Assembly (NCBI RefSeq): GCF_900007165.1
Contig: NZ_CYGY02000010.1
Location: forward strand, 99,920 to 163,919
Source of the DNA: Paraburkholderia piptadeniae
GTDB taxonomy: Bacteria; Pseudomonadota; Gammaproteobacteria; Burkholderiales; Burkholderiaceae
DNA: 64,000 nucleotides
Direction of reading: 5' to 3'
The position numbers were made by a program, and so were the translations under genes. Shown in pieces: positions 1 to 64,000 of the stretch. How positions within the stretch are numbered: position 1 is the first letter of the stretch; every line of letters starts with the position of its first letter. The notes under the pieces are model-generated. The model was not told where the DNA came from. It did not search any database and saw nothing but the letters and a program-made list of their open reading frames with translations.

Positions 1-513
<513 letters not shown>

Positions 514-543
514 TCACGATGCGAAGCCGAACAGAGGGCAATC

Positions 544-897
544 ATGAAAGCACGCAATGTCGTGAAGCTGCTTGTCGCCGTGGGATGCTTGACGTCGATG
601 CCGAACGTCCACGCGCAGGCCAGCGATGGCATGTCGATGTCGTCGAGTCCGGCTGCGCATTCGGGCAAGGCGACGCCGTCGGACAAGAATCTGGCTCGCG
701 ATGTCCGTAAGGCGTTGGCGAAAGCGCCCAATTTCAATGTGTCGAATGTGTATGTGAAGGCACGCGACGGAGCGGTCACGTTATCGGGCAGCGTGCCCGA
801 TGGTCCGCAGATCCAGCAGGCGGCGGACGTGACGAAGGGCGTGCCGGGCGTGACGTCGGTGAGCAATCATCTGACGCTCTACAACAAAGGGTATTAG
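544..897 (+). CDS. BON-domain periplasmic protein
   Basis: 117-residue exported protein. Residues 1-24 form a signal peptide (basic start, hydrophobic core VVKLLVAVGCL, then NVHAQ). A Met/Ser-rich linker follows (about residues 28-45). Residues about 50-115 form one BON domain, with the typical pattern of an alpha helix (DVRKALAKAP), a strand (VYVKARDGAVTLSGSV) and a closing strand ending in VSNHLTLY. BON domains bind phospholipid surfaces; small proteins of this OsmY-like class are usually stress-related periplasmic factors. An in-frame start exists at 472, but only the ATG at 544 begins a proper signal peptide. It is divergent from pobA, with no evident functional link. Confidence 0.82.
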   Translation: MKARNVVKLLVAVGCLTSMPNVHAQASDGMSMSSSPAAHSGKATPSDKNLARDVRKALAKAPNFNVSNVYVKARDGAVTLSGSVPDGPQIQQAADVTKGVPGVTSVSNHLTLYNKGY

Positions 898-918
898 CCC
901 TTCTTTTAGCCCCGTCTC

Positions 919-1401
919 TTAGCCCTTCTCGCAGGGACTCGCGTTGCTCCTGACCTGCCCCGTTGCTTCGAGAATCGCCTGCCTGATGCGCGGATAAGTG
1001 CCGCAACGGCAAATGATGCCGTGCATCGCGCAGTCGATATCCTTCGTGTTCGGATGCGGATTATTGAGGATCAGCGCGCTCGCGGCCATCAACTGCGCGC
1101 TCTGACAATAGCCGCACTGCACGACGTCGATACGCGTCCACGCTTCTTTCAGCGCACGCGCTTGCGGCCCGTGCAATCCTTCAATTGTCGTCACATCATT
1201 GGCGCCGATATCGGAGAGCTTTTCCTGGCAAGAAGTCTTCGCTTCCTTGCCGACGAGAACCGTACACGCTCCACACACGCCGACGCCGCAACCGAACTTC
1301 GTGCCCGTCATCTTCAGTTCGCAGCGCAAGACCCAGAGCAGCGGCGTCGTGGGATCGGAATACACGTCGACCGTCTTGCCGTTGATGTTCAGCTTGAGCA
1401 T
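919..1401 (-). CDS. [2Fe-2S] subunit of a molybdenum hydroxylase (IorA / CoxS type)
   Basis: 160-residue small subunit carrying two [2Fe-2S] clusters that pass electrons from a molybdopterin subunit. The N-terminal plant-ferredoxin cluster ligands are Cys38, Cys43, Cys46 and Cys58 (within GCGVGVCGACTVLV and onward). The second, helical cluster ligands are Cys96, Cys99, Cys131 and Cys133 (CGYC and CRC). Length and motif spacing fit isoquinoline 1-oxidoreductase alpha subunit and related aldehyde or N-heterocycle dehydrogenases. The ATG at 1401 overlaps the end of the upstream large-subunit gene by 13 bases, so the two are translationally coupled. The substrate cannot be told from sequence. Confidence 0.9.
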   Translation of the reverse strand: MLKLNINGKTVDVYSDPTTPLLWVLRCELKMTGTKFGCGVGVCGACTVLVGKEAKTSCQEKLSDIGANDVTTIEGLHGPQARALKEAWTRIDVVQCGYCQSAQLMAASALILNNPHPNTKDIDCAMHGIICRCGTYPRIRQAILEATGQVRSNASPCEKG

Positions 1402-3695
1402 GTTGTACTCCCGGAGTACAGCTTCACTTTGAACGGCAACGTGCGAAAGCGCATGCCCGTCAGTGCGAACAGCGCATTCGCGACGGCGGGCGCGATGGGC
1501 GGCAGCGCGGCTTCTCCGACGCCTTGCGGATGTCCTTTGGACGGCATGATCTCGACGCAGATGTCGGGGCATTCGTCCATGCGCACGACATCGAATTCGC
1601 TGTAGAGGCTCTCGACCACTGCGCCGTCGTCGAGCGTGATTTCTTCCTTGAGCGCGGCGGAAAGGCCAAATACAATCGCGCCTTCCACCTGCTGCCTGAT
1701 CAGATTCGGATTGACGGGCAGACCGCAATCGATCACGCAAAACACGCGGTTTACCTTCAACGCATTGCCCGCTTCCATCGACACGTCGACGACCTGCGCG
1801 ACCACGCTGCCGAATGCTTCATGCAGCGCGACGCCGCGCGCATGCCGGATACCGTTTTCGGACCATACGAGGGGCGCATGCCATCCGGACATGCTCGCCA
1901 CTTTCTGCAGAACCGCCAGATGCCGCGGATGCCGCGCCAGGAGATTCGCACGAAACGCGACAGGGTCTTTGTGCGCGGCGGCGGCCAGTTCGTCGATAAA
2001 GCTCTCGATGAAGAACGCCTGATGCGAATGCCCAACGGAACGCCAGAAGCCGACGGGCATCGGCAAATCGATCGTGCGTTGCCCGATCCACACGTTCGGC
2101 ATTTCATAAGGCTGATCGAACGCACCTTCGGAAACGGTCTTGTCCAGATTGAGGCCGATGTCGGGGATGTAGTAATTGCGCGCCATCCACGTCGTGACGA
2201 TCGATTGGCTCACCGATGCGTTATGCCACGCGATCAGTTGTCCCTGCTCGCCGAGTCCCGCCTTGAAACGCGACAGGCAGGCGGGCCGATAAAAGTCGTG
2301 GCGCATGTCCTGCGGACGCGTCCAGAGCGTTTGCACCGGGCGTCCGCTGGCTTCGCGCGCAATCGCCACCGCTTGCACGATGAAGTCGACTTCGAGCCTG
2401 CGCCCGAACGCGCCGCCTATCAGTTGCTGCTGCAAATCGACCTGCCCGGCGTCAATGCCCAGCAGCTTCGCGACATGCATGCGCGCGACGGCGGGCACCT
2501 GGGTCGCGGCCCAAACCGTTGCCGTGCCGTCCTTGATTTGCGCGGTGCAGTTCAAAGGCTCGAGCGCCGCATGCGCGAGATAGGGCACGTGATACTCGGC
2601 CATGACGATTCGCGCGGCGCGGCCCAGCGCGACATCGACGTCGCCGTGGCTGTACCATGCGTGGCCGTCGCTCTCGTCGAGCGCCTGCGACAAACGCTCC
2701 ACCACGGCTGCATTGTTCAACCCTTTGGTCGCGCCGTCGTTCCATTCGATCGACAGCACGTCGAGCGCATTCATCGCGACGAACATGTTGTCCGCGATCA
2801 CGGCAACACCGCCCGTGCCGCCGTTGTACGCATCGACAGCGAATACGCGCTGCACGCCCGGCAGCGCCGCCGCCACCGAGCCGTCGAATTTGCGCACCGT
2901 GCCGCCGAGTGTCGGGCACATCGCGATGCTTGCGTACAGCAGGCCATCCGGCAGCACGTCGATGCCGAAGCGCGCGGTGCCGTCCATCTTCGAAGGCGCT
3001 TCGATACGCGTGAGCGGCTTGCCGATCAGCTTGAAGGTATCCGGGTCCTTCAGCACGGGTTTGCGCGGCAGCGGCTGGCGCGCGGCTTCGGCGGCGAGTT
3101 GCCCGAACGATGCGCTGCGCCCCGAGCCGTGCAGCACCTTGCCCTTTTCGACGCGGCACTCCGACGCCTTCACGCTCCAGATTTCGGCGGCCGCGCCAAT
3201 CAGCATTGCACGCGCGCATGCGCCGGCCTCGCGCATCGGTTGCCAGAGATCGTTGATGGTCGACGAGCCGCCCGTCATCGACGTGCCAAAATCGCGCGCG
3301 AGCTTGCGCGCAAGCCATACCGCGAGTTCCTTGATGACGCCGTCTTCGTCGGGACGAAACGGCAGATCGCCGACGACGCTCTCGACATTGTTATAGATGC
3401 CGTCGATCGGCGCATGGGCCACGCGGATGTCGCGCCAGTCCGCATCGAGTTCCTCGGCCACCAGCATCGCAAGCCCTGTGTGCACGCCCTGTCCCATCTC
3501 GGCCCGGCACATCATCACGGTGACGGTGTCGTCGTTGGCGATCTTCACGTAGCCGCTGAGCGCCGTTTCACCTGGCCGCACGGGCACGGTCGCCGATGCG
3601 ACGATCCGCTGACGCGGCGGCAGCGCCGACCATCCGACGATCAGCGCGCCGACCGCACCCGCACCGCCCAGCAGGAAGGTTCGACGCTTCAGCAT
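1389..3695 (-). CDS. Molybdopterin-binding large subunit, xanthine dehydrogenase family (IorB type)
   Basis: 768-residue catalytic subunit. The N-terminus MLKRRTFLLGGAGAVGAL is a twin-arginine-like signal or anchor, as in periplasmic IorB-type enzymes. The body has the aldehyde/xanthine dehydrogenase molybdopterin segments, including AEMGQGVHTGLAMLVAEEL near residues 64-82, a glycine-rich GGAFGRR stretch and GVGEAALPPIAPAVANAL near the C-terminus that precedes the Fe-S subunit gene. It works with the overlapping downstream [2Fe-2S] protein. A third FAD subunit is absent, which is usual for this two-subunit class; electrons normally go to a cytochrome c, but no cytochrome gene is adjacent here. 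Substrate is unknown: aromatic or aliphatic aldehydes and N-heterocycles are all possible. Confidence 0.88.
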   Translation of the reverse strand: MLKRRTFLLGGAGAVGALIVGWSALPPRQRIVASATVPVRPGETALSGYVKIANDDTVTVMMCRAEMGQGVHTGLAMLVAEELDADWRDIRVAHAPIDGIYNNVESVVGDLPFRPDEDGVIKELAVWLARKLARDFGTSMTGGSSTINDLWQPMREAGACARAMLIGAAAEIWSVKASECRVEKGKVLHGSGRSASFGQLAAEAARQPLPRKPVLKDPDTFKLIGKPLTRIEAPSKMDGTARFGIDVLPDGLLYASIAMCPTLGGTVRKFDGSVAAALPGVQRVFAVDAYNGGTGGVAVIADNMFVAMNALDVLSIEWNDGATKGLNNAAVVERLSQALDESDGHAWYSHGDVDVALGRAARIVMAEYHVPYLAHAALEPLNCTAQIKDGTATVWAATQVPAVARMHVAKLLGIDAGQVDLQQQLIGGAFGRRLEVDFIVQAVAIAREASGRPVQTLWTRPQDMRHDFYRPACLSRFKAGLGEQGQLIAWHNASVSQSIVTTWMARNYYIPDIGLNLDKTVSEGAFDQPYEMPNVWIGQRTIDLPMPVGFWRSVGHSHQAFFIESFIDELAAAAHKDPVAFRANLLARHPRHLAVLQKVASMSGWHAPLVWSENGIRHARGVALHEAFGSVVAQVVDVSMEAGNALKVNRVFCVIDCGLPVNPNLIRQQVEGAIVFGLSAALKEEITLDDGAVVESLYSEFDVVRMDECPDICVEIMPSKGHPQGVGEAALPPIAPAVANALFALTGMRFRTLPFKVKLYSGSTTCSS

Positions 3696-4151
3696 GGCAT
3701 CTCTCAGAGGAATACAGCACGGACACCAGTAAAACGCACCAGTCGCGGCTCAACTGAAAATCTGTGAACTCACCTGCCGACGATGCGCCGCTGTGTACTT
3801 CCATTACCTGTTCGAAAAGCGCCAATTCAATCGGGTCAAAGATCATATTAGTGCGCATTCGCCGAATTGCGGCGCACTTGATGAAAAAGCCAATAGAGAT
3901 TGAAAGGATTGCGACAGTGCGGCAAAACCCGCATTGCCCGCCCGTGGAAAACGAACGCAATGCGCAAAACACATGCGCGTGGAATCGCCATGAATAAGCG
4001 CTCGAGCCAAGCCGCATCAGAGCCTTAGCGCAGATACAGCGCCATGCTGCATCGCAATCAAAACCCAGTGGCATATCGCTTGCATCGATCTCTGCCAAGC
4101 GCTGTGTCACGACGACCGCCTGGTCTCGGCAGTCGCACAGGGAGAAAAGAA
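3696..4151. other. Intergenic stretch without a convincing gene
   Basis: 456 bases between the molybdenum hydroxylase operon and the small membrane protein gene. It is locally AT-richer than its surroundings around 3760-3900, which suggests promoter sequence for the leftward operon. GTGCGC at 3851-3856 pairs with GCGCAC at 3872-3877. A 77-codon rightward frame at 3764-3997 has no recognisable domain and no clear ribosome binding site, so it is not called. Confidence 0.5.
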
Positions 4152-4226
4152 ATGGCTTATCTGATCGGTTGGTTGCTAGGTGTGCCGCTTATCGTCCTCG
4201 TGATTCTGTATTTGGTTTTTCACTGA
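4152..4226 (+). CDS. Very small single-span membrane protein (24 residues)
   Basis: 24-residue open frame that is almost entirely one membrane helix (MAYLIGWLLGVPLIVLVI, ending LVFH). It is preceded by GGGAGAAAAGAA, a good ribosome binding site at correct spacing, and ends in TGA. I recall very similar short hydrophobic proteins in other Burkholderiales but cannot name a family. The longer in-frame reading from 4044 lacks a ribosome binding site and looks non-coding before residue 37, so the short form is preferred. It stands alone between two leftward operons. Function unknown; roles proposed for such peptides include modulating larger membrane proteins. Confidence 0.6.
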   Translation: MAYLIGWLLGVPLIVLVILYLVFH

Positions 4227-4385
4227 GGACGCACAACTCATGCGGCCATCGCGGCCGCAACCGATATTCGAAGAAGCGGAACACACCCACGCGTTCCACC
4301 GCAAGCGCGGCGACTGTCGTTCATCCACAGTCGCCGCGCTGCATTCGCCATCAAGCTGATATCGAGCACGATACCAAACGCGATA

Positions 4386-5663
4386 TCAAGCGCCGCCAGC
4401 CTGCTTTTTCAGTGCGCCGAGAATACGCTTTTCGAGCGCCGCGTAGTCATGCCCGAAATGATGATCGCCCGACGTGCGGATCACTTCGATACCCGTCTTC
4501 GTGAGCGTCGGGCACAGCGTATCTTCTTCGTGCTCGCCATAGAAGCACTGCACGATCCGCGGCGGCAGACGTTCGAACTCGGGCTTCACCTTCAGCGCCT
4601 TGTCGCTGGCGGGCATGCCGAGCCAGCCCGTCACGCGAATCTGGAAGTCCGCTGCGGGCGCGAAGCCGAGCAGCGAAATCAGCGAGACTTTCGCGCGCAT
4701 CGCATCGGGCAAGCGGTTGTACGCGAACGGCATCACGTCGGCACCGAACGAATAGCCGATCAGCGCGACGTGTTCCGCATGCCAGCGCGTCGTGTACGTT
4801 TGCAGCACACGCGCGAGATCGTGGCTCGTCTGTTGCGGTGAGTGCTCGGACCAGAAGTAACGCAGGCTGTCCCAGCCGATCACGGATACGCCATCTTTCT
4901 GCAGCTCTTCGGCGATCGTCTTGTCGAGGTCGCGCCAGCCGCCGTCGCCTGAGATCACGATCGCCATCAGGCCGTTCGGATGCGCGGCGGGCAGTTCGAT
5001 CAACGGCAGATCGGAGACGTCCTCTTCCTTCATCGGCGCAACGCGCAGATGCGGCGTCGTCAGATCGACGATGCGCTGCGTGCCGGCGGAAGCGTTAGCA
5101 TCCGTTTCGACAAAGCCGGGCAAGCCAGGCCCGTGGGTGATGGTCGGGTCCGGCGGGCAGGGGTTGAAACGCTTGTCGAGACTACTCTGCGCCGCGACCG
5201 ACACGGCGCCCGCCACGGTGTTCTCCGCCGCCTGCTTGAGCACTGCCATCGCGAGCGTCGCGCCCTGGCCCGAGCCAGCGACGATCGGCATGAAGTAACG
5301 ATTCGACTGCACCTGGCGTTCGAGCTGATGACTGACGGCCTCCGCGTCGCCTACGATCTGATGGCAAGTCTCTTTCTGCGCGGCGAGATTCGACGCGTAC
5401 TTTTTCGTATCGACGCCGACCACCATTGCACCGTTCTTCGCGAGCGCGGCGGCGGCCTGCTGATCCGCAGCGCTCCAGCCGCTTTCGCGCGAGAACATCA
5501 CAACGAAGCCGTGCACTTCGCCTGCGGGCTTCGTCACCGTGACCTGCCCATAACGGCCGCCGGACACCGTTTCAAATGCGTGCGCCGTCGGCGCGATGCC
5601 CGCGAGCGAGCACAGCGAAACGCTCGCCAGTGCGGCGAGCCGGTAAAACTTTTGCTTGATCAT
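4386..5663 (-). CDS. AcvB/VirJ-family serine hydrolase, periplasmic
   Basis: 425-residue exported protein with a signal peptide ending near residue 29 (PTAHA then FETV). It contains two VirJ-like alpha/beta-hydrolase modules: a degenerate first one (GSGQGA near 130) and a second with a good nucleophile elbow GYSFGAD at 303-309 (Ser305) and a late His in DHHFGHD near 401-405. In Agrobacterium, AcvB hydrolyses lysyl-phosphatidylglycerol in the periplasm, and the homologous atvA in Rhizobium tropici is needed for acid tolerance and symbiosis. Here its ATG at 5663 overlaps the mprF stop by four bases, so it is coupled to the synthetase that makes its presumed substrate. Family and context agree well; activity is inferred. 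Confidence 0.85.
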   Translation of the reverse strand: MIKQKFYRLAALASVSLCSLAGIAPTAHAFETVSGGRYGQVTVTKPAGEVHGFVVMFSRESGWSAADQQAAAALAKNGAMVVGVDTKKYASNLAAQKETCHQIVGDAEAVSHQLERQVQSNRYFMPIVAGSGQGATLAMAVLKQAAENTVAGAVSVAAQSSLDKRFNPCPPDPTITHGPGLPGFVETDANASAGTQRIVDLTTPHLRVAPMKEEDVSDLPLIELPAAHPNGLMAIVISGDGGWRDLDKTIAEELQKDGVSVIGWDSLRYFWSEHSPQQTSHDLARVLQTYTTRWHAEHVALIGYSFGADVMPFAYNRLPDAMRAKVSLISLLGFAPAADFQIRVTGWLGMPASDKALKVKPEFERLPPRIVQCFYGEHEEDTLCPTLTKTGIEVIRTSGDHHFGHDYAALEKRILGALKKQAGGA

Positions 5664-8251
5664 GAACGCCAGCCCCCTGCCAGCAATGACAGATCCGCGA
5701 GCGTGAAGAACACGCCGACAGACCCCGATGCAGCGAGATAGCGCGGCTCCCATTGAGGCTGGAATTTGCTCTTGAAAGCGCGCAGTCCGCGGAAGTTGTA
5801 GAAGCGGCCGCCGAAGCGCCACACGATGCCCGCGAGCCGGTGCCAGCGCGACGCGAGCGGCGTCGGCGACATGCCGGAGAACGGCGCCATGCCGAGACTC
5901 AGCGAACGGAAGCCCGCGTGCTTCAGATGCAGCGCGAGCTGGGTGAACAGGTACTCCATTGCGTACGGCGATGCTTGCGGCACGTGGCGCATCACGCCGA
6001 CGGTCGCTTCCGTGTTCAGATCCGTCGTCATGAACGTGACGAACGCGACGGGCTCGCCGTTCTGACGCACGAGCATCACCGATTGCGCAGCCAGATAGTC
6101 CTCCGTGAACGCGGCGACTGAAAAGCTCTTTTCGCGCGCATCGCGGCTGTCGAGCCACACGTCGGAGATCGTGCGCAGCGTCTCCATCGATTCGGGCACG
6201 CGCGCCGGCTCGATCACTTCGACCGTGAAGCCGTCGCGCTCGCCGCGCTTCAACGCATAGCGCAGATGCGCGCGATGCGAGCCCTTCAGATCGAATTCGT
6301 CGAGCACGACATGCGCTTCCTCGCCGAGCTTCATCAGCGTGAGACCCGCGTCGAGATAGAGCGGCAGCGCGTTCGCGCGCACCTGATAGAACGCAGCGCG
6401 CCCGCCATGCGCATGCGCGAGCGCGACGAACTCGCCGATCAGCTCGGCCCACTCGCAGCGCGGACCGACGGGATCGTGCAGCGCGGCCCACGTGCGACCG
6501 TACTTCGCGTACATCAGGAAGGCCTGGCGCGACTTGGAGAACAGGAAGCTCTTGTCGCCCATCAGCGCGAGACCGGCGTCGCTGCGTTCCTGCGCGCGGA
6601 AGATGCGGGCTGCGTCCTCGAGATCCTGCTTCGCCGGCATCACGAAGCGGCCCGCAGCGGGGCGCAGCAATTGCCAGAACGCGAACGTCGCCGCGAACAG
6701 GCTGGCCGCAAGCGTCGCGCGCAACGCGCGCGGCGCGCGTTCGTCGAAGGCGAATTGCCACCACAGGTCGCGCGTATAAGGCACGTCGCGGAACGCGAAC
6801 AGCATCACCCACACCGCGAGCATCAGCACCATCATCACCGACACAAGCCAGGCAGCGGTGAACGGCTCGGCAAAGAGCGACGAGCGGCGGTTGAAGCGCG
6901 AGCGCGTCGCGAGAAGCAGCACGATCAACGTGGACAGCACGCCTGCTTCGACGAACGCGAGACCCTTTGTCAGCGACAGCGCGAGACTCAGGACAACGAG
7001 ACCGAGCGTGAGCCACCACGCGGCATCGAGACGCCGCGACAGGCCGCGCGCGACGAACAGCAGCGCCACGCCGACGAGGCTGCACAGCATCTGCGAGCCT
7101 TCGAGCACCCACAGCGGCAGAAAGTCCCGCAGGATCGCGATGCGATACCAAAAGGCGGGCGTCGCGCTGGAGATCACCAGCATGCCGCCGACGACGAACG
7201 TCACGAGGCTCAGAAACAGCGGCGCAAGCTGCGATACGGTGGCTGCATGATGCAGCGGCAGATGCTTCTTCAGCGCGCGTCCTTCGAAGCCGGCCAGAAG
7301 TCCCGCCGACACGATCAGCGGCAAGCCGAAATAGATCGCGCGATAGGCGAGCAGCGCGGCGACCATGTAGTGCGTCTGCACGCTGCCGCCGAGTGCGAAC
7401 ACCATCGCCGCCTCGAACACGCCGACGCCGCCCGGCGTATGACCGATCAGCCCGAGCAGCATCGCAGCCGCGTAGATCGTGATGAACGACACGAAGCTCA
7501 CGTCCGTGTGCGGCAACAGCGCCCACAGCGCGAGACCGGCGGCAACCACGTCGAGCGCGGCGAGCAGCACTTGCGCGATGAAGTCGCGGCGCGACGGCAC
7601 ATCGAACGCGAGCCAACTCCAGCGCGTGCGGATTTGCCGCGTGTTCTTGCTGCACGCGAGCGTGATGAGCCCGAGCAGCGTCAACAGCCCCGCGCCGCCC
7701 CATGCGAGCGCGCCTGTCGGGCTGTGGAGCATCGGCGCGAGCGTCGTTGCATCGCACAGCATGCCGAGCGCCGTCATCAGGACGAGCGCGAGCGCAAGCG
7801 AAACGCTCGTGAAGACCGTCATGCGGCCGATCTGCGCGGGCGTCACGTCGGCGACGGCGTACACGCGCGCGCGCACCGCGCCGCCCGTCAGCGCGCCGAA
7901 GCCGGTCACGTTGCCGAGCGCCGAGCCCGCCGTCGCGCCGATCCAGAGCGCCGCGCGCGGCACCGTCTTGCCGACGTAGCGCAGCCCGACGGCATCGCGG
8001 CCCGCGAGAGCGATATAGCTGAGCACGGTCGCGCCGAGCGCGGCCGACCATTCGCCCGCCGTCAGATGACGCAGGTGGCTGATCACCGAGCGATAGTCGA
8101 CAGCTTGCGACAGATGCTGGAAAACGATCAGGAGCAGCACGCAGACGCCCAGCGACATCACGGGCGACAGCAGCCGCCGGCTGCCAAGCGTGGCACACGT
8201 TCGCTGAAGCAGCGCGGCAGCGCGGCTCGAAAAACGGGGTTGGTCAGACAT
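5660..8251 (-). CDS. mprF: Lysylphosphatidylglycerol synthetase/flippase MprF
   Basis: 863-residue integral membrane enzyme. The N-terminal part (about residues 1-540) holds many membrane helices of the flippase domain, including GFGALTGGAVRARVY and a GHTPGGVGVFEAAMV segment. The C-terminal part (about 560-860) is the soluble GNAT-like transferase (DUF2156) that moves lysine from Lys-tRNA to phosphatidylglycerol. The product reduces negative surface charge and protects against acid and cationic peptides. The start at 8251 (MSDQPRF) is chosen over an in-frame upstream codon because the added residues are not hydrophobic or conserved. It is the first gene of a two-gene operon with the AcvB/VirJ homologue, matching lpiA-atvA of rhizobia. 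No strong ribosome binding site is visible. Confidence 0.93.
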   Translation of the reverse strand: MSDQPRFSSRAAALLQRTCATLGSRRLLSPVMSLGVCVLLLIVFQHLSQAVDYRSVISHLRHLTAGEWSAALGATVLSYIALAGRDAVGLRYVGKTVPRAALWIGATAGSALGNVTGFGALTGGAVRARVYAVADVTPAQIGRMTVFTSVSLALALVLMTALGMLCDATTLAPMLHSPTGALAWGGAGLLTLLGLITLACSKNTRQIRTRWSWLAFDVPSRRDFIAQVLLAALDVVAAGLALWALLPHTDVSFVSFITIYAAAMLLGLIGHTPGGVGVFEAAMVFALGGSVQTHYMVAALLAYRAIYFGLPLIVSAGLLAGFEGRALKKHLPLHHAATVSQLAPLFLSLVTFVVGGMLVISSATPAFWYRIAILRDFLPLWVLEGSQMLCSLVGVALLFVARGLSRRLDAAWWLTLGLVVLSLALSLTKGLAFVEAGVLSTLIVLLLATRSRFNRRSSLFAEPFTAAWLVSVMMVLMLAVWVMLFAFRDVPYTRDLWWQFAFDERAPRALRATLAASLFAATFAFWQLLRPAAGRFVMPAKQDLEDAARIFRAQERSDAGLALMGDKSFLFSKSRQAFLMYAKYGRTWAALHDPVGPRCEWAELIGEFVALAHAHGGRAAFYQVRANALPLYLDAGLTLMKLGEEAHVVLDEFDLKGSHRAHLRYALKRGERDGFTVEVIEPARVPESMETLRTISDVWLDSRDAREKSFSVAAFTEDYLAAQSVMLVRQNGEPVAFVTFMTTDLNTEATVGVMRHVPQASPYAMEYLFTQLALHLKHAGFRSLSLGMAPFSGMSPTPLASRWHRLAGIVWRFGGRFYNFRGLRAFKSKFQPQWEPRYLAASGSVGVFFTLADLSLLAGGWRS

Positions 8252-8939
8252 GGATGAATTCGGGTGTTGCCACGATGCGCAGCAATGGTCTCGTTGCGTC
8301 CGCATCGAATAAGGTTGGATTTCGGAGCGAACCGGGGGGCGATGGCCGCCCTGACTTCGCCTGTTTCAACTCTTTACAAACGGACAACGGCAATTTGCCC
8401 AAAAGGTTGACACCGGGAGGAACCCGGAGACGATTTTTTGCGGTTTTCGCTTAAGAAATCCTGATGTGGCCGGCATTCGGCCTGACATTGAGGCGGATCT
8501 TCCCGACGACAATTTGTCCTGACCGGACGCTGCCCCATGACGGACGGCAACATGCCGACCCGCATGGAAGCTTGCTCTTCGGCCGGCGCGGGGCCGGCTG
8601 ATGTACCGGTTGGAACAAATCCCGGCGATGCGGGTTTTCGCGTTCAGACTGATCGAGCCCGCGCGCACGATACCAGATTTGTCCTTACGTTTACCCTTAT
8701 TTGACATTCCTCCCGCTTTCATTGCCATACGGATGGTGAAAGCAGACCGGGCGGCAACTGTTAAATCAATGCCGTGTGGTGCCCGTGGTCCAACTCCTGC
8801 CTGAAGATCGTTGCCCGCCTCCCAACACCCTTGCGCTCTGGCGCCCGCCTGGCCCTGTTTCTTCCAGTCTCAGACGAATTGGCATGTTCGATGCCTTGTG
8901 ACAGGTGCGCCAATCGCAGCGCAACGCAAGGAGACCCCC
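8252..8939. other. 688-base divergent control region between mprF and the TPR gene
   Basis: No credible gene. Visible elements are a hairpin CCGGG (8413-8417) / CCCGG (8423-8427) followed by six T at 8434-8439, an 11-base palindrome GACAATTTGTC at 8508-8518, a GCCGGC/GCCGGC hairpin at 8582-8598, and a TTGACA hexamer at 8701-8706 facing the TPR gene without a good -10. Several frames in both directions lack domains and ribosome binding sites. Confidence 0.4.
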
Positions 8940-10604
8940 GTGAAATCTCTCGACAATCCGCTCGCCGCGTTGATCTGGGCGATACGGTTCCTGTGCCGCC
9001 ACGTGCTGTATCTCGGCATTGTGATTCCGCTCGTCCTCGTCGCGGCGTTCTATCTTGGGCCGCGGATCATCGCGCTGTGCGGCGCCTGGTTCGATCCGAT
9101 GACGCTCGTCGAGCCGATCGAGGTCTCCGACGATTTCAAGCACCGGGGCTACACCGATCAGACCTTGCAGCATCTGCTCGTCGATACGCTCAGCGATCTG
9201 CGCAAGGAAGCCGAATCCGTCACGCCCGCAAACGATACCGAGCACGTCCTGTCCGAGTTCAAGCTGCCCGACATCACGGTGCCCGGCACCGGCCTGTCGA
9301 TCCGGCCGCTGATCGAATTCGCGCGCACGCTGCTCAAGCGCGACTCGTCGGTGTATGGCACGGTCGTCGGTACGCCGTCGTCGTTCGCGATGATGCTCAC
9401 GCTGCGCGATCCCGACGGACGCACCGTCGCGCTCGGCAACGGCCTGTCGTCCGAAGCGGCCGCGTACGCCGATGCATCGAGCGAATCGCAAGCGCTCACG
9501 CAAGCGCTGCGGCAAGCCGCGATGACGATCCTTCAGCATCAGAGCCCGCTGCTGTACGCGTCGTATCTGACGCAGATGGAGCAGAAGCGCTGCTTGAAGG
9601 GTGACGCGGGCGACGCGCCTTGCCAGTTCGACGACATGCGCGAGCGCTTCGAACAACTCGCGGCGGGCTCGGGGCGCGACGCGTCGGGCGCATCGAAAGA
9701 GGACGCCGCGTGGGCGCTGCTCGCGCTGTCGAAGCTCGACACCTACACGCGCGATTACGAAGGCTCGATCCGGCACGCGCGCCGCATCGTCGACATGAGC
9801 GGCGAGCTGCATGCGTGGAAGAAGGTGCGTCCGTGGGCGTACTACAACTGGGGCGTCGCGCTCGCCGACATGGGCTGCTACCAGCACGCCGCCGAGGTGC
9901 TCAAGCGCGCCGTTCAACTGCACAAGGACTACGCGCCCGCGCACAACGCACTCGCCCGCGCGTGGCTCGGGCTCGCGCAGATGCCTGCGCTCGCGGGTGC
10001 TTCGATGCAGCCGGGCACCGAGTACATCGACTATCGCGCCGCCGCCGTCAACGAACTGCGGATCGCGATCGCGAAGAATCCCGGCTATCAGGAAGCGTAT
10101 GTGAATCTCGGCGACGCGCTGCGTCTGCCGTCGAGCAAGACCAGCCTCGTTTCGCCCGCCGCAATGGACGAAGCACGCGATGCGTATCGCACGGCCGTTG
10201 CGCTGAACATCGACGATGCCGGGCGCGCGTATGAGCGGCTCGAAGCGCTGCACGACAGCGCGTTCATGAAGGTTGCGGCGCGCATCACGCGCAGCCGCGC
10301 GCAATGCTCGACGGGAATGGCGCGCTCGCTGCTCGAATCGTGGGGATGCAGCGACGCGCAGATCACAGCGGGCGCGGACAAGGACTCGACTGACATGCAG
10401 CCCGTCGCGATGCAGCCCGAAGCGCGCGCGAAAGCGTGCAACAAGCCCGAGTTGATGCTGCCAACCACTGCGCCTACGAACAGCGTCAAGGCTCGCGGCG
10501 CTGGCATCATCGAAGTGAAGAACATCGACGCGACGCGGGCGCCGCATGACGCAACACCCGCTGTCGATCCCGTTCGCAAGACCGTCGCGCCGCAGCGAGG
10601 CTGA
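8940..10604 (+). CDS. Membrane-anchored TPR-repeat protein, unknown function
   Basis: 554-residue protein starting with GTG at 8940, chosen because AAGGAGA sits at the right distance (8929-8935) and because it places one hydrophobic helix (about residues 17-42, VLYLGIVIPLVLVAAFYLG) at the N-terminus. The middle and C-terminal parts have TPR-like pairs: AYYNWGVALADMGCYQHAAEVLKRAVQL, then a segment around YQEAYVNLGDALRL and a further RDAYRTAVALNIDDAG helix. The extreme C-terminus is low-complexity. This suggests a periplasm-facing scaffold anchored in the inner membrane. The gene stands alone, divergent from mprF, and ends just before a strong bidirectional terminator. No catalytic motif is visible. 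Confidence 0.75.
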   Translation: MKSLDNPLAALIWAIRFLCRHVLYLGIVIPLVLVAAFYLGPRIIALCGAWFDPMTLVEPIEVSDDFKHRGYTDQTLQHLLVDTLSDLRKEAESVTPANDTEHVLSEFKLPDITVPGTGLSIRPLIEFARTLLKRDSSVYGTVVGTPSSFAMMLTLRDPDGRTVALGNGLSSEAAAYADASSESQALTQALRQAAMTILQHQSPLLYASYLTQMEQKRCLKGDAGDAPCQFDDMRERFEQLAAGSGRDASGASKEDAAWALLALSKLDTYTRDYEGSIRHARRIVDMSGELHAWKKVRPWAYYNWGVALADMGCYQHAAEVLKRAVQLHKDYAPAHNALARAWLGLAQMPALAGASMQPGTEYIDYRAAAVNELRIAIAKNPGYQEAYVNLGDALRLPSSKTSLVSPAAMDEARDAYRTAVALNIDDAGRAYERLEALHDSAFMKVAARITRSRAQCSTGMARSLLESWGCSDAQITAGADKDSTDMQPVAMQPEARAKACNKPELMLPTTAPTNSVKARGAGIIEVKNIDATRAPHDATPAVDPVRKTVAPQRG

Positions 10605-10647
10605 GCGCTTGACTGTCGCTGCCACCGACGCGTTCGGCTTCAGCGAA

Positions 10648-10678
10648 AAGCCCCGGTCTATTGATTGGACCGGGGCTT
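10648..10678. terminator. Bidirectional intrinsic terminator
   Basis: Perfect 11-base stem AAGCCCCGGTC (10648-10658) / GACCGGGGCTT (10668-10678) with a nine-base loop, flanked by A on the left and T on the right. It lies between the convergent TPR gene and emrB-like gene and can serve both. Confidence 0.85.
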
Positions 10679-10715
10679 CACACGTGCGCTCGCGATCGGC
10701 TCAATCGGCTCAGGC

Positions 10716-12275
10716 TCAATGCGCGCCCGCCGCTGCCGCGCCGCCACCGCCGCCCTTGGCGGGCCTCGTCAGCCAGATCAGCGGAATGATCACGATGAAG
10801 ATCATCGACGACAGCCAGAAGATGTCGTTCAGCCCGAGCATCGCGGCCTGTGCATTCAGCGACCGCTCAAAGAACGCGACGGCCTGATCCATGCTGCCGC
10901 CGAGCGTCGCGTGCACGTTCGCGATCGCGTTCGTGTACGCGGGGTTGTTCACGCTCGACTGCTCCGCGAGTTGCGCATGGTGCAGGATGGTCCGGTTGTT
11001 CCAGCCCGTCGTGACGAGCGACGTGCCCACGCCGCCCGCGAACACGCGCACAAAGTTCGACACACCCGCTGCTGCCGGAATCTTGTCGGCGGGCAGGCCC
11101 GACAGGATGATGGCCGTCAGCGGCACGAAGAACAGCGCAGTCGGAATGCCTTGCAGCAGAGTCGGCAGAATCAGCGTCCATGGGTCGACGCCCGTCGTGT
11201 AGTTCGAGCGCATGAAGAACACGCCTGCGAAGCCGATGAAAGCGAGCGTCGCGAGCACGCGCGCGTCGGACTTCGGCATGATCTTCGCCATCACGGGCGC
11301 GAGCAGCACGGCGAAGATCCCGAGGGGCGCCGTCACGAGGCCCGCATCTACCGAACGATAGCCGAGATAGCCCTGAATCCACTGCGGCAGGATCACGAGA
11401 TTTGAGAAGTACAGCGCATACGCGACCGAGATCGCAATCGTCCCGCCGCGGAAATTGCGCACCGCGAAGAGCCGGATATCGACGACCGGGTTCTTCTCCG
11501 TGAACTCCCAGATCAGGAAGAACAGAAAACTGATCGCCGCGATGGCCGCGAGCGTGCAGATCACGGGCGAGCTGAACCAGTCGAGATCCTTGCCCTTGTC
11601 GAGCATGATCTGCAGCGACGCGACCCATACGACGAGCGACATCAGGCCGACCTTGTCGATGGGCAGCTTGCGTGTCGGCGATTCGCGGTCGCGATAGATC
11701 ATCCACGTCACGGCGGCGGCGAACAGGCCGACGGGAACGTTGATATAGAAGATCCACGACCAGCTGTAGCTGTCGGTGATCCAGCCGCCGAGCGCCGGAC
11801 CCGCAATCGGGCCGACCGTCGCCGTCATCGCCCACAGCGCCAGCGCCGTCGAGCTTTTTTCCTTCGGATATGAGCCGATCAGAATGGACTGCGATAGCGG
11901 AATCAGCGGACCCGCGACGGCGCCTTGCAACACGCGCGCGGCGAGCAGCACGATCAGGTTCGGCGCGACGCCGCACAGCCACGACGAGAACACGAACAGC
12001 ACGATCGCGGCGACGAACAGCCTGATCTGCCCGACGCGCTGCGTAAGCCAGCCCGTCAGCGGAATCGCGACGGCATTGGCCGCCGAGAACAGCGTGATCA
12101 CCCACGTGCCTTCGTCGACGGACACGCCAAGATTGCCGGAGATGGTCGGAATCGCGACGTTCGCAATCGACGAATCGAGCACGTTCATGAACGTCGCCAG
12201 CGCGACGGCGATCGTCGCGAGGACCAGCTTGCCGCCTGTGAGCGGTGGCGGTGAAAGTTGCGTCGAGGGATTCAT
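10716..12275 (-). CDS. EmrB-type DHA2 drug:proton antiporter
   Basis: 519-residue inner-membrane transporter of the major facilitator superfamily, DHA2 branch, with about 14 membrane helices. Family features are LDSSIANVAIPTISGNLG in helix 1 (about residues 33-50), the GWLTQRVGQIRLF loop after helix 2 and GPLIPLSQSIL and GPALGGWITDSYSWSWIFYINVPVG in the middle. The C-terminus is an Ala/Gly-rich tail. It is the last gene of the operon marR-NodT-EmrA-EmrB; together these would span both membranes and expel hydrophobic compounds. Substrates are unknown. The ATG at 12275 starts directly at the expected N-terminus; the terminator at 10648-10678 ends the operon. Confidence 0.9.
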   Translation of the reverse strand: MNPSTQLSPPPLTGGKLVLATIAVALATFMNVLDSSIANVAIPTISGNLGVSVDEGTWVITLFSAANAVAIPLTGWLTQRVGQIRLFVAAIVLFVFSSWLCGVAPNLIVLLAARVLQGAVAGPLIPLSQSILIGSYPKEKSSTALALWAMTATVGPIAGPALGGWITDSYSWSWIFYINVPVGLFAAAVTWMIYRDRESPTRKLPIDKVGLMSLVVWVASLQIMLDKGKDLDWFSSPVICTLAAIAAISFLFFLIWEFTEKNPVVDIRLFAVRNFRGGTIAISVAYALYFSNLVILPQWIQGYLGYRSVDAGLVTAPLGIFAVLLAPVMAKIMPKSDARVLATLAFIGFAGVFFMRSNYTTGVDPWTLILPTLLQGIPTALFFVPLTAIILSGLPADKIPAAAGVSNFVRVFAGGVGTSLVTTGWNNRTILHHAQLAEQSSVNNPAYTNAIANVHATLGGSMDQAVAFFERSLNAQAAMLGLNDIFWLSSMIFIVIIPLIWLTRPAKGGGGGAAAAGAH

Positions 12276-12314
12276 GTCAGTTCAAATCCAAAGTTTTCTA
12301 TCGGTTGGCGGCTT

Positions 12315-12334
12315 TTATCTGACCAATCAGATAA
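12315..12334. promoter_or_regulatory. MarR-type operator candidate (copy 1), between the EmrA and EmrB genes
   Basis: Perfect inverted repeat TTATCTGA / TCAGATAA separated by CCAA. It contains TGACCAATCAGATA (12320-12333), one of four copies of TGACNNRTCAGATA in this efflux region. Its position suggests a second regulated promoter just before the EmrB gene. Confidence 0.7.
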
Positions 12335-12379
12335 TTGGGCGAACCGGGACATGATGTGCGCCACGTCCCGGCGTGCGAA

Positions 12380-13702
12380 TTAGCCGGCACGCTGTGAACC
12401 GCCGCGCCTGTCTCCCTTCTCGCCCGCGTCGGGCTTCGCAAGTGGCCGCGACGATGTGGCGCTGGCCATCGGGCTCGCATGCATCGGCACGCTGTTCTGC
12501 GCGATGATCTTCTCGATCTCGGCATCGGCCTGCGCGCCGTATCCATCGAACACATCCGTGTGATACGTCGTGTTCATGGCCGTGCCGAGTTGCGCGCCGG
12601 TTTCGTCGCGCGTGTCGACATTGACTTCCATCGAAAGACCGATACGCAGCGGATGCGCTTCGAGTTCCTTCTGGTCGAGCTGAATGCGCGCGGGCAAGCG
12701 TTGCACGACCTTGATCCAGTTGCCCGTCGCGTTCTGCGCGGGCAGCGTTGCGAACGCGCTGCCCGTGCCCGCCGAGAAGCCGGCCACGCGGCCGTGATAC
12801 TGGACCTTGCCGCCATACACGTCGGCCGTCAGCGTCACGGGCTGACCGATGCGCATGTTGCGCAACTGGCTTTCCTTGTAGTTCGCATCGACCCACACGC
12901 CGTCGAGCGGCACGACCGCCATCAGCGGCGTGCCCGGCGACACGCGCTGGCCGACCTGCACCGAGCGCTTCGCGACATAGCCGGTGACGGGCGCAGGCAG
13001 CGTGTTGCGCGCATACGCGAGGTACGCGTCGCGCACTTTCGATGCGGCAGCCTGCACGTTCGGGTGCTGTTCGATCGTCGTGCGATCGGTCAACGCGCGG
13101 TTTGCTTCCGCCTGTTGACGCGCGGCGTCGAGCGCGGCCTGCGCGGCCGTCACGGTGTCGCGTGCATGTGCGATGTCTTCCGCCGACACCGCGCCCGTAT
13201 CGGCGACGGCCTGGCGGCGGCGCAGATCGTCCTGTGCGCGCGCCAGTTCGGATTGCTTCTGCGCAACGTTGGCCGCATAGAAATCGTTGTTCACGTACAG
13301 GCTGCTCACTTGCCGCACGGTCTGTCCGAGCGTCGCTTCGGCGTTGCCGAGCGCAACCCTCGCATCGGCGTTGTCGAGCTTCACGACGGGGTCGCCCACT
13401 TTCACGACCTGCGTGTCGTCGGCATTCACGGCGACGACGGTGCCCGTCACCTGCGGCGTCAGCTGCACGAGGTTGCCGCTGACGTACGCGTCGTCAGTGG
13501 TCTCGTGATAGCGGGCATACGTCATGTAGTACGCGCCATACGCGGCCGCCGACACGACGACGGCCGCGCCGAGCAGCGCGAGCAGCAGCTTGCGCTTGCG
13601 CGTGCCGGGCTCGTTCGCGGCGGCATCGCGCTTCGCGGGCGCTGCTGCCGTGGCTTGCGAGTCTTGCGTCGCTTGACGCTCCGGGGTGTTGAGTTCGCTC
13701 AT
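12380..13702 (-). CDS. EmrA/HlyD-type periplasmic adaptor of a drug efflux pump
   Basis: 440-residue membrane-fusion protein. A short cytoplasmic tail rich in Ala/Gln leads into one membrane helix (about residues 36-57, KLLLALLGAAVVVSAAAYG), then the biotinyl-lipoyl-like segment with TDDAYVSGNLVQLTPQVTG, a long alpha-helical hairpin (about residues 125-220) and a beta-barrel domain (RVSPGTPLMAVVPLDGVWVDANYKE region). It joins the EmrB-type transporter to the NodT outer-membrane channel. The start MSELNT at 13702 is preferred; an in-frame upstream extension reads as non-coding. It sits 34 bases after the NodT gene. The Ser/Pro-rich C-terminal tail is typical. Confidence 0.9.
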   Translation of the reverse strand: MSELNTPERQATQDSQATAAAPAKRDAAANEPGTRKRKLLLALLGAAVVVSAAAYGAYYMTYARYHETTDDAYVSGNLVQLTPQVTGTVVAVNADDTQVVKVGDPVVKLDNADARVALGNAEATLGQTVRQVSSLYVNNDFYAANVAQKQSELARAQDDLRRRQAVADTGAVSAEDIAHARDTVTAAQAALDAARQQAEANRALTDRTTIEQHPNVQAAASKVRDAYLAYARNTLPAPVTGYVAKRSVQVGQRVSPGTPLMAVVPLDGVWVDANYKESQLRNMRIGQPVTLTADVYGGKVQYHGRVAGFSAGTGSAFATLPAQNATGNWIKVVQRLPARIQLDQKELEAHPLRIGLSMEVNVDTRDETGAQLGTAMNTTYHTDVFDGYGAQADAEIEKIIAQNSVPMHASPMASATSSRPLAKPDAGEKGDRRGGSQRAG

Positions 13703-13736
13703 TTCGATTCTCCAGGCGGATTCGATAAGTTGCCGC

Positions 13737-15236
13737 TCAGCGTGCGGCGACGGCAGACGTGTTGGGATCGGACGCATTCGACGCATCGACGAAGCCGCCG
13801 CCAAGCGCGGAAGCCAGCGCGATCTGCTGGTCGCGGCGATCCATGCGCAGGTTGGCGACGGCCTGATCGGCGGAAAGCGCGTTGACGTCGGCATTCAGGA
13901 CGGTCAGCTGATTCGTGAGTCCGGCCTTGTACTGCACCAGCGCGAGCTTGTCGGCCTGGCGCGCGGCATCCTGCGCGTTCTGCGCATCGACGAGCTGTCC
14001 GTCCGTCGAGCGCACGTCGGCGAGTTGCGTCGCGACTTCGCTCAATGCGGTGACGAGCGTCTGGTTGTAGGTCGCGACGGCGTAATCGAAATCGGCGTAG
14101 CGGCCCTTCAGTTGAGCGCGCAGTTCGCCTGCATCGAAGATGGGCAGATGGATCGCCGGGCCCACCGACGCGGTGCGGCTCGCCGCCGTCAGAAAGCGGC
14201 CGAAGCCGAACGCGTCGAGACCGATCGCGGCACTCAGGTTGATGTCGGGATAGAACTCGGCCTTCGCTTCCTTCACGTCGTGCGTCATCGCGTCGACGCG
14301 CCAGCGCGCGGCCACGATATCGGGGCGGCGGCTCACGAGATCCGCGGGCAGGTTATCAGGCAGACGCACTTCGTCGCCAATGCCGAGCGTCGGACGCGCG
14401 ATCTGCAAGCCACGGTCCGGCCCTGCGCCGAGCAGCGCGGCGATCTGATAGCGCGTCGTGAGAATCCGGCCGTCGAGCGCCTTCAGCGTGGCGCGGCTCG
14501 TCGCGAGATTGGCCTGCGCGGTCTTGCGCTCGACTTCTGTATCCAGCCCCGTCGCAATGCGGCCCGCCGTGATGCGGTCGATCTGCTCGCGCTGCGCGAT
14601 CTCCTGTTGCGCGATGTCGCGCAGCACATACAGGCGCGCGAGCTGGTTATACGTGCGGGCAATCGATGTCGTCAGCGTCAGCTTGACGAGTTCCGCGTCG
14701 GCCTGGCTGGCCTGAAGCTGCGAGACCGCCGACTTCAACGCTTCGCGGTTCTTGCCCCACAGATCGAGATCGTACGAAGCGCTCAGCAGGCCCTTGTTTT
14801 CCGTCTGCCACGAACCGCCGTATGGAGGCGGAACGAGCGCCGTGCTGGAGAACTGCTGGCGCGTGAGCGAGTAGCTTGCGTCGACGCGCGGCATCGTGCC
14901 CGCCTTCGCCGTTTCGCTAAAAGCCGAAGCAGACGCGACGCGGGCGCGCGCCTGGTCGAGCGTCGGGCTGCTCTTCAGCGCTTCATCGATCAGCGCCTTC
15001 AGTTGCGCATCGCCGAACTGATCGGCCCAATTCGCTGCGGGCCAGTGGCCCTGCTCGGCGGGAATGCTCTGCTGCGTTGCGTACTGCTGCGGCTCGGCCG
15101 TCTTCGCGTCGCTGTGGATGCCCGCGTAGTTCACGCACGCCGACAGCACCGCCGCGAACATCACCGAGACACCCACTTTCAGCGCGCGCGATGCGCGCTG
15201 CCCGGTGTTCGATTTGGTTTTTGACTGATTGCTCAT
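13737..15236 (-). CDS. NodT-family outer-membrane efflux lipoprotein
   Basis: 499-residue outer-membrane channel of the TolC/OprM class. The lipoprotein signal ends at LSAC with Cys34 as the acylated residue. Two OEP repeats follow, each with long helices, such as LIDEALKSSPTLDQARARVASA and the repeat-2 region with GRIATGLDTEVERKTAQANLA and RPDIVAARWRVDAMTHDVKEAKAEFYPDINLSA (in parts). It is the outer-membrane component for the EmrA/EmrB pair downstream. The ATG at 15236 immediately follows the operator candidate at 15236-15255, so repressor binding would block entry to the gene. An in-frame 5' extension exists but lacks a lipoprotein signal. Confidence 0.9.
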   Translation of the reverse strand: MSNQSKTKSNTGQRASRALKVGVSVMFAAVLSACVNYAGIHSDAKTAEPQQYATQQSIPAEQGHWPAANWADQFGDAQLKALIDEALKSSPTLDQARARVASASAFSETAKAGTMPRVDASYSLTRQQFSSTALVPPPYGGSWQTENKGLLSASYDLDLWGKNREALKSAVSQLQASQADAELVKLTLTTSIARTYNQLARLYVLRDIAQQEIAQREQIDRITAGRIATGLDTEVERKTAQANLATSRATLKALDGRILTTRYQIAALLGAGPDRGLQIARPTLGIGDEVRLPDNLPADLVSRRPDIVAARWRVDAMTHDVKEAKAEFYPDINLSAAIGLDAFGFGRFLTAASRTASVGPAIHLPIFDAGELRAQLKGRYADFDYAVATYNQTLVTALSEVATQLADVRSTDGQLVDAQNAQDAARQADKLALVQYKAGLTNQLTVLNADVNALSADQAVANLRMDRRDQQIALASALGGGFVDASNASDPNTSAVAAR

Positions 15237-15255
15237 TTTCTGACCTATCAGATAA
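15236..15255. promoter_or_regulatory. MarR-type operator candidate (copy 2), between marR and the NodT gene
   Basis: TTTTCTGA / TCAGATAA around CCTA, one mismatch from a perfect 20-base dyad. The core TGACCTATCAGATA (15241-15254) differs from copy 1 at one base, and the following ATTGG is shared with copy 1. Confidence 0.7.
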
Positions 15256-15271
15256 TTGGATAAAAAATCGC

Positions 15272-15709
15272 TCAATCGTCGAGGAATTTTCGAAGCAGAC
15301 GGCGCAGTTCGTCGAATTCCGCCGCGGTGAAGCGCCCGAGGCGCGCGTTCAGCACATCCGGCGCGATCTCGGCGATGCGCAGCGCGACCTCGCGGCCCGC
15401 GTCCGTCAGTTCGAGATTCACGACGCGTCGGTCGTCGCTGCTGCGCGAGCGCGTGAGCATCCGGAGCGCTTCGAGCTTGTCGAGCATGCGCGTCATCAGG
15501 CCCGTGTCGATGCCGAGGTGCCGCGACAGCATCGCCGGCGTCGTATCGACGCCCCGCATCAGCGACAACAAAATGCCGACATGGTGCGCCCTGATGTTCA
15601 GGTCCTTCACCGCTGCATCCATCTGCGTCATCACGACGTTGCGCGCCTTGCTGATCGCGCAAATGACATCTTGCGTCAAGTGGAAATCGTCTTCCGGATC
15701 GTGCAACAT
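15272..15709 (-). CDS. MarR-family repressor of the efflux operon (first copy)
   Basis: 145-residue winged-helix regulator. The recognition region LSRHLGIDTGLMTRMLDKLEA lies at about residues 61-81, followed by the wing RSSDDRRVVNLELTDAG. The ATG at 15709 is preferred over a longer in-frame start at 15769 because CGGAG lies five bases upstream and because the longer form would read through the operator at 15743-15756. It heads the operon NodT-EmrA-EmrB and is probably its ligand-responsive repressor and autoregulator. It is a close paralogue of the neighbouring MarR gene at 15861-16298, sharing GIDTGLMTRMLDKLEA and APDVLNARL. Confidence 0.9.
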   Translation of the reverse strand: MLHDPEDDFHLTQDVICAISKARNVVMTQMDAAVKDLNIRAHHVGILLSLMRGVDTTPAMLSRHLGIDTGLMTRMLDKLEALRMLTRSRSSDDRRVVNLELTDAGREVALRIAEIAPDVLNARLGRFTAAEFDELRRLLRKFLDD

Positions 15710-15742
15710 CTCTGACTCCGTGCTATTTGCAAGAACAATAAT

Positions 15743-15756
15743 TGACATGTCAGATA
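15743..15756. promoter_or_regulatory. MarR-type operator candidate (copy 3), upstream of first marR
   Basis: TGACATGTCAGATA, containing the 10-base perfect palindrome TGACATGTCA (15743-15752). It lies 34 bases before the chosen marR start, in the right place for autoregulation. Confidence 0.68.
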
Positions 15757-15860
15757 CAATCAACAGCACATGGTGAAACTCATTGTTCCACCGGATGCGA
15801 CAGTCCTTATCTTTCAGTTGGATAGTGCGGATGCGGGCCGAACGGCCGCACGGGGCGTGT

Positions 15861-16298
15861 TCAGTCGCCCAGGAATTTGCGCAGCAAGCGGCGCAGTTCC
15901 GTGAGTTCGGCCTTTGTGAAGTCCTTGAGGCGTGCGTTGAGCACGTCAGGCGCGATTTCGGGAATCTGATCGGCGACGGCGATGCCGTCTTTCGTCAGCG
16001 AAAGATTGACGACGCGACGGTCCTGCTGGTCGCGAGAGCGCACCAGTAGCCCTCTCGCTTCGAGCTTGTCGAGCATGCGGGTCATCAGCCCCGTGTCGAT
16101 GCCGAGCATTTTCGACAGCTCGAATGGCGTCGACGCGAGGTTCTGTCTGAGCATCAGCACGATGCCCATTTGCTGGCCGGAGATGTCGAGTTCCTTGAGC
16201 GCCGCGTCCATCTCGGTGACGATCAGATTGCGCGCCTTCACGAGCTGGAAACCGACGCTCTCCCTCACCCTGAAATTGTCTTTGGTGTAGTGACGCAC
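15861..16298 (-). CDS. MarR-family regulator (second copy)
   Basis: 145-residue paralogue of the adjacent MarR protein. The helix-turn-helix and wing (LSKMLGIDTGLMTRMLDKLEA, then RDQQDRRVVNLSLT) are almost the same, so the two proteins probably recognise the same DNA. The start is GTG at 16298: AGGAGG lies six bases upstream (at about 16305-16310 on the opposite strand), whereas an earlier TTG at 16316 has no ribosome binding site. It is separated from the first marR by about 150 bases and transcribed in the same direction, toward it. It could feed into the efflux operon by cross-regulation or heterodimer formation, which is inference. Confidence 0.88.
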   Translation of the reverse strand: MRHYTKDNFRVRESVGFQLVKARNLIVTEMDAALKELDISGQQMGIVLMLRQNLASTPFELSKMLGIDTGLMTRMLDKLEARGLLVRSRDQQDRRVVNLSLTKDGIAVADQIPEIAPDVLNARLKDFTKAELTELRRLLRKFLGD

Positions 16299-16330
16299 GC
16301 GAGGCCTCCTGAGCAAAACGGCGATCTGAC

Positions 16331-16344
16331 TGACAGATCAGATA
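16331..16344. promoter_or_regulatory. MarR-type operator candidate (copy 4), upstream of second marR
   Basis: TGACAGATCAGATA, the fourth match to TGACNNRTCAGATA. It is overlapped by an ATCTG / CAGAT dyad at 16324-16338. It lies about 33 bases before the GTG start of the second marR gene, the same offset as copy 3 from the first marR. Confidence 0.66.
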
Positions 16345-16381
16345 CTACCAAATCAGGTCTCGCGCGCCGCTCGAAGCATGC

Positions 16382-17960
<1,579 letters not shown>

Positions 17961-17980
<20 letters not shown>

Positions 17981-18015
17981 ATCCACAGATGATTTTTATA
18001 ACCCGTTGATTTTAC
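17961..18015. promoter_or_regulatory. Three NorR enhancer boxes (GT-N7-AC)
   Basis: GTCTGATTAAC at 17961-17971, GTCATATCCAC at 17976-17986 and GTTGATTTTAC at 18005-18015 each fit the GT-N7-AC core known for NorR. NorR normally uses three such sites upstream of a sigma-54 promoter. The cluster ends 14 bases before the -24 element of the hmp promoter. Confidence 0.72.
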
Positions 18016-18028
18016 GATGTTCATGAGC

Positions 18029-18044
18029 TGGCCCGATACCTGCA
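18029..18044 (+). promoter_or_regulatory. Sigma-54 (-24/-12) promoter of hmp
   Basis: TGGCCCGATACCTGCA has the invariant GG (18030-18031) and GC (18042-18043) exactly 10 bases apart, as in TGGCAC-N5-TTGCA. It faces hmp and predicts a transcript start near 18055, leaving a leader of about 55 bases. Confidence 0.75.
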
Positions 18045-18111
18045 TTAGGTGATTACCCGAAACCCGCCGCATTGGCGGGCGCCACTCACCCCAACTGCGA
18101 GGAAACAACTC

Positions 18112-19293
18112 ATGCTGTCAGCCGAACAACGCGCAATCATCAAGGCAACCGTGCCCCTGCTCGAAAGCGGTGGAGAGGCGCTCACCACGCACTTCTACAA
18201 GGTCATGCTGTCGGAGTACCCGAGCGTGCGCCCGCTGTTCAACCAGGCGCACCAGCAATCGGGCGACCAGCCACGTGCGCTGGCAAATGCGGTGCTGATG
18301 TACGCGCGTCATATCGATCAACTCGAACAACTCGGCGGACTGGTTTCGCAAATCGTCAACAAGCACGTCGCGCTGAACATCCTTCCCGAGCATTATCCGA
18401 TCGTCGGCGGATGTCTGCTGCGCGCGATCCGTGAAGTGCTCGGCGCGGAGATCGCGACGGATGCCGTGATCGAAGCGTGGGCCGCCGCCTATCAGCAACT
18501 GGCCGACCTGCTGATCGGTCTCGAAGAGAAGGTGTATGTCGAAAAGGAAACGGCCAATGGCGGCTGGCGCGGCACGCGTGAATTCGTGGTGGCGCGCAAG
18601 GTCAAGGAGAGCGACGAGATCACGTCGTTCTATCTGCGCCCGGCCGACGGCGGCGATCTGCTCGAATTCCATCCGGGCCAGTACATCGGCCTGCGCCTGG
18701 TCGTCGAAGGCGAAGAAATCCGCCGCAACTATTCGCTGTCGGCTGCGGCAAATGGCCACGAGTATCGGATCAGCGTGAAGCGCGAGCCGAACGGCAAGGG
18801 CTCGAACTTCCTGCACGACTCCGTGCACGAAGGCTCGACGCTGGACCTGTATGCGCCGTCAGGCGATTTCACGCTGGAGAACAGCGACAAGCCGCTCGTG
18901 CTGATCAGCGGCGGTGTCGGCATCACGCCGACGCTCGCGATGCTCAACGCCGCGCTGCAAACGTCGCGTCCGATTCACTTCATCCACGCAGCGCGTCACG
19001 GCGGCGTGCATGCGTTCCGCGATGTTATCGACGATCTCGCGAACCGTCATCCGCAACTCAAGCGCTTCTACGTGTACGAGAAGCCGCGTGCCGACGATGA
19101 AGCGCATCACGCGGAAGGCTTGCTCGATGAAGCGCGTCTGATGGAATGGATGCCCGCGACGCGCGACGTCGATGTGTACTTCCTCGGACCGAAGCCTTTC
19201 ATGAAGGCCGTGAAGCGGCATCTGAAGGCGATCGGCGTGCCCGAGAAGCAGAGCCGTTACGAATTCTTCGGGCCTGCTGCCGCGCTCGACTGA
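18112..19293 (+). CDS. hmp: Flavohaemoglobin (nitric oxide dioxygenase)
   Basis: 393-residue cytoplasmic enzyme that oxidises NO to nitrate with O2 and NAD(P)H. The globin domain (residues 1-140) keeps Tyr29 in the distal pocket and His85 as proximal ligand (NKHVALN). The FAD domain follows with RNYSLSAA (about residues 205-212), then the NAD domain with GGVGITPTLAML. Length and order match E. coli Hmp. The ATG at 18112 is preceded by GAGGAAAC; an in-frame start at 18049 would overlap the sigma-54 promoter start region and adds non-homologous residues. NO-dependent control by NorR is predicted from the upstream boxes. The gene ends before a strong terminator. Confidence 0.96.
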   Translation: MLSAEQRAIIKATVPLLESGGEALTTHFYKVMLSEYPSVRPLFNQAHQQSGDQPRALANAVLMYARHIDQLEQLGGLVSQIVNKHVALNILPEHYPIVGGCLLRAIREVLGAEIATDAVIEAWAAAYQQLADLLIGLEEKVYVEKETANGGWRGTREFVVARKVKESDEITSFYLRPADGGDLLEFHPGQYIGLRLVVEGEEIRRNYSLSAAANGHEYRISVKREPNGKGSNFLHDSVHEGSTLDLYAPSGDFTLENSDKPLVLISGGVGITPTLAMLNAALQTSRPIHFIHAARHGGVHAFRDVIDDLANRHPQLKRFYVYEKPRADDEAHHAEGLLDEARLMEWMPATRDVDVYFLGPKPFMKAVKRHLKAIGVPEKQSRYEFFGPAAALD

Positions 19294-19351
19294 TCAAGCT
19301 CGTTTTTGTTGTAGTGGTTGTTGTCTGGTAGGGCTACCCTGGTAGTACTTT

Positions 19352-19384
19352 GGAAGAGACGCGTGCCTGGTCTCTTCCTTTTTT
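19352..19384 (+). terminator. Intrinsic terminator of hmp
   Basis: Perfect nine-base stem GGAAGAGAC (19352-19360) / GTCTCTTCC (19370-19378), nine-base loop, then six T. It lies 58 bases after the hmp stop, before the convergent catC end. Confidence 0.92.
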
Positions 19385-19426
19385 GCTATTGCGGAGCTGG
19401 CGAAAACAAAAGTACAGCTAAAGCGG

Positions 19427-19717
19427 TTAGCGATCGTCCTCGTGAATCGACGACGGATGGCGGCATATCGCATCGACTTCGATTTCCATATACGGATAGA
19501 GCGGCAACTGCATGAGAAGATCATTCAGCTGCGCGGGACTTTCCACGTCGAACACGCTGTAGTTCGCATATAGCCCGGCGATACGCCACAAGTGCCGCCA
19601 GATTCCCTCTTTCTGCAGCCGCTGCGCCATGGCCTTTTCATTGGCCTTCAATTCGTTCGCGCGCTCCACGGGCATATCGTGCGGCAGCTTAACGACCATC
19701 TTCACGTGAAATAGCAT
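19427..19717 (-). CDS. catC: Muconolactone delta-isomerase
   Basis: 96-residue enzyme, the usual CatC length, converting muconolactone to 3-oxoadipate enol-lactone in the catechol branch of the 3-oxoadipate pathway. The protein begins MLFHVKMVVKLPHDMP and contains the family segment GIWRHLWRIAGLYANYSVFDVES and the PLYPYMEIEV end. The ATG at 19717 has GGAG seven bases upstream; a longer in-frame start adds unrelated residues. It is the last gene of catB-catA-catC; about 136 bases separate it from catA. It forms homodecamers in characterised members. Confidence 0.95.
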   Translation of the reverse strand: MLFHVKMVVKLPHDMPVERANELKANEKAMAQRLQKEGIWRHLWRIAGLYANYSVFDVESPAQLNDLLMQLPLYPYMEIEVDAICRHPSSIHEDDR

Positions 19718-19853
19718 TCGGGTACTCCGCTTGTTTCGAGCGACTTTCGAGTTACTTTCGGTGATTACGCGACATTCGCTGCGCGCCGCGCTTTCAATGC
19801 GCGCGACCGCCTGAAGCGGCGGCCGCATTCAACCATTCGACGATGCTGCGCGA

Positions 19854-20756
19854 TCAGGCGCGAGCGCGCTCCACTTCACTCGTCGGCACGTCGTTGCGTT
19901 CCTTGACGAGATTGAAGTCGAAGTCGATCAGCGCGAACTGGCCATCGATGCCATACGGCTTGCCCGTTGCGCCCTCTTCCTTCTTCACCGCGGGCACGAG
20001 GCCTTCGCGCGTGGCGAACGCGAAGTCGTCCCACAGATACGGATCGCCTTCGATATTGATCTGCGTCGTCAGCTTGCGATAGCCCGGCGCCGACACGAAG
20101 AAGTGAATGTGCGCGGGACGATGACCATGACGGCCTAGCAGATCGAGCAGTTGCTGCGTCTTGCCTTCGGGCGGCACGCTATAGCCGATGGGAACCACGC
20201 TGCGGAAGCTGTAATTGCCGTTTTCATCGGTGCGGATCGAGCGGCGCAAGTTGTATTCGGGTTGCGACTTGTCGAAGTGCGAGTAGTTGCCGAGATGGTT
20301 TGCGTGCCACACTTCGACCAGCGCGCCGCGCAGCGGCTCGCCGTTTTCGGCGAGCACGCGGCCACGCATCACCAGCGTTTCGCCCGGCTCGTTGCCGTTG
20401 TCCAGACGCGCATGGCCCGTCGATTCCGGCGCGCCTGCCACATACAGCGGACCTTCGATCGTCCGCGGCGTGCCGCCCGCGATACCTGCTTGCTTTTCCG
20501 CTTCGTCGAGACGGACGTCCAGGAAGTGCTCGAAGCCAAGACCCGCTGCCAGCAGGCCGAGTTCTCCGCTTTGGCCCGCTTCGCCGAAATAGTTCAGGGC
20601 CGACCAGAATTCGTTCGGCGTCACATCGAGTTCGTCGATCGTGATGAACAGATCGCGAATGATGCGGTTGACCACCTGCTTCGTGCGGGCGTTGCCTTCG
20701 TGCGTGGCGCTCTCGTTGATCTTGTTCAACAGGGCGTCGATGGCTTTGATTTCCAT
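19854..20756 (-). CDS. catA: Catechol 1,2-dioxygenase
   Basis: 300-residue intradiol ring-cleavage enzyme that turns catechol into cis,cis-muconate using non-haem Fe(III). The iron ligands are visible: Tyr158 (GNYSH), Tyr192 (IGYSVP), His216 and His218 (HRPAHIHFF). The N-terminal helical linker domain (about residues 1-100) used for dimerisation and lipid binding is present. The start at 20756 has AAAGGAGA upstream; an in-frame codon 14 residues earlier does not. It lies 60 bases after catB. The substrate is probably plain catechol, given catB and catC alongside. Confidence 0.96.
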   Translation of the reverse strand: MEIKAIDALLNKINESATHEGNARTKQVVNRIIRDLFITIDELDVTPNEFWSALNYFGEAGQSGELGLLAAGLGFEHFLDVRLDEAEKQAGIAGGTPRTIEGPLYVAGAPESTGHARLDNGNEPGETLVMRGRVLAENGEPLRGALVEVWHANHLGNYSHFDKSQPEYNLRRSIRTDENGNYSFRSVVPIGYSVPPEGKTQQLLDLLGRHGHRPAHIHFFVSAPGYRKLTTQINIEGDPYLWDDFAFATREGLVPAVKKEEGATGKPYGIDGQFALIDFDFNLVKERNDVPTSEVERARA

Positions 20757-20816
20757 GGGGATGTCTCCTTTAGTCCAATCACTGACGACGATACTCAACG
20801 GGCCGTTTCAGCACCG

Positions 20817-21974
20817 TCATAGCTTCACTACGCTCGCGCCGCGCTTCGCATCGCGGCGCAATCTCTCGATCTTGTCGAGGTCGAGTTGAATGCCCAGGCC
20901 CGGCCCTTGCGGCAACTTCAACGCGAAGTTCTCGTAGCGCAGCGGCTCGACGAGAACTTCTTCGGTGAGAAGCAGCGGTCCGAAGAGTTCGGTGCCCCAC
21001 TTCAATTCACGGAAAGTACTGAACAGTTGCGCAGAAGCGATCGTGCCGAGCGCGCCTTCGAGCATCGTGCCGCCATACAGGTCGACACCCGATGCGAGCG
21101 CAATCGCGGCCACGCTCGCCGCGCCCGTCAGGCCGCCCGATTGCGCGATCTTCACGGCGAATACATCGGCGGCGTGGGCGCTCGCGAGATCGAATGCATC
21201 GACGGGGCCGTGCAATGCTTCGTCAGCCATGATGGGCACCTTCGACAGATGCGTGAGACGCTTGAGGCCGCGTCGGTCTTCGGCGGCGATCGGCTGTTCG
21301 ATCAGATCGCAGCCTGCATCCGCGAGCCGCTCGATGGCCCACATCGCTTCGGCCTGGCTCCATGCCTGATTCACATCGACGCGCACTTGCGCGCGGTCGC
21401 CCACGGCGGCCTTGATCGCGGCAACATGCGCGACGTCGTCAGCGGGCGCGCGCGTGCCGATCTTCAGCTTGAACATGCGATGGCGCTTCATTTCCAGCAT
21501 CTGATGCGCTTCGTCGATATCGCGGCCTGTGTCGCCGCTCGCTAGCGTCCACGCAACTTCGACGGAATCCGTCACGCGGCCGCCGAACAGTTCCGACAGC
21601 GGCACGCCGAAGCGTCGAGCCTGCGCGTCGAACAGCGCCGTTTCGATCGCGCACTTCGCAAAGCGATTGCCTTGAAAGCTCTCGCGCAGCTTCGCCATGA
21701 CCTGGCCGGGGCGCGTCGCATCCATGCCTTTGAGCATCGGCGCGAAGTAAGTGTCGATATTGGTCTTGATGCTCTCGGGGCTTTCCTCGCCATAAGCGAG
21801 CCCGCCGATCGTCGTCGCCTCGCCCCAGCCTGTCATACCATCCGCGCATTGAATGCGGACCAGCACGAGGACCTGGCAGTTCATCGTGGCGACGGACAGG
21901 CGGTGCGGCCGGATCGTGGGAACATCGACGAGAATGGTATCTACGGCTTGTATCTGTATGGGGCTTGGTATCAT
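20817..21974 (-). CDS. catB: Muconate cycloisomerase
   Basis: 385-residue member of the enolase superfamily that converts cis,cis-muconate to muconolactone. Catalytic KxK motif FKLKIG places Lys169 and Lys171; the metal ligands are near Asp200 (VDVNQAW), Glu226 (IEQPI) and Asp251 (MADEA); the second-face Lys is Lys275 (VKIAQSGG). The N-terminal capping domain is intact. The ATG at 21974 is preceded by AGGAGA. It is first gene of catB-catA-catC and is divergent from catR, separated by 91 bases that hold a LysR-type dyad. The gene order differs from catBCA of pseudomonads. Confidence 0.96.
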   Translation of the reverse strand: MIPSPIQIQAVDTILVDVPTIRPHRLSVATMNCQVLVLVRIQCADGMTGWGEATTIGGLAYGEESPESIKTNIDTYFAPMLKGMDATRPGQVMAKLRESFQGNRFAKCAIETALFDAQARRFGVPLSELFGGRVTDSVEVAWTLASGDTGRDIDEAHQMLEMKRHRMFKLKIGTRAPADDVAHVAAIKAAVGDRAQVRVDVNQAWSQAEAMWAIERLADAGCDLIEQPIAAEDRRGLKRLTHLSKVPIMADEALHGPVDAFDLASAHAADVFAVKIAQSGGLTGAASVAAIALASGVDLYGGTMLEGALGTIASAQLFSTFRELKWGTELFGPLLLTEEVLVEPLRYENFALKLPQGPGLGIQLDLDKIERLRRDAKRGASVVKL

Positions 21975-22027
21975 ACGGCTCTCCTGCTGTTGGGACCCAT
22001 ACTAGGGGCGCCAGCGGAATCCGTCCA

Positions 22028-22042
22028 AGACCGATTGAGTCT
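22028..22042. promoter_or_regulatory. CatR operator candidate in the catB-catR gap
   Basis: Interrupted palindrome AGAC-N7-GTCT (AGACCGATTGAGTCT). It lies between the divergent catB and catR starts, as expected for a LysR-type recognition site. Confidence 0.55.
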
Positions 22043-22065
22043 ATTTCCATACCTTCAGGGCATAG

Positions 22066-22959
22066 ATGGAACTGCGTCAACTTCGCTATTTCGTCGCGGT
22101 CGCGGAAGAAAGGAACTTCACGCGCGCCGCCGAGCGGCTGAACATGACGCAGCCGCCCCTCTCGCGGCAAATCCAGCAGATCGAAGACAGCGTGGGCCTT
22201 GCGCTCTTCGAACGGGGCGCGCGCCCGCTCAAGCTGACGGAAGCCGGACGCGTCTTTTACGCGCAGGCGAAGCGCCTGCTAGAAGAGAGCGACGAGTTGC
22301 TGCCGCTCACACGACGCCTCGCGCAACTCGCCGAGCGCATCGTCATCGGTTTCGTACCATCGACGCTGTACGGCCCCTTGCCCGACGTGATCCGCGCATT
22401 CAGGGAAGCGGCGCCGCTCATCCAGATTTCACTGATCGAGATGTTTACGATCGAGCAGTTAAGCGCGCTAAAAGGCGGACGCATCGATGTCGGCTTTGGC
22501 CGCCTGCGTTTCGACGACCCGCAGTTGGCGCGCGAGGTGCTCGTCGAAGAAGCGCTGATCGCCGCATTGCCCGCCGGCCATGCGCTCGCGGAAAACGGAA
22601 CGTTGACGCTCGATGCTCTTGCGAAAGAGACGCTGATCATCTATCCGTCCACGCCACGGCCCAGTTACGCGGACCAGCAGCTCTCCGCCTTCCGCGATCA
22701 TGCCGTCGAACCCGCAGCCGTCCATGAAGTGCGCGAGTTGCAGACGGCACTCGGTCTTGTCGCCGCGCAGGTTGGTGTGTGTCTCGTGCCGGAAAGTGTC
22801 AGAGGATTGCGCGCGCGTGGCGTGACATATCGTTCGCTCGACGACGCGCAGGTGTCGTCGCCGATCATCATGAGCCGCCGTTTGCAGGATCAAAGTCACA
22901 CGACCGATCTGTTCTGCTCAATCGCGCGCGATCTTTTCAGGCAGCCGCTAACCGGCTAG
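22066..22959 (+). CDS. catR: LysR-type activator of the catechol genes (CatR/BenM type)
   Basis: 297-residue LysR-type regulator. The N-terminal winged helix-turn-helix (about residues 1-60) contains NFTRAAERLNMTQPPLSRQIQQIED, close to CatR, CatM and BenM. The effector domain follows from about residue 90 with the VGFGRLRFDDPQL segment, the place where cis,cis-muconate binds in relatives. The gene is transcribed away from catB across a short gap, the classic arrangement for a muconate-responsive activator. It ends six bases before the stop of the convergent membrane-protein gene. CatR, CatM and BenM cannot be told apart with certainty by eye; no ben genes are in the window. Confidence 0.88.
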   Translation: MELRQLRYFVAVAEERNFTRAAERLNMTQPPLSRQIQQIEDSVGLALFERGARPLKLTEAGRVFYAQAKRLLEESDELLPLTRRLAQLAERIVIGFVPSTLYGPLPDVIRAFREAAPLIQISLIEMFTIEQLSALKGGRIDVGFGRLRFDDPQLAREVLVEEALIAALPAGHALAENGTLTLDALAKETLIIYPSTPRPSYADQQLSAFRDHAVEPAAVHEVRELQTALGLVAAQVGVCLVPESVRGLRARGVTYRSLDDAQVSSPIIMSRRLQDQSHTTDLFCSIARDLFRQPLTG

Positions 22960-22964
22960 TGCTT

Positions 22965-23468
22965 TTAGCGTTGTTCGACGGTATCGGACGAGGACTCGCT
23001 GACGACATGCCACGCGGCGACTGCCGTGCCTCCAGAACGTGATGCGCACGATGCGCGCGAAAAACCCAACGCGATCAAAGCGCCCGCCTTGAGCAGGCAT
23101 TCAATCAGCGATTGCGAGAAAACCCAGACCGACTCGTTCAATTCCACGGGCAGCCCCGGTACGATTGCGACGAGGCTCAGTCCGCACAGGAAGGAAAATA
23201 GCCACTGCGCGCGCCTGACGCCACGCGCAGCCGCGAGGCCGATTGCGGCCCAGAGAGTCTTTGCGATCGCGAGCGCCGCGATGCCCGTATGGCCCAACGA
23301 AGGATCGAGTTCGGCAGGCGTCTCGATCAGCGACCAGCCGCACACGCCGAGAACGAAAAGAGTCGGAACGAGTGCCAAACGCGTGCGGCTGCGGTGCGTG
23401 TGCGCTTGCGGCAGAGCGTCAGCGTCGTCGATGACGCTCCCCCGTGAACGATCTGCCCCGGCCGTCAC
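22965..23468 (-). CDS. Small four-helix membrane protein, unknown
   Basis: 167-residue protein with four likely membrane helices (LALVPTLFVLGVCGWSLIE; GIAALAIAKTLWAAIGLAA; QWLFSFLCGLSLVAIVPG; LIECLLKAGALIALGF) between polar ends. The start is GTG at 23468, supported by AGGAGG nine bases upstream. No motif names a family. It lies between convergent catR and the MFS gene upstream, and a 32-base inverted repeat sits 39 bases before its start. Codon choice looks normal for the window. Function unknown. Confidence 0.62.
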   Translation of the reverse strand: MTAGADRSRGSVIDDADALPQAHTHRSRTRLALVPTLFVLGVCGWSLIETPAELDPSLGHTGIAALAIAKTLWAAIGLAAARGVRRAQWLFSFLCGLSLVAIVPGLPVELNESVWVFSQSLIECLLKAGALIALGFSRASCASRSGGTAVAAWHVVSESSSDTVEQR

Positions 23469-23506
23469 GATCGAACGCCTCCTGTCGATGTCATGCCTGC
23501 ACGAAC

Positions 23507-23538
23507 CATACGAGAATGAATGATCGAATTGTCGTATG
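23507..23538. promoter_or_regulatory. Inverted repeat upstream of the small membrane protein
   Basis: CATACGA (23507-23513) and TCGTATG (23532-23538) are exact reverse complements, 18 bases apart, at a position suitable for an operator of the leftward membrane-protein gene. The binding protein is unknown. Confidence 0.4.
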
Positions 23539-23647
23539 TCGAAAGCACGAGCGGTAGTTAATCTTTGTTAAGTCAAAGCACTCCATCGTATATAGACGAT
23601 TCGGCCGGTCGTGTTTTCAAGAACAACAGCGTCACTCGTGAAAACCA

Positions 23648-24877
23648 CTATGTGATGCTCGGGTTTTGTTCAGGCTCTCGCGTGAGCCACGGCGCTACGC
23701 AGTCCGCGACGACAACGAACATCAGCGCCACTGCCCCGATTGCAAACAGCAGACGATGATTGCCGCCGCTCGCGTTGAAGATTGCCGAATACGCGTAGCC
23801 CGCAATCGCCTGAAATGCTGCGAACGTCGTCGTCACGCGACTCCACATGACGTGCTGCTTGCCATGGTCATGCACGACTTCGTGGATGCGAGCGAGCATC
23901 GTCGGCACGATGCCGGGCGGATAGCTGCCGATCAGCAACGTCAGCGCGCCGACCAGTATCCTGTTGCTCGACATCGCAAGCGCCGCGAGAGCCACGACTT
24001 GCAGCAGCGACAGCACGCGGATAGCGAAACGTCCACCCTGGCGGTCTGCGACGATGCCATATACAGGCGCACCGAAGATCGCGCCCACGCCATAGAGAAT
24101 CCAGTACGAAGCGCCGATGTGCGCGCCCGCGCCGAGTCCGCGCGCGATGAAATCGACGAGAAAGACCATCGTGGGAACGAGGCCGAGCGCCATCAATGCG
24201 TACTCGACGTAAAGCACGCGGACTGTCGAAGGCTCGCGCGTCTTCACAGTGTGAGATGCCGATGAAGCGTGCAACGATTGCGTCGCGGACGGCCATCCTT
24301 GCCACGTTGCCAATGTCAGAGCGGCGGACAAGGCGGCAATGCCGATCCACGTATTCCGCAAGCCGAGGTTGAGCAGCAAAGGAACGATCGTGCCCGATGC
24401 CGCGATACCGACGCCAAGGCCGAGAAATATCGCCCCGCTCGCAAGCCCCTTGCGGGCCGCGGGCACGTGCGGCAGCACGGTTGCGGCGACCAGCACCATG
24501 ATCGTTCCGCCCGCCACGCCCGACATCAATCTCCAGACGAAGAACCACGCCACCGATACCGGAAACGCACACGCAAGAAACGCTGCGGTGACGAGCAACA
24601 TCATTGCTCTCAATGCCGACGTGTTCGTCACGCGGTGCGCAAGAGGGCGTCCGAGCAGCGCGCCGATCAGATAGCCCGCGAGATTGGCCGCGCTGAGATA
24701 CACGACATCCGATGCTGAAAACCAATGGGCTTGAATCAGCGGTGGAATGAGCGGCGTATAGGCAAAGCGAGCCAGCCCGATTCCGACGAGGCTCGCGCTG
24801 AAACCCGCAAAGATATGTCGCCATACGGCGATACGGCCCGTGCCGGCCGTCGAAGAGAAAGACGCATCTGTAGACAT
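23648..24877 (-). CDS. YbfB/YjiJ-family MFS transporter
   Basis: 409-residue transporter with about 12 membrane helices. The opening after a short polar tail, FAGFSASLVGIGLARFAYTPLIPPLI, is the signature of the YbfB/YjiJ family, as is the GRPLAHR loop after helix 2 and the RQGGRFAIR-like central loop (ADRQGGRF). The start MSTDASF at 24877 is chosen because the in-frame upstream part is polar and not conserved; the ribosome binding site is weak. It is divergent from the cupin gene across 409 bases. Substrates of this family are poorly known; export of sugars or drugs has been suggested. Confidence 0.85.
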   Translation of the reverse strand: MSTDASFSSTAGTGRIAVWRHIFAGFSASLVGIGLARFAYTPLIPPLIQAHWFSASDVVYLSAANLAGYLIGALLGRPLAHRVTNTSALRAMMLLVTAAFLACAFPVSVAWFFVWRLMSGVAGGTIMVLVAATVLPHVPAARKGLASGAIFLGLGVGIAASGTIVPLLLNLGLRNTWIGIAALSAALTLATWQGWPSATQSLHASSASHTVKTREPSTVRVLYVEYALMALGLVPTMVFLVDFIARGLGAGAHIGASYWILYGVGAIFGAPVYGIVADRQGGRFAIRVLSLLQVVALAALAMSSNRILVGALTLLIGSYPPGIVPTMLARIHEVVHDHGKQHVMWSRVTTTFAAFQAIAGYAYSAIFNASGGNHRLLFAIGAVALMFVVVADCVAPWLTREPEQNPSIT

Positions 24878-25286
24878 GGTGAAGTGTTCCGCTCGAAGCC
24901 GCGCGTTGCGCGGCGGTATTTCAGGAAGCGGAACGAGCCGCTCGCGATGTTTGACTTTAATGTCAATAATGCGGATTCTAGACATACGTGACAAACATCG
25001 CAAGCGGAATGTGACGGCAGCATCCGCCACGTCGAACTGCAGATCGGTTGCGACGAACAGGGAGCAAAATCTCGCTATGTGGGAAAGAGGGCGAACTACG
25101 GATCTTTCACACGTTCACGGTGGCACGTGGGACGTTTGTTTGCGCGGTTCCAACAAAGCGTTTACTCTCTCAACTACGACTTCTATAGTCTTAGTTATAA
25201 ACGCACATTCGTATGTGTCCTCTATCGTGCTGACGTCTGCGGGCACGTTGCAACCATCAGAAATGCTTTGTATCGGAGAGTTGAAA
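24878..25286. other. Divergent control region between the MFS and cupin genes
   Basis: 409 bases with no gene. It holds the dyad at 25172-25196 and a second small dyad CACAT-tcgt-ATGTG at 25204-25217. In-frame codons upstream of the cupin start read through this region but show no coding character. Confidence 0.5.
25172..25196. promoter_or_regulatory. Dyad operator upstream of cupin gene, matching the one before azoR
   Basis: Nested dyad: AACTA (25172-25176), GACT (25178-25181), centre TCTAT, AGTC (25187-25190), TAGTT (25192-25196). It shares CAACTACGA, AGTC and TAGT at the same spacing with the azoR dyad at 26890-26912. Confidence 0.6.
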
Positions 25287-25718
25287 ATGAATTTCGTCGA
25301 GACCGTTCTCGCATCTACTGCCGCAGCGTGCATCGCGCTGAGCGCATCGCACGCCGCCCATGCGCATGGCATCGATGGCCCGCACGAGCACATTAGCCCG
25401 GCGTTCCCGACCGCCATTGCAAACGTGCCCGGCAAGACCGTGACGGCCATCGTCGTCGACTACAAACCGGGTGGCGTTTCGCCGTCGCATCGCCATGGGC
25501 AGGCGTTCGTGGTCGGCTATGTGCTGCAGGGCGAAATCCGCAGCAAGGTCGATGACGGCGAAGAGCGCGTGTATCACGCGGGTGAAAGCTGGACGGAGGT
25601 GCCGGGCGCTCACCATCTGATCAGCGAGAACGCCAGCAAGACGAAGCCTGCAAAGCTGCTCGCCATCTTTGTCGCCGACGACAACGATAAGGACCTCGTG
25701 ACCTGGGACAAGAAGTAA
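25287..25718 (+). CDS. Exported small cupin protein
   Basis: 143-residue protein with a signal peptide ending near residue 26 (ASHAAHA then HGIDG) and one cupin barrel. The first metal motif is PSHRHGQAFVVGYVLQGEI and the second includes VPGAHHLISEN, so a metal site of several His residues is likely. Small periplasmic cupins of this kind are annotated as quercetinase-like or stress proteins, without firm function. The ATG at 25287 is preceded by CGGAGAG. An upstream in-frame reading back to 24840 crosses the control region and is rejected. It is divergent from the MFS gene and shares an operator-like dyad with azoR. Confidence 0.85.
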   Translation: MNFVETVLASTAAACIALSASHAAHAHGIDGPHEHISPAFPTAIANVPGKTVTAIVVDYKPGGVSPSHRHGQAFVVGYVLQGEIRSKVDDGEERVYHAGESWTEVPGAHHLISENASKTKPAKLLAIFVADDNDKDLVTWDKK

Positions 25719-26117
25719 GCCGAGTGCATCTTTGACGCTTATCGAATCAGAGCAACAACACGCAAAGGCACGCGCAAGCTTCGAGCATTTAGTTGCCCGT
25801 CGGTAGTGGCTATCGGCCATGGATCGTTGCGTGCCTTTATCCAGCTTGCGATCCGTGCGCACATCGTCTCTATGGCGTGCGTCGACCAACCCTTGCGAGG
25901 CCCGTGTTGCATCTCAAATGGCGAAGCTTAGCTTGCGGTATTGCGGTCCGAACGTCCAATATAGAGTCATGGTGCGTCGATGCCTGGAATCGATGCGCCA
26001 TGCAGGCATGTCAAACAAATTGCCTTGCGAGCCACACCGTACAACAACGTTGACGTCAGCAGCAGCACCTCGGCCGCGCGATCGCGAGCCGCCAGCCAAA
26101 CTCTGTGACGGAGGTGA
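25719..26117. other. Intergenic stretch with alternative base-pairing
   Basis: 399 bases without a gene. AAAGGCACGC (25764-25773) pairs perfectly with GCGTGCCTTT (25829-25838); CGCAAGCT (25773-25780) pairs with AGCTTGCG (25843-25850); GGATCG (25821-25826) pairs with CGATCC (25849-25854). The first two pairings are not nested, so they are mutually exclusive or form a pseudoknot. This may be a leader, terminator or small RNA; nothing decides. Confidence 0.35.
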
Positions 26118-26564
26118 ATGATGACTCGTCCGGTCGAAGAAGATATTGTTCGACGCGCATTGGTGGGCGTTTTGATGCCCACACCCCTGACGCTCGAATC
26201 GACCAGAAAAGCGCAATACGGTCCAAAGAAAAAATTCCGCATGACCAAACGGCCGCCGCCCGAAGCGCTAGAACCTGTCGAAGTGGAACCGCCGCCGGCG
26301 CATATTTCAATTCTCGAGCTTCTGTCGTCGAAAACGCTTAGCGTGTGCTGGAGCGACCCGCGCTCGGGCCATTACGCGGATCAGGTATGGCGGATCGGCC
26401 TCGCGCGCAAGGACGCCTTCTGCGTTCTGACAGGCAGGCCGATTCGACGCGGTGATCCTGTGTTCCGTCCGCGCGCATGCGAAACGTATTTCCCCGCAAA
26501 CCGCAATCGAATGATTCTCGCGTCGGAAGTGCCGGGCTATGCGAGGGGCATCGTGCTCGATTAG
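26118..26564 (+). CDS. DUF3331-domain protein
   Basis: 148 residues. The C-terminal half (about residues 62-140) matches DUF3331, a family I know almost only from Burkholderia and relatives: ISILELLSSKTLSVCWSDPRSGHY, then a segment with FCVLTGRPIRRGDPVFRP. The paired Cys and the CxLTGxxIxxGD pattern resemble a small treble-clef-like fold, but only one Cys is present there. The N-terminal half is basic and Pro-rich. Two adjacent ATG codons (26118, 26121) follow GGAGG; spacing favours the second. It stands alone. Function unknown; such proteins often occur in many copies per genome. Confidence 0.8.
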   Translation: MMTRPVEEDIVRRALVGVLMPTPLTLESTRKAQYGPKKKFRMTKRPPPEALEPVEVEPPPAHISILELLSSKTLSVCWSDPRSGHYADQVWRIGLARKDAFCVLTGRPIRRGDPVFRPRACETYFPANRNRMILASEVPGYARGIVLD

Positions 26565-26662
26565 TTTCGATCGTCGGTTCGTACGCGCATGGATGTATAT
26601 AAGGAAGTGGAGAGACCTTAGATATTTGTATGTCGTTGTCATACGCAAGACTTCTTTTCGTT

Positions 26663-26688
26663 CAACGGCGGCCAAATGGCCGCTGTTG
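26663..26688. terminator. Hairpin, possible terminator downstream of the DUF3331 gene
   Basis: Eleven-base stem from CAACGGCGGCC (26663-26673) with GGCCGCTGTTG (26678-26688), including one G-T pair, loop AAAT. It lies about 100 bases after the DUF3331 stop and is followed by TCTTT only, so termination is uncertain. Confidence 0.4.
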
Positions 26689-26889
26689 TCTTTGGCACGT
26701 ACGATGCATGCCGCGAAACACAGTTTCTCGTTTTCGCCATGGATGCTCGAACCATCTGCCTCGATAACCGCATAAGCCTTCCCGCATAAGGCCTCTCGCT
26801 TCTTCACACGAATTCCGGATGGGCGACGCCAGCAATCTCGATCCGCATCCCCTCCGTTGCACTGAATTCACAAACCCGCTATTCTCGCA

Positions 26890-26912
26890 ACTACGATAAT
26901 TTAAGTCGTAGT
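26890..26912. promoter_or_regulatory. Dyad operator upstream of azoR
   Basis: ACTACGA (26890-26896) and TCGTAGT (26906-26912), perfect seven-base arms with nine between, ending 108 bases before the azoR start. The element contains T-N11-A, as LysR-type sites do, and matches the cupin-gene dyad. Confidence 0.62.
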
Positions 26913-27020
26913 ACACAAACATGACGCGAGCGCAGGTTCTGTCACTCGCGATTGACGCAACCGTCTTCTGCCGCCAGGTGCGGCGCCGATTTTCAAAAAA
27001 GTTGCAACCGGAGAGCAAGC

Positions 27021-27692
27021 ATGAAGATTTTTCACGTCGATTCGAGCGCCAAGCGCGAACGGTCCAATTCCCGCACACTGTCGCGCCAGTTCATCGACAA
27101 CTTACGCAGTGAAGGCGTAGATGTCGAAGTCGATTACCTCGACGTCACCGCGGACACACCGGCGCACGTCACGGAGGCGTTCGCGATCGCGACGTACCGC
27201 GAAGCCGAGGAGCGCACCGATGAAATGCGCGCGACACTTGCCGCATCCGATGCGCTGTGCAAGCGCCTCTTCGAGGCCGATGCGTTCGTCTTTGCGATGC
27301 CGATGTACAACTGGTCGATGCCGTCCGCGTTCAAGGCGTTCATCGACAACATCACGCGTGCCGGCATCACCTACAAGACAACGGAGGATGGGCGCATCGT
27401 CGGCCAGTTGAGTCGCCAGAAAGTGTTGTTCATCACCACGCGCGGCGCGGACTTGCGCCCCGGCAACGTGTTCTCGTCGATGGATGCGTTGACGCCGGCG
27501 CTCAAGGCCGCATTTGGCTTCATTGGTGTCGACGACCCGACCTTCGTCGATGCGCAGCCGCTTCAGTTCTCCGATCAGGAAGCACGCGTTGAAGCATTGA
27601 AGCGCGCGCAGGCCGACCTCGCAGCCGTGGCGTCCGAGTGGGCGGCGTGGGAGCGGGAACGCACCGGTAGCGAGCAACTCGAGACGGCGTAA
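27021..27692 (+). CDS. azoR: FMN-dependent NADH:quinone oxidoreductase / azoreductase
   Basis: 223-residue cytoplasmic flavodoxin-like enzyme that reduces quinones and azo bonds with NADH and protects against thiol-reactive quinones. The FMN phosphate loop is SSAKRERSNSRTLSRQF (about residues 8-24); the flavin-ring contacts include AMPMYNWSMPSAFKAFIDNI (near 92-111), the strongest family signature, and the TTRGADL region. The ATG at 27021 has CGGAGAG upstream. The gene ends just before a terminator and is convergent with the Rrf2-type gene. A LysR gene 0.8 kb beyond may control it, by analogy with AzoR systems elsewhere. Confidence 0.92.
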   Translation: MKIFHVDSSAKRERSNSRTLSRQFIDNLRSEGVDVEVDYLDVTADTPAHVTEAFAIATYREAEERTDEMRATLAASDALCKRLFEADAFVFAMPMYNWSMPSAFKAFIDNITRAGITYKTTEDGRIVGQLSRQKVLFITTRGADLRPGNVFSSMDALTPALKAAFGFIGVDDPTFVDAQPLQFSDQEARVEALKRAQADLAAVASEWAAWERERTGSEQLETA

Positions 27693-27735
27693 ATCATCTC
27701 CTGCAAAACGCGGGCCGTTTCTGTCAAGCAAACAA

Positions 27736-27765
27736 AAAGGCCACAGCGTCAATGCTGCGGCCTTT
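27736..27765. terminator. Terminator between azoR and the Rrf2-type gene
   Basis: AAAGGCC-A-CAGC (27736-27747), loop GTCAAT, GCTG-C-GGCCTTT (27754-27765): 11 pairs with one mismatch, with A upstream and T downstream, so it can work in both directions between convergent genes. Confidence 0.75.
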
Positions 27766-27798
27766 CGCGTTGAACTCGACGTGAATGTGATCTTGCGA

Positions 27799-28356
27799 CT
27801 ATCGCTCCGCGTCGCGTGCCCGAAGACGATCGCCACGCTCCCGACGCCGGCCAGTCGCACGCCCTTCGAGCCACTTCACGACTTGCGGCCCGAACGTGCG
27901 TGGCGCTTTCGCCGATGTGCGCGTCGCCAGATCCGACAGCGATTGCGATGCCAGCGCCTCGCGCATACGCTTCTCGGCGTTCTGCATCACCGCGTGGATC
28001 GAGCAGACGCCGCTCGACGCCCATGTCGGCGCGGTCCCGCCGAATACCGCACAGCGCGTACGCACTTCGCGGCATTCGAACAGCGGCTTGTCGCCGTCGA
28101 TGGCCGTCACGACGTCGAGTACCGAAATCTGGTTTGCCGGACGCGCCAGCGCAAAGCCGCCCTTCGCACCCTCTGTCGCAATGACGAGCCCCGCCTTATG
28201 CAGCTTTGTGAACAGCTTCGCGACGTAATCGGCGGGTACGCCCTGCAGTTCCGCCAGGTCGCGCACGCTCGCTTCGGACACACCGCCGGGCGCCTGTTCG
28301 GTCAGGTAAAGCAGGCAGTGCAACCCGTATTCGACGCCCGCGCTGATGTGAGACAT
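27799..28356 (-). CDS. Rrf2-family regulator with three cysteines
   Basis: 185-residue winged-helix regulator. The start MSHISAGVEYGLHCLLYL at 28356 is typical for Rrf2; the in-frame extension upstream is not, and GGAG precedes the ATG. The recognition helix lies near residues 27-60 (VRDLAELQGVPADYVAKLF) and the wing at GAKGGFALARP. Cys95, Cys102 and Cys118 occupy the place where IscR, NsrR and RsrR bind an Fe-S cluster, but the spacing between the second and third (15 residues) is longer than the usual 5. It may sense redox or NO stress. A CTG-N9-CAG dyad precedes it. It ends convergent to azoR. Confidence 0.88.
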   Translation of the reverse strand: MSHISAGVEYGLHCLLYLTEQAPGGVSEASVRDLAELQGVPADYVAKLFTKLHKAGLVIATEGAKGGFALARPANQISVLDVVTAIDGDKPLFECREVRTRCAVFGGTAPTWASSGVCSIHAVMQNAEKRMREALASQSLSDLATRTSAKAPRTFGPQVVKWLEGRATGRRRERGDRLRARDAER

Positions 28357-28366
28357 GTTCACTCCG

Positions 28367-28383
28367 ACTGATTTAATCGCAGT
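28367..28383. promoter_or_regulatory. Possible Rrf2 autoregulatory dyad
   Basis: ACTG (28367-28370) and CAGT (28380-28383) flank nine AT-rich bases, 11 bases upstream of the Rrf2 start codon. The arms are short, so this is tentative. Confidence 0.3.
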
Positions 28384-28482
28384 TAGGCTACCTCCTTTCG
28401 AATGCGGGTGCAACCCGGCAAACGTTGCATGCCTGTCGGATTAAGGTCTGAACAATGGAAACGCCTCTCGTGCCAGATCGTG

Positions 28483-29409
28483 CTAGAGAGGACGCGTGCT
28501 GTCGAGTGGGTGCAGTTCGAGCGCATCGTCGACGGCAAGCTCGTGCGCGATGAAGTCGATCAGCGTGCCGACGCGCCGGCTCGGCACAGCGCCCACATAG
28601 ACCGCGAACAGATCGACGCGTTCGCTAATGAATGCGTCCAGCGCGGTTTCGAGCCGGCCGGACATCAGTTCGTGATAGATATCCCATCGGTTCTTGAGAA
28701 CAACGCCATAGCCGTTGACAGCCCATTCGCGCAGCACGCTGCCATCGCTCGCCACACGATTGCCCGATACTTTCACCGACACCTTCTTGCCGTCGATGAT
28801 GAACGGCCAGTCCGAGAGCGGCCCATCGGGCCGCGCGAATATCAGGCAATTGTGCGAAGAAAGCTGCGACGGGTGCATCGGTTTGCCGTGCTCCGTCCAG
28901 TACGACGGCGCCGCACAGACGACGAGCGGGCCCGTCAGCAGCAACCGCGCCTTGAGCCGCGAATCGATCAGGGGTCCGTTGCGCAACGCAAGATCCAGAC
29001 GCTGATCGACGAGATCGACCACGCCGTCCGTCAACAGCAGCGACACCTGCACTTGCGGATGCAGGCTCATGAACTTGTCGAGCAACGGCACGACACGAGT
29101 CCGGCCGAAGTCGTTGCTGGCTGTCAGACGGATCGGCCCGTTCAACGGGCCGTCATCGCGCAGGCTCAGAATTGCGGCATCCCAGTCGGCGAGCACGCGG
29201 CGCGCATCGTCGAGGAAACGTTGACCTTCGTGCGTGAATGACAGCCGCCGTGTCGTGCGCGTAATGAGCCGCGCGCCGACTTCCTCTTCCAGCTTTTGCA
29301 GCGCAAGCGTAACTGTCGAAGTCGAGATCGTGCTCTTTCGCGCGGCCGCGGAAAAACTCCCGGCTTCGGCGATTTCGACAAACAGCCTTAACGCGTCCAG
29401 CCGGTCCAT
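28483..29409 (-). CDS. LysR-family regulator
   Basis: 308 residues. It has the winged helix-turn-helix (about residues 1-60: ALRLFVEIAEAGSFSAAARK, then STVTLALQKLEEEVGARLI) of the large subgroup whose members act on single neighbouring genes, and a periplasmic-binding-like effector domain from about residue 90. The effector ligand is unknown. It stands upstream of nothing obvious: Rrf2 lies downstream in the same direction. The half-site AGTCGTAG at 29429-29436, 20 bases before its start, resembles one arm of the dyads before azoR and the cupin gene, which makes this protein a candidate for binding them. A stretch of 254 bases separates it from the permease gene. Confidence 0.88.
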   Translation of the reverse strand: MDRLDALRLFVEIAEAGSFSAAARKSTISTSTVTLALQKLEEEVGARLITRTTRRLSFTHEGQRFLDDARRVLADWDAAILSLRDDGPLNGPIRLTASNDFGRTRVVPLLDKFMSLHPQVQVSLLLTDGVVDLVDQRLDLALRNGPLIDSRLKARLLLTGPLVVCAAPSYWTEHGKPMHPSQLSSHNCLIFARPDGPLSDWPFIIDGKKVSVKVSGNRVASDGSVLREWAVNGYGVVLKNRWDIYHELMSGRLETALDAFISERVDLFAVYVGAVPSRRVGTLIDFIAHELAVDDALELHPLDSTRPL

Positions 29410-29663
29410 CTTCGTGTCCGTTCGAAAGAGTCGTAGCAGTATGGGTTATTGCTTCGGCGGCTCTTGCTATATACGCGCGCGCATATGGCGACGGTGGCGC
29501 GCCATGGGCGCGCGCCACGAATCGAATCCTGAGTATCGAATAATTCGATCGGTGTCTAAAGACAAACTAGCGCCGAAATCGGTCCATTAAGGCTTTTCCC
29601 CGAGCCCATATTTTTTCGCCTCGGAGAACTTACGCGAGAACGAACGCACGACCGGTCATTCTT

Positions 29664-31133
29664 TCAGGTTCTCCGCGCGAACCTCATCATCGCCACGTAC
29701 AGCACCGCGCCCGCGACCGCACCGATCAGCCAGCCGAAATTGTTCTCGGGCAGCACGTGCAGCAACTGCGTGCACAACTCCCAACCCACGGAGATGCATC
29801 CCGACAGCACGAGCGCCGCAACACCCACCTTGTTCCACCCGCCGTCGTAGTAGAAACGGCCCGTCGGCGCCATCGTATAGAGTTCGGCCGTTTGCACCTG
29901 CTGCTTCTTGATCAGATAAAAGTCGGCCATCATGACGCCATACAGCGGTGCGAGCACCGAGCCGAATACGCTGACGAAAATCGTAATAGCCTTAGGACTG
30001 TCGACAAAAATCCATGGGCAAACGAGCACGGCAAGGATGGACGCGATCAACCCGCCGCGCTTGAAGTCGACATGCTTCGGGAAAAGATTGGCGAGATCAT
30101 AGGCAGGCGAAACAAAATTGGCGACGATATTAATGCCCATTGTCGCCACGATAAACGTCAGGCTGCCGATCACCACAGCGACCTTGTTCTGGATGTGCGC
30201 GACGATCGCGACGGGGTCCATGATCATCGAACCAAATACGCTCGCGCTGCCCGACGTCACGATGACGGTGATGATCGCAAAGACGATGAAGTTGACAGGC
30301 AGCCCAAGGAAATTGCCGACTTTCATCTGCTGCTCGCTTCTTGCGAAGCGCGAGAAGTCGCCGAAATTGAGCAGCAACGCAGCGAAATAACTGATCACGA
30401 GGAGTGTGGCATTACCCATGCCCGCGAACTGTTGCGTGCCCGTCAGCGCTTTGCCGCCAAGAGTCAGGCTCAAGCTGCCAAGCCCGGCTTGCGAAAGAAT
30501 CCAGGCCATCAGTGCGAACATCACGACGTACACAGCCGGCCCGCAAAAATCGATGAACTTGCGGATCGTCTCCATGCCGCGTTGGAAAATAAAGAGCTGG
30601 AAGATCCACATGAAAAGAAAGCTTATCCAGCCCAGGCCATCGAGTTTCAGAAAGCTCACTTCACGCAATGCAGCGGACGCAGGAATGAACAACAGCAGGA
30701 GTGTCGCCACTGCTTTGGACGCGAAATAGGTTTGCACGCCATACCAGACGATGCCGACTATGCCCCGAATCATCGCCGCGAGGTTTGCACCCATCACGCC
30801 CATGCTCACCCGCGCCATGACCGGGAACGGAATGCCGTGCATATAGCTCGGCTTGCCGACCCAGTTCATCAGCATGTAAACGACGAGAATGCCAACTGTC
30901 AGCGCGATCAGCACCTGCCAGCCGGAAATGCCGAGCAGAAAGAGGCTCGCCGCGAACGTATAGCCGCCGACGCTATGCACGTCGGACATCCACATCGCAA
31001 AGATGCTATAGCCCGTCCAGGTGCGGTGATCGTGCGGAACAGGCGCGAGGTCGCGGTTGTGCAGGCGCGAATCGGCCTGCTCGGCCAAATCGCTGGGACC
31101 GTGCGGCGCATCGAAAAGAGGTGACGTGGACAT
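29664..31133 (-). CDS. NCS1-family nucleobase/hydantoin-type permease
   Basis: 489-residue inner-membrane symporter with about 12 helices. The N-terminal segment NRDLAPVPHDHRTWTGYSIFAMW and helix 1 onward (DVHSVGGYTFAASLFLLGISGWQ) are characteristic of the NCS1 family, which includes cytosine, allantoin, uracil and hydantoin transporters. The MHGIPFPVMARVSMGVMGANLAAMIRGIVGIVWYG stretch (in parts) is also conserved. The start at 31133 is preceded by GGGGGAG; an in-frame upstream ATG is not. No catabolic gene is adjacent, so the substrate remains open. The gene is divergent from an Lrp-type regulator 504 bases away. Confidence 0.9.
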   Translation of the reverse strand: MSTSPLFDAPHGPSDLAEQADSRLHNRDLAPVPHDHRTWTGYSIFAMWMSDVHSVGGYTFAASLFLLGISGWQVLIALTVGILVVYMLMNWVGKPSYMHGIPFPVMARVSMGVMGANLAAMIRGIVGIVWYGVQTYFASKAVATLLLLFIPASAALREVSFLKLDGLGWISFLFMWIFQLFIFQRGMETIRKFIDFCGPAVYVVMFALMAWILSQAGLGSLSLTLGGKALTGTQQFAGMGNATLLVISYFAALLLNFGDFSRFARSEQQMKVGNFLGLPVNFIVFAIITVIVTSGSASVFGSMIMDPVAIVAHIQNKVAVVIGSLTFIVATMGINIVANFVSPAYDLANLFPKHVDFKRGGLIASILAVLVCPWIFVDSPKAITIFVSVFGSVLAPLYGVMMADFYLIKKQQVQTAELYTMAPTGRFYYDGGWNKVGVAALVLSGCISVGWELCTQLLHVLPENNFGWLIGAVAGAVLYVAMMRFARRT

Positions 31134-31208
31134 GGCTCCCCCTGCTGGTTGAAGCATGGCCGTCTCCCGAAGACCGCCATGACTTGACGATGCGACGTGG
31201 CGCGCACG

Positions 31209-31242
31209 CGTGATTCACTTCCGGGGCCCGACGGGAATCACG
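31209..31242. promoter_or_regulatory. Inverted repeat upstream of the NCS1 permease
   Basis: CGTGATTC (31209-31216) and GAATCACG (31235-31242), perfect eight-base arms 18 bases apart, 76 bases before the permease start. Possible site for the divergent Lrp-type regulator or another factor. Confidence 0.45.
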
Positions 31243-31581
31243 TCCGCGATGACAGGTTCTGTTTCTGCAAATATAGGTTGATTGTTTTAGTAATAAAAGC
31301 GCCTGTCGATACGCCAAAAAAAAAAACCGGTGCACAAATAGAAGCGGGGGAAGAGACGCGCAAGAGCCGCGCAGAGGATGAATGCTTCCGTGACCGGTGA
31401 ACGCGTCGCACGGCGTGGGTTTCGCCGCTGACCATCCCTGCCGGCGCCATCTTGCGAATGACGCGGCACCCGTCGACGGAGGGTAATCCGCCTGCCGTTG
31501 CGGGCAAGGAAGCATGGTGAAGAATATACCGGCGAAGCCGGTGTATAGGCTTCCTGTCTCACGCGAAAGGCGGGCCGTATC

Positions 31582-31612
31582 CGGAATATCGTTCCGATAG
31601 AATAGAAATTCT
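31582..31612. promoter_or_regulatory. Paired dyads in front of the Lrp gene
   Basis: CGGAA-tatcg-TTCCG (31582-31596) is followed by AGAAT-agaa-ATTCT (31599-31612), 25 bases before the Lrp start. Two adjacent dyads suit the multimeric binding of Lrp-family proteins to their own promoter. Confidence 0.45.
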
Positions 31613-31637
31613 CCGAACATTCTTCCAAACGCACATC

Positions 31638-32111
31638 ATGCAAGCCCGCAACCGCCCGCTGGACAATCAGGACCGCGCGATCATGCGCGCGCTGCAAAAG
31701 AACGCGCGCCTGTCGAATGCGGAGTTGGCCGAACTCGTCGGCATGTCCACCACTGCGTGCTGGAACCGCACGCGTCAACTCGAAGCCGACGGTTATATCC
31801 GCGGCTACGTCGCGTTGCTGGACCAGCAGAAGCTGGGCTTCGCGGATGTCGTGCTGATCGAGGTCACACTCGACCGGCACGACGACGATGCGCTGGCCCG
31901 CTTCGGCGCCGAACTCGCGACGCTGCCCGAAGTGCTCGAGGCGTACCTCGTGTCGGGCGAATACGACTATCTGATCAAGGTGGCCGTCGACGGCACGGCG
32001 GGCTATGAGCGCTTCCTGCGCGAAAGGCTCTACAAGATCTCCGGCATTCGACACAGCCGATCGATGTTCGCGCTGCGTTGCATGAAGAGCATTCCATCCG
32101 TGCAGGTCTAG
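31638..32111 (+). CDS. Lrp/AsnC-family regulator
   Basis: 157-residue feast/famine regulator. The N-terminal helix-turn-helix spans about residues 8-60 (LDNQDRAIMRALQKNARLSNAELAELVGMSTTACWNR, in parts); the C-terminal RAM ligand domain shows VAVDGTAGYERFLRERLYKISGI followed by the closing strand SRSMFALRCMK. Members bind amino acids. It is divergent from the NCS1 permease, a common arrangement where the regulator controls the transporter, and ends four bases before the convergent MFS gene. The ATG at 31638 lacks a strong ribosome binding site. Confidence 0.9.
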   Translation: MQARNRPLDNQDRAIMRALQKNARLSNAELAELVGMSTTACWNRTRQLEADGYIRGYVALLDQQKLGFADVVLIEVTLDRHDDDALARFGAELATLPEVLEAYLVSGEYDYLIKVAVDGTAGYERFLRERLYKISGIRHSRSMFALRCMKSIPSVQV

Positions 32112-32115
32112 GCAA

Positions 32116-33471
32116 TCAAGCCGACGCCTGGTCAGCGATGCGCTGTGCAGGCACGCCGCGCAGCAATGCGATACCGCTCATGAACAGCAACGCCGTCAGC
32201 AGATAGAGCGCGTTGTCCATGCTGCCCGTTTGCGTCTTGATGAGCCCGATCACCCACGGGCTCACGATGCCACTTGTAATGCCGATGCTGCTGATCAGTG
32301 CGATGCCCGCCGCGGCCGCCTTGCCCGAAAGATAACCGGACGGCACAGTCCAGAAGATCGGCAGAGCGGCGAAGATCAGCACGGCGGCAATCGACAGAAT
32401 GCCCAGCATCGCGGCAAAGCTGCTCAGATGCAGCGTCAGCAGCGAGAGCGCAATGCCGCCACCCATCGTGCAAGCGGCGAAATGCCGGCGGCGCTCGCCG
32501 TGACGGTCCGAATGACGCGCAATCACAATCAGCCCGACAGCGCCGATTGCATTGGGAATCACCGTGTACAGGCTGATCCACAGCACGTCGTGCACGCCGA
32601 AATCGCGGATCATCAACGGCATCCAGAAGTTGAGCGTCAACGATGCGCACGTCAGCGAGAAATAGATGAACGCGAACAGATAGACGCGCGGGTTGCGCAG
32701 TGCGTCGATGAACGAGCGCGAAGAATGCGAACTCGCGGGACGATGCTCGGCGTCGCGTTGCGCGATCAGATGATCCTTCTCCTGCTGCGTGAGCCACGCG
32801 GCCATTTGCGGCCCATCGACGAGCCAGAACGCAGCGAGCAATCCGAGCACGACAGCGGGCGCGCCTTCGATCGCGAACATCCATTGCCAGCCGAACAGAC
32901 CCATTACGCCCGCCATGTCGCGCATGATCCAACCGGAGACGAGTCCGCCGAGCACGCCGGCCACGGCGACGCCCGCGAAAAAGATCGACAGGATCACGGC
33001 GCGCCGCTGCGCCGGATACCAGTACGTCAGATACAGCACGATGCCCGGAAAGAAGCCCGCTTCGAACACGCCGAGCATGAACCGCAGCAGATAGAAATGC
33101 GACGGCTGCGAGACGAACATCATGCAGACCGACGCCGCGCCCCACAGCAGCATGATCCGCGTGAACGTGCGGCGCGCGCCGAAGCGAGCCAATAGCAGAT
33201 TGCTCGGCACTTCGCACGCCACGTAGCCGATATAGAAGACTGCCGCGCCGAGTCCATACATCGCATCGCTGAAGCCGAGATCGTGCTTCATCTGCAATTG
33301 CGCGAAGCCGATGTTGATGCGATCGAGAAACGAAATGACGTAGCAGAGAAACAGAAACGGCACGATGCGCAACGTGACCTTGCGATACAGCGCTGTGTCG
33401 TCGTGCTGCGTGGCGGCAGAACCACCAGGCTCATACGCATGCGGAACGGAGTGGCTCATGGATTGACTCAT
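32116..33471 (-). CDS. MFS transporter, anion:cation symporter (ACS) family
   Basis: 451-residue inner-membrane uptake protein with about 12 helices. Family signatures are CYVISFLDRINIGFAQLQMKHDLG in helix 1 (in parts), the GYVACEVPSNLLLARFGARR stretch after helix 2 and GVFEAGFFPGIVLYLTYWYP in helix 4, all typical of aromatic-acid, tartrate and phthalate permeases. The start MSQSMSHSVPHAYEP at 33471 follows GGAGAT. It is the last gene after MBL, FAD monooxygenase and DUF2783 genes, so it probably imports the substrate of that operon. A 139-base gap before it contains GGGTCC/GGACCC pairing (33491-33505). Confidence 0.9.
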   Translation of the reverse strand: MSQSMSHSVPHAYEPGGSAATQHDDTALYRKVTLRIVPFLFLCYVISFLDRINIGFAQLQMKHDLGFSDAMYGLGAAVFYIGYVACEVPSNLLLARFGARRTFTRIMLLWGAASVCMMFVSQPSHFYLLRFMLGVFEAGFFPGIVLYLTYWYPAQRRAVILSIFFAGVAVAGVLGGLVSGWIMRDMAGVMGLFGWQWMFAIEGAPAVVLGLLAAFWLVDGPQMAAWLTQQEKDHLIAQRDAEHRPASSHSSRSFIDALRNPRVYLFAFIYFSLTCASLTLNFWMPLMIRDFGVHDVLWISLYTVIPNAIGAVGLIVIARHSDRHGERRRHFAACTMGGGIALSLLTLHLSSFAAMLGILSIAAVLIFAALPIFWTVPSGYLSGKAAAAGIALISSIGITSGIVSPWVIGLIKTQTGSMDNALYLLTALLFMSGIALLRGVPAQRIADQASA

Positions 33472-33610
33472 CAGGATCTCCAGACAATACGGGTCCAACG
33501 GACCCAACGGGTCCGGCGTTTGTTGCGCCGTGTTGTGAGGTTGTGAAGGTGAGAGGCTGTGGGGAAAACAGCGGCTCGCGTGTGCTTACGCGACGAGCCG
33601 CATCAAAAGA

Positions 33611-33862
33611 TCAGGCCGCGACGCGCGGCACGTGCGCTGCATGTCCGGCGGTAGCCTGCGCATTCTTTCCATCGACGCCTTCGCGCGCATATCGAATCGC
33701 TTCCATCAGCGTCGCATGGTCGCCGATATGATTCGCGAGCAGCAGAATCAGTTGCGCGTTGGCCGCCTGGCTTTGCGCTTCGTCGAAGTCGCGATGCATG
33801 TCGATCAGCGCTTCGTAGAAGTCGTCGGGTTGTGTCAGATTGAGTTGCGTGATGAGTGCCAC
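33611..33862 (-). CDS. DUF2783-family small protein
   Basis: 83 residues, starting with GTG at 33862 behind AAGGAGA. The sequence LNLTQPDDFYEALIDMHRD and ALLLANHIGD-like region (LILLLANHIGDHATLMEAI) matches DUF2783, a short helical family that I know almost only next to FAD aromatic monooxygenases. It probably forms a small helical bundle and may serve as an accessory subunit or stabiliser for the upstream monooxygenase. It lies 28 bases after that gene and before the MFS gene. No catalytic residue is evident. Confidence 0.8.
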   Translation of the reverse strand: MALITQLNLTQPDDFYEALIDMHRDFDEAQSQAANAQLILLLANHIGDHATLMEAIRYAREGVDGKNAQATAGHAAHVPRVAA

Positions 33863-33890
33863 TTGTGTCTCCTTGCTCCGTTCGCCGTAT

Positions 33891-35597
33891 TCACGCGATG
33901 CCTTCCACGCACAAAGCCCGCTTGAGCGCGGCTTCGACGCGCGCCTCGTCGAGCGTGCGCCAGCGCCCACACACATGCTGATCCGGGCGGATCAGATAAA
34001 ACGCGCCGGGCGTCGCGTCGTAACGTGAGAACGCAAGGCCTTCCGCATCTTCGAGCACGACTGCGCCCTTCAGATCACGTAGCGAATCGCCCAGGCCATC
34101 AGGCGCGACGATGACCAGCTTCAACGGAATCGGTCCATCGTGCAGCGCCTTCAACGCGCGTTGCGTCGCGGCGTCGATACCGTCCTTGCCGCAGAACAGC
34201 ACGCCCGTGAACACGTCGCCCAATTGCGCGAGCAGCCAGGCAGGCACGCCGTTCAGCAAAACCGGCGCGTCCGCGCATGAGGTCCCCGGCACCATCTTGC
34301 CGTCGAAGCTCTCGCAATCGGCCGTGTTGAGCGCCGAATCGCGCAGCACCGCTGGCACTGAAAGACGCCCGCTATTTGCGAGCGCACGCGCGAACGGATG
34401 CTTACGCGCGAGCTTCAGCACGGCATCGCGGAACGTGCGGCTGACAGGCGACTTCGGCGTGATGAAATCAGTGGAACGCGTGGAATTGCGGATGTTCTCG
34501 TCGGCTGCGTATTCGCGTTCGCTCGAATACGTGTCGAGCAATGCGTCCGGCGCGCGGCCGTCGAGCACCATCGCGAGCTTCCACGCGATGTTCTCGGCAT
34601 CCTGGAAGCCACTGTTCGCGCCACGCGCGCCGAATGGCGACACGAGATGCGCGGCGTCGCCGACGAACACCACGTTGCCATGCCGGAAGCGCTCCATGCG
34701 CAGGCACGAGAACGTGTAGACGCTGACCCATTCCAGTTCGAACTTCACGTCCGGCCCGAGCAGTGCGCGCACGCGCGGCAGCACGCGCTCGGGCGTTTTC
34801 TCGAGGACGGGGTCCGCGTCCCAGCCGAGCTGAAAGTCGATGCGCCACACGTTGTCGGGCTGGTGATGCAGCAACACCGACTGATTCGGGTGAAACGGCG
34901 GATCGAACCAGAACCAGCGCTCGCTCGGAAACTCCGCTTCCATCTTCACATCGGCGATCAGGAAGCGGTCCTTGAATACGCGCCCCTTGCTGTCGAGTCC
35001 CATCATGTTGCGGATCGGGCTGCGCGAACCGTCCGCGGCAACGACATAGCGGCCGCACAACGGATATTCGCCATCGGGCGTCTCGACGGTCAGCGTGACG
35101 AACGCATCGGCGGAACCCGGCTCGCCGTGCTGCTGCAAGCCGACCACCTTGTTCTTCCAGCGGATGTCGATATTCGGCAGCGACTGAGCGCGTTCGAGCA
35201 GAAAGCCTTCGACGTAGTACTGCTGCAAGTTGATGAACGCGGGACGATGATGCCCCGCCTCCGGCAGCAGATTGAACGTGTACACCAGTTCGTCTTGCAG
35301 GAACACCTTGCCGACATTCCAGCTGATGCCCTTGTCGACCATCCGGTCGCCGCAGCCGAGGCGATCGAAGATATCGAGCGAGCGCTTCGAAAAGCAGATC
35401 GCGCGCGAACCAGTCGAAAGCGAGCAGTCGTCGTCGACGAGCACGACGGGCACGCCGTGCTGCGCGAGATCGATTGCCGTCGCGAGACCGACGGGCCCCG
35501 CGCCGACCACGATCACGGGATGCTCCGCCGCGCCGTTGTCCTGCTCGGCGCAGCGCCGGTATTCGAACGACAAGGTCTGGTAGTCGATGCTGCTCAT
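33891..35597 (-). CDS. FAD-dependent aromatic monooxygenase (PheA/MhpA class)
   Basis: 568-residue single-component flavoprotein hydroxylase. FAD motifs are clear: GAGPVG at 32-37, the DG motif near 189-190 (VAADGSRSPIR) and the GD motif near 313-314 (FVGDAAHLVSPFGARGANSG). The C-terminal thioredoxin-like domain typical of phenol hydroxylase and MhpA follows from about residue 430. The class hydroxylates phenols, resorcinols or 3-(3-hydroxyphenyl)propionate. In this operon it lies between an MBL-fold gene and a DUF2783 gene. No ring-cleavage dioxygenase is adjacent, so the product must go elsewhere or be handled by the MBL protein. Substrate unknown. Confidence 0.88.
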   Translation of the reverse strand: MSSIDYQTLSFEYRRCAEQDNGAAEHPVIVVGAGPVGLATAIDLAQHGVPVVLVDDDCSLSTGSRAICFSKRSLDIFDRLGCGDRMVDKGISWNVGKVFLQDELVYTFNLLPEAGHHRPAFINLQQYYVEGFLLERAQSLPNIDIRWKNKVVGLQQHGEPGSADAFVTLTVETPDGEYPLCGRYVVAADGSRSPIRNMMGLDSKGRVFKDRFLIADVKMEAEFPSERWFWFDPPFHPNQSVLLHHQPDNVWRIDFQLGWDADPVLEKTPERVLPRVRALLGPDVKFELEWVSVYTFSCLRMERFRHGNVVFVGDAAHLVSPFGARGANSGFQDAENIAWKLAMVLDGRAPDALLDTYSSEREYAADENIRNSTRSTDFITPKSPVSRTFRDAVLKLARKHPFARALANSGRLSVPAVLRDSALNTADCESFDGKMVPGTSCADAPVLLNGVPAWLLAQLGDVFTGVLFCGKDGIDAATQRALKALHDGPIPLKLVIVAPDGLGDSLRDLKGAVVLEDAEGLAFSRYDATPGAFYLIRPDQHVCGRWRTLDEARVEAALKRALCVEGIA

Positions 35598-35658
35598 TCT
35601 GCTGTCTCCATCCGTCTGCTCTGTGCTTCGTCCATGCTGTCACGCATCACGCCGGGAA

Positions 35659-36618
35659 TCACGCCTGGAGCGCGTCCCACATGTCCTTGTCGCGCTGCGC
35701 GGTCCAGATGCGCGGATGCGTGATGCCGCTCGCCTCGTCATACGCGCGCGACACATCGAACGGCAGGCAGTGCTCGTAGATGAAGACCTGACCGAACTTC
35801 GGGTCCATCGCCTTGCGCGCGTGCGCCATCGCGGCCTTCAGATCGAGCTTTTCGGCGACGGCCTCGCGGCCGCTTTGCAGGAGCGTCGTGACGAAGTCCT
35901 TCGTATAGTCGAGGCCCTTGTTCACATCTTCGGGCGTCGTAAGCGCGGGACCACGGCCCGGCACCAGCTTCTCCGCGTTCAGCGCGCGCAGCGCTTCAAG
36001 CGTCGCGGGCCACTGTGCGAGCTGCGCATCGCCGCAATAGCACGCGGCCTCGTATTCGACGAGATCGCCCGAGAACAGCACCTTTTGCGAAGGCAGCCAC
36101 ACGACGGTATCGCCCTTCGTATGCCCCGCGCCCAGATGCGCGATGCGCACTTCGAGCTTGCCGAGGAAAAGCGTGATTTCCTTCTCGAACACGAGCGTCG
36201 GCCACGTGAGGCCCGGCACCGTTTCGACGCCCGCGAAGAGACGCGGAAAGCGCTCGATCTCCGACTTCATGTCGGCCTCGCCGCGCTCGACGATCATTTC
36301 ATACGTGCCGCGGCTCGCGATGATCTGCTGCGCGCCTTCGTTGAAATACGCCGACGCGCCGAGCACGCGCACCGCGTGGTAGTGCGACAGCACGACGTAT
36401 TTGATCGGCTTGTCGGTGACGCTGCGAATCTTCGCGATCAGGTCTTGCGCCATCGCAGGCGTCGCGGTCGTGTCGACGATCAGCACACCGTCGTCGCCGA
36501 CGATCACGCCCGAGTTCGGGTCGCCTTCCGCCGTGTACGCGTACGCGTTGTCGGACAGCTGCGTCCACGTGATCTTTTTCTCTTCGAGGTCGGCTTGCGA
36601 TGCGAATGCCTTGGCCAT
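35659..36618 (-). CDS. Metallo-beta-lactamase-fold hydrolase with an altered metal motif
   Basis: 319 residues, starting at the ATG at 36618 behind CGGAGAC. The MBL fold is visible: early GVIVGDDGVLIVDT strand pair, then SHYHAVRVLGA at about 78-88 where the canonical HxHxDH metal motif should be. His79 and His81 are kept but the Asp-His pair is replaced by Val83-Arg84. A later GAGHTKGD (His166) and FSGDLV (Asp185) remain. So one of the two metal sites seems lost, or the enzyme is a mononuclear or non-classical member. First gene of the operon MBL - FAD monooxygenase - DUF2783 - MFS and divergent from the IclR pair. Perhaps it opens a lactone or ester made by the monooxygenase. Confidence 0.82.
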   Translation of the reverse strand: MAKAFASQADLEEKKITWTQLSDNAYAYTAEGDPNSGVIVGDDGVLIVDTTATPAMAQDLIAKIRSVTDKPIKYVVLSHYHAVRVLGASAYFNEGAQQIIASRGTYEMIVERGEADMKSEIERFPRLFAGVETVPGLTWPTLVFEKEITLFLGKLEVRIAHLGAGHTKGDTVVWLPSQKVLFSGDLVEYEAACYCGDAQLAQWPATLEALRALNAEKLVPGRGPALTTPEDVNKGLDYTKDFVTTLLQSGREAVAEKLDLKAAMAHARKAMDPKFGQVFIYEHCLPFDVSRAYDEASGITHPRIWTAQRDKDMWDALQA

Positions 36619-36920
36619 GCTCGTCTCCGTCAATTGATGAGGCGAAGGGCGAGACGGCGCGCGCCGCATGCGAGCGGCCGGCGCACTGATGGATGACTGT
36701 CTCGCCCCATAGGTTGGAATTGCCCGGCGGCGGTTGCTTTCGCGTCGGGTTGATTCAATCTTAGACCCTGGCGATTATTTGTCAATAGCGAAACGTGTCG
36801 CTATATGCTAATTTCGTGTTTACCCTGAGCGCTCGCCGGATCGGCGCGATCGTCGGCGGTCGAAGGCGCGCGTTCGTTTAACATGGACCTTTTTTCGAGC
36901 ACACCAACGGCGTGAGCAGC
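36619..36920. other. Divergent control region between the MBL operon and the IclR pair
   Basis: 302 bases without a gene. It is AT-rich around 36755-36825 and centred on the 20-base dyad at 36785-36804. Confidence 0.5.
36785..36804. promoter_or_regulatory. IclR-type operator candidate
   Basis: Perfect inverted repeat ATAGCGA-N6-TCGCTAT (arms 36785-36791 and 36798-36804) between the divergent MBL operon and the iclR pair. IclR-family operators are palindromes of about this length. Confidence 0.62.
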
Positions 36921-37739
36921 ATGAGCAAGGCAGTCAAAGCAGCCAAGGGAGCAACAGACAGCGAGACGGGCGCGGGCAAGCAGCAGCGCGGCATTCAGAG
37001 CGTCGAGGTCGGCGGACGGCTGCTGCATGCGCTCGCGACGGCGCGCGCGCCGCTCGCGCTCTCCGACCTCGCGTCGGCCGCCGACATCGCGCCGGGCCAG
37101 GCGCACGCGTATCTCGTGAGCCTCACGCGGCTCGGCCTCATCAAGCGCGACGAACTCTCGGGACGTTACGAGCCGGGGCCGTTGTCATTGCGGCTCGGCC
37201 TGATGCGGCTCGCGAACCAGCCGGCGTTTCGCGCTGCCGTGCCACGCGTCGCGGCGCTCGCCGAGGAGATCGGCTTCAGCGTCGCGATCTGCACGGCCGG
37301 TCCGCAAGGGCCGACCATCGTCCGCTACGAGCATGCGGGCTTTCCGCTGCACGTGAACCTGCATGTGGGCACGGTGATGTCGTTGCCTGCCACGTCGACG
37401 GGACGCGTGTTCTGCGCGTTCCTCGCGCCCGCTCAATTGCAGACGATGTGGACGAACCAGTCGGGCGGCACGGCCGATATCGTCGCGCCCGCTGAGCGCA
37501 AAGCGTTCGACGCGACGCTTGCGGCGATCCGCGAGCGCGGCATCGAACGCGGCATCGACGCGCCGAGCCCCGGCATCAGCAGTCTTGCCGCGCCCGTGCT
37601 CGATGCCGCTGGCCAGTTGTGCCTCGCGCTGACGGTGATCGGCCCAAGCGGCGCAATCGACGTGAACTGGACAGGTCCGATAGCGCGGGCGCTGCAAAAC
37701 GCGGCACGCGACATCGGCGCGGATATCGTGGCGCATTGA
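36921..37739 (+). CDS. IclR-family regulator (first of a tandem pair)
   Basis: About 272 residues. The N-terminal winged helix-turn-helix spans about residues 22-85 (RGIQSVEVGGRLLHALATARAPLALSDLA, in parts); the effector domain follows, with the GAF-like segment HVNLHVGTVMSLPATSTGRVF and a late GISSLAAPVLD. Start uncertain: ATG 36921 or GTG 36912, neither with a strong ribosome binding site. The stop lies two bases before the next iclR start, so the two are co-transcribed. It is divergent from the MBL-monooxygenase operon and probably controls it in response to an aromatic effector. The effector domain is less acidic than usual. Confidence 0.87.
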   Translation: MSKAVKAAKGATDSETGAGKQQRGIQSVEVGGRLLHALATARAPLALSDLASAADIAPGQAHAYLVSLTRLGLIKRDELSGRYEPGPLSLRLGLMRLANQPAFRAAVPRVAALAEEIGFSVAICTAGPQGPTIVRYEHAGFPLHVNLHVGTVMSLPATSTGRVFCAFLAPAQLQTMWTNQSGGTADIVAPAERKAFDATLAAIRERGIERGIDAPSPGISSLAAPVLDAAGQLCLALTVIGPSGAIDVNWTGPIARALQNAARDIGADIVAH

Positions 37740-37741
37740 AC

Positions 37742-38584
37742 ATGAACGAAGCCCTCAAGACCTCGTCATCCGAAACCACCGACGCAAAACAGCAGCGCGG
37801 CATCCAGTCGCTCGACAGCACGGGTGAACTGCTCACGGCTCTCGTCGCGGCAGGCAAGCCGTTGTCGCTGCGCGACCTGGCGGCAGCAGCGGGCATGCCG
37901 GCCGCGAAGGCCTTTCCGCATCTGGTGAGCTTGCAGAAGATCGGCTTGCTCGGGCGCGACGCATCAGGCTGTTTCGAAGCGGGGCCGCTTGCGCTCGAGC
38001 TGGGTCTCATCGGATTGCAACGCCTGTCGCCGACGCGCGAAGCGGAGCCCGAAATCGTCGATCTCGCGGTGACGACGGGCATGAGCGTCGCGATGGCCGT
38101 GCTCGGTCCACTGGGGCCGACCGTCGTGCGGCTCGAAGAATCGGCGCGGCCGTTGCACGTGAGCCTGCGCGTGGGCACGGTGATGTCGCTCGTCAACACG
38201 GCGATCGGCCGCGTATTCGCCGCCCATGTCGCCGACGATGTGCGGCAGGGTCTGCTCGCGCAGGATCATCTGCGCCTCGCGGGTGCGCAACGCACGGAGA
38301 TTTTCGCGTCGCCGGATGCGCGCGCGGCAAAGCTCGCGCCGCCGTATGCGGAACGTCTCGCGCAGATCCGCGAACATGGCATCGATACCGCGCTCAACAA
38401 GCCGATTCCCGGCATCAACACATTGGCCGCGCCCGTGTTCGATCACACGGGCAGCATCGTGCTCGCGATCGCGCTGATGGGCACGGCGGGGAGCTTCGAT
38501 AGCGACACCCAGGGCGGCGCCGCGCAAACCTTGCTTGCAGCGACGCAACGTCTGTCGCGGCGCTTCGGCTACGTGCGCCGCTAA
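37742..38584 (+). CDS. IclR-family regulator (second of a tandem pair)
   Basis: 280-residue paralogue of the preceding protein: both begin with a polar tail, then KQQRGIQS and an ALxxAxxPLxLxDLA pattern, and share HVxLxVGTVMSLxxTxxGRVF and the late GINTLAAPVFD. The tandem arrangement, two bases apart, indicates gene duplication. The two may form hetero-oligomers (IclR proteins are dimers or tetramers) or respond to different ligands at the same operator. The ATG at 37742 is clear; upstream in-frame codons overlap the first gene. It ends 21 bases before the convergent RpiR-type gene. Confidence 0.88.
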   Translation: MNEALKTSSSETTDAKQQRGIQSLDSTGELLTALVAAGKPLSLRDLAAAAGMPAAKAFPHLVSLQKIGLLGRDASGCFEAGPLALELGLIGLQRLSPTREAEPEIVDLAVTTGMSVAMAVLGPLGPTVVRLEESARPLHVSLRVGTVMSLVNTAIGRVFAAHVADDVRQGLLAQDHLRLAGAQRTEIFASPDARAAKLAPPYAERLAQIREHGIDTALNKPIPGINTLAAPVFDHTGSIVLAIALMGTAGSFDSDTQGGAAQTLLAATQRLSRRFGYVRR

Positions 38585-38605
38585 AGATCGACGATGAACG
38601 CCTGA

Positions 38606-39478
38606 CTAACGAGGCTCGTCCTCGGCAGCCTCGTCTGCTTCGTGCGACAGGCGCGCTTTCGCATGACGCATCTTCTCCAGCGTGTGCGGTTCGAGGCGCA
38701 ATGCGACGCCGATCGCGAGCGCATCCATCACGCACAGATGCACGAGCCGCGACACGCCCGGCGTATTCGGATCGACGGGACTTGGCACGCGCAGCAGCAA
38801 CGGGATATCGACCATCCACGCGAGCCGCGAGCCCACGCTGGTCAACGCAATCGTCGTCGCGCCGCGCTCCTTCGCGATCTGCATGCTCTCGTTCACTTCG
38901 ACGCTGCGCCCCGAGTGCGAAATCGCGAACGCGACGTCGCCGGGTTCGAGCAGGCCCGCGTACAGGCGCTGCAAATGCCCATCCGTAAAAGCGCTCGCGG
39001 CGATGTCGAGGCGCAGGAAACGCAACGCCGCATCCTGCGCGACGAGCCCCGAACCCGAGCCGACGCCGAAGAAATACACGCGGCGCGCGCTCGCCAGCGC
39101 GGCCATCGCGGCGTTCACCGCGACGGGGTCGATCGCGCTGCGCGCCTGCATGATGCCTTCGACGGCCGCTTCGCCGACCTTGTGAATCAGCGCCTGTGTA
39201 TCGTCGTCGCGCGCCACGGCCTGCGACGCATACGGCATCCCGCCCGCGACGCTTTGCGCGAGCTGCATCTTGAAGTCGCGCAGTCCGTGCGCACCGACGG
39301 CACGGCAAAAGCGCGTGACGGAAGGCTCGGACACGTCCGCGCGCAGCGCAAGCTCGGTGATGCTCGCGCGCATCGCGAAGTCGACGTCCGACAGCACCAT
39401 GTCGGCGACCTTGCGCTCGGCGGGCCGCAACGATTCGAGCGCGCTGCGGATATGAGGAATCAGGTTCGGTGCGGACAC
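38606..39478 (-). CDS. RpiR/HexR-family regulator with SIS domain
   Basis: 290 residues: an N-terminal helix-turn-helix domain (about residues 1-77, SEPSVTRFCRAVGAHGLRDFKMQLA in the recognition region) and a C-terminal SIS sugar-phosphate-binding domain (about 125-260, GVGSGSGLVAQDAALRF, then SHSGRSVEVNESMQIAKERGA). Such proteins sense phosphorylated sugars. The start is GTG at 39478 behind AAAGGAA. It is the last gene of the leftward set ATPase - SDR and presumably regulates the divergent carbohydrate ABC transporter; two TGTA-N7-TACA-like sites lie in the shared control region. No sugar kinase is adjacent, so the ligand is unknown. Confidence 0.9.
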   Translation of the reverse strand: MSAPNLIPHIRSALESLRPAERKVADMVLSDVDFAMRASITELALRADVSEPSVTRFCRAVGAHGLRDFKMQLAQSVAGGMPYASQAVARDDDTQALIHKVGEAAVEGIMQARSAIDPVAVNAAMAALASARRVYFFGVGSGSGLVAQDAALRFLRLDIAASAFTDGHLQRLYAGLLEPGDVAFAISHSGRSVEVNESMQIAKERGATTIALTSVGSRLAWMVDIPLLLRVPSPVDPNTPGVSRLVHLCVMDALAIGVALRLEPHTLEKMRHAKARLSHEADEAAEDEPR

Positions 39479-39541
39479 CCGTGCGTTCCTTTGGATTGAA
39501 GGTAAATCAACGGCATGTCGTCGCGTCGCCGTACCGTGCCG

Positions 39542-40624
39542 TCAGCCGAGTCTGCGTCCGCTCTCCGTGTCGAACAGATGCATGTGCTGCTCGGGAAAGC
39601 GCACCGTCACGCGCTGGCCAGGCTCGATCGACGCGCGCTGGCGCATCGTCACGCACCACGACGCGCCGCCGATCTTGCCGTACAGATGCGTTTCCGCGCC
39701 CGTCGGCTCGATCACTTCGACATCCATCGGGATGCCCTCATTCGATGCTTCGATATGTTCGGGCCGCACGCCGAGCGTGACTTTCGCGCCGGGCTTCGCG
39801 GTCGCGCCGCTCACACCGTTCACGCCGTGCAGCGGAATCTGCACGCCGTCTCCGAGTTGCAACGCGACGCCGTTCGCGGCGCTCACCATAACGCCTGCCG
39901 CGAAGTTCATCGAAGGCGAGCCGAGAAAGCTCGCGACGAACAGATTCGCCGGCCGGTCGTACAGTTCCAGCGGACGCCCGATCTGCTCGATGCGCCCCGC
40001 GTTCATCACGACGATGCGATCGGCCATCGTCATCGCCTCGATCTGGTCGTGCGTGACGTAGATCACCGTGTTCTTCAGCCGCTGATGCAGCGCCTTGATC
40101 TCCGTGCGCATCTGCACGCGCAGCTTCGCGTCGAGGTTCGACAGCGGCTCGTCGAACAGGAACAGCGACGGCTCGCGCACCACCGCGCGCCCCATCGCGA
40201 CGCGCTGACGCTGGCCGCCCGACAGCGCGCGCGGCAAGCGGTCCAGATAGCCGCTGAGGTTCAGCATCTTCGCGGCCGCCTCGATGCGCGGCTTGAAGCG
40301 CGTCGCCGCTTCCTTGCGGATGCGCGGACCGAACGCGATGTTGTCGTACACGGACAGATGCGGATACAGCGCGTAGCTCTGGAACACCATCGAGATATTG
40401 CGCTGCTGCGGCGGCAAGCCGTTCGCGCGCGTGCCGCCGATCGTCAGCTCGCCGCCGCTGATTTCCTCGAGGCCCGCGACCATCCGCATCAACGTGCTCT
40501 TCCCGCAACCCGACGGGCCGACCAGCACGACGAACTCGCCGTCGTCGATGTGCAGGTCGATGCCGTGCACGACCTGCGTATCGCCGTAACGCTTGTAGAT
40601 GCCGCTCAGTTGAACTGCTGCCAT
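39542..40624 (-). CDS. ABC transporter ATPase, MalK/UgpC type
   Basis: 360-residue cytoplasmic ATPase of a CUT1 carbohydrate importer. Walker A GPSGCGKST is at 36-44; the Q-loop (VFQSYALYPHLSVYDNI), signature LSGGQRQR, Walker B LFLFDEPLSNLDA and the switch His (VTHDQ) are all present. A C-terminal MalK-type TOBE domain (from about residue 240, GVRPEHIE) follows. It lies 88 bases after the SDR gene, in the reverse direction to the binding protein and permease genes that it must serve. The operon split across a divergent promoter suggests both halves respond to the same regulator. Confidence 0.93.
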   Translation of the reverse strand: MAAVQLSGIYKRYGDTQVVHGIDLHIDDGEFVVLVGPSGCGKSTLMRMVAGLEEISGGELTIGGTRANGLPPQQRNISMVFQSYALYPHLSVYDNIAFGPRIRKEAATRFKPRIEAAAKMLNLSGYLDRLPRALSGGQRQRVAMGRAVVREPSLFLFDEPLSNLDAKLRVQMRTEIKALHQRLKNTVIYVTHDQIEAMTMADRIVVMNAGRIEQIGRPLELYDRPANLFVASFLGSPSMNFAAGVMVSAANGVALQLGDGVQIPLHGVNGVSGATAKPGAKVTLGVRPEHIEASNEGIPMDVEVIEPTGAETHLYGKIGGASWCVTMRQRASIEPGQRVTVRFPEQHMHLFDTESGRRLG

Positions 40625-40712
40625 GCTGTCCTCATCGTCGTCGTGCGCGGCGTTGCATGTCGCCGCGTTGCGGTTGTGCGGTCACGTTGCCCGTTCGAAG
40701 GCGTTAAAGGCG

Positions 40713-41486
40713 TTATAGCGATTCGAGCGTCAGCTCCTCGGCCATCAGGCGATTGCCCGCCATCAGGCCGCCATCGACGGGCAGCGCGACGCCCGTGATC
40801 ACCCGCGCCATCGGCGACGCGAGAAAGAGCACGGCATCGGCGATGTCGTCGGGCGTCGCGAAGTCGCGCAGCGGATACCACTTCTTCAGGTTCTCGAAGA
40901 CCTGCGGGTTCTTGTCGACGCGCGCCTGCCAGGCCTTCGTCTTCACGGTGCCCGGACACACGATGTTCGCGCGGACGCCGTAACGTCCCAGTTCGATCGC
41001 GAGCGACTTCGTATAGCTGATGAGCCCAGCCTTCGCCGCGCTGTACGCGGGATGGCCGAGCGCCGCCATGCCGTTCACCGAGCCAATCAGCACGATCGAC
41101 CCCTGCTGCCGTTCGATCATCGACGCGCGCACCGCTTCGACCGTGTGATACGTGCCGTTCAGGTTCAGATGCACGTCGCGCTGCCAGCTCGCGGCGTCCG
41201 TCCTGGCGAGCGTCAGCCCTTCCGCTGCGCCCGCGTTCGCGACGAGCACGTCGACGGGGCCGCGCGCGGCCACGGCTTGCGCGACGCGCTCGCGCACCGC
41301 GTCGGCATCGCCGAGATCGACGGCGACAGGCGTCACGTTGTCGGCGCCCAGACTGGCAGCAAGCTCGTTCAGCGCGGCATCGTCGATGTCGAGCGCGAGC
41401 ACTGTCGCGCCGTCCTCGACGAAACGCCGGCACAACACGCTGCCGATTCCACCGCACGCTCCCGTCACCAGCACGACACGCTTCAT
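40713..41486 (-). CDS. Short-chain dehydrogenase, probably for a sugar or polyol
   Basis: 257-residue NAD(P)-dependent SDR. The nucleotide motif is GACGGIG (about residues 9-15), NAG at 85-87, the catalytic Ser in IGSVNG, and Tyr-Lys in AYSAAKAG; PG at the substrate loop is present. The end reads VALPVDGGLMAG, typical of polyol, galactose or fucose dehydrogenases. The start at 41486 follows GAGAGGAC; an in-frame codon five residues earlier does not. It is first in the leftward transcript SDR - ATPase - RpiR and divergent from the ABC transporter, so it probably oxidises the imported sugar or sugar alcohol. Confidence 0.86.
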   Translation of the reverse strand: MKRVVLVTGACGGIGSVLCRRFVEDGATVLALDIDDAALNELAASLGADNVTPVAVDLGDADAVRERVAQAVAARGPVDVLVANAGAAEGLTLARTDAASWQRDVHLNLNGTYHTVEAVRASMIERQQGSIVLIGSVNGMAALGHPAYSAAKAGLISYTKSLAIELGRYGVRANIVCPGTVKTKAWQARVDKNPQVFENLKKWYPLRDFATPDDIADAVLFLASPMARVITGVALPVDGGLMAGNRLMAEELTLESL

Positions 41487-41544
41487 GTCCGTCCTCTCCA
41501 CGTTCGCGGACGGCCCGCGCTAAAGCGCCAGACCGCCTGTCGCA

Positions 41545-41559
41545 TGTAAATTTCCTACA
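41545..41559. promoter_or_regulatory. RpiR/HexR-type operator 1
   Basis: TGTAAATTTCCTACA fits TGTA-N7-TACA, and extends to ATGTA...TACAT at 41544-41560. HexR and other RpiR-family proteins bind this pattern. It sits 58 bases from the SDR start. Confidence 0.62.
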
Positions 41560-41712
41560 TAGTGCGCATTTTCAGGGTTCGCGAATGATGCGTCCGCTAC
41601 ATACATCGCCACACCCGCACCGCACAAAAAGCCCATCTTTTACGGCATCTTATGCAAAAAAACGGGCGACAAAAAATATCGTCAGCCCTACGTGACAACA
41701 TTTTTTTTCGTG

Positions 41713-41727
41713 TGTAGGATTTTTTCA
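41713..41727. promoter_or_regulatory. RpiR/HexR-type operator 2 (degenerate)
   Basis: TGTAGGATTTTTTCA matches the reverse complement of operator 1 at 12 of 15 positions. It lies 55 bases before the binding-protein gene, in the position for controlling that promoter. Confidence 0.45.
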
Positions 41728-41781
41728 AACAATCAACCCAAGCAGCCGGCTACGGCGGCGGACCACCTCAGGAGAGACGAA

Positions 41782-43014
41782 ATGTCGTTGCATGCACGTG
41801 CTTCCCTTACGCTCGGCAAAGTTGCCGCAGCGCTCGCGTTTGCAGGTCTTGCCCTATCGGCGCACGCCGATACGGTGCGTGTGACGGTCGCGCACTACAG
41901 CGACGCGACGGCCCCGTACTTCGAGAAAATGGCCCGCCAGTTCGAGAAGGCCAACCCCGGCACCACGATCAAGATCGAGGACGTGAACTGGGACACGCTG
42001 CAACAGAAGCTGCAAACGGACATCTCGGGCGGCGCGAACGCCGACCTCGCGATCGTCGGCACGCGCTGGCTGCTCGATTTCGTGAAGGACGACGTGGCCG
42101 AGCCGCTCGACGGCTACATGGACGCGAATTTCAAGGGCCGTTTCATCGGCCCGTTCCTCGCGCCCGGCCAGATCAACGGCAAGACGTACGGCCTGCCGAT
42201 CGCCGCTTCGGCGCGCGCGCTCTACTACAACAAGGATCTGCTCGCGAGCGTCGGCTATCCGAATGGCCCGAAGACGTGGAATGACGTGATCGACGCGTCG
42301 AAGAAGCTGAAGGCGAAGGGCGTCGCCGGTTTCGGCCTGCAGGGCAAGGAAATCGAAACCGACGTGTACTACTACTATGCGCTGTGGACCAACGGCGGCG
42401 ACGTGCTGAACAAGCAAGGCAAGGCCGGCTTCGATTCGCCCGCTGGCATCAAGGCGGCGACGCTGTACAAGTCGATGATCGACCAGGGCCTGACGCAGCC
42501 TGGCGTGACGGGCTACAGCCGCGAGGACGTGCAGAACCTGTTCAAGCAGGGCCGCGTCGCGATGGTGATCTCCGCGCCGTTCCTCGCGAAACAGATCAAG
42601 AAGGAAGCGCCGAATCTGAAGTACGGCATCGACCCGGTTCCCGTCGGCACGAACGGCGCGACGTATGCCGTCACCGATTCGATCGTGATGTTCAAGAACT
42701 CGAAGGTGAAGAAGGACGCGTGGAAGTTCCTCGACTATCTGTTCACGAAGGAACCGCGCGTCGAGTTCACGAGCACGGAAGGCTTCCTGCCGACGACGAA
42801 GGCCGAAGCCGCCGACCCCGCGTTCAACGATGCCGACACGAAGGCCTTCATCGCCCTCTTGCCGCAAGCGCGCTTCGCGCCGACGGTGACGGGCTGGGAA
42901 GACACCGCGAAGGCCGTGACGAATGCGATGCAAGCCGTGTATCTCGGCAAGGCCAAGCCTGACGATGCGCTGAAGCAGGCGGCGAATCAGGCAAACCAGG
43001 CGCTCGGCCACTGA
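41782..43014 (+). CDS. Periplasmic substrate-binding protein of a carbohydrate ABC transporter
   Basis: 410-residue exported protein. The signal peptide ends near residue 29 (LALSAHA then DTVRVTV). It belongs to the family 1 extracellular solute-binding proteins (maltose/glycerol-phosphate type): KMARQFEKANPGTTIKIEDVNWDTL, then the hinge strand YGLPIAASARALYYNKDLL. The start at 41782 is preceded by AGGAGAG. It opens the operon binding protein - permease - permease and is separated from the first permease gene by a strong hairpin. The substrate is unknown; the ATPase, SDR and RpiR context argues for a sugar or sugar alcohol. Confidence 0.92.
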   Translation: MSLHARASLTLGKVAAALAFAGLALSAHADTVRVTVAHYSDATAPYFEKMARQFEKANPGTTIKIEDVNWDTLQQKLQTDISGGANADLAIVGTRWLLDFVKDDVAEPLDGYMDANFKGRFIGPFLAPGQINGKTYGLPIAASARALYYNKDLLASVGYPNGPKTWNDVIDASKKLKAKGVAGFGLQGKEIETDVYYYYALWTNGGDVLNKQGKAGFDSPAGIKAATLYKSMIDQGLTQPGVTGYSREDVQNLFKQGRVAMVISAPFLAKQIKKEAPNLKYGIDPVPVGTNGATYAVTDSIVMFKNSKVKKDAWKFLDYLFTKEPRVEFTSTEGFLPTTKAEAADPAFNDADTKAFIALLPQARFAPTVTGWEDTAKAVTNAMQAVYLGKAKPDDALKQAANQANQALGH

Positions 43015-43059
43015 GGCGCGCTTGAGCCGTCGTTGAAGATTCGTCATTAGCGTAGTACG

Positions 43060-43092
43060 GAAGCCGCATCGGCTCGATGTCGATGCGGCTTC
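43060..43092 (+). other. Intercistronic stem-loop after the binding-protein gene
   Basis: Perfect 11-base stem GAAGCCGCATC (43060-43070) / GATGCGGCTTC (43082-43092) with an 11-base loop and no T run. It lies 45 bases after the binding-protein stop and 82 before the first permease gene. Such hairpins protect or partly terminate the upstream message, as in malE-malF. Confidence 0.7.
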
Positions 43093-43174
43093 AAGTTCGA
43101 TGAGCGCGCGCTGCGCTTTGTTCATGCGAAGCGTGCGCCGTATTGCATCCGGCCCATTCCGTCCCGAGGGCTTC

Positions 43175-44104
43175 ATGAGTTCCAACGCCCAAGCAACTGT
43201 CGATCGAGCGCGCATGAGCCGTTCCATCGCGCCGCGCGCCGCCGCGCCCTGGTGGCTGATCGCGCCGAGTCTGATCCTCGCGCTGTTCATCATCAGCTAT
43301 CCGATCTTCAACATCGTGTACCAGTCGCTGCACGATGTGTCGCGCTTCGGCGCGATTCGCGATTTCACCGGCCTGAAGAACTTCTATACCGTCTTCGCCG
43401 ATCCCGTGTTTCTCGATTCGCTGCGCCGGACGATCGTCTGGACGGCTTGCGTGGTCGGCGGCACGATCATCATTTCCGTGCCCGTCGCGCTGGTGCTGAA
43501 TCAGGACTTTCACGGCCGCGGCATCGCGCGCACGATCGTGATGCTGCCGTGGTCCGTCTCGCTGACGATGACAGCCGTCGTCTGGCGCTGGGCCTTCAAC
43601 GACGACTACGGGATGGTCAACGTGACGCTGCAGCGCCTCGGGCTGATCGGCGGCCCGATTCACTGGCTCGCGACGCCCGAGCTGGCGTTCCCGGTCGAGA
43701 TCGCCGTCGGCATCCTCGTGTCGATTCCGTTCACGGTGACGATCCTGCTCGGTGGGTTGTCTTCCGTGCCCGGCGATATCTACGAAGCCGCGCGCATCGA
43801 CGGCGCAAGCGCTTGGCAGCAGTTCCGCCAGTTGACGCTGCCGCTGCTGCGGCCGTTCGTGAACATGGCGATCCTGCTCAACGTGATCTACGTGTTCAAC
43901 TCGTTTCCGATCATCTGGGTGATGACGCAAGGCGGCCCCGACAACGGCACGCATATTCTCGTCACGTATCTGTACGAACTCGGCTTCCGGCTCGGACGCC
44001 CCGGACAGGCGGCCGCCGTGTCGCTGATCATGCTCGTGATGCTGTTCGTGTTTTCGGTGCTGTACCTGCGCATTCAGCCGTCGAAGGAAGGAGAGCCCGC
44101 ATGA
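43175..44104 (+). CDS. ABC transporter permease, MalF/UgpA type
   Basis: 309-residue inner-membrane protein with six helices. Helix 1 begins at APWWLIAPSLILALFIISYPIF; the coupling EAA loop is EAARIDGASAWQQFRQLTLPLL (about residues 225-246, quoted in part here as EAARIDGASAWQQF). The start MSSNAQATV at 43175 follows CGAGGG; an in-frame start at 43100 overlaps the hairpin and is rejected. Its stop overlaps the next start by four bases. It pairs with the MalG-type permease to form the membrane channel driven by the divergent ATPase gene product. Confidence 0.92.
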   Translation: MSSNAQATVDRARMSRSIAPRAAAPWWLIAPSLILALFIISYPIFNIVYQSLHDVSRFGAIRDFTGLKNFYTVFADPVFLDSLRRTIVWTACVVGGTIIISVPVALVLNQDFHGRGIARTIVMLPWSVSLTMTAVVWRWAFNDDYGMVNVTLQRLGLIGGPIHWLATPELAFPVEIAVGILVSIPFTVTILLGGLSSVPGDIYEAARIDGASAWQQFRQLTLPLLRPFVNMAILLNVIYVFNSFPIIWVMTQGGPDNGTHILVTYLYELGFRLGRPGQAAAVSLIMLVMLFVFSVLYLRIQPSKEGEPA

Positions 44105-44946
44105 ACGCGAAGATGAAACGCACCGTGTGGTGCTGGCTCGCGCTGTCGCCGCTCGTCGTGATCGTGCTGTTTCCGTTCGCCGTGATGCTGTTCACCGCGC
44201 TGAAGCCCGCGCAGGAAGTGTTCATCTATCCGGCGCGCTGGTTTCCTGTGCATTGGCAATGGCAGAACTTCGTCGATATGTGGACGGCCGCGAACTTCGG
44301 CGTCGCGTTGCGCAACAGTTGCGTGATCAGCCTGCTGTCGACGGCGCTCGCGCTGGCCGTGAGCCTGCCTGCCGCGTACGCGCTCGCGCGTTTTCCGTTT
44401 CGCGGGCGCGGACTCTATCGACAGTTTCTGCTCGTCACGCAGATGCTCTCGCCGATTCTGCTGGTGGTCGGCCTGTTCCGTCTCGCCGCGATGATTCCGT
44501 ACGGCGACGGCAATCTCGTCGACTCGAAGATCGGAGTGATCGTCTCGTATGCGGCGTTCAATATAGCGTTCGCCGTGTGGATGCTGTCGTCGTATTTCCA
44601 GACCGTGCCGCGCGATCTCGAAGAGTCGGCGTGGCTCGAAGGATGCAGCCGTTCGCGCGCGGTGTTCAAGGTGTTCCTGCCGCTCGCCGTGCCCGCGATC
44701 GTCGTGACGGCGATCTTCACGTTCATCAATGCGTGGAACGAGTTTGCCGTCGTCTATACGCTCATCCGCTCGCCGGAGAACAAGACGCTCACCGTGCAAG
44801 TCACCGATATGGTGGCGGGCAAGTACGTCGTCGAATGGCATCTGGTGATGGCCGCGACGCTGTGCGCGACATTGCCGGTGTCCGTCGTGTTCGCGTGGCT
44901 GCAGCGCTATCTCGTGAAGGGGCTCGCGCTCGGCGCGGTGAAGTAA
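44101..44946 (+). CDS. ABC transporter permease, MalG/UgpE type
   Basis: 281-residue inner-membrane protein with six helices: helix 1 WLALSPLVVIVLFPFAVMLF, then the periplasmic loop and helices from residue 70. The EAA-type coupling loop is LEESAWLEGCSRSRAVFKVFLP. The ATG at 44101 overlaps the stop of the first permease (ATGA) and has AAGGAGAG upstream. It is the last gene of the transporter operon; 343 bases without a gene follow. The binding protein, both permeases and the divergent ATPase make a complete importer. Confidence 0.92.
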   Translation: MNAKMKRTVWCWLALSPLVVIVLFPFAVMLFTALKPAQEVFIYPARWFPVHWQWQNFVDMWTAANFGVALRNSCVISLLSTALALAVSLPAAYALARFPFRGRGLYRQFLLVTQMLSPILLVVGLFRLAAMIPYGDGNLVDSKIGVIVSYAAFNIAFAVWMLSSYFQTVPRDLEESAWLEGCSRSRAVFKVFLPLAVPAIVVTAIFTFINAWNEFAVVYTLIRSPENKTLTVQVTDMVAGKYVVEWHLVMAATLCATLPVSVVFAWLQRYLVKGLALGAVK

Positions 44947-45289
44947 CGCGCGTTTTCGATTCGTCGCGCGAGGGTCGGAACGCAAGTTTGGGTGAACGCT
45001 CGCCTGATGCATTCCTGAAACCCGCAGCCAGTTTTGATCGTGCAACGCGTGCCGATGTTCGAAACAATCGCTGCGGCTGTTGTCAAAGCGGCTACGGGCA
45101 GCGAGGGATCATTCGAAGCGCTATCGGGCTGGATGTCATGGGCGTGCAAAACTCACGGACGACAATCCGCCGAACAATGTTCACCACGTTGACACATACG
45201 ACTCGCTAACATGAGGCGTGACGCGGCCGGCAAGGCGATGCCATGCTGGTCGGCTTCACGGCTCACAGTCTCACAGACGGGAGATCGAT
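44947..45289. other. Intergenic stretch after the ABC transporter operon
   Basis: 343 bases without a convincing gene. A CGCGCG / CGCGCG pairing just after the stop (about 44947-44970) may be a weak terminator. GAACAATGTTC at 45172-45182 is an 11-base palindrome, and TTGACA stands at 45189-45194, without a good -10 partner. Confidence 0.4.
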
Positions 45290-45574
45290 TTGACCGAGCG
45301 CCACCTTGCATTGCGTGCCGTTGCGAATCCTAAAGACCCATTCGAAAGCCTGTTCATCGACTTGGGCGAACACTCGGCCGACAAGGCGCTCCTCGCTCTG
45401 ACCGATGCGATGCATGCCCAACAGCGGGACATGAACGCATATGAGTGGCTTCTGAACGCCCTCCCCGGCGCAACGTTGAAGCCCGCGTTCGCAATCGGCA
45501 CTGTCGGCGAGTTGTATCGGTCGTTCACGAGGCCGGCCGAGTTCGCGCGCTTGAACCGTCTCCACAGGTCGTAG
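45290..45574 (+). CDS. Hypothetical protein, TTG start
   Basis: 94 residues. The start is TTG at 45290, favoured because GGGAG lies six bases upstream; the longer in-frame ATG at 45218 has none. The sequence (ALRAVANPKDPFESLFIDLG, then HSADKALLALTDAMHAQQRDMN and ALPGATLKPAFAIGTVGELYRSF) is soluble and mostly helical. I do not recognise a family. The C-terminal GELYRSF region suggests a short conserved tail. It is not obviously linked to the flanking genes. Confidence 0.55.
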   Translation: MTERHLALRAVANPKDPFESLFIDLGEHSADKALLALTDAMHAQQRDMNAYEWLLNALPGATLKPAFAIGTVGELYRSFTRPAEFARLNRLHRS

Positions 45575-45738
45575 CGAATCGTTTCGGCATCGTCCGTCGT
45601 CGCCCGGATACGGCTGCCTCACGCGTCCAAAGTGGTTACCTCAAATTCATTCGAATTGGCCATTTCGCATGACCAGTTCAGCGCCTAATCTTCGTCTTGT
45701 CGTGCAAGCAAACGCGCTCCATCACTGAGGAAACCATC

Positions 45739-46176
45739 ATGGAACAACGTCTCGACTTCTACAAAGCCAACCCGCACGCGATCAAGGCCATGCTCGCCGT
45801 CGAAGAACGCATCGAGAAGAGCGATCTCGAAAAATCGCTGGCGCACCTAGTGCGTCTGCGCGCTTCGCAGATCAACGGCTGCGCGTTCTGCGTCGACATG
45901 CACACTGCCGACGCACGCAAGGGTGGCGAAACCGACCGTCGTCTCGCGACGGTCGTCGTGTGGCGCGAAACGCCGTTCTTCACGGCCCGCGAACGCGCGG
46001 CGCTCGAATGGACGGAGGCCCTCACGCTGGTGTCCGAGAACCACGTGCCGGACGCGATGTGGGAAGCGGTGAAACCGCATTTCAGCGAAGCGGAACTGGT
46101 CGACCTGACGCTGCTGATTTCGGCGATCAACGCATGGAACCGCTTTGCGATTTCGTTCCGGAAGCTGCCGTCGTAA
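45739..46176 (+). CDS. AhpD-like carboxymuconolactone decarboxylase family protein
   Basis: 145-residue protein of the CMD/AhpD fold. The redox motif is CAFCVDMH with Cys48, Cys51 and His55, as in AhpD-like peroxidase reductases, so it is probably an alkylhydroperoxidase-type antioxidant, not a decarboxylase. The opening RLDFYKANPHAIKAMLAVEERI and the ALTLVSENHVPDAMWEAVK stretch are typical of the sub-family. The ATG at 45739 follows TGAGGAAACC. A good terminator closes the gene at 46208-46231. Not linked to the catechol operon. Confidence 0.9.
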   Translation: MEQRLDFYKANPHAIKAMLAVEERIEKSDLEKSLAHLVRLRASQINGCAFCVDMHTADARKGGETDRRLATVVVWRETPFFTARERAALEWTEALTLVSENHVPDAMWEAVKPHFSEAELVDLTLLISAINAWNRFAISFRKLPS

Positions 46177-46207
46177 GCGCTCCAAACGGCGCATCGAGGT
46201 TGAGGGG

Positions 46208-46231
46208 AAAGCGGGCGATGCCCGCTTTTTT
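46208..46231 (+). terminator. Intrinsic terminator after the AhpD-like gene
   Basis: Perfect nine-base stem AAAGCGGGC (46208-46216) / GCCCGCTTT (46220-46228), three-base loop, with T continuing to 46231. Confidence 0.92.
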
Positions 46232-46308
46232 CATGTGTCCGCAGTCTGCGTCGTCGGATCAACGGCGCTATGCTATGACGTCCACTCAACATCAACGGGA
46301 AGACGCTT

Positions 46309-47019
46309 ATGACAACGACAACGGGATCGATGATTACTTTTCGCCGGCCCGACGGCCAGGAACTGCAAGGCTATCTCGCCACGCCCGACAAACCCGATGG
46401 CGCGCCCGCCGTGGTCGTCATTCAGGAATGGTGGGGTTTGAACGATCAGATTCGCGGCGTCGCGAATCGCCTCGCGCAATCAGGCTACCTCGCGCTGGTG
46501 CCCGATCTGTATCGCGGCAAATCGACGGTCGAAGAGGAAGAGGCGCATCACCTGATGGATGGGCTCGACTTCGGCGATGCGGCGTCACAGGACATTGTCG
46601 GCGCGATCGGATATCTGAAGGAGCGCGCGAGCCGCGTCGCCGTAATGGGCTACTGCATGGGCGGCGCGCTGACGCTTCTCTCACTGTGCCAGAGCCCCGA
46701 TGTATCCGCAGGCGTCGTCTTCTACGGCTACCCTCCGCTGGAGTACATCGACGCGTCGAAGATCAAGGCGCCCGTGCTCGGCCATTGGGCGACGCAAGAC
46801 GCGGCCTTTCCGATCGCAAACGTGGATACGCTGGAGTCGAAACTGCGCGATGCGAACGTCGACGTGCAGTTCCATCGCTACCTCGCGCATCACGCGTTCA
46901 CCAACGAGACGGCGGTCGGCAGCCGGCGCATCGCCATCACGCAGTACGACCCTGTGTGGTCGCAACTGGCCTGGGACAGGACGCTGACCTTCTTCGGCCG
47001 CACGCTCTGGGCGAAGTAA
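46309..47019 (+). CDS. Dienelactone hydrolase family protein
   Basis: 236-residue alpha/beta-hydrolase of the DLH family. The nucleophile is Cys116 in GYCMGG; Asp164 (ATQDAAFP) and His195 (LAHHAF) complete the triad; Glu40 in IQEWWGL holds the Cys in place. The protein has no signal peptide. The ATG at 46309 follows CGGGAAGA; a shorter start at 46330 is possible. Members hydrolyse dienelactones from chlorocatechols or other esters; no chlorocatechol genes are near, so its substrate is not set. It lies alone between a terminator and a convergent glycine-zipper gene. Confidence 0.9.
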   Translation: MTTTTGSMITFRRPDGQELQGYLATPDKPDGAPAVVVIQEWWGLNDQIRGVANRLAQSGYLALVPDLYRGKSTVEEEEAHHLMDGLDFGDAASQDIVGAIGYLKERASRVAVMGYCMGGALTLLSLCQSPDVSAGVVFYGYPPLEYIDASKIKAPVLGHWATQDAAFPIANVDTLESKLRDANVDVQFHRYLAHHAFTNETAVGSRRIAITQYDPVWSQLAWDRTLTFFGRTLWAK

Positions 47020-47159
47020 GCGCGAAGCGTTCCACGCGACTCATGATTCATATCGGGCGCGGGCCTTTGCGGACCGCAGCGCCCGGCGCGGATTGACGCA
47101 GCGCGTCGCTCGTTACGAAGCGACTTCGGCGCTGCGCCGAACCACGTCGTGTTCGCCGA

Positions 47160-47594
47160 TCAGTCGTCGTAGTGGCGATGCTTGTGATGGCGCCCGCCAT
47201 GGTAGCCACGGTCATCCGCGTACGAATTGGAGCGCGAGATGTTGCCGCCGAGCGCCGCACCTGCGCCGCCGCCCAGGGCTGCGCCGACGAGACCGCCTCC
47301 GCGTCCGCCCATCGCATTGCCTGCCGCCGTGCCGGCTCCGCCGCCCAGCGCGCCGCCGATGATGGCGCCCGTGCGCTCGCGGCGGTTCGACGTGACGGCG
47401 CCGCCAGCGCCGCCGCCGACCGCGCCGCCGATCACGGCACCCGTGCTGCCGCCGACTGCGCCGCCCAACGCCGCGCCGGCCACACCGCCGAGCGCGCCGC
47501 CAAGCGCATTGTTCATATCGCCGGCCAGCGCCGGTACTGACGTCGCAGCCGTGAGCGCTGCAATCGCGACCATCTGAATGATTCGGTTCGACAT
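47160..47594 (-). CDS. Exported glycine-zipper protein
   Basis: 144 residues. A signal peptide ends near residue 24 (TSVPALA then GDMNNAL). The body is a Gly/Ala repeat with the period GGAxGGxxGxxxGG (about residues 30-115), typical of glycine-zipper proteins such as the outer-membrane YMGG/17-kDa class; it then ends in a His-rich, acidic tail (SYADDRGYHGGRHHKHRHYDD in parts). No Shine-Dalgarno sequence precedes the ATG at 47594, which is unusual here. Glycine zippers pack membrane helices; the His tail might bind metal. Low-complexity coding favours shadows in other frames, so the reading frame is chosen from the signal peptide. Confidence 0.72.
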   Translation of the reverse strand: MSNRIIQMVAIAALTAATSVPALAGDMNNALGGALGGVAGAALGGAVGGSTGAVIGGAVGGGAGGAVTSNRRERTGAIIGGALGGGAGTAAGNAMGGRGGGLVGAALGGGAGAALGGNISRSNSYADDRGYHGGRHHKHRHYDD

Positions 47595-47978
47595 AGAAGG
47601 GTCAGTTGTTTTTGAGACGGCGCGAGTATAACCGGACATCTGAAAGGCTCCAGTAACGCCGGCCGTCCTCGCCGGTAAGAGGTGTAACAAAGTTCGCTGC
47701 GCAAATTGGCATGCGGCCGGAAGCAAGGCTGGAGCGGCTTCGGGCTCATTGTTTCGTGTTCGGCATGACACTTTTCGCCGGCGCGGCGTTGCGTGATGGC
47801 GACGTGGGCTTGCACTATTTGATCGACTCCGCTAGCGCTCGAAACGAGCGGCGATTCATCGCCGCCCGATCGGCATGGAGGATGCTCGACATGGCATGAC
47901 GAAACCGGCGCCGCGCCGGACGACTCGATACATATGTCCGGTCACGCGCCGCTACACCCACTTGATCAGGAGGGTTCG

Positions 47979-48674
47979 ATGAATATCAGCATCATCGGTG
48001 CAGGCAATATCGGCAAGGTGCTCGCGCGCCGCCTCGTCGAAAAAGGGCACGCGGTCCGCATCGCCAACTCGCGCGGCGGCGCTTCGCTGCAAGCCGTCGC
48101 GCAGCAAACGGGCGCAACGGCGAGCAACGTGCCGGACATGATCGCGGACGCCGACGTGATCGTCGTGACGATTCCCCTCGCCAAGGTCCCGCAGCTGCCG
48201 AAGGGACTCTTTGACAACGCGAAGCCATCGGCTGTCGTGGTGGATACGTGCAACTACTACCCGCGTCAGCGCGACGGCAGGATCGACGGCATCGAGGCGG
48301 GCGCGAACGAAAGCCGCTGGGTCGAAGAGCAGATCGGGCATCCCGTGATCAAGGTGTTCAACAACATCTACGCCGCGCATCTCGAAGGTATGGGCAAACC
48401 GGCGGGCACGGCGGGACGCATCGCGTTGCCCGTCGCGGGCGACGATCCGAAGGCGAAGCAGATCGTCTTCGGACTCGTCGACGACATCGGCTTCGATGCC
48501 GTGGACACGGGCACGATCGCCGATTCATGGCGTCAGCAGCCGGGCTCGCCTGTCTACACGGCCGATCTCGACGCGCAAGGCGTGAAGGACGCGCTGGCGC
48601 GCGCATCGAAGGAACGCACCGCGGACTGGAAGGCGACGCCCGCCAGCCCGGGTACGTTCGATCGTCCTGCGTGA
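47979..48674 (+). CDS. NADP-binding protein, F420-reductase-like (FNO family)
   Basis: 231 residues. The Rossmann motif GAGNIGKVLARRLVEKGHAV is at the very N-terminus (quoted in part), then NSRGG at the cofactor-phosphate position that prefers NADP. The arrangement resembles the NADPH-dependent F420 reductase / ProC-like fold, but proteobacteria of this group do not use F420 as a rule, so the real hydride acceptor is unknown. The ATG at 47979 is preceded by AGGAGGG. It is isolated, followed by a long hairpin shared with the convergent GntR gene. Confidence 0.85.
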   Translation: MNISIIGAGNIGKVLARRLVEKGHAVRIANSRGGASLQAVAQQTGATASNVPDMIADADVIVVTIPLAKVPQLPKGLFDNAKPSAVVVDTCNYYPRQRDGRIDGIEAGANESRWVEEQIGHPVIKVFNNIYAAHLEGMGKPAGTAGRIALPVAGDDPKAKQIVFGLVDDIGFDAVDTGTIADSWRQQPGSPVYTADLDAQGVKDALARASKERTADWKATPASPGTFDRPA

Positions 48675-48724
48675 TCGAACGGACGTTGCACGACTCTCAC
48701 GCGACTGCGCCTCTTCGCGACAAC

Positions 48725-48760
48725 GCCGTCGCTACATGACTCGCGCCATGTAGCGACGGC
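48725..48760. terminator. Strong hairpin between convergent genes
   Basis: Perfect 14-base stem GCCGTCGCTACATG (48725-48738) / CATGTAGCGACGGC (48747-48760) with an eight-base loop. No T run on either side. It sits between the convergent F420-reductase-like and GntR genes and touches the GntR stop. Confidence 0.7.
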
Positions 48761-49491
48761 TATTGAGCCAAGCCGAAGCCGGGCTCGAACTGTTTCCCGA
48801 CGAAGGCGATATGCGCGTACATCGCTCGTTGCGCGGCATCGGGATCGCGGTCCCGCACCGCGAAGAAAATGGATTCGTGCTGGTTGAGCCGCATCGCCGA
48901 TTGCCTGAAGGCGTTCGCATTGTTGAGCGTCGCATCGAACGTATTGGCGGCGATGTGCTCGCGAAGCATCGTGATGACGCTCGCGTAGAACTGGTCGAGC
49001 ATGCGGTTGTGCGAGGCGGCCGTCAGGGCCGTATGAAATTCACCGTCGACGATCGCTTCCGCATCCACGTCGTGTGCCTCGACCGCGTTGCGCATCTTCA
49101 CGAGAATGGCCTGAAGCCTGTCGAGTTCTTCCGCTGTCGAGCGCTGCGCCGCAAAGCGCGCCGCCGCGCACTCGAAGACCAGTCGGAACTCGAGCGTCTC
49201 CGCCCTCAACGGCGGATTCTCCGCGACCAGTTGCAGCCACGGCGCGCTCAGACGCGCGGGCTGTCGCTGCACGACATACACGCCGCTGCCCGGCTTCGTT
49301 TCGAGCATTCCGCGCGTGACGAGCCGCTGGATCGCCTCGCGCACCGTCGAGCGCGACACGCCCAGCGATTGCGCCAGCGCGCGCTCCGCGGGAAGGCGCG
49401 CCGCGGTCTCCCACCCGCCTTCGAGCAGCTTTTCTTCGAGCTGCAGGACGGTCCTGTCGACCGCGCTGGACGAAAGTGTGTGAAGTCCCAT
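48760..49491 (-). CDS. GntR/FadR-family regulator of the UxaA/GarD-type dehydratase
   Basis: 243 residues. The GntR helix-turn-helix spans about residues 10-75 (RLPAERALAQSLGVSRSTVREAIQRL, in parts, then MLETKPGSGVYV). The C-terminal FCD domain (about 95-230) keeps metal-binding His positions such as EFHTALTAASHN. Such proteins sense sugar acids. The start MGLHTLSSS at 49491 follows GGGAAG; a longer in-frame reading upstream would cross the operator. It is divergent from the sugar-acid dehydratase gene, its likely target, with a GntR-type site between them. Confidence 0.9.
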   Translation of the reverse strand: MGLHTLSSSAVDRTVLQLEEKLLEGGWETAARLPAERALAQSLGVSRSTVREAIQRLVTRGMLETKPGSGVYVVQRQPARLSAPWLQLVAENPPLRAETLEFRLVFECAAARFAAQRSTAEELDRLQAILVKMRNAVEAHDVDAEAIVDGEFHTALTAASHNRMLDQFYASVITMLREHIAANTFDATLNNANAFRQSAMRLNQHESIFFAVRDRDPDAAQRAMYAHIAFVGKQFEPGFGLAQ

Positions 49492-49508
49492 GCCGGTGCT
49501 TCCCGAGA

Positions 49509-49521
49509 TTGGTCTGACCGA
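49509..49521. promoter_or_regulatory. GntR/FadR-type operator
   Basis: TTGGTCTGACCGA is nearly palindromic and matches the FadR-subfamily pattern TNGTNNNACNA at all but the last position. It lies between the divergent GntR and dehydratase genes, 17 bases from the GntR start. Confidence 0.6.
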
Positions 49522-49625
49522 TTTGCCTGGCCTGGTGGACGAAATCACTATTCGCCACATCGAGCACGCGGACATCTCGATACCGCAGCCGATGCTCACA
49601 AGCTCCACAATCAGGAGGAAAAAAC

Positions 49626-51155
49626 ATGGCGGATTCTAACTCACTGGTCATCACGCTGCATGCCGACGACGACGTCGCCATCGCGCGCGGCGCCATCGCG
49701 GCGGGCACTGTGCTGCGCGAACTGAACGGCCTCATCGTCACCGACGACATTCCCGCCGCGCACAAGGTTGCCGTGCGGGCGATCAGGACGGGCGACCCCG
49801 TGCGCCGCTACGGTCAGATCATCGGCTTCGCCACGCAGCCGATCGAGCCTGGCGCGCATGTCCATACGCAGAACGTGTCGATGGGCGACTTCGCGCGCGA
49901 CTACGCGTACGGCACGAACGTCAAGGCCGTGGCGCCCGCGCCGCAAGCGCTGACGTTTCAGGGCATTCGCCGCGCCGACGGCCGCGTGGCGACGCGCAAC
50001 TACATCGGCGTCGTCAGCACCGTCAATTGCTCGGCGACTGTGACGAAGCTGGTCACGCAGCATTTCTCGGCGCCTGGCGCGCTCGACGCATGGCCGAATG
50101 TCGACGGCATCGTGCCCCTCACGCACAGCTTCGGCTGCTGCATCGACCACAACGGCGAAGGCATCCAGCAGTTGCGCCGCACGATCGGCGGCTATGTGCG
50201 GCATCCGAATTTCGCAGGCGTGGTCGTGATCGGCCTCGGCTGCGAGGCGAACCAGATGGGCGCGATGTTCGTCGCCGAGGGCGTCGAGACAGGCGAGACC
50301 GTTGTGCCCCTCGTCATTCAGGAACAGGGCGGCACGCAGAAGACCGTCGACGCGGCGATCGCGGCCGTCGAGAAGCTGCTGCCCATCGCGAACCGCGCGG
50401 TGCGCGAGCCGCTTCCGGTATCGCATCTGAACATCGCGCTGCAATGCGGCGGCTCGGATGGCTACTCGGGCATCACGGCGAATCCAGCGCTCGGCGCCGC
50501 CGTCGATCTGCTCGTGCAGCACGGCGGCACGGCGATTCTCAGCGAGACGCCCGAAATCTACGGCGCGGAACACCTGCTCACACGACGCGCGATCACGCCG
50601 GAAGTCGGCGAGAAGATCGTCGAGCGCATTCACTGGTGGGAGAGCTACGCGGAGCGCGAAAAAGGCAGCATCGACAACAATCCGACGCCGGGCAACAAGG
50701 CGGGCGGCCTGACGACGATACTCGAAAAATCGCTCGGCGCCGTTGCGAAGAGCGGCTCGACGCCGCTGATGGACGTGTATCGTTACGCGGAGCCCGTGAC
50801 GGCCAAAGGCCTCGTGTTCATGGATGCGCCCGGCTATGACCCGATGGGCGCGACGGGGCAGATCGCGAGCGGCGCGAATCTCGTGCTGTTCACGACGGGA
50901 CGCGGTTCATGCTTCGGCGCAAAGCCCGCGCCTTCCATCAAGCTCGCGACGAACACGAAGATGTACGCGCGCATGATCGACGACATGGACATCAACTGCG
51001 GCGACATCATGGACGGCGACACGACCGTCGAGCAGAAAGGCCGCGAGATCTTCGACATGATCATCGCGGTGGCGTCGGGCGCGAAGAGCAAGAGCGAGGC
51101 ACTCGGCGTAGGCAACGAGGAATTCGTGCCCTGGATGATCGGCGCGCAGATGTAA
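49626..51155 (+). CDS. UxaA/GarD-family sugar-acid dehydratase
   Basis: 509-residue cytoplasmic enzyme of the altronate/galactarate dehydratase family, which removes water from sugar acids. The N-terminal SAF-like domain (HADDDVAIARGA, then VTDDIPAAHKVA at about residues 12-50) is followed by the main domain. Shared motifs are GVVSTVNCSATV, THSFGCCIDHNG, VVIGLGCEANQM, LQCGGSDGYSGITANP, NPTPGNKAGGLTTI and a late TTGRGSCFGA. Cys residues in several of these probably bind iron. Galactarate and altronate are both possible. It is divergent from a GntR regulator; no aldolase or other pathway gene is adjacent. AGGAGGAAA precedes the start. Confidence 0.87.
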   Translation: MADSNSLVITLHADDDVAIARGAIAAGTVLRELNGLIVTDDIPAAHKVAVRAIRTGDPVRRYGQIIGFATQPIEPGAHVHTQNVSMGDFARDYAYGTNVKAVAPAPQALTFQGIRRADGRVATRNYIGVVSTVNCSATVTKLVTQHFSAPGALDAWPNVDGIVPLTHSFGCCIDHNGEGIQQLRRTIGGYVRHPNFAGVVVIGLGCEANQMGAMFVAEGVETGETVVPLVIQEQGGTQKTVDAAIAAVEKLLPIANRAVREPLPVSHLNIALQCGGSDGYSGITANPALGAAVDLLVQHGGTAILSETPEIYGAEHLLTRRAITPEVGEKIVERIHWWESYAEREKGSIDNNPTPGNKAGGLTTILEKSLGAVAKSGSTPLMDVYRYAEPVTAKGLVFMDAPGYDPMGATGQIASGANLVLFTTGRGSCFGAKPAPSIKLATNTKMYARMIDDMDINCGDIMDGDTTVEQKGREIFDMIIAVASGAKSKSEALGVGNEEFVPWMIGAQM

Positions 51156-51561
51156 AGCGGACTTGCGGGCGTGGCGCGGCTGGGAGGGCCGCGCCTGTAC
51201 GCGACATGGCCGCGTATACGCCGGACGCCTGAGTTTCGCTGGAAACCGTCCAGGTACCCGACCGGCGGGAACGCCGTCGGTGAAGGACGAGGTGTTTCCA
51301 TCGGCGGCTTACCGTGAAGCGGGCCGAACGCTTACAGTCGGCCGATTGCCGCCGTTCCGTCATCGTTCAGGGTCGTTCATCGGACCATGATGGGCCCCTC
51401 GCCATACGCCCTTGATTTGTTGACAATCGCTATCCCGAGCGGGAGCAGCCTCCGGATAAACTACGGTTCGCAACAGCGGTGTCACGGACGCTGATTGATC
51501 CAAGCCGCTCGAACGCGGCGAACCGAAGATCCTCTGGCCATGCAACGAAAGGAGAGACCTC
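51156..51561. other. Intergenic stretch before the NUDIX gene
   Basis: 406 bases without a gene. It begins with the hairpin at 51173-51195. TTGACA at 51419-51424 has no good -10 at normal spacing. Short frames in both directions are shadows. Confidence 0.45.
51173..51195 (+). terminator. GC-rich hairpin after the dehydratase gene
   Basis: GGCGCGGC (51173-51180) and GCCGCGCC (51188-51195) form a perfect eight-base stem with a seven-base loop, 18 bases after the stop. No T run follows, so it may be a Rho-assisted or RNA-stability element. Confidence 0.45.
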
Positions 51562-52050
51562 ATGCCGAGCCTTGAGCGAGCCCGAGCAGCGATACTTGTC
51601 GACTCTGTCTGGCGCATGGTGCTTCGCCTCGGATTTCCACTCGCTCGCGCCTGGTGGCACCTTCGACGGCCTCGCCATGAGGGCGCGCTCGTAGCAATCT
51701 ACGTCGGGCGCGCGCTGTTGCTGGTGAAGACATCGTACCGGGCCGAGTGGAGTTTTCCCGGCGGTAGTATCCGGGCCGGTGAGACGCCTGATGCAGCGGC
51801 GCAGCGCGAAATGGAGGAGGAGATCGGTCTCTCATCGTACACGTTACTCCCCGCAGGCAGCGTCTACGGCACTTGGGACGGTCGAAGAGACCGGGTGCAT
51901 TTCTTTGAACTGCACCTCGATTGCATGCCCGAGCTGCGGCTTGATAATCGTGAGATTATCGCCGCGCATCTGGCATCGCCGGAGGATCTGCACAGCATCG
52001 CGCTGACAGCGCCGGTCGCTGCGTACCTCGGCAGGGATCTCTCCCGCTAG
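51562..52050 (+). CDS. NUDIX hydrolase
   Basis: 162 residues. The NUDIX box is complete: Gly68, Glu74, then REMEEEIGL at 82-90, fitting GX5EX7REUXEEXGU. The N-terminal 40 residues are basic and hydrophobic (VWRMVLRLGFPLARAWWHLRRP) and may associate with membrane. The substrate (nucleoside diphosphate linked to another group) cannot be told. The ATG at 51562 follows AAAGGAGAG. It lies alone between the sugar-acid dehydratase and the CoA-linked aromatic operon. Confidence 0.92.
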   Translation: MPSLERARAAILVDSVWRMVLRLGFPLARAWWHLRRPRHEGALVAIYVGRALLLVKTSYRAEWSFPGGSIRAGETPDAAAQREMEEEIGLSSYTLLPAGSVYGTWDGRRDRVHFFELHLDCMPELRLDNREIIAAHLASPEDLHSIALTAPVAAYLGRDLSR

Positions 52051-52243
52051 TTGGGCTCTTTTCCTTTCGGGACGTCTCGACGGGTTCAAAGCCGATATTC
52101 GAATGACGGCCGATGGCCGATCACCTGTCAAATACCAAAGCCAACAGCGGCGTCATTAATCGCTTAAGAAGCAGCTTCTTCCCCGACAGGCTTGACTCCT
52201 ACGGATCACCGTACCGCGCTGCTCGCCCGCCGCGCCAATTTAC

Positions 52244-52272
52244 TTGACATCTAAACTATCAAACCCTAAAGT
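52244..52272 (+). promoter_or_regulatory. Sigma-70 promoter of the 2-aminobenzoyl-CoA operon with overlapping operator
   Basis: TTGACA (52244-52249), 17-base spacer, TAAAGT (52267-52272). Two dyads overlap it: TTGACA-N7-TATCAA (52244-52262) and TTTACTT / AAGTAAA (52239-52245 and 52269-52275). Repressor binding here would block polymerase; the MarR gene in the same operon is the natural candidate. Confidence 0.68.
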
Positions 52273-52303
52273 AAAGGCGAGCACTCGAGTTGGGGAACCA
52301 GCA

Positions 52304-54676
52304 ATGCGTATCGTCTGTATTGGCGGCGGGCCGGCCGGACTGTATTTCGGGCTGTTGATGAAGCAGCGCCATCCGGCGCATGAAGTGATCGTCGTCGAGC
52401 GCAACCGCCCGTACGACACGTTCGGCTGGGGCGTGGTGTTTTCGGACCAGACGCTCGGCAACCTGCGCGCCGCCGACACGATAAGCGCCGACATGATCCT
52501 CGACGCGTTCAATCACTGGGACGACATCGAGATCAACTTTCGCGGCGCGAAGGTGCGCTCGTCGGGGCACGGCTTTTGCGGCATCGGCCGCAAGCGTCTG
52601 CTGAACATCCTGCAAGAGCGTTGCGAAGAACTCGGCGTGAAGCTGGTATTCGAAACGCAGGTCGTCGACGACGACGATTACGACGCCGACCTCATCATCG
52701 CGAGCGACGGCCTGAACAGCGCGATGCGCCAGAAGTACGCATCGACGTATCAGCCCGACATCGACATGCGCAACTGCCGCTTCGTGTGGCTCGGCACGAA
52801 AAAACTCTTCGACGCGTTCACGTTCGCGTTCGAAAAGACCGAATGGGGCTGGTTCCAGGCCCACGCGTACCGCTTCGACGATCAGACCTCGACGTTCATC
52901 GTCGAAACACCCGAGCGCGTGTGGCGCGCCGCCGGCCTCGACGAAATGAGCAAGGAAGACAGCATCGCATTCTGCGAGCGGCTGTTCGCGAAGTATCTCG
53001 ACGGCCATCCGCTGATGTCGAACGCGAGCCATCTGCGCGGCTCGTCGCAATGGATTCGTTTTCCGCGCGTCGTCAATCGCGAATGGGTGCATTGGAAAAC
53101 GCGCGCGGACGACAAGCGTGTACCCGTCGTGCTGATGGGCGACGCCGCGCATACCGCGCACTTCTCGATCGGCTCCGGCACCAAGCTCGCGCTCGAAGAT
53201 GCGATCGAACTCGCGAACAGCATCGACGCGCATCCGCACGATCTCGCCGCAGCGCTCGCGCACTACACGGAAGTACGCAGCGTTGACGTGCTGCGCATCC
53301 AGAATGCGGCGCGCAATTCGACGGAATGGTTCGAGCACGTCGACCGTTATGCCACGTTCGAGCCGGAGCAGTTCGCGTATTCGCTGCTGACGCGCTCGCA
53401 GCGCATCTCGCATGAGAACCTGCGCGAACGCGATGCCGCTTACCTCTCGTCATTCGAAGACTGGCTCGCCGTGCGCGCGGGCATCGAACGCGATCAGCAA
53501 AAGCATTCCATTCCGCCGATGTTCACACCGTTCAAGCTGCGCGGCGTGACGCTGAAGAACCGCGTCGTCGTCTCGCCGATGGCGCAGTATTCGGCCGTCG
53601 ACGGCATTGCGGGCGACTATCACCTGATGCATCTCGGCGCGCGTGCAATGGGCGGCGCGGCGCTCGTGATGACGGAAATGACCTGCGTGTCGCCCGAGGC
53701 GCGCATCACGCCCGGATGCCCCGGCATGTATGCGCCCGAGCATCTCGCCGCGTGGCGCCGCATCGTGCAGTTCGTGCATGCGCAAACCGATGCGAAGATC
53801 GGCATGCAGCTCGGCCATGCGGGTGCGAAGGCTTCGACGCGCGTCAGTTGGGAAGGCATCGACCAGCCCTTGCCCGACGGCAACTGGCCGCTGGTGTCGG
53901 CGTCGCCGCAGCAGTATCTGCGCGGCGTCAGCCAATGGTCGCGCGAAGCGACGCATGAAGAACTGCGCGACATCGAAGCGCAATTCGTCCGCGCGACGCA
54001 CATGGCCGCTGAGGCGGGCTTCGACTGGCTCGAACTGCACTGCGCGCACGGCTACTTTCTGTCGAGCTTTCTGTCGCCGCTCACCAACCATCGCACCGAC
54101 GAATACGGCGGGTCGCTCGCGAACCGTCTGCGTTATCCGTTGCAGGTGTTCGCTGCGATGCGCGAGGTGTGGCCGCAGGACAAGCCAATGTCGGTGCGCA
54201 TCTCCGCGCACGACTGGGTCGATGGCGGCACGACGCCCGAAGATGCCGTCGAGATCGCGCGCGCCTTCAAGGCTGCGGGCGCCGACATGATCGACGTGTC
54301 GTCGGGCCAGGTCAGCAAGGAAGAAAAGCCCGTGTTCGGCCGCATGTTCCAGACGCCGTTCGCGGATCGCATTCGCAACGAGGCGGGCATCGCGACGATC
54401 GCAGTCGGCGCGATCTCAGAAGCGGATCACGTGAACAGCATCATCGCCGCCGGCCGTGCGGATCTGTGTGCGATCGCTCGCCCGCATCTCGCGAATCCTT
54501 CGTGGACCTTGAATGAAGCCGCGAAGATCGGCTACTTCGACGTGAACTGGCCGAAGCAATACACGGCGGCCAAATCGCAGCTCGAACGCAATTACGAACG
54601 CGAGCGCGTGCAGACCGCCGAGAACGCGCGTCTGTCGCCGCTCGAACGCGCGCAACGCGCGGAAGGAACGGTTTGA
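52304..54676 (+). CDS. Fused monooxygenase/reductase: 2-aminobenzoyl-CoA (or salicylyl-CoA) type, AbmA-like
   Basis: 790-residue fusion. Domain 1 (about residues 1-385) is a class A FAD monooxygenase: GGGPAG at 8-13 and a late GD motif [16 protein letters not shown]. Domain 2 (about 405-790) is an old yellow enzyme-type FMN reductase: [17 protein letters not shown], then [18 protein letters not shown] and [12 protein letters not shown]. This architecture belongs to 2-aminobenzoyl-CoA monooxygenase/reductase of Azoarcus evansii, which hydroxylates and then reduces the ring; databases often call it salicylyl-CoA 5-hydroxylase/oxidoreductase. Downstream genes (SDR, crotonase, acyl-CoA dehydrogenase, CoA ligase) fit the anthranilate route. 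The start at 52304 follows TTGGGGAA; the longer in-frame start lies inside the promoter. First gene of the operon. Confidence 0.88.
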
Positions 54677-55455
54677 TGAACACCACGCTTGCAGGCAAGC
54701 ATGCCGTCGTGACGGGCGGCGGCAGCGGAATCGGCGCAGCAACGGCCGACGCGCTCGTTCGCGCGGGCGCACGCGTCACGTTGATGGGCCGCGATGCGCA
54801 ACGTCTCGCCGCGCAACGCGAAATGTTGAGCCGGCATGGCGAGGTCGCCGCATGCACCAGTGTCGACGTGTGCGATGAAAGCGCTGTAAACAAGGCATTT
54901 TTTGAAGCCGCGTCGAATGCAGGTCCGATCGACGTGCTCGTCAACAACGCAGGCCAGGCCCAGGCCGCGCCCTTCGCGAACACGGACATGGCGCTCTGGC
55001 AACGCATGCTCGACGTCAATCTGACGGGCGTGTTTCTCTGCACGCGCACCGTGTTGCCGTCGATGCTCGAACGCAGCTATGGGCGCATCGTGAATGTCGC
55101 GAGCACGGCGGGACAGATCGGCTACGCGTATGTCGCCGCCTATTGCGCGGCGAAACACGGCGTGATCGGACTCACGCGTTCGCTTGCACTCGAAGTCGCG
55201 ACGAAGGGCGTTACGGTCAACGCCGTGTGCCCCGGCTATACGGAAACGGAGCTGCTGCGCGCATCGCTCGATCAGATCACGGCGAAGACATCGCGCAGCG
55301 AACAGCAAGCGCGTGACATCCTCGTGCGCCACAACCCGCAACGCCGCTTCGTCGAACCCGCCGAAGTCGCGAACGCGGTGCTGTGGCTGTGCATGCCGGG
55401 CTCCGAATCCATCACAGGTCAATCGATTTCCGTTTCAGGCGGAGAAGTCACATGA
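54676..55455 (+). CDS. SDR dehydrogenase, 3-hydroxyacyl-CoA type
   Basis: 259-residue SDR. Cofactor motif GGGSGIG near residues 14-20, NNAG near 91-94, catalytic Ser in NVASTAG, Tyr-Lys in AYCAAKHG and the PGYTET loop are all present. The start ATG at 54676 shares its first base with the stop of the upstream gene. Position in the operon suggests oxidation of a hydroxyl group on the alicyclic CoA ester made from 2-aminobenzoyl-CoA. It overlaps the next gene by four bases. Confidence 0.88.
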   Translation: MNTTLAGKHAVVTGGGSGIGAATADALVRAGARVTLMGRDAQRLAAQREMLSRHGEVAACTSVDVCDESAVNKAFFEAASNAGPIDVLVNNAGQAQAAPFANTDMALWQRMLDVNLTGVFLCTRTVLPSMLERSYGRIVNVASTAGQIGYAYVAAYCAAKHGVIGLTRSLALEVATKGVTVNAVCPGYTETELLRASLDQITAKTSRSEQQARDILVRHNPQRRFVEPAEVANAVLWLCMPGSESITGQSISVSGGEVT

Positions 55456-56018
55456 GTCAAGCTGCAAAGAAAAAGGCCACCGACGCGGCCGAAGCGAAAC
55501 CCACGCGCAAAGGCGTCGCGAAGCCCGCGGAAAACGTCGTGGACATGGAAATGAGCACGGGCGCCGATAGCCACATGGGCTTGCGTCTGTGGCTGCGCAT
55601 GCTGACGACGACGAATCTCGTGCAGGCGGAGTTGCGCAAACGTCTGCGCAATGAGTTCGATACGACGTTGCCTCGCTTCGATCTGATGGCTCAGCTCGAG
55701 CGTCATCCCAAAGGGCTGAAGATGACGGAACTGTCGCGCCGTCTGATGGTGACGGGCGGCAACATCACGGGCATTACCGATCAACTGGAAAAAGAAGGGC
55801 TCGTAGCGCGCGACACCGATCCGAACGACCGTCGCTCGACCAGCGTGCGCCTCACGCCTGAAGGCCGTGCACTGTTCGACAAAATGGCCGTCGCGCACGA
55901 GCAATGGGTCGTCGAAATGTTCGGCGGCCTCGATCTGGATGAGAAATCGCGCACGCATCAAAAGCTCGGCAAACTCAAGCAGCATCTGCTGAATACGATC
56001 AAGAGCCAGGAGACGTAA
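55452..56018 (+). CDS. MarR-family regulator inside the catabolic operon
   Basis: 188 residues with a basic, low-complexity N-terminus (about 1-45, [16 protein letters not shown]). The winged helix-turn-helix spans about residues 75-150 ([28 protein letters not shown] in parts, then [16 protein letters not shown]). It starts in ATGA overlap with the SDR gene and ends in TAATG overlap with the crotonase gene, so it is made from the same mRNA it presumably represses. A CoA thioester intermediate is the likely inducer, by analogy with other MarR proteins of aryl-CoA pathways. The operator dyad is at 52239-52275. Confidence 0.9.
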
Positions 56019-56869
56019 TGACCCGATCCGCTGCCGACGCCCTTCTGGCCGGCAATCGCACGACGCTCGCCACCTATGACGCCAGGCACTTCGGCTGGTC
56101 CGTCAAAGCGGGCGTCGCGACCGTCACGCTCAACCGTCCCGAGCGCAAGAACCCGCTGACGTTCGAATCGTACGCGGAGTTGCGCGATCTCTTTCGACAG
56201 CTCGCCTACGCGACCGATGTAAAAGCCATCGTGATTCACGGCGCAGGCGAGAACTTCTGTTCGGGCGGCGACGTGCACGACATCATCGGCCCGCTGATCG
56301 ATCTGCCGATGCCCGAGCTGCTGCTCTTCACGCGCATGACGGGCGATCTGGTGAAGGCGATGCGCCATTGCCCGCAACCGATCATCGCGGCTGTCGATGG
56401 CGTCTGCGCGGGCGCGGGCGCGATCCTCGCGATGGCGTCCGACATGCGGCTCTCCACTGCGCGCAGCAAGCTCGCGTTCCTGTTTTCGCGCGTGGGTCTC
56501 GCGGGCTGCGACATGGGCGCCTGTTCAATCCTGCCGCGCATCATCGGCCAGGGACGCGCCGCCGAACTGCTGTACACGGGACGGTCCGCCAGCGGCGAAG
56601 AAGGCTACGCATGGGGCTTTTACAACCGCCTGTACGCGCCTGAAGCGCTGCTCGACGAAGCGTTGAAGCTCGCCGCCGATCTCGTCGCCGGCCCGACGTT
56701 CGCGCACGGCATCACGAAGAAGATGCTGCATCAGGAATGGAGCATGAGCATCGACGAGGCGATCGAATCCGAAGCGCAGGCGCAGGCCATCTGCATGACG
56801 ACGCGCGATTTCGAGCGCGCGTATCGCGCGTTCGCGGCGAAATCGCGCCCGGTGTTCGAAGGAGACTGA
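56018..56869 (+). CDS. Crotonase-family protein (enoyl-CoA hydratase-like)
   Basis: 283 residues. The crotonase fold is clear: [19 protein letters not shown] (37-55 area), the oxyanion loop [12 protein letters not shown] near 75-86 and the second oxyanion segment [18 protein letters not shown] near 125-142. The usual catalytic Glu pair of true hydratases is not visible at its normal places: the first site reads GAGAILA and the second [11 protein letters not shown], with Asp165 instead. It may therefore act as an isomerase, hydrolase or ring-opening enzyme rather than a hydratase. Overlaps MarR (TAATG); acts on CoA esters in the operon. Confidence 0.88.
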
Positions 56870-56871
56870 CC

Positions 56872-58071
56872 TTGAATCCCAACGATCCGCACGGCGCATT
56901 GGCCTGGCCGTTTTTCGAAGTGCGTCATCGGAAACTGGCCGAGGGCATCGAAGCATGGGCCACGCAGCATCTCGCACATGTGCAGCATGAAGATACCGAT
57001 ACGGCGTGCAAGCAACTCGTGCGTGCATTGGGCGAAGCGGGCTGGCTCAAGTACGGCGTCGGCGGCACGCAATACGGCGGACACGGCGATACGATCGATA
57101 CGCGCGCAGTATGTCTGCTGCGCGAAACGCTCGCGAAGCACGACGGTCTCGCGGACTTCGCGCTCGCGATGCAAGGCCTCGGCTCCGGCGCGATCACGCT
57201 TGCGGGCACGCACGAACAGAAGATGCGCTATCTGCCGCGCGTCGCAAACGGTGAAGCGATTGCCGCGTTCGCGTTGTCGGAGCCCGAAGCCGGATCGGAC
57301 GTCGCCGCGATGTCGTTGCAGGCGCGCGCCGAAGGCGATGCCTACATTCTCGACGGCGACAAGACGTGGATCTCGAACGGCGGCATCGCGGACTTTTATG
57401 TGGTGTTCGCGAGAACGGGCGAAGCACCCGGCGCGCGCGGCATCAGCGCGTTTATCGTCGACGCGAACACGCCTGGTCTGGAGATCGCAGAACGCATCGA
57501 CGTGATCGCGCCGCATCCGCTCGCGCGCCTTCATTTCGCCAACGCACGCGTGCCGCGCAGCCAGATGCTCGGCGCGCCCGGCGAAGGCTTCAAGATCGCG
57601 ATGCGCACGCTCGATATCTTTCGCACGTCGGTTGCCGCTGCATCGTTGGGCTTTGCGCGGCGCGCGATGCAGGAAGGACTCGCGCGCGCCGCGTCGCGCA
57701 AGATGTTCGGCCAGACGCTCGGCGACTTTCAACTTACGCAGACGAAGCTCGCGCAGATGGCGTTGACGATCGACAGCAGCGCGCTGCTCGTCTATCGCGC
57801 CGCATGGCTTCGCGATCAGGGCGAAAGCGTCACGCGCGAAGCCGCGATGGCGAAGTGGCACGCGAGCGAAGGCGCGCAACAGGTGATCGACGCCGCGGTG
57901 CAGCTATGGGGCGGCATGGGCGTGCGAAGCGGCGCGACCGTCGAGAGGCTGTACCGTGAGATTCGCGCGCTGCGCATCTATGAAGGCGCGACGGAAGTGC
58001 AGCAACTGATCGTCGGCCGCGATCTGCTGAAAGCGCATGCGGCGAGCCAGGAACAGGAGCGCACGTCATGA
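56872..58071 (+). CDS. Acyl-CoA dehydrogenase, TTG start
   Basis: 399-residue FAD enzyme. Signatures: [16 protein letters not shown] (middle beta domain), [18 protein letters not shown], and the C-terminal helix with [12 protein letters not shown] where Glu371 is the likely catalytic base. The start is TTG at 56872, chosen because AAGGAGA lies six bases upstream and the conserved N-terminus begins there; an in-frame ATG at 56737 sits inside the crotonase gene. It overlaps the thioesterase gene by four bases. In the operon it would oxidise a ring-derived acyl-CoA. Confidence 0.88.
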
Positions 58072-58511
58072 ATGCGTCGTTCGACATGCCCGTGCGCATC
58101 CGCTTCGCGCATTGCGATCCTGCGGGCATCGTCTACTTTCCGCAGTATCTGGTGATGACGAACATGCTCGTCGAAGAGTGGTTCAACGAGCGTCTTGCCA
58201 TCGACTACGCGCACATGATTCAAACGCGCCGCGTCGGCCTGCCGATCGTCAAGCTCGATTGCGAGTTCTCGCGGCCAAGCCGCATGGGCGAAACGATCAC
58301 GCTGTCGCTCGACGTGACGCGTATCGGACGCCGCTCGATCGGCATTGCCATCGTTGCACGCTGCGCGGGTGAAGTGCGCTTTCGCGCGGCACAGGTGCTC
58401 GTCACGACATCGCTGGAAAGCGGCCGGTCGATCGATATCCCCGACGACATCGCGACGGCGCTCGCAGCGTTCGCGCCGCATGCCGTTCAATCCGAGGAGC
58501 AACGCTCATGA
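58068..58511 (+). CDS. Acyl-CoA thioesterase, 4-hydroxybenzoyl-CoA type
   Basis: 147-residue hotdog-fold thioesterase. The catalytic motif [14 protein letters not shown] is at residues 15-28 with Asp17. The sub-family hydrolyses aromatic or short acyl-CoA esters. It starts in ATGA overlap with the acyl-CoA dehydrogenase gene and ends in ATGA overlap with the RidA-type gene. Here it may free CoA from dead-end aryl-CoA esters, as a housekeeping enzyme of the pathway. Confidence 0.9.
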
Positions 58512-58906
58512 AAAAGAAACCGCTACTGCCTGCAGGCTGGGTGAAGCCGCGCGGCTATGCGAATGGTGTCGCGGCGAGCGGCACGCAGGTGTATATCGCC
58601 GGACAGATCGGCTGGAACGCGGAAGCGCGCATGACGAGCGACGTTTTCGCCGAGCAGGCCGCGCAGGCGCTGCGCAATGTGCTCGCCGTGTTGCGCGAAG
58701 CAGGCGGCCGCCCCGAGCATCTCGTGCGGATGACGTGGTACGTCACCGACAAGCGCGAGTATCTCGCGTCGCTCAGGGAGATCGGCCAGACGTTCCGCGA
58801 GCTGATCGGCGATTACGACATTGCGATGAGCGCGGTGCAGGTCGTCGCGCTGATCGAGGATGAAGCGAAAGTCGAAATCGAAGCGACGGCAGTGATTACC
58901 GACTAG
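58508..58906 (+). CDS. RidA/YjgF-family protein lacking the catalytic Arg
   Basis: 132-residue Rid-fold protein. Family landmarks are PRGYANGV and YIAGQIGWN near the start and [12 protein letters not shown] at the end. In RidA the imine-deaminase Arg (Arg105 in E. coli) stands in VARLP before the last strand; aligned here is VALIED, giving Leu115. So it is unlikely to be a normal 2-iminoacid deaminase and belongs to an Arg-less Rid group. The pathway produces enamine/imine-like 2-amino-cyclohexene CoA esters, which may be its substrate or ligand. ATGA overlap with the thioesterase. Confidence 0.88.
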
Positions 58907-58971
58907 GCCCGCTTCGCATTTGCGCAGACCAACCCGTTCAGCACGATCAGCACGCATGGCAGAGGAGTTTC

Positions 58972-60612
58972 ATGATGGAACCGTCAGCTCACGTCGATAC
59001 CTTCGCGCGCGACCACTTGCCGCCCGAGGATCAATGGCCCGTGTTTCTGCTCGACAATCCGGACGTCACGTATCCGGCGCGCTTCAACTGCGCGACTGAA
59101 CTGCTCGATCGCGCCGTCGAAAGCGGGCATCGCGACCGGCCCGCCATCTGGTCGGATGTCGACGGCAAACCGCAAGCGACTACCTTTGGCGAACTGCTCG
59201 CGATGGTCAATCGCAACGCGCATGTGCTCGTCGATGACATGCGCTTGCAGCCGGGCAATCGCGTGCTGTTGCGCGGCCCGAATACGCTGCAAATGGCCGC
59301 TGTGTTTCTCGCCGCATTGAAAGCGGGTCTCGTCGTCGTGCCGACGATGCCGTTGCTGCGCGCGAAGGAACTCAAGCAGATCATCTACAAGGCGCAGATC
59401 AGCGCCGCGTTGTGCGACACGCGGCTGACAGAAGAACTCTCGCGATGCACGACGCAAGGCGACGAGTTCTTTTGCGAAGGACTCGAGCAGACGCTCGTCT
59501 TTCATGACGACGTGCCCGGTTCGCTCGAAGCGCTGGCCGCATCGAAGCCCGCGGAATTCAACGCATGCGAGACGGCCGCCGACGATGTGTGCCTGATCGC
59601 TTTCACGAGCGGCACGACGGGCGCGCCCAAGGGCTGCATGCACTTTCATCGCGACGTGCTCGCGATGTGCGACCTGTTCCCGCGCCACGTGCTCAAGCCC
59701 ACCGCCGACGATGTCTTTTGCGGCACGCCGCCGCTCGCGTTCACGTTCGGTCTCGGCGGCCTCTTGTGCTTTCCGTTGCGCGCGGGCGCATCGACGGTGC
59801 TGATCGAAAAGCAGACGCCCGAAACGCTGCTGCAAAACGTCGAGCGCTTTCGAGCGACGGTGATGTTCACCGCGCCGACGTTCTATCGGCAGATGGCGCC
59901 GTTGATTCCTCGCTTCGACGTTGCTTCGCTGAAAAAGTGCGTTTCCGCAGGCGAAGCGTTGCCCGATTCGACGCGTGCGCTATGGCGCGAAGCGAGCGGC
60001 ATCGAGATGATCGACGGGATCGGCGGCACGGAGCTGATCCATATCTTCATCGCTGCGGCTGGCAGTGAAGTGCGGCCGCATGCGATCGGCAAGGCCGTGC
60101 CGGGGTATATCGTGCAAGCCGTCGACGACGACATGCGCCCCGTGCCCGCAGGCACGATCGGCAAGCTCGCGGTGCGCGGACCGACGGGCTGCCGCTATCT
60201 CGCCGACGACCGCCAGCGCAAGTTCGTGCGCGACGGCTGGAACCTGCCCGGCGACTCCGTCTATATCGACGAGGACGGCTACGTGTTCTATCAGGCTCGC
60301 GCCGACGACATGATCGTGTCCGCGGGCTACAACATCTCCGGCCCCGAAGTGGAAAGCGTGCTGATGCAGCACAAGGCCGTCGCCGAATGCGGCGTGATCG
60401 GCGTGCCCGACGAAACACGCGGGCAAATCGTGAAGGCGTTCGTCGTGCTCAATCCCGGTTATAGCGGGGACGACAAGCTGGTCTTGGAGTTGCAGGAATT
60501 CGTGAAGAATACCGTTGCGCCGTACAAGTACCCGCGCGTCGTCGCCTTCATCGACGCGCTGCCCCGCACGGAAACCGGCAAGATCAAGCGGTTCGCATTG
60601 CGAGCGATGTAG
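58972..60612 (+). CDS. Aryl-CoA ligase, probably 2-aminobenzoate-CoA ligase (AbmG-like)
   Basis: 546-residue AMP-forming ligase. The phosphate-binding motif TSGTTGAPKG is at 212-221 and the C-terminal Lys in RTETGKIKRF (Lys537) near the end. The order, the PLAFTFGLGG and GGTELIHIF segments and the YNISGPEVE hinge fit benzoate/2-aminobenzoate-CoA ligases. It activates the aromatic acid so the fused monooxygenase can act on its CoA ester. Two ATG codons (58972, 58975) follow AGAGGAG; either may be used. It is last gene of the operon, 65 bases after the Rid gene. Confidence 0.9.
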   Translation: MMEPSAHVDTFARDHLPPEDQWPVFLLDNPDVTYPARFNCATELLDRAVESGHRDRPAIWSDVDGKPQATTFGELLAMVNRNAHVLVDDMRLQPGNRVLLRGPNTLQMAAVFLAALKAGLVVVPTMPLLRAKELKQIIYKAQISAALCDTRLTEELSRCTTQGDEFFCEGLEQTLVFHDDVPGSLEALAASKPAEFNACETAADDVCLIAFTSGTTGAPKGCMHFHRDVLAMCDLFPRHVLKPTADDVFCGTPPLAFTFGLGGLLCFPLRAGASTVLIEKQTPETLLQNVERFRATVMFTAPTFYRQMAPLIPRFDVASLKKCVSAGEALPDSTRALWREASGIEMIDGIGGTELIHIFIAAAGSEVRPHAIGKAVPGYIVQAVDDDMRPVPAGTIGKLAVRGPTGCRYLADDRQRKFVRDGWNLPGDSVYIDEDGYVFYQARADDMIVSAGYNISGPEVESVLMQHKAVAECGVIGVPDETRGQIVKAFVVLNPGYSGDDKLVLELQEFVKNTVAPYKYPRVVAFIDALPRTETGKIKRFALRAM

Positions 60613-60986
60613 TGTGCCCGCACCTTGCCGTTGAGACGAATGGGCGAATGACGACGCACGCTGTCCCCGTCGTCTAACGATGGGGAAGCATCCGTTCGTC
60701 TATCGAAGTCGCCGCTCGCGATGGTGGCCGTTTCAATGCCTATGTTGCGCGTCCGGGGCAAGGGTCCGGTCCGTGCCTTGTAAAGCCCGCCCTCCTGCGC
60801 GGCCTCGCTTGACGCTTCCTCCGCGCGGCGGCGGCAAAACAGATTATTGAGTTGATGCGTGTCGATTCCGACCGGCCTCAACCGTCGTGTGTAGAAGAGC
60901 GGTGCGCGAACGGGATTTCAAGTTGCAGTCTCAAACGGACCCTGACTAGACTGGAAGCGCATCGCCAGCCACGGAGGAACGCCCGC
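60613..60986. other. Intergenic stretch after the CoA ligase gene
   Basis: 374 bases without a gene. It starts with the hairpin at 60650-60674. No clear promoter for the pump gene is recognised. Confidence 0.45.
60650..60674 (+). terminator. Hairpin, likely end of the 2-aminobenzoyl-CoA operon
   Basis: GACGACG (60650-60656) and CGTCGTC (60668-60674), perfect seven-base arms, loop of 11, 37 bases after the ligase stop. No T run, so terminator function is moderate. Confidence 0.45.
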
Positions 60987-62441
60987 ATGACACATAACAT
61001 CGAAGGTCAAAAACGCTGGCTGGCACTCGTCGTGCTGTGCATGGGCGTGCTGATGATCGTGCTCGATACGACCATCGTGAATGTCGCCTTGCCGTCGATC
61101 GCGGCCGATCTGGGCTTTTCCGAAACCGCGCTCGTGTGGGTCGTCAATGCCTACATGCTGACGTTCGGCGGCTTTCTGCTGCTGGGCGGCCGGCTCGGCG
61201 ACCTGTACGGCCATCGCAAGCTCTTTCTCGCGGGCATTACGCTGTTCACGCTGGCGTCGCTTGCATGCGGGCTCGCGAACTCGCAAGTCATGCTGGTTTG
61301 CGCACGCGCGATTCAGGGGCTGGGCGGCGCGGTGGTATCGGCCGTCTCGCTGTCGCTGATCATGAATCTCTTCACCGAAGAGGGCGAGCGCGCGAAGGCG
61401 ATGGGCGTCTATGGTTTCGTGTGCGCGGGCGGCGGCAGCATCGGCGTGCTGCTGGGCGGTCTGCTGACCAATCTGCTGAGCTGGCACTGGATCTTCCTCG
61501 TCAATCTGCCGATCGGCATCGCCGTGTACGTGGCATGCATTGCGCTGCTGCCCGCCGGACGCGGACACGCGCACGGCGAGCGGCTCGACGTCGCGGGCGC
61601 AGCGACTGTCACTGCATCGCTGATGCTCGCCGTCTATGCGATCGTCAACGGCAACGAGGCCGGCTGGCTGTCGGCGCAAACGGTCGTGCTGCTCGCCGTC
61701 GCGCTCGCGCTGCTCGGCGCATTTCTCGCGATCGAAGCGCGCGTCGTGCATCCGCTGATGCCGCTCGAGCTCCTCACGTTGCGCAATGTCGCGACGGCCA
61801 ACATCGTCGGCGTGTTGTGGGCGGCCGCGATGTTCGCGTGGTTCTTCATTTCCGCGCTCTATTTGCAGCGCGTGCTCGGCTATGCGCCGTTCCAGGTCGG
61901 CCTCGCGTTCCTGCCCGCGAACCTGATCATGGGTTTCTTCTCGCTCGGCCTGTCGGCGCGCATGGTGATGCGCTTCGGCATCCGGCGTCCCCTCGCCGTC
62001 GGTCTGCTGCTTGCCGCGCTCGGCCTGCTGCTGTTCGCACGCGCGCCCGTCGACGGTCACTTCGTCGTCGACGTGCTGCCCGGCATGGTGCTGCTCGGCA
62101 TCGGCGCGGGCGTCGCGTTCAATCCGTTGCTGCTCGCGGCGATGAGCGATGTCGATCCCGCCGATTCGGGCCTCGCGTCGGGCATCGTCAATACGTCGTT
62201 CATGATGGGCGGCGCATTGGGACTCGCCGTGCTCGCGAGTCTCGCGGCCGCGCAATCGGCGAGCGGCGGCGCGCAGCACGCCGATACACCCGCCGCGCTC
62301 ACAAGCGGCTATCACGTCGCGTTTCTCGTCGGCGCGATCTTTGCCGCGACGGCCGGGACGCTCGGCGGCGCGTTGTTGCGGCAAGGCGCGCAAGCCGCCG
62401 TGCGACAGGAACGCGGCGCGTTGAAGGAATCGATGGAGTAG
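60987..62441 (+). CDS. DHA2-type MFS drug:proton antiporter
   Basis: 484-residue inner-membrane transporter with about 14 helices. Signatures are MIVLDTTIVNVALPSIAADLG in helix 1 (in parts), the GGRLGDLYGHRKLFL loop, GLGGAVVSAVSLSLIMNLF and the motif GVLLGGLLTNLLSWHWIFLVNLPIG (in parts). It lacks adaptor and outer-membrane partners, unlike the EmrAB set, so it may act alone. The start at 60987 follows ACGGAGGAAC; the longer in-frame start is unsupported. It is followed by an AraC-type regulator whose GyrI-like domain binds drugs, which may control it. Confidence 0.9.
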   Translation: MTHNIEGQKRWLALVVLCMGVLMIVLDTTIVNVALPSIAADLGFSETALVWVVNAYMLTFGGFLLLGGRLGDLYGHRKLFLAGITLFTLASLACGLANSQVMLVCARAIQGLGGAVVSAVSLSLIMNLFTEEGERAKAMGVYGFVCAGGGSIGVLLGGLLTNLLSWHWIFLVNLPIGIAVYVACIALLPAGRGHAHGERLDVAGAATVTASLMLAVYAIVNGNEAGWLSAQTVVLLAVALALLGAFLAIEARVVHPLMPLELLTLRNVATANIVGVLWAAAMFAWFFISALYLQRVLGYAPFQVGLAFLPANLIMGFFSLGLSARMVMRFGIRRPLAVGLLLAALGLLLFARAPVDGHFVVDVLPGMVLLGIGAGVAFNPLLLAAMSDVDPADSGLASGIVNTSFMMGGALGLAVLASLAAAQSASGGAQHADTPAALTSGYHVAFLVGAIFAATAGTLGGALLRQGAQAAVRQERGALKESME

Positions 62442-62517
62442 CGACGAAGCGCAAGCGCAATCAAATGAATGCTGCCGTCAATCGATATGCTGGGTTCATG
62501 CCGAAACGAGAGTCCTT

Positions 62518-63363
62518 ATGAACCCAGCCGCAAACCCCGCCGGAAGAGCGCTCTGGTTTATCGAAAGCCACTTCGCGGGCGAGCTGTCACTCGACGACAT
62601 CGCCAGTTGCGGCTGTGTATCGCGCTTTCATCTGTCGCGTGCATTCGAAGCGGCAACGGGATATTCGGTGATGCGCTACGTGCGCGCGCGGCGTCTGACG
62701 GAAGCGGCACGGCGTCTCGCGCGCGGCGCGCCGGATATTCTTGCCGTCGCTGTCGATGCGGGTTACGGCTCTCACGAGGCATTCACGCGTGCGTTTCGCG
62801 AGCAGTTCGGGCTTACGCCCGAAGCGTTGCGCGCGCAAGGTCATCTCGACAACATCGCACTCGTGGAGCCGATCAAAATGGAAGAATCCCTGTTAGCCCA
62901 TCTCGAACCGCCGCGTTTCGTCGACGGCACTCCGTTGCTCGTCGCGGGATTGAGCGCGCGCTACAACTGCGAGAGCAGCTCCGGCATTCCCGCGCAATGG
63001 CAGCGCTTCAACGCGGTCAACGGCCAGGTGCCGGGACAGATCGGACAGGTCGCGTACGGTGTCAGCTACAACCCCGACGACTCAGGCAATTTCGATTATC
63101 TGTGCGGCGTCGAGGTGGCCGATTTCTCCGGCTTGCCCGACGAACTGGCGCGCGTGCGCATCGGTGCGCAGCGCTACGCGGTGTTCACGCACCGCGAGCA
63201 CATCTCGACGATACGCCGCACGTGCAACACGATCTGGAACAAGTGGCTGCCCGAATCCGGCCACACGCCCGCCGATGCGCCCAACTTCGAGCGCTACAGC
63301 GAGCAGTTCAACCCCGTGACGGGAATGGGCGGCGTCGAGATCTGGGTGCCGCTCAAGACGTGA
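62518..63363 (+). CDS. AraC-family regulator with GyrI-like ligand domain
   Basis: 281 residues: N-terminal AraC DNA-binding domain (about 8-110; two helix-turn-helices, with CVSRFHLSRAFEAATGYS and DAGYGSHEAFTRAFREQFGLTP) and a C-terminal GyrI/BmrR-like effector domain (about 125-281, with GVSYNPDD and RYAVFTHREHISTI). This order is that of Rob and related multidrug sensors that bind hydrophobic cations. It lies 76 bases downstream of the DHA2 pump, same direction, and probably activates it. Start at 62518 has a weak ribosome binding site. It is convergent, two bases apart, with the flavin reductase family gene. Confidence 0.88.
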   Translation: MNPAANPAGRALWFIESHFAGELSLDDIASCGCVSRFHLSRAFEAATGYSVMRYVRARRLTEAARRLARGAPDILAVAVDAGYGSHEAFTRAFREQFGLTPEALRAQGHLDNIALVEPIKMEESLLAHLEPPRFVDGTPLLVAGLSARYNCESSSGIPAQWQRFNAVNGQVPGQIGQVAYGVSYNPDDSGNFDYLCGVEVADFSGLPDELARVRIGAQRYAVFTHREHISTIRRTCNTIWNKWLPESGHTPADAPNFERYSEQFNPVTGMGGVEIWVPLKT

Positions 63364-63364
63364 A

Positions 63365-63952
63365 TCAGCTTTTGCCGCTGTCGACAGGCGCGGCTTCGAC
63401 TTCGAACGTGTCGCCCGTTTCGAAGAACGTGCCGCCCGCGACGTAGTGGCACGTGCGCATGTCGTGATCGTCGCCGAAGTGCCAGCGGTTGTTCGAGTAG
63501 ACGCGGCTGTCCGCGTAGCAAGCGACCACTTCGGCGAGGATCAGATCGTGGCGCTGGCTGTCGTCGGGAATCACCTTGCATTCGAACCATGCGATGCAGC
63601 CTTCCAGCATTGGCACGTCGATCTTCTGCGCGGCGAACGTTTCGAGTTGCAGCGCCGCGAGCTTATCGATCTCGACGCCCGCATTCGATCCGACCGCGAG
63701 CGTATGGCGCGCGAAGCCGCGCGTCGGCAATTGCAGGCCGAACACGCCGCTTGCCTCGACGAGTTGCCGCGTCAGCGTCTTCGCGTCGATCACGACGACG
63801 ACTTTCGGCGGAACGAAATCGAGCGGCATCGCCCACGACGCCGCCATCACGTTCGAACGGCCTCCGTGCGCGCTGGTGATGAGCGTGACGGGGCCGTGAT
63901 TCAAAAGGCGCGTGGCGCGCGCCAGATCGACGGGTTGGCGGAAATCTTGCAT
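63365..63952 (-). CDS. Flavin reductase family protein (FMN-binding split barrel)
   Basis: 195-residue protein of the flavin reductase-like (DIM6/NTAB) family. The opening LLNHGPVTLITSAHGGRSNVMAASWAMPLDFVPPKVVVVID (in parts) forms the FMN-binding barrel. Members supply reduced flavin or act on small molecules; no partner monooxygenase is next to it, so its role is open. The ATG at 63952 is the only plausible start. It converges on the AraC gene. Confidence 0.88.
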   Translation of the reverse strand: MQDFRQPVDLARATRLLNHGPVTLITSAHGGRSNVMAASWAMPLDFVPPKVVVVIDAKTLTRQLVEASGVFGLQLPTRGFARHTLAVGSNAGVEIDKLAALQLETFAAQKIDVPMLEGCIAWFECKVIPDDSQRHDLILAEVVACYADSRVYSNNRWHFGDDHDMRTCHYVAGGTFFETGDTFEVEAAPVDSGKS

Positions 63953-64000
63953 GGAAGGCCTTCGCGATATCGATGCTGCATTCTAGTGTCGCGAGTTAGA

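Follow-up and report, generated by a model that had tools for sequence, protein, structure and literature searches.

A predicted MarR operator dyad recurring within an efflux gene cluster of Paraburkholderia piptadeniae and its possible action as a transcriptional roadblock behind a conserved T-run

Introduction

In a MarR-controlled efflux cluster of Paraburkholderia piptadeniae one and the same motif stands before two regulator genes and two genes for pump components, which raises the question of how a single operator might act at such different positions. The window, i.e., the whole stretch of 64,000 nt that was analysed, comprises positions 99,920-163,919 of the forward strand of contig NZ_CYGY02000010.1 (assembly GCF_900007165.1), and the features of the cluster are listed in Table 1. 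With a NodT-type factor, an EmrA-type adaptor and an EmrB-type permease clustered beside marR, the locus has the composition of an EmrCAB-type tripartite MFS pump, and the EmrA model TIGR00998 as well as the EmrB exception model NF000391 scored below their cut-offs.

Table 1. Features of the efflux cluster, given in positions of the window
Feature	Coordinates	Strand	Remarks
emrB, DHA2-type MFS permease (EmrB-like)	10716..12275	-	TIGR00711, 474 bits (cut-off 230)
emrB operator	12315..12334	-	Perfect arms (16/16); 39 bp before ATG
G + C hairpin	12344..12371	-	CCGGGACGTG...CATGTCCCGG, 11 pairs counted; adjoins the emrB operator upstream, in the place of the T-run
emrA, periplasmic adaptor (EmrA-like)	12380..13702	-	NF011715, 450.7 bits (below cut-off 563)
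nodT, outer-membrane efflux factor	13737..15236	-	TIGR01845, 411 bits (cut-off 210)
nodT operator	15236..15255	-	15/16; 0 bp before ATG, final base = A of ATG; AGG of likely Shine-Dalgarno sequence at centre
T-run TTTTTT (coding strand)	15262..15267	-	Ends 6 nt before the nodT operator
marR1, MarR-family repressor	15272..15709	-	PF12802 and PF01047 above cut-off; start by reading (GGAG ... ATG)
marR1 promoter-operator	15735..15763	-	-35 TTGATT 15758-15763, operator 15738-15757 (12/16), -10 TATTGT 15735-15740, spacer 17; operator 28 bp before start codon
marR2, MarR-family repressor	15861..16298	-	PF12802 and PF01047 above cut-off; GTG start by reading
marR2 operator	16326..16345	-	12/16; 27 bp before start codon; overlaps extended -10-like TGGTAGTAT (16342-16350)

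One predicted operator dyad before four genes

The original prediction was that a 14-base motif occurs four times in this region, and the 14-mers were indeed found at 12320, 15241, 15743 and 16331, all in the orientation claimed and preceding the EmrB gene, the NodT gene, the first marR and the second marR, respectively. That chance is an unlikely explanation was borne out by the five matches (at most one mismatch) in the window versus 0.21 on average over 100 shuffles, of which none reached five, and by a scan of the whole genome (9.71 Mb), where four of the five exact matches lie within these 4 kb. If one mismatch is allowed, 52 places in the genome compare with 12 in a reversed control, so that the loosened 14-mer is far less specific. 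The fifth exact match, at C142:136592, is poor in its left arm (12/16) and precedes by about 100 bp an ORF whose product, judged by eye, resembles a response regulator. As proposed, a start codon is close downstream of each of the four sites, at unequal distances (Table 1) that for marR1 and marR2 are counted from start codons chosen by reading.

While the shared motif stands, the degenerate 14-mer by which it had been described is better replaced by a dyad, the four 14-mers being parts of a single 20-bp element, TTATCTGA-N4-TCAGATAA. The two near-perfect 20-base dyads that had been reported are those of emrB and nodT. In the own genome the full-length dyad with up to three mismatches occurs at 845 places versus 684 in the reversed control, and is in this loose form therefore useless for finding further members of the regulon. 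A perfect dyad at C194:10385 lies within an ORF of 520 aa and was taken as chance.

Comparison of orthologous loci showed the dyad to be strongly conserved before nodT, emrB and marR. Within the 889 kb scanned, made up of 80 loci and a 10-kb part of the window, there are 260 dyads of at least 12/16, versus one in the reversed control, and the genera in which it recurs are Paraburkholderia, Caballeronia, Trinickia, Burkholderia, Cupriavidus and Pandoraea. It is found upstream of nodT in 69 of 70 rows (at least 13/16), upstream of emrB in 73 of 73 (at least 12/16; 72 sequences, as locus L047 enters twice) and upstream of the marR before nodT in 64 of 70 (at least 12/16), although the rows represent related species and the counts are therefore not independent events. 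The six marR rows below 12/16 were dropped ahead of the T-run and promoter counts, and the 70th nodT row, L116, was mis-scanned, since its match begins at residue 136 and the marR operator was scored instead. Upstream of emrA no operator was found (best dyad 10/16, 69 rows), nor did dyads upstream of norR exceed 10/16 (10 rows), and in the gene orders seen the dyad accompanies emrB also where the order has changed. An element that precedes nodT, emrB and marR, is missing at emrA and moves with emrB fits an operator for the MarR repressors encoded in the cluster itself, as which the dyad is predicted from these sequence comparisons.

Repressors and promoters

MarR2 is 58-59% identical to MarR1 and groups with the single regulators of relatives, and neither protein scores as an equivalog of E. 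coli EmrR/MprA (NF008122, 32.6 and 40.2 bits, cut-off 157). The two recognition helices, which had been described as almost alike, are in fact identical (IDTGLMTRMLDKLE), and so are the wing residues R89 S90 R91 and D95-N100 in a comparison of 13 chosen proteins. Because the helices are identical in this genome, MarR1 and MarR2 are both predicted to bind all four sites. In a wider set, 11 of 12 MarR2-type proteins and 56 of 58 single regulators retain the helix, as against just three of 12 MarR1-type proteins (the window's MarR1 being one of the three), which suggests that MarR1 is less constrained than MarR2. BifR is a repressor linked with emrB, and its oxidation acts via cysteine. A redox repressor of this type was not found here, as MarR2 lacks cysteine; cysteines are likewise absent from all 12 MarR2-type proteins and from 56 of 58 single regulators, and one is present in eight of 12 MarR1-type proteins.

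At marR the dyad occupies the spacer between the -35 and -10 hexamers. Of 46 non-redundant loci of relatives, 32 have TTGACA flush with the marR operator and all 46 have TANNNT at +17..22, the operator's own terminal TAT counting towards the latter match. Before marR2, the dyad reaches 11-13/16 in all 12 two-regulator loci.

At nodT, the operator is followed by ATG in the same register in 69 of 70 rows, and its end on the A of the start codon all but requires a transcript that starts upstream, with the operator inside the transcribed region. Conserved -35 or -10 hexamers around the nodT or emrB sites of relatives were not found, and this absence, together with the start-codon overlap, led to the rejection of a promoter within or next to the operator of nodT. 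A search of 12280-16480 yielded no sigma-70-like site at a cut-off under which the marR1 promoter is missed as well. The -10-like sequences GATAA or GATAT form the end of some emrB sites; provided that emrA and emrB are co-transcribed, the emrB operator would lie within a transcribed region. In view of the start-codon overlap and the missing promoter elements, the proposal that the internal sites provide graded, promoter-like control was not supported as it stood.

A T-run upstream of the internal operators

A run of at least six T on the coding strand precedes the nodT operator in 67 of 70 rows, at a gap of 6 nt in 45 and of 7 nt in 22 rows, and such a run ends 6-8 nt before the emrB operator in 53 of 73 rows, as compared to 0 of 64 marR operators and four of 600 random places. 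In non-redundant loci the corresponding figures are 41 of 44 for nodT, 36 of 52 for emrB and 0 of 46 for marR. Downstream of the operator the run was not found at nodT (0/70) or emrB (0/73). T-runs are rare in these loci, and the nodT and emrB elements account for 120 of the 202 runs of such length on the marR strand; wherever a run of at least six T occurs within 150 nt, every row but one places it 6-8 nt from the operator. T7 and a following CCA are conserved almost like the operator itself, the sequence upstream of the T-run being unconserved. Exceptions at nodT are L102, in which the run is broken, and L068 together with the same-genus L132, both with only T5; L116 has its own nodT element (13/16, T6, gap 6, no ATG), with which the total would rise to 68 of 70. 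At emrB the run is absent from 20 of 73 rows, including that of the window, where a T-run is present at the nodT site only and a strong hairpin takes its place at the emrB site.

As a sequence pattern alone, the exact composite (T5, 6-7 nt, WATCTGANNNNTCAGA) occurs at 40 places in 31 of 249 genomes of the family and in 10 of 25 genera, with none in the reversed control, and the composite element is conserved in at least six genera. No instance of it turned up in 146 genomes from other families in the same order. The own genome's other MarR-NodT pair (MarR 33%; L034, 3.4 kb) has no dyad of 12/16, and among 28 more distant marR loci, 25 of them with nodT next to marR, no run of at least six T is placed 6-8 nt before a 12/16 dyad; these 28 exclude the own locus and L132, belong in part to the same family, and had 1.5-kb flanks that rarely extended as far as emrB. 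A role of the T-run as a binding site for ribosomal protein S1 or as a translation enhancer was rejected, since at emrB the run is often distant from the ATG and its distance to the operator is constant. A conserved T-run 6-8 nt upstream of the operator, in the place of promoter hexamers, rather points to a control of elongation or termination.

Hairpins and terminators

With respect to hairpin energy, the medians of -9.4 and -10.3 differ little from the -8.4 at random places, which might be expected in genomes as rich in G + C as these. With a stricter test for compact stems, adopted after the energy test, so that the hairpin result hangs on this second definition, a compact hairpin was found for 20 of the 44 non-redundant nodT loci versus 5.3 expected (maximum of 500 shuffles, 12), and for 13 of the 52 at emrB versus 7.6 expected, which is within the shuffles (maximum 14). 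Hairpins are therefore beyond chance at nodT only. In the window itself, the T6 of nodT is without a compact hairpin and the emrB hairpin without a T-run; stems of at least 6 bp occur also in the emrB loci L042-L045, L047 and L048, all lacking the run, though not in L046 and L049. That hairpin and T-run are alternatives at emrB was considered and not retained, the difference between non-redundant loci without (7 of 16) and with a T-run (6 of 36) being not significant (p 0.08, Fisher's exact test). A terminator scan of 12280-16480 gave three candidates versus 3.9 in shuffles; the elements of nodT and emrB were not among them, nor was the hairpin at 12344..12371.

Possible mechanism and alternatives

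On balance, and judging from sequence patterns, we slightly favour the view that the one dyad is the operator of the cluster's MarR repressors which covers the promoter at marR and blocks the transcribing RNA polymerase at nodT and emrB. At marR, the repressor would sit on the promoter. On an internal operator, a MarR dimer might stall the polymerase such that its active site has reached the T-run or stands immediately upstream of it; the weak rU:dA hybrid at this point could lead to backtracking and release, assisted by a hairpin where one is present. A leaky transcript supplying MarR would then end before the pump genes, and binding of an inducer would lift the promoter block and the internal blocks together. 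A roadblock of this kind would explain why an autorepressor shares an operon with the pump that it silences, and why the operator follows each module through rearrangement. This model leaves the conserved CCA that lies between the T-run and the operator unexplained.

More tentatively, and with somewhat less than even confidence, T7-N6-operator could be read as a composite, repressor-gated elongation barrier, the same MarR operator blocking a promoter at marR and serving as a tunable terminator before each pump module by means of the U-tract at the stall point. If true, the repressor gene could be transcribed without the pump, and modules could be moved within the operon and still be controlled.

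Three other explanations have to be weighed. A promoter of its own at each operator, which would make nodT-emrA and emrB separate units whose internal promoters are occluded by MarR, comes near to the original prediction and is rather unlikely. Repression at promoters is usual for MarR proteins and is what the geometry of the dyad at marR implies, and both the travelling of the operator with emrB and the -10-like ends of some emrB sites would be in line with it; however, a promoter in or after the nodT operator would start the mRNA inside the gene, and the internal sites have neither conserved hexamers nor a sigma-70-like match, the marR1 promoter likewise falling below that cut-off. It is improbable that the T-runs are ordinary intrinsic terminators of the upstream gene, to which the operator is adjacent by history and on whose termination MarR has no influence. 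The rarity of T-runs and the excess of compact hairpins at nodT speak for such terminators, but mere neighbours would not hold a spacing this constant, compact hairpins are missing at roughly one half of the nodT loci and at the majority of the emrB loci that have a T-run, and nodT could then be expressed by read-through only.

Finally, the T-run might act at the level of the DNA itself and aid binding of MarR or of another protein, for instance as a tract that is stiff or bent, or as one to which a nucleoid protein binds. Its constant distance to the dyad centre, close to two helical turns, and the adjoining CCA would fit, yet the operator is symmetric and the T-run lies upstream and on the coding strand only (120 versus 0), and the marR copy of the operator does without it, which makes this explanation, too, improbable.

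Comparison with known systems

A prior account of the present arrangement was not found in the open-access literature. In Chromobacterium violaceum, the MarR-family regulator EmrR represses itself and an operon coding for an outer-membrane factor, EmrA and EmrB, with direct binding seen in EMSA and relief by salicylate (PMC6249546). The set of genes is like that described here, whereas repression is described at the level of the promoter, the portion of the source that was available describes neither internal operators nor a T-run element, and "motif" and "palindrom-" are absent from its main text (PMC6249546). BifR of Burkholderia thailandensis is likewise a MarR-family repressor, which according to the citing paper is oxidised to a tetramer (PMC10458429), in contrast to the present pair with no cysteine in MarR2 and one in MarR1.

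With respect to roadblocks, the MarR-type repressor GbsR of Bacillus subtilis binds an A/T-rich inverted repeat with a 4-bp spacer, as in the dyad reported here, located downstream of the transcription start, from which a roadblock was inferred (PMC7396694). However, each of its two targets has a single operator near the start site, and the accessible text of that paper mentions no fixed T-run before the operator (PMC7396694). C.Kpn2I is an autoregulator with an operator in the transcribed region at which the polymerase stalls in vitro, although it is the controller protein of a restriction-modification system and its site lies within its own gene (PMC6237814). LacI bound to DNA also halts the polymerase, and Mfd ends the stalled complex, in these cases on engineered constructs (PMC4132739, PMC10310618).

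U-tracts, in turn, render paused complexes prone to backtrack (PMC4337669), and, besides the factors that were tested, Hao et al. pointed to the sequence preceding a roadblock as one more that could affect termination (PMC4132739). Repressor roadblocks as such are known, and the present loci, with upstream sequence and spacing seemingly fixed by evolution at two sites per operon and in much of a family, might provide natural templates on which to study how the DNA preceding the block affects the outcome.

The four operators and their conservation

The four 14-base motifs that the original prediction had placed before emrB, nodT, marR1 and marR2 are present there in the window sequence and are portions of one 20-bp dyad, TTATCTGA-N4-TCAGATAA. 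In keeping with the claim that such a cluster is very unlikely by chance, a scan of the whole 9.71 Mb genome, which its named relatives place in the Burkholderiaceae, with the 14-mers gave five exact matches, four of them in this cluster. The perfect form TATCTGA-N4-TCAGATA has two occurrences in the genome: one is the emrB site, and the other lies within an ORF on contig C194. As looser genome scans drowned in background, no claim of a wider regulon is made.

Features of the window (dyad score: arm positions out of 16 that match the dyad consensus)
Feature	Position	Strand	Dyad score
norR, marR2, marR1, nodT, emrA, emrB, in this order		minus	
emrB operator	12315-12334		16/16
nodT operator	15236-15255		15/16
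marR1 operator	15738-15757		12/16
marR2 operator	16326-16345		12/16
Counterpart of the conserved CCA	15256-15261		
Second register and stem at the marR2 site	16320-16350		
Cluster of A- and T-runs	41656-41725		

The operators are also conserved in orthologous loci, as had been anticipated: 889 kb of sequence, made up of the best 80 of 155 related loci gathered by a scan with MarR1 and of 10 kb from the window, holds 260 dyads scoring at least 12/16, versus one for the reversed control. The best upstream dyad scores 13-15 in 69 of 70 nodT rows (the remaining one, locus L116, being mis-scanned), 12-16 in all 73 emrB rows (where locus L047 enters twice), at least 12 in 64 of 70 rows for the marR preceding nodT, and 11-13 in 12 of 12 for marR2 preceding marR1, with just 7-10 (69 rows) and 8-10 (10 rows) for the negative controls emrA and norR, all these rows coming from kindred species and hence not being independent. 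Three gene orders were seen, marR2-marR1-nodT-emrA-emrB, marR-nodT-emrA-emrB and emrB-marR-nodT-emrA, and the emrB operator is retained in all of them. The marR2 site of the window can also be read in an overlapping second register, ATCTGA-N8-TCAGAT; TCAGTCAGAT at this site is retained in seven of 12 two-regulator loci, and a stem here is listed by the terminator scan.

MarR1 and MarR2 as candidate binders

MarR1 and MarR2 are 58-59% identical, and the near-identity of their recognition helices noticed earlier is full identity: helix and wing residues are the same in the window's pair and unchanged across 13 aligned proteins. The exact helix IDTGLMTRMLDKLE is found in 11/12 MarR2-type proteins and 56/58 single regulators, in just 3/12 MarR1-type proteins, and in none of 17 divergent paralogues located before emrB. 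A tree of 110 MarR rows, based on few columns, groups MarR2 with single regulators from other species and puts the MarR1-type proteins, including one single regulator (locus L050), on a separate branch (support 99/95). Since single-regulator loci carry the same operators, no second regulator is needed for the dyad to be present; both proteins are predicted to bind the same sites.

Many emrB-first loci have a more divergent MarR gene before emrB (L078:3256-3766, L113:3251-3756) with its own variant site, e.g., ATATCTGCAATGTCAGATAT. The source genome has two more MarR genes (G000:C106:83594-84004 and C217:12112-12525; 33% and 41% identical to MarR1), which by eye adjoin nodT-like or emrB-like genes; no dyad of at least 12/16 lies within the 3.4 kb inspected.

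Different settings of the same operator

At marR, TTGACA is flush with the operator in 32 of 46 non-redundant loci (at least five of its six bases in 37), and TANNNT, partly the operator's own end, follows at +17 to +22 in all 46: the operator occupies the promoter spacer. The window's marR1 promoter reads TTGATT-17-TATTGT.

At nodT and emrB the conserved string is TTTTTTTANCCAA-operator. A T-run of at least six precedes the operator in 67 of 70 nodT rows, with a gap of 6 (45 rows) or 7 nt (22 rows), and in 53 of 73 emrB rows, with a gap of 6, 7 or 8 nt (44, 8 and 1 rows), compared with none of 64 marR rows and four of 600 random places; in one further row the closest T-run is 138 nt away. No T- or A-run of at least six occurs on the operator's far side. 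A one-sided, strand-specific T-run next to a symmetric operator implies a direction, the obvious candidate for which would be that of transcription. The CCA conserved between T-run and operator in relatives has no role in the roadblock model set out below.

Internal promoters at these two operators would be the alternative. However, no marR-type promoter was found flanking either operator in the comparison of related loci, and in each of the 69 rows scanned correctly the nodT operator ends on the A of the ATG, which argues against a promoter at this operator. An AGG lies at the operator's centre, seven bases 5' of the ATG, in 45 of 70 rows, and the recurring N-terminus M-K-x-Q of NodT supports the start codon. 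Translatable nodT mRNA would therefore have to begin upstream, so that polymerase would traverse both T-run and operator. Because the sequence downstream of the emrB operator leaves space for transcription to start, internal promoters are still to be reckoned with, albeit as the unlikely reading.

Two related loci deserve mention. In L116 the nodT match starts only at residue 136, and T6 and operator persist. In L065 of Paraburkholderia panacisoli (5990-6060), marR is followed by a hairpin, T7, operator and nodT start; the nodT frame stops after about 15 codons, with no nodT, emrA or emrB match downstream in the 11.4-kb locus, and the leader element appears to have survived loss of the pump.

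Hairpins and distribution of the composite

Compact stems of at least 6 bp beside the T-run are enriched at nodT (20 of 44 non-redundant loci versus 5.3 expected; maximum of 500 shuffles, 12) but not at emrB (13 of 52 versus 7.6; maximum 14), and hairpin sequences vary widely among species. Some elements thus resemble full terminators, many being a T-run only. Of the window's two elements, that of nodT has T6 and lacks a compact stem, and the deviating one of emrB has a long stem and lacks a T-run; the terminator scan lists neither element and gives no excess for this region (3 versus 3.9 in shuffles). Elsewhere in the window, A7, A6, T8 and T6 runs crowded within 70 bp are perhaps a bidirectional terminator.

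Counted as pattern matches alone, whatever genes adjoin, the exact composite of T-run, gap and operator occurs at 40 places in 31 of 249 family genomes, spread over 10 of 25 genera, and nowhere in the reversed control. It was found in one of 150 genomes of an order-wide sample, the source genome, 146 of the 150 coming from other families, and in none of 28 more distant marR loci, in 25 of which nodT adjoins marR. These absences are soft because the pattern requires exact matches. L132, of the same genus, has both dyads and just T5 before nodT.

A putative roadblock

In the roadblock model, MarR on an internal operator would halt polymerase with its active site within or just before the T-run, the stall position being deduced from polymerase size, and the weak hybrid there would let it backtrack and be released. 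U-tracts close to pause sites have been linked to backtracking under H-NS (PMC4337669). Many repressors are known to roadblock (PMC10310618), and roadblocked polymerase is cleared by Mfd (PMC4132739). The open-access literature searched yielded no example of a roadblock combined with a T-run at fixed spacing. One of the known roadblocking repressors is GbsR, likewise of MarR type, whose authors deduced a roadblock from operator position (PMC7396694).
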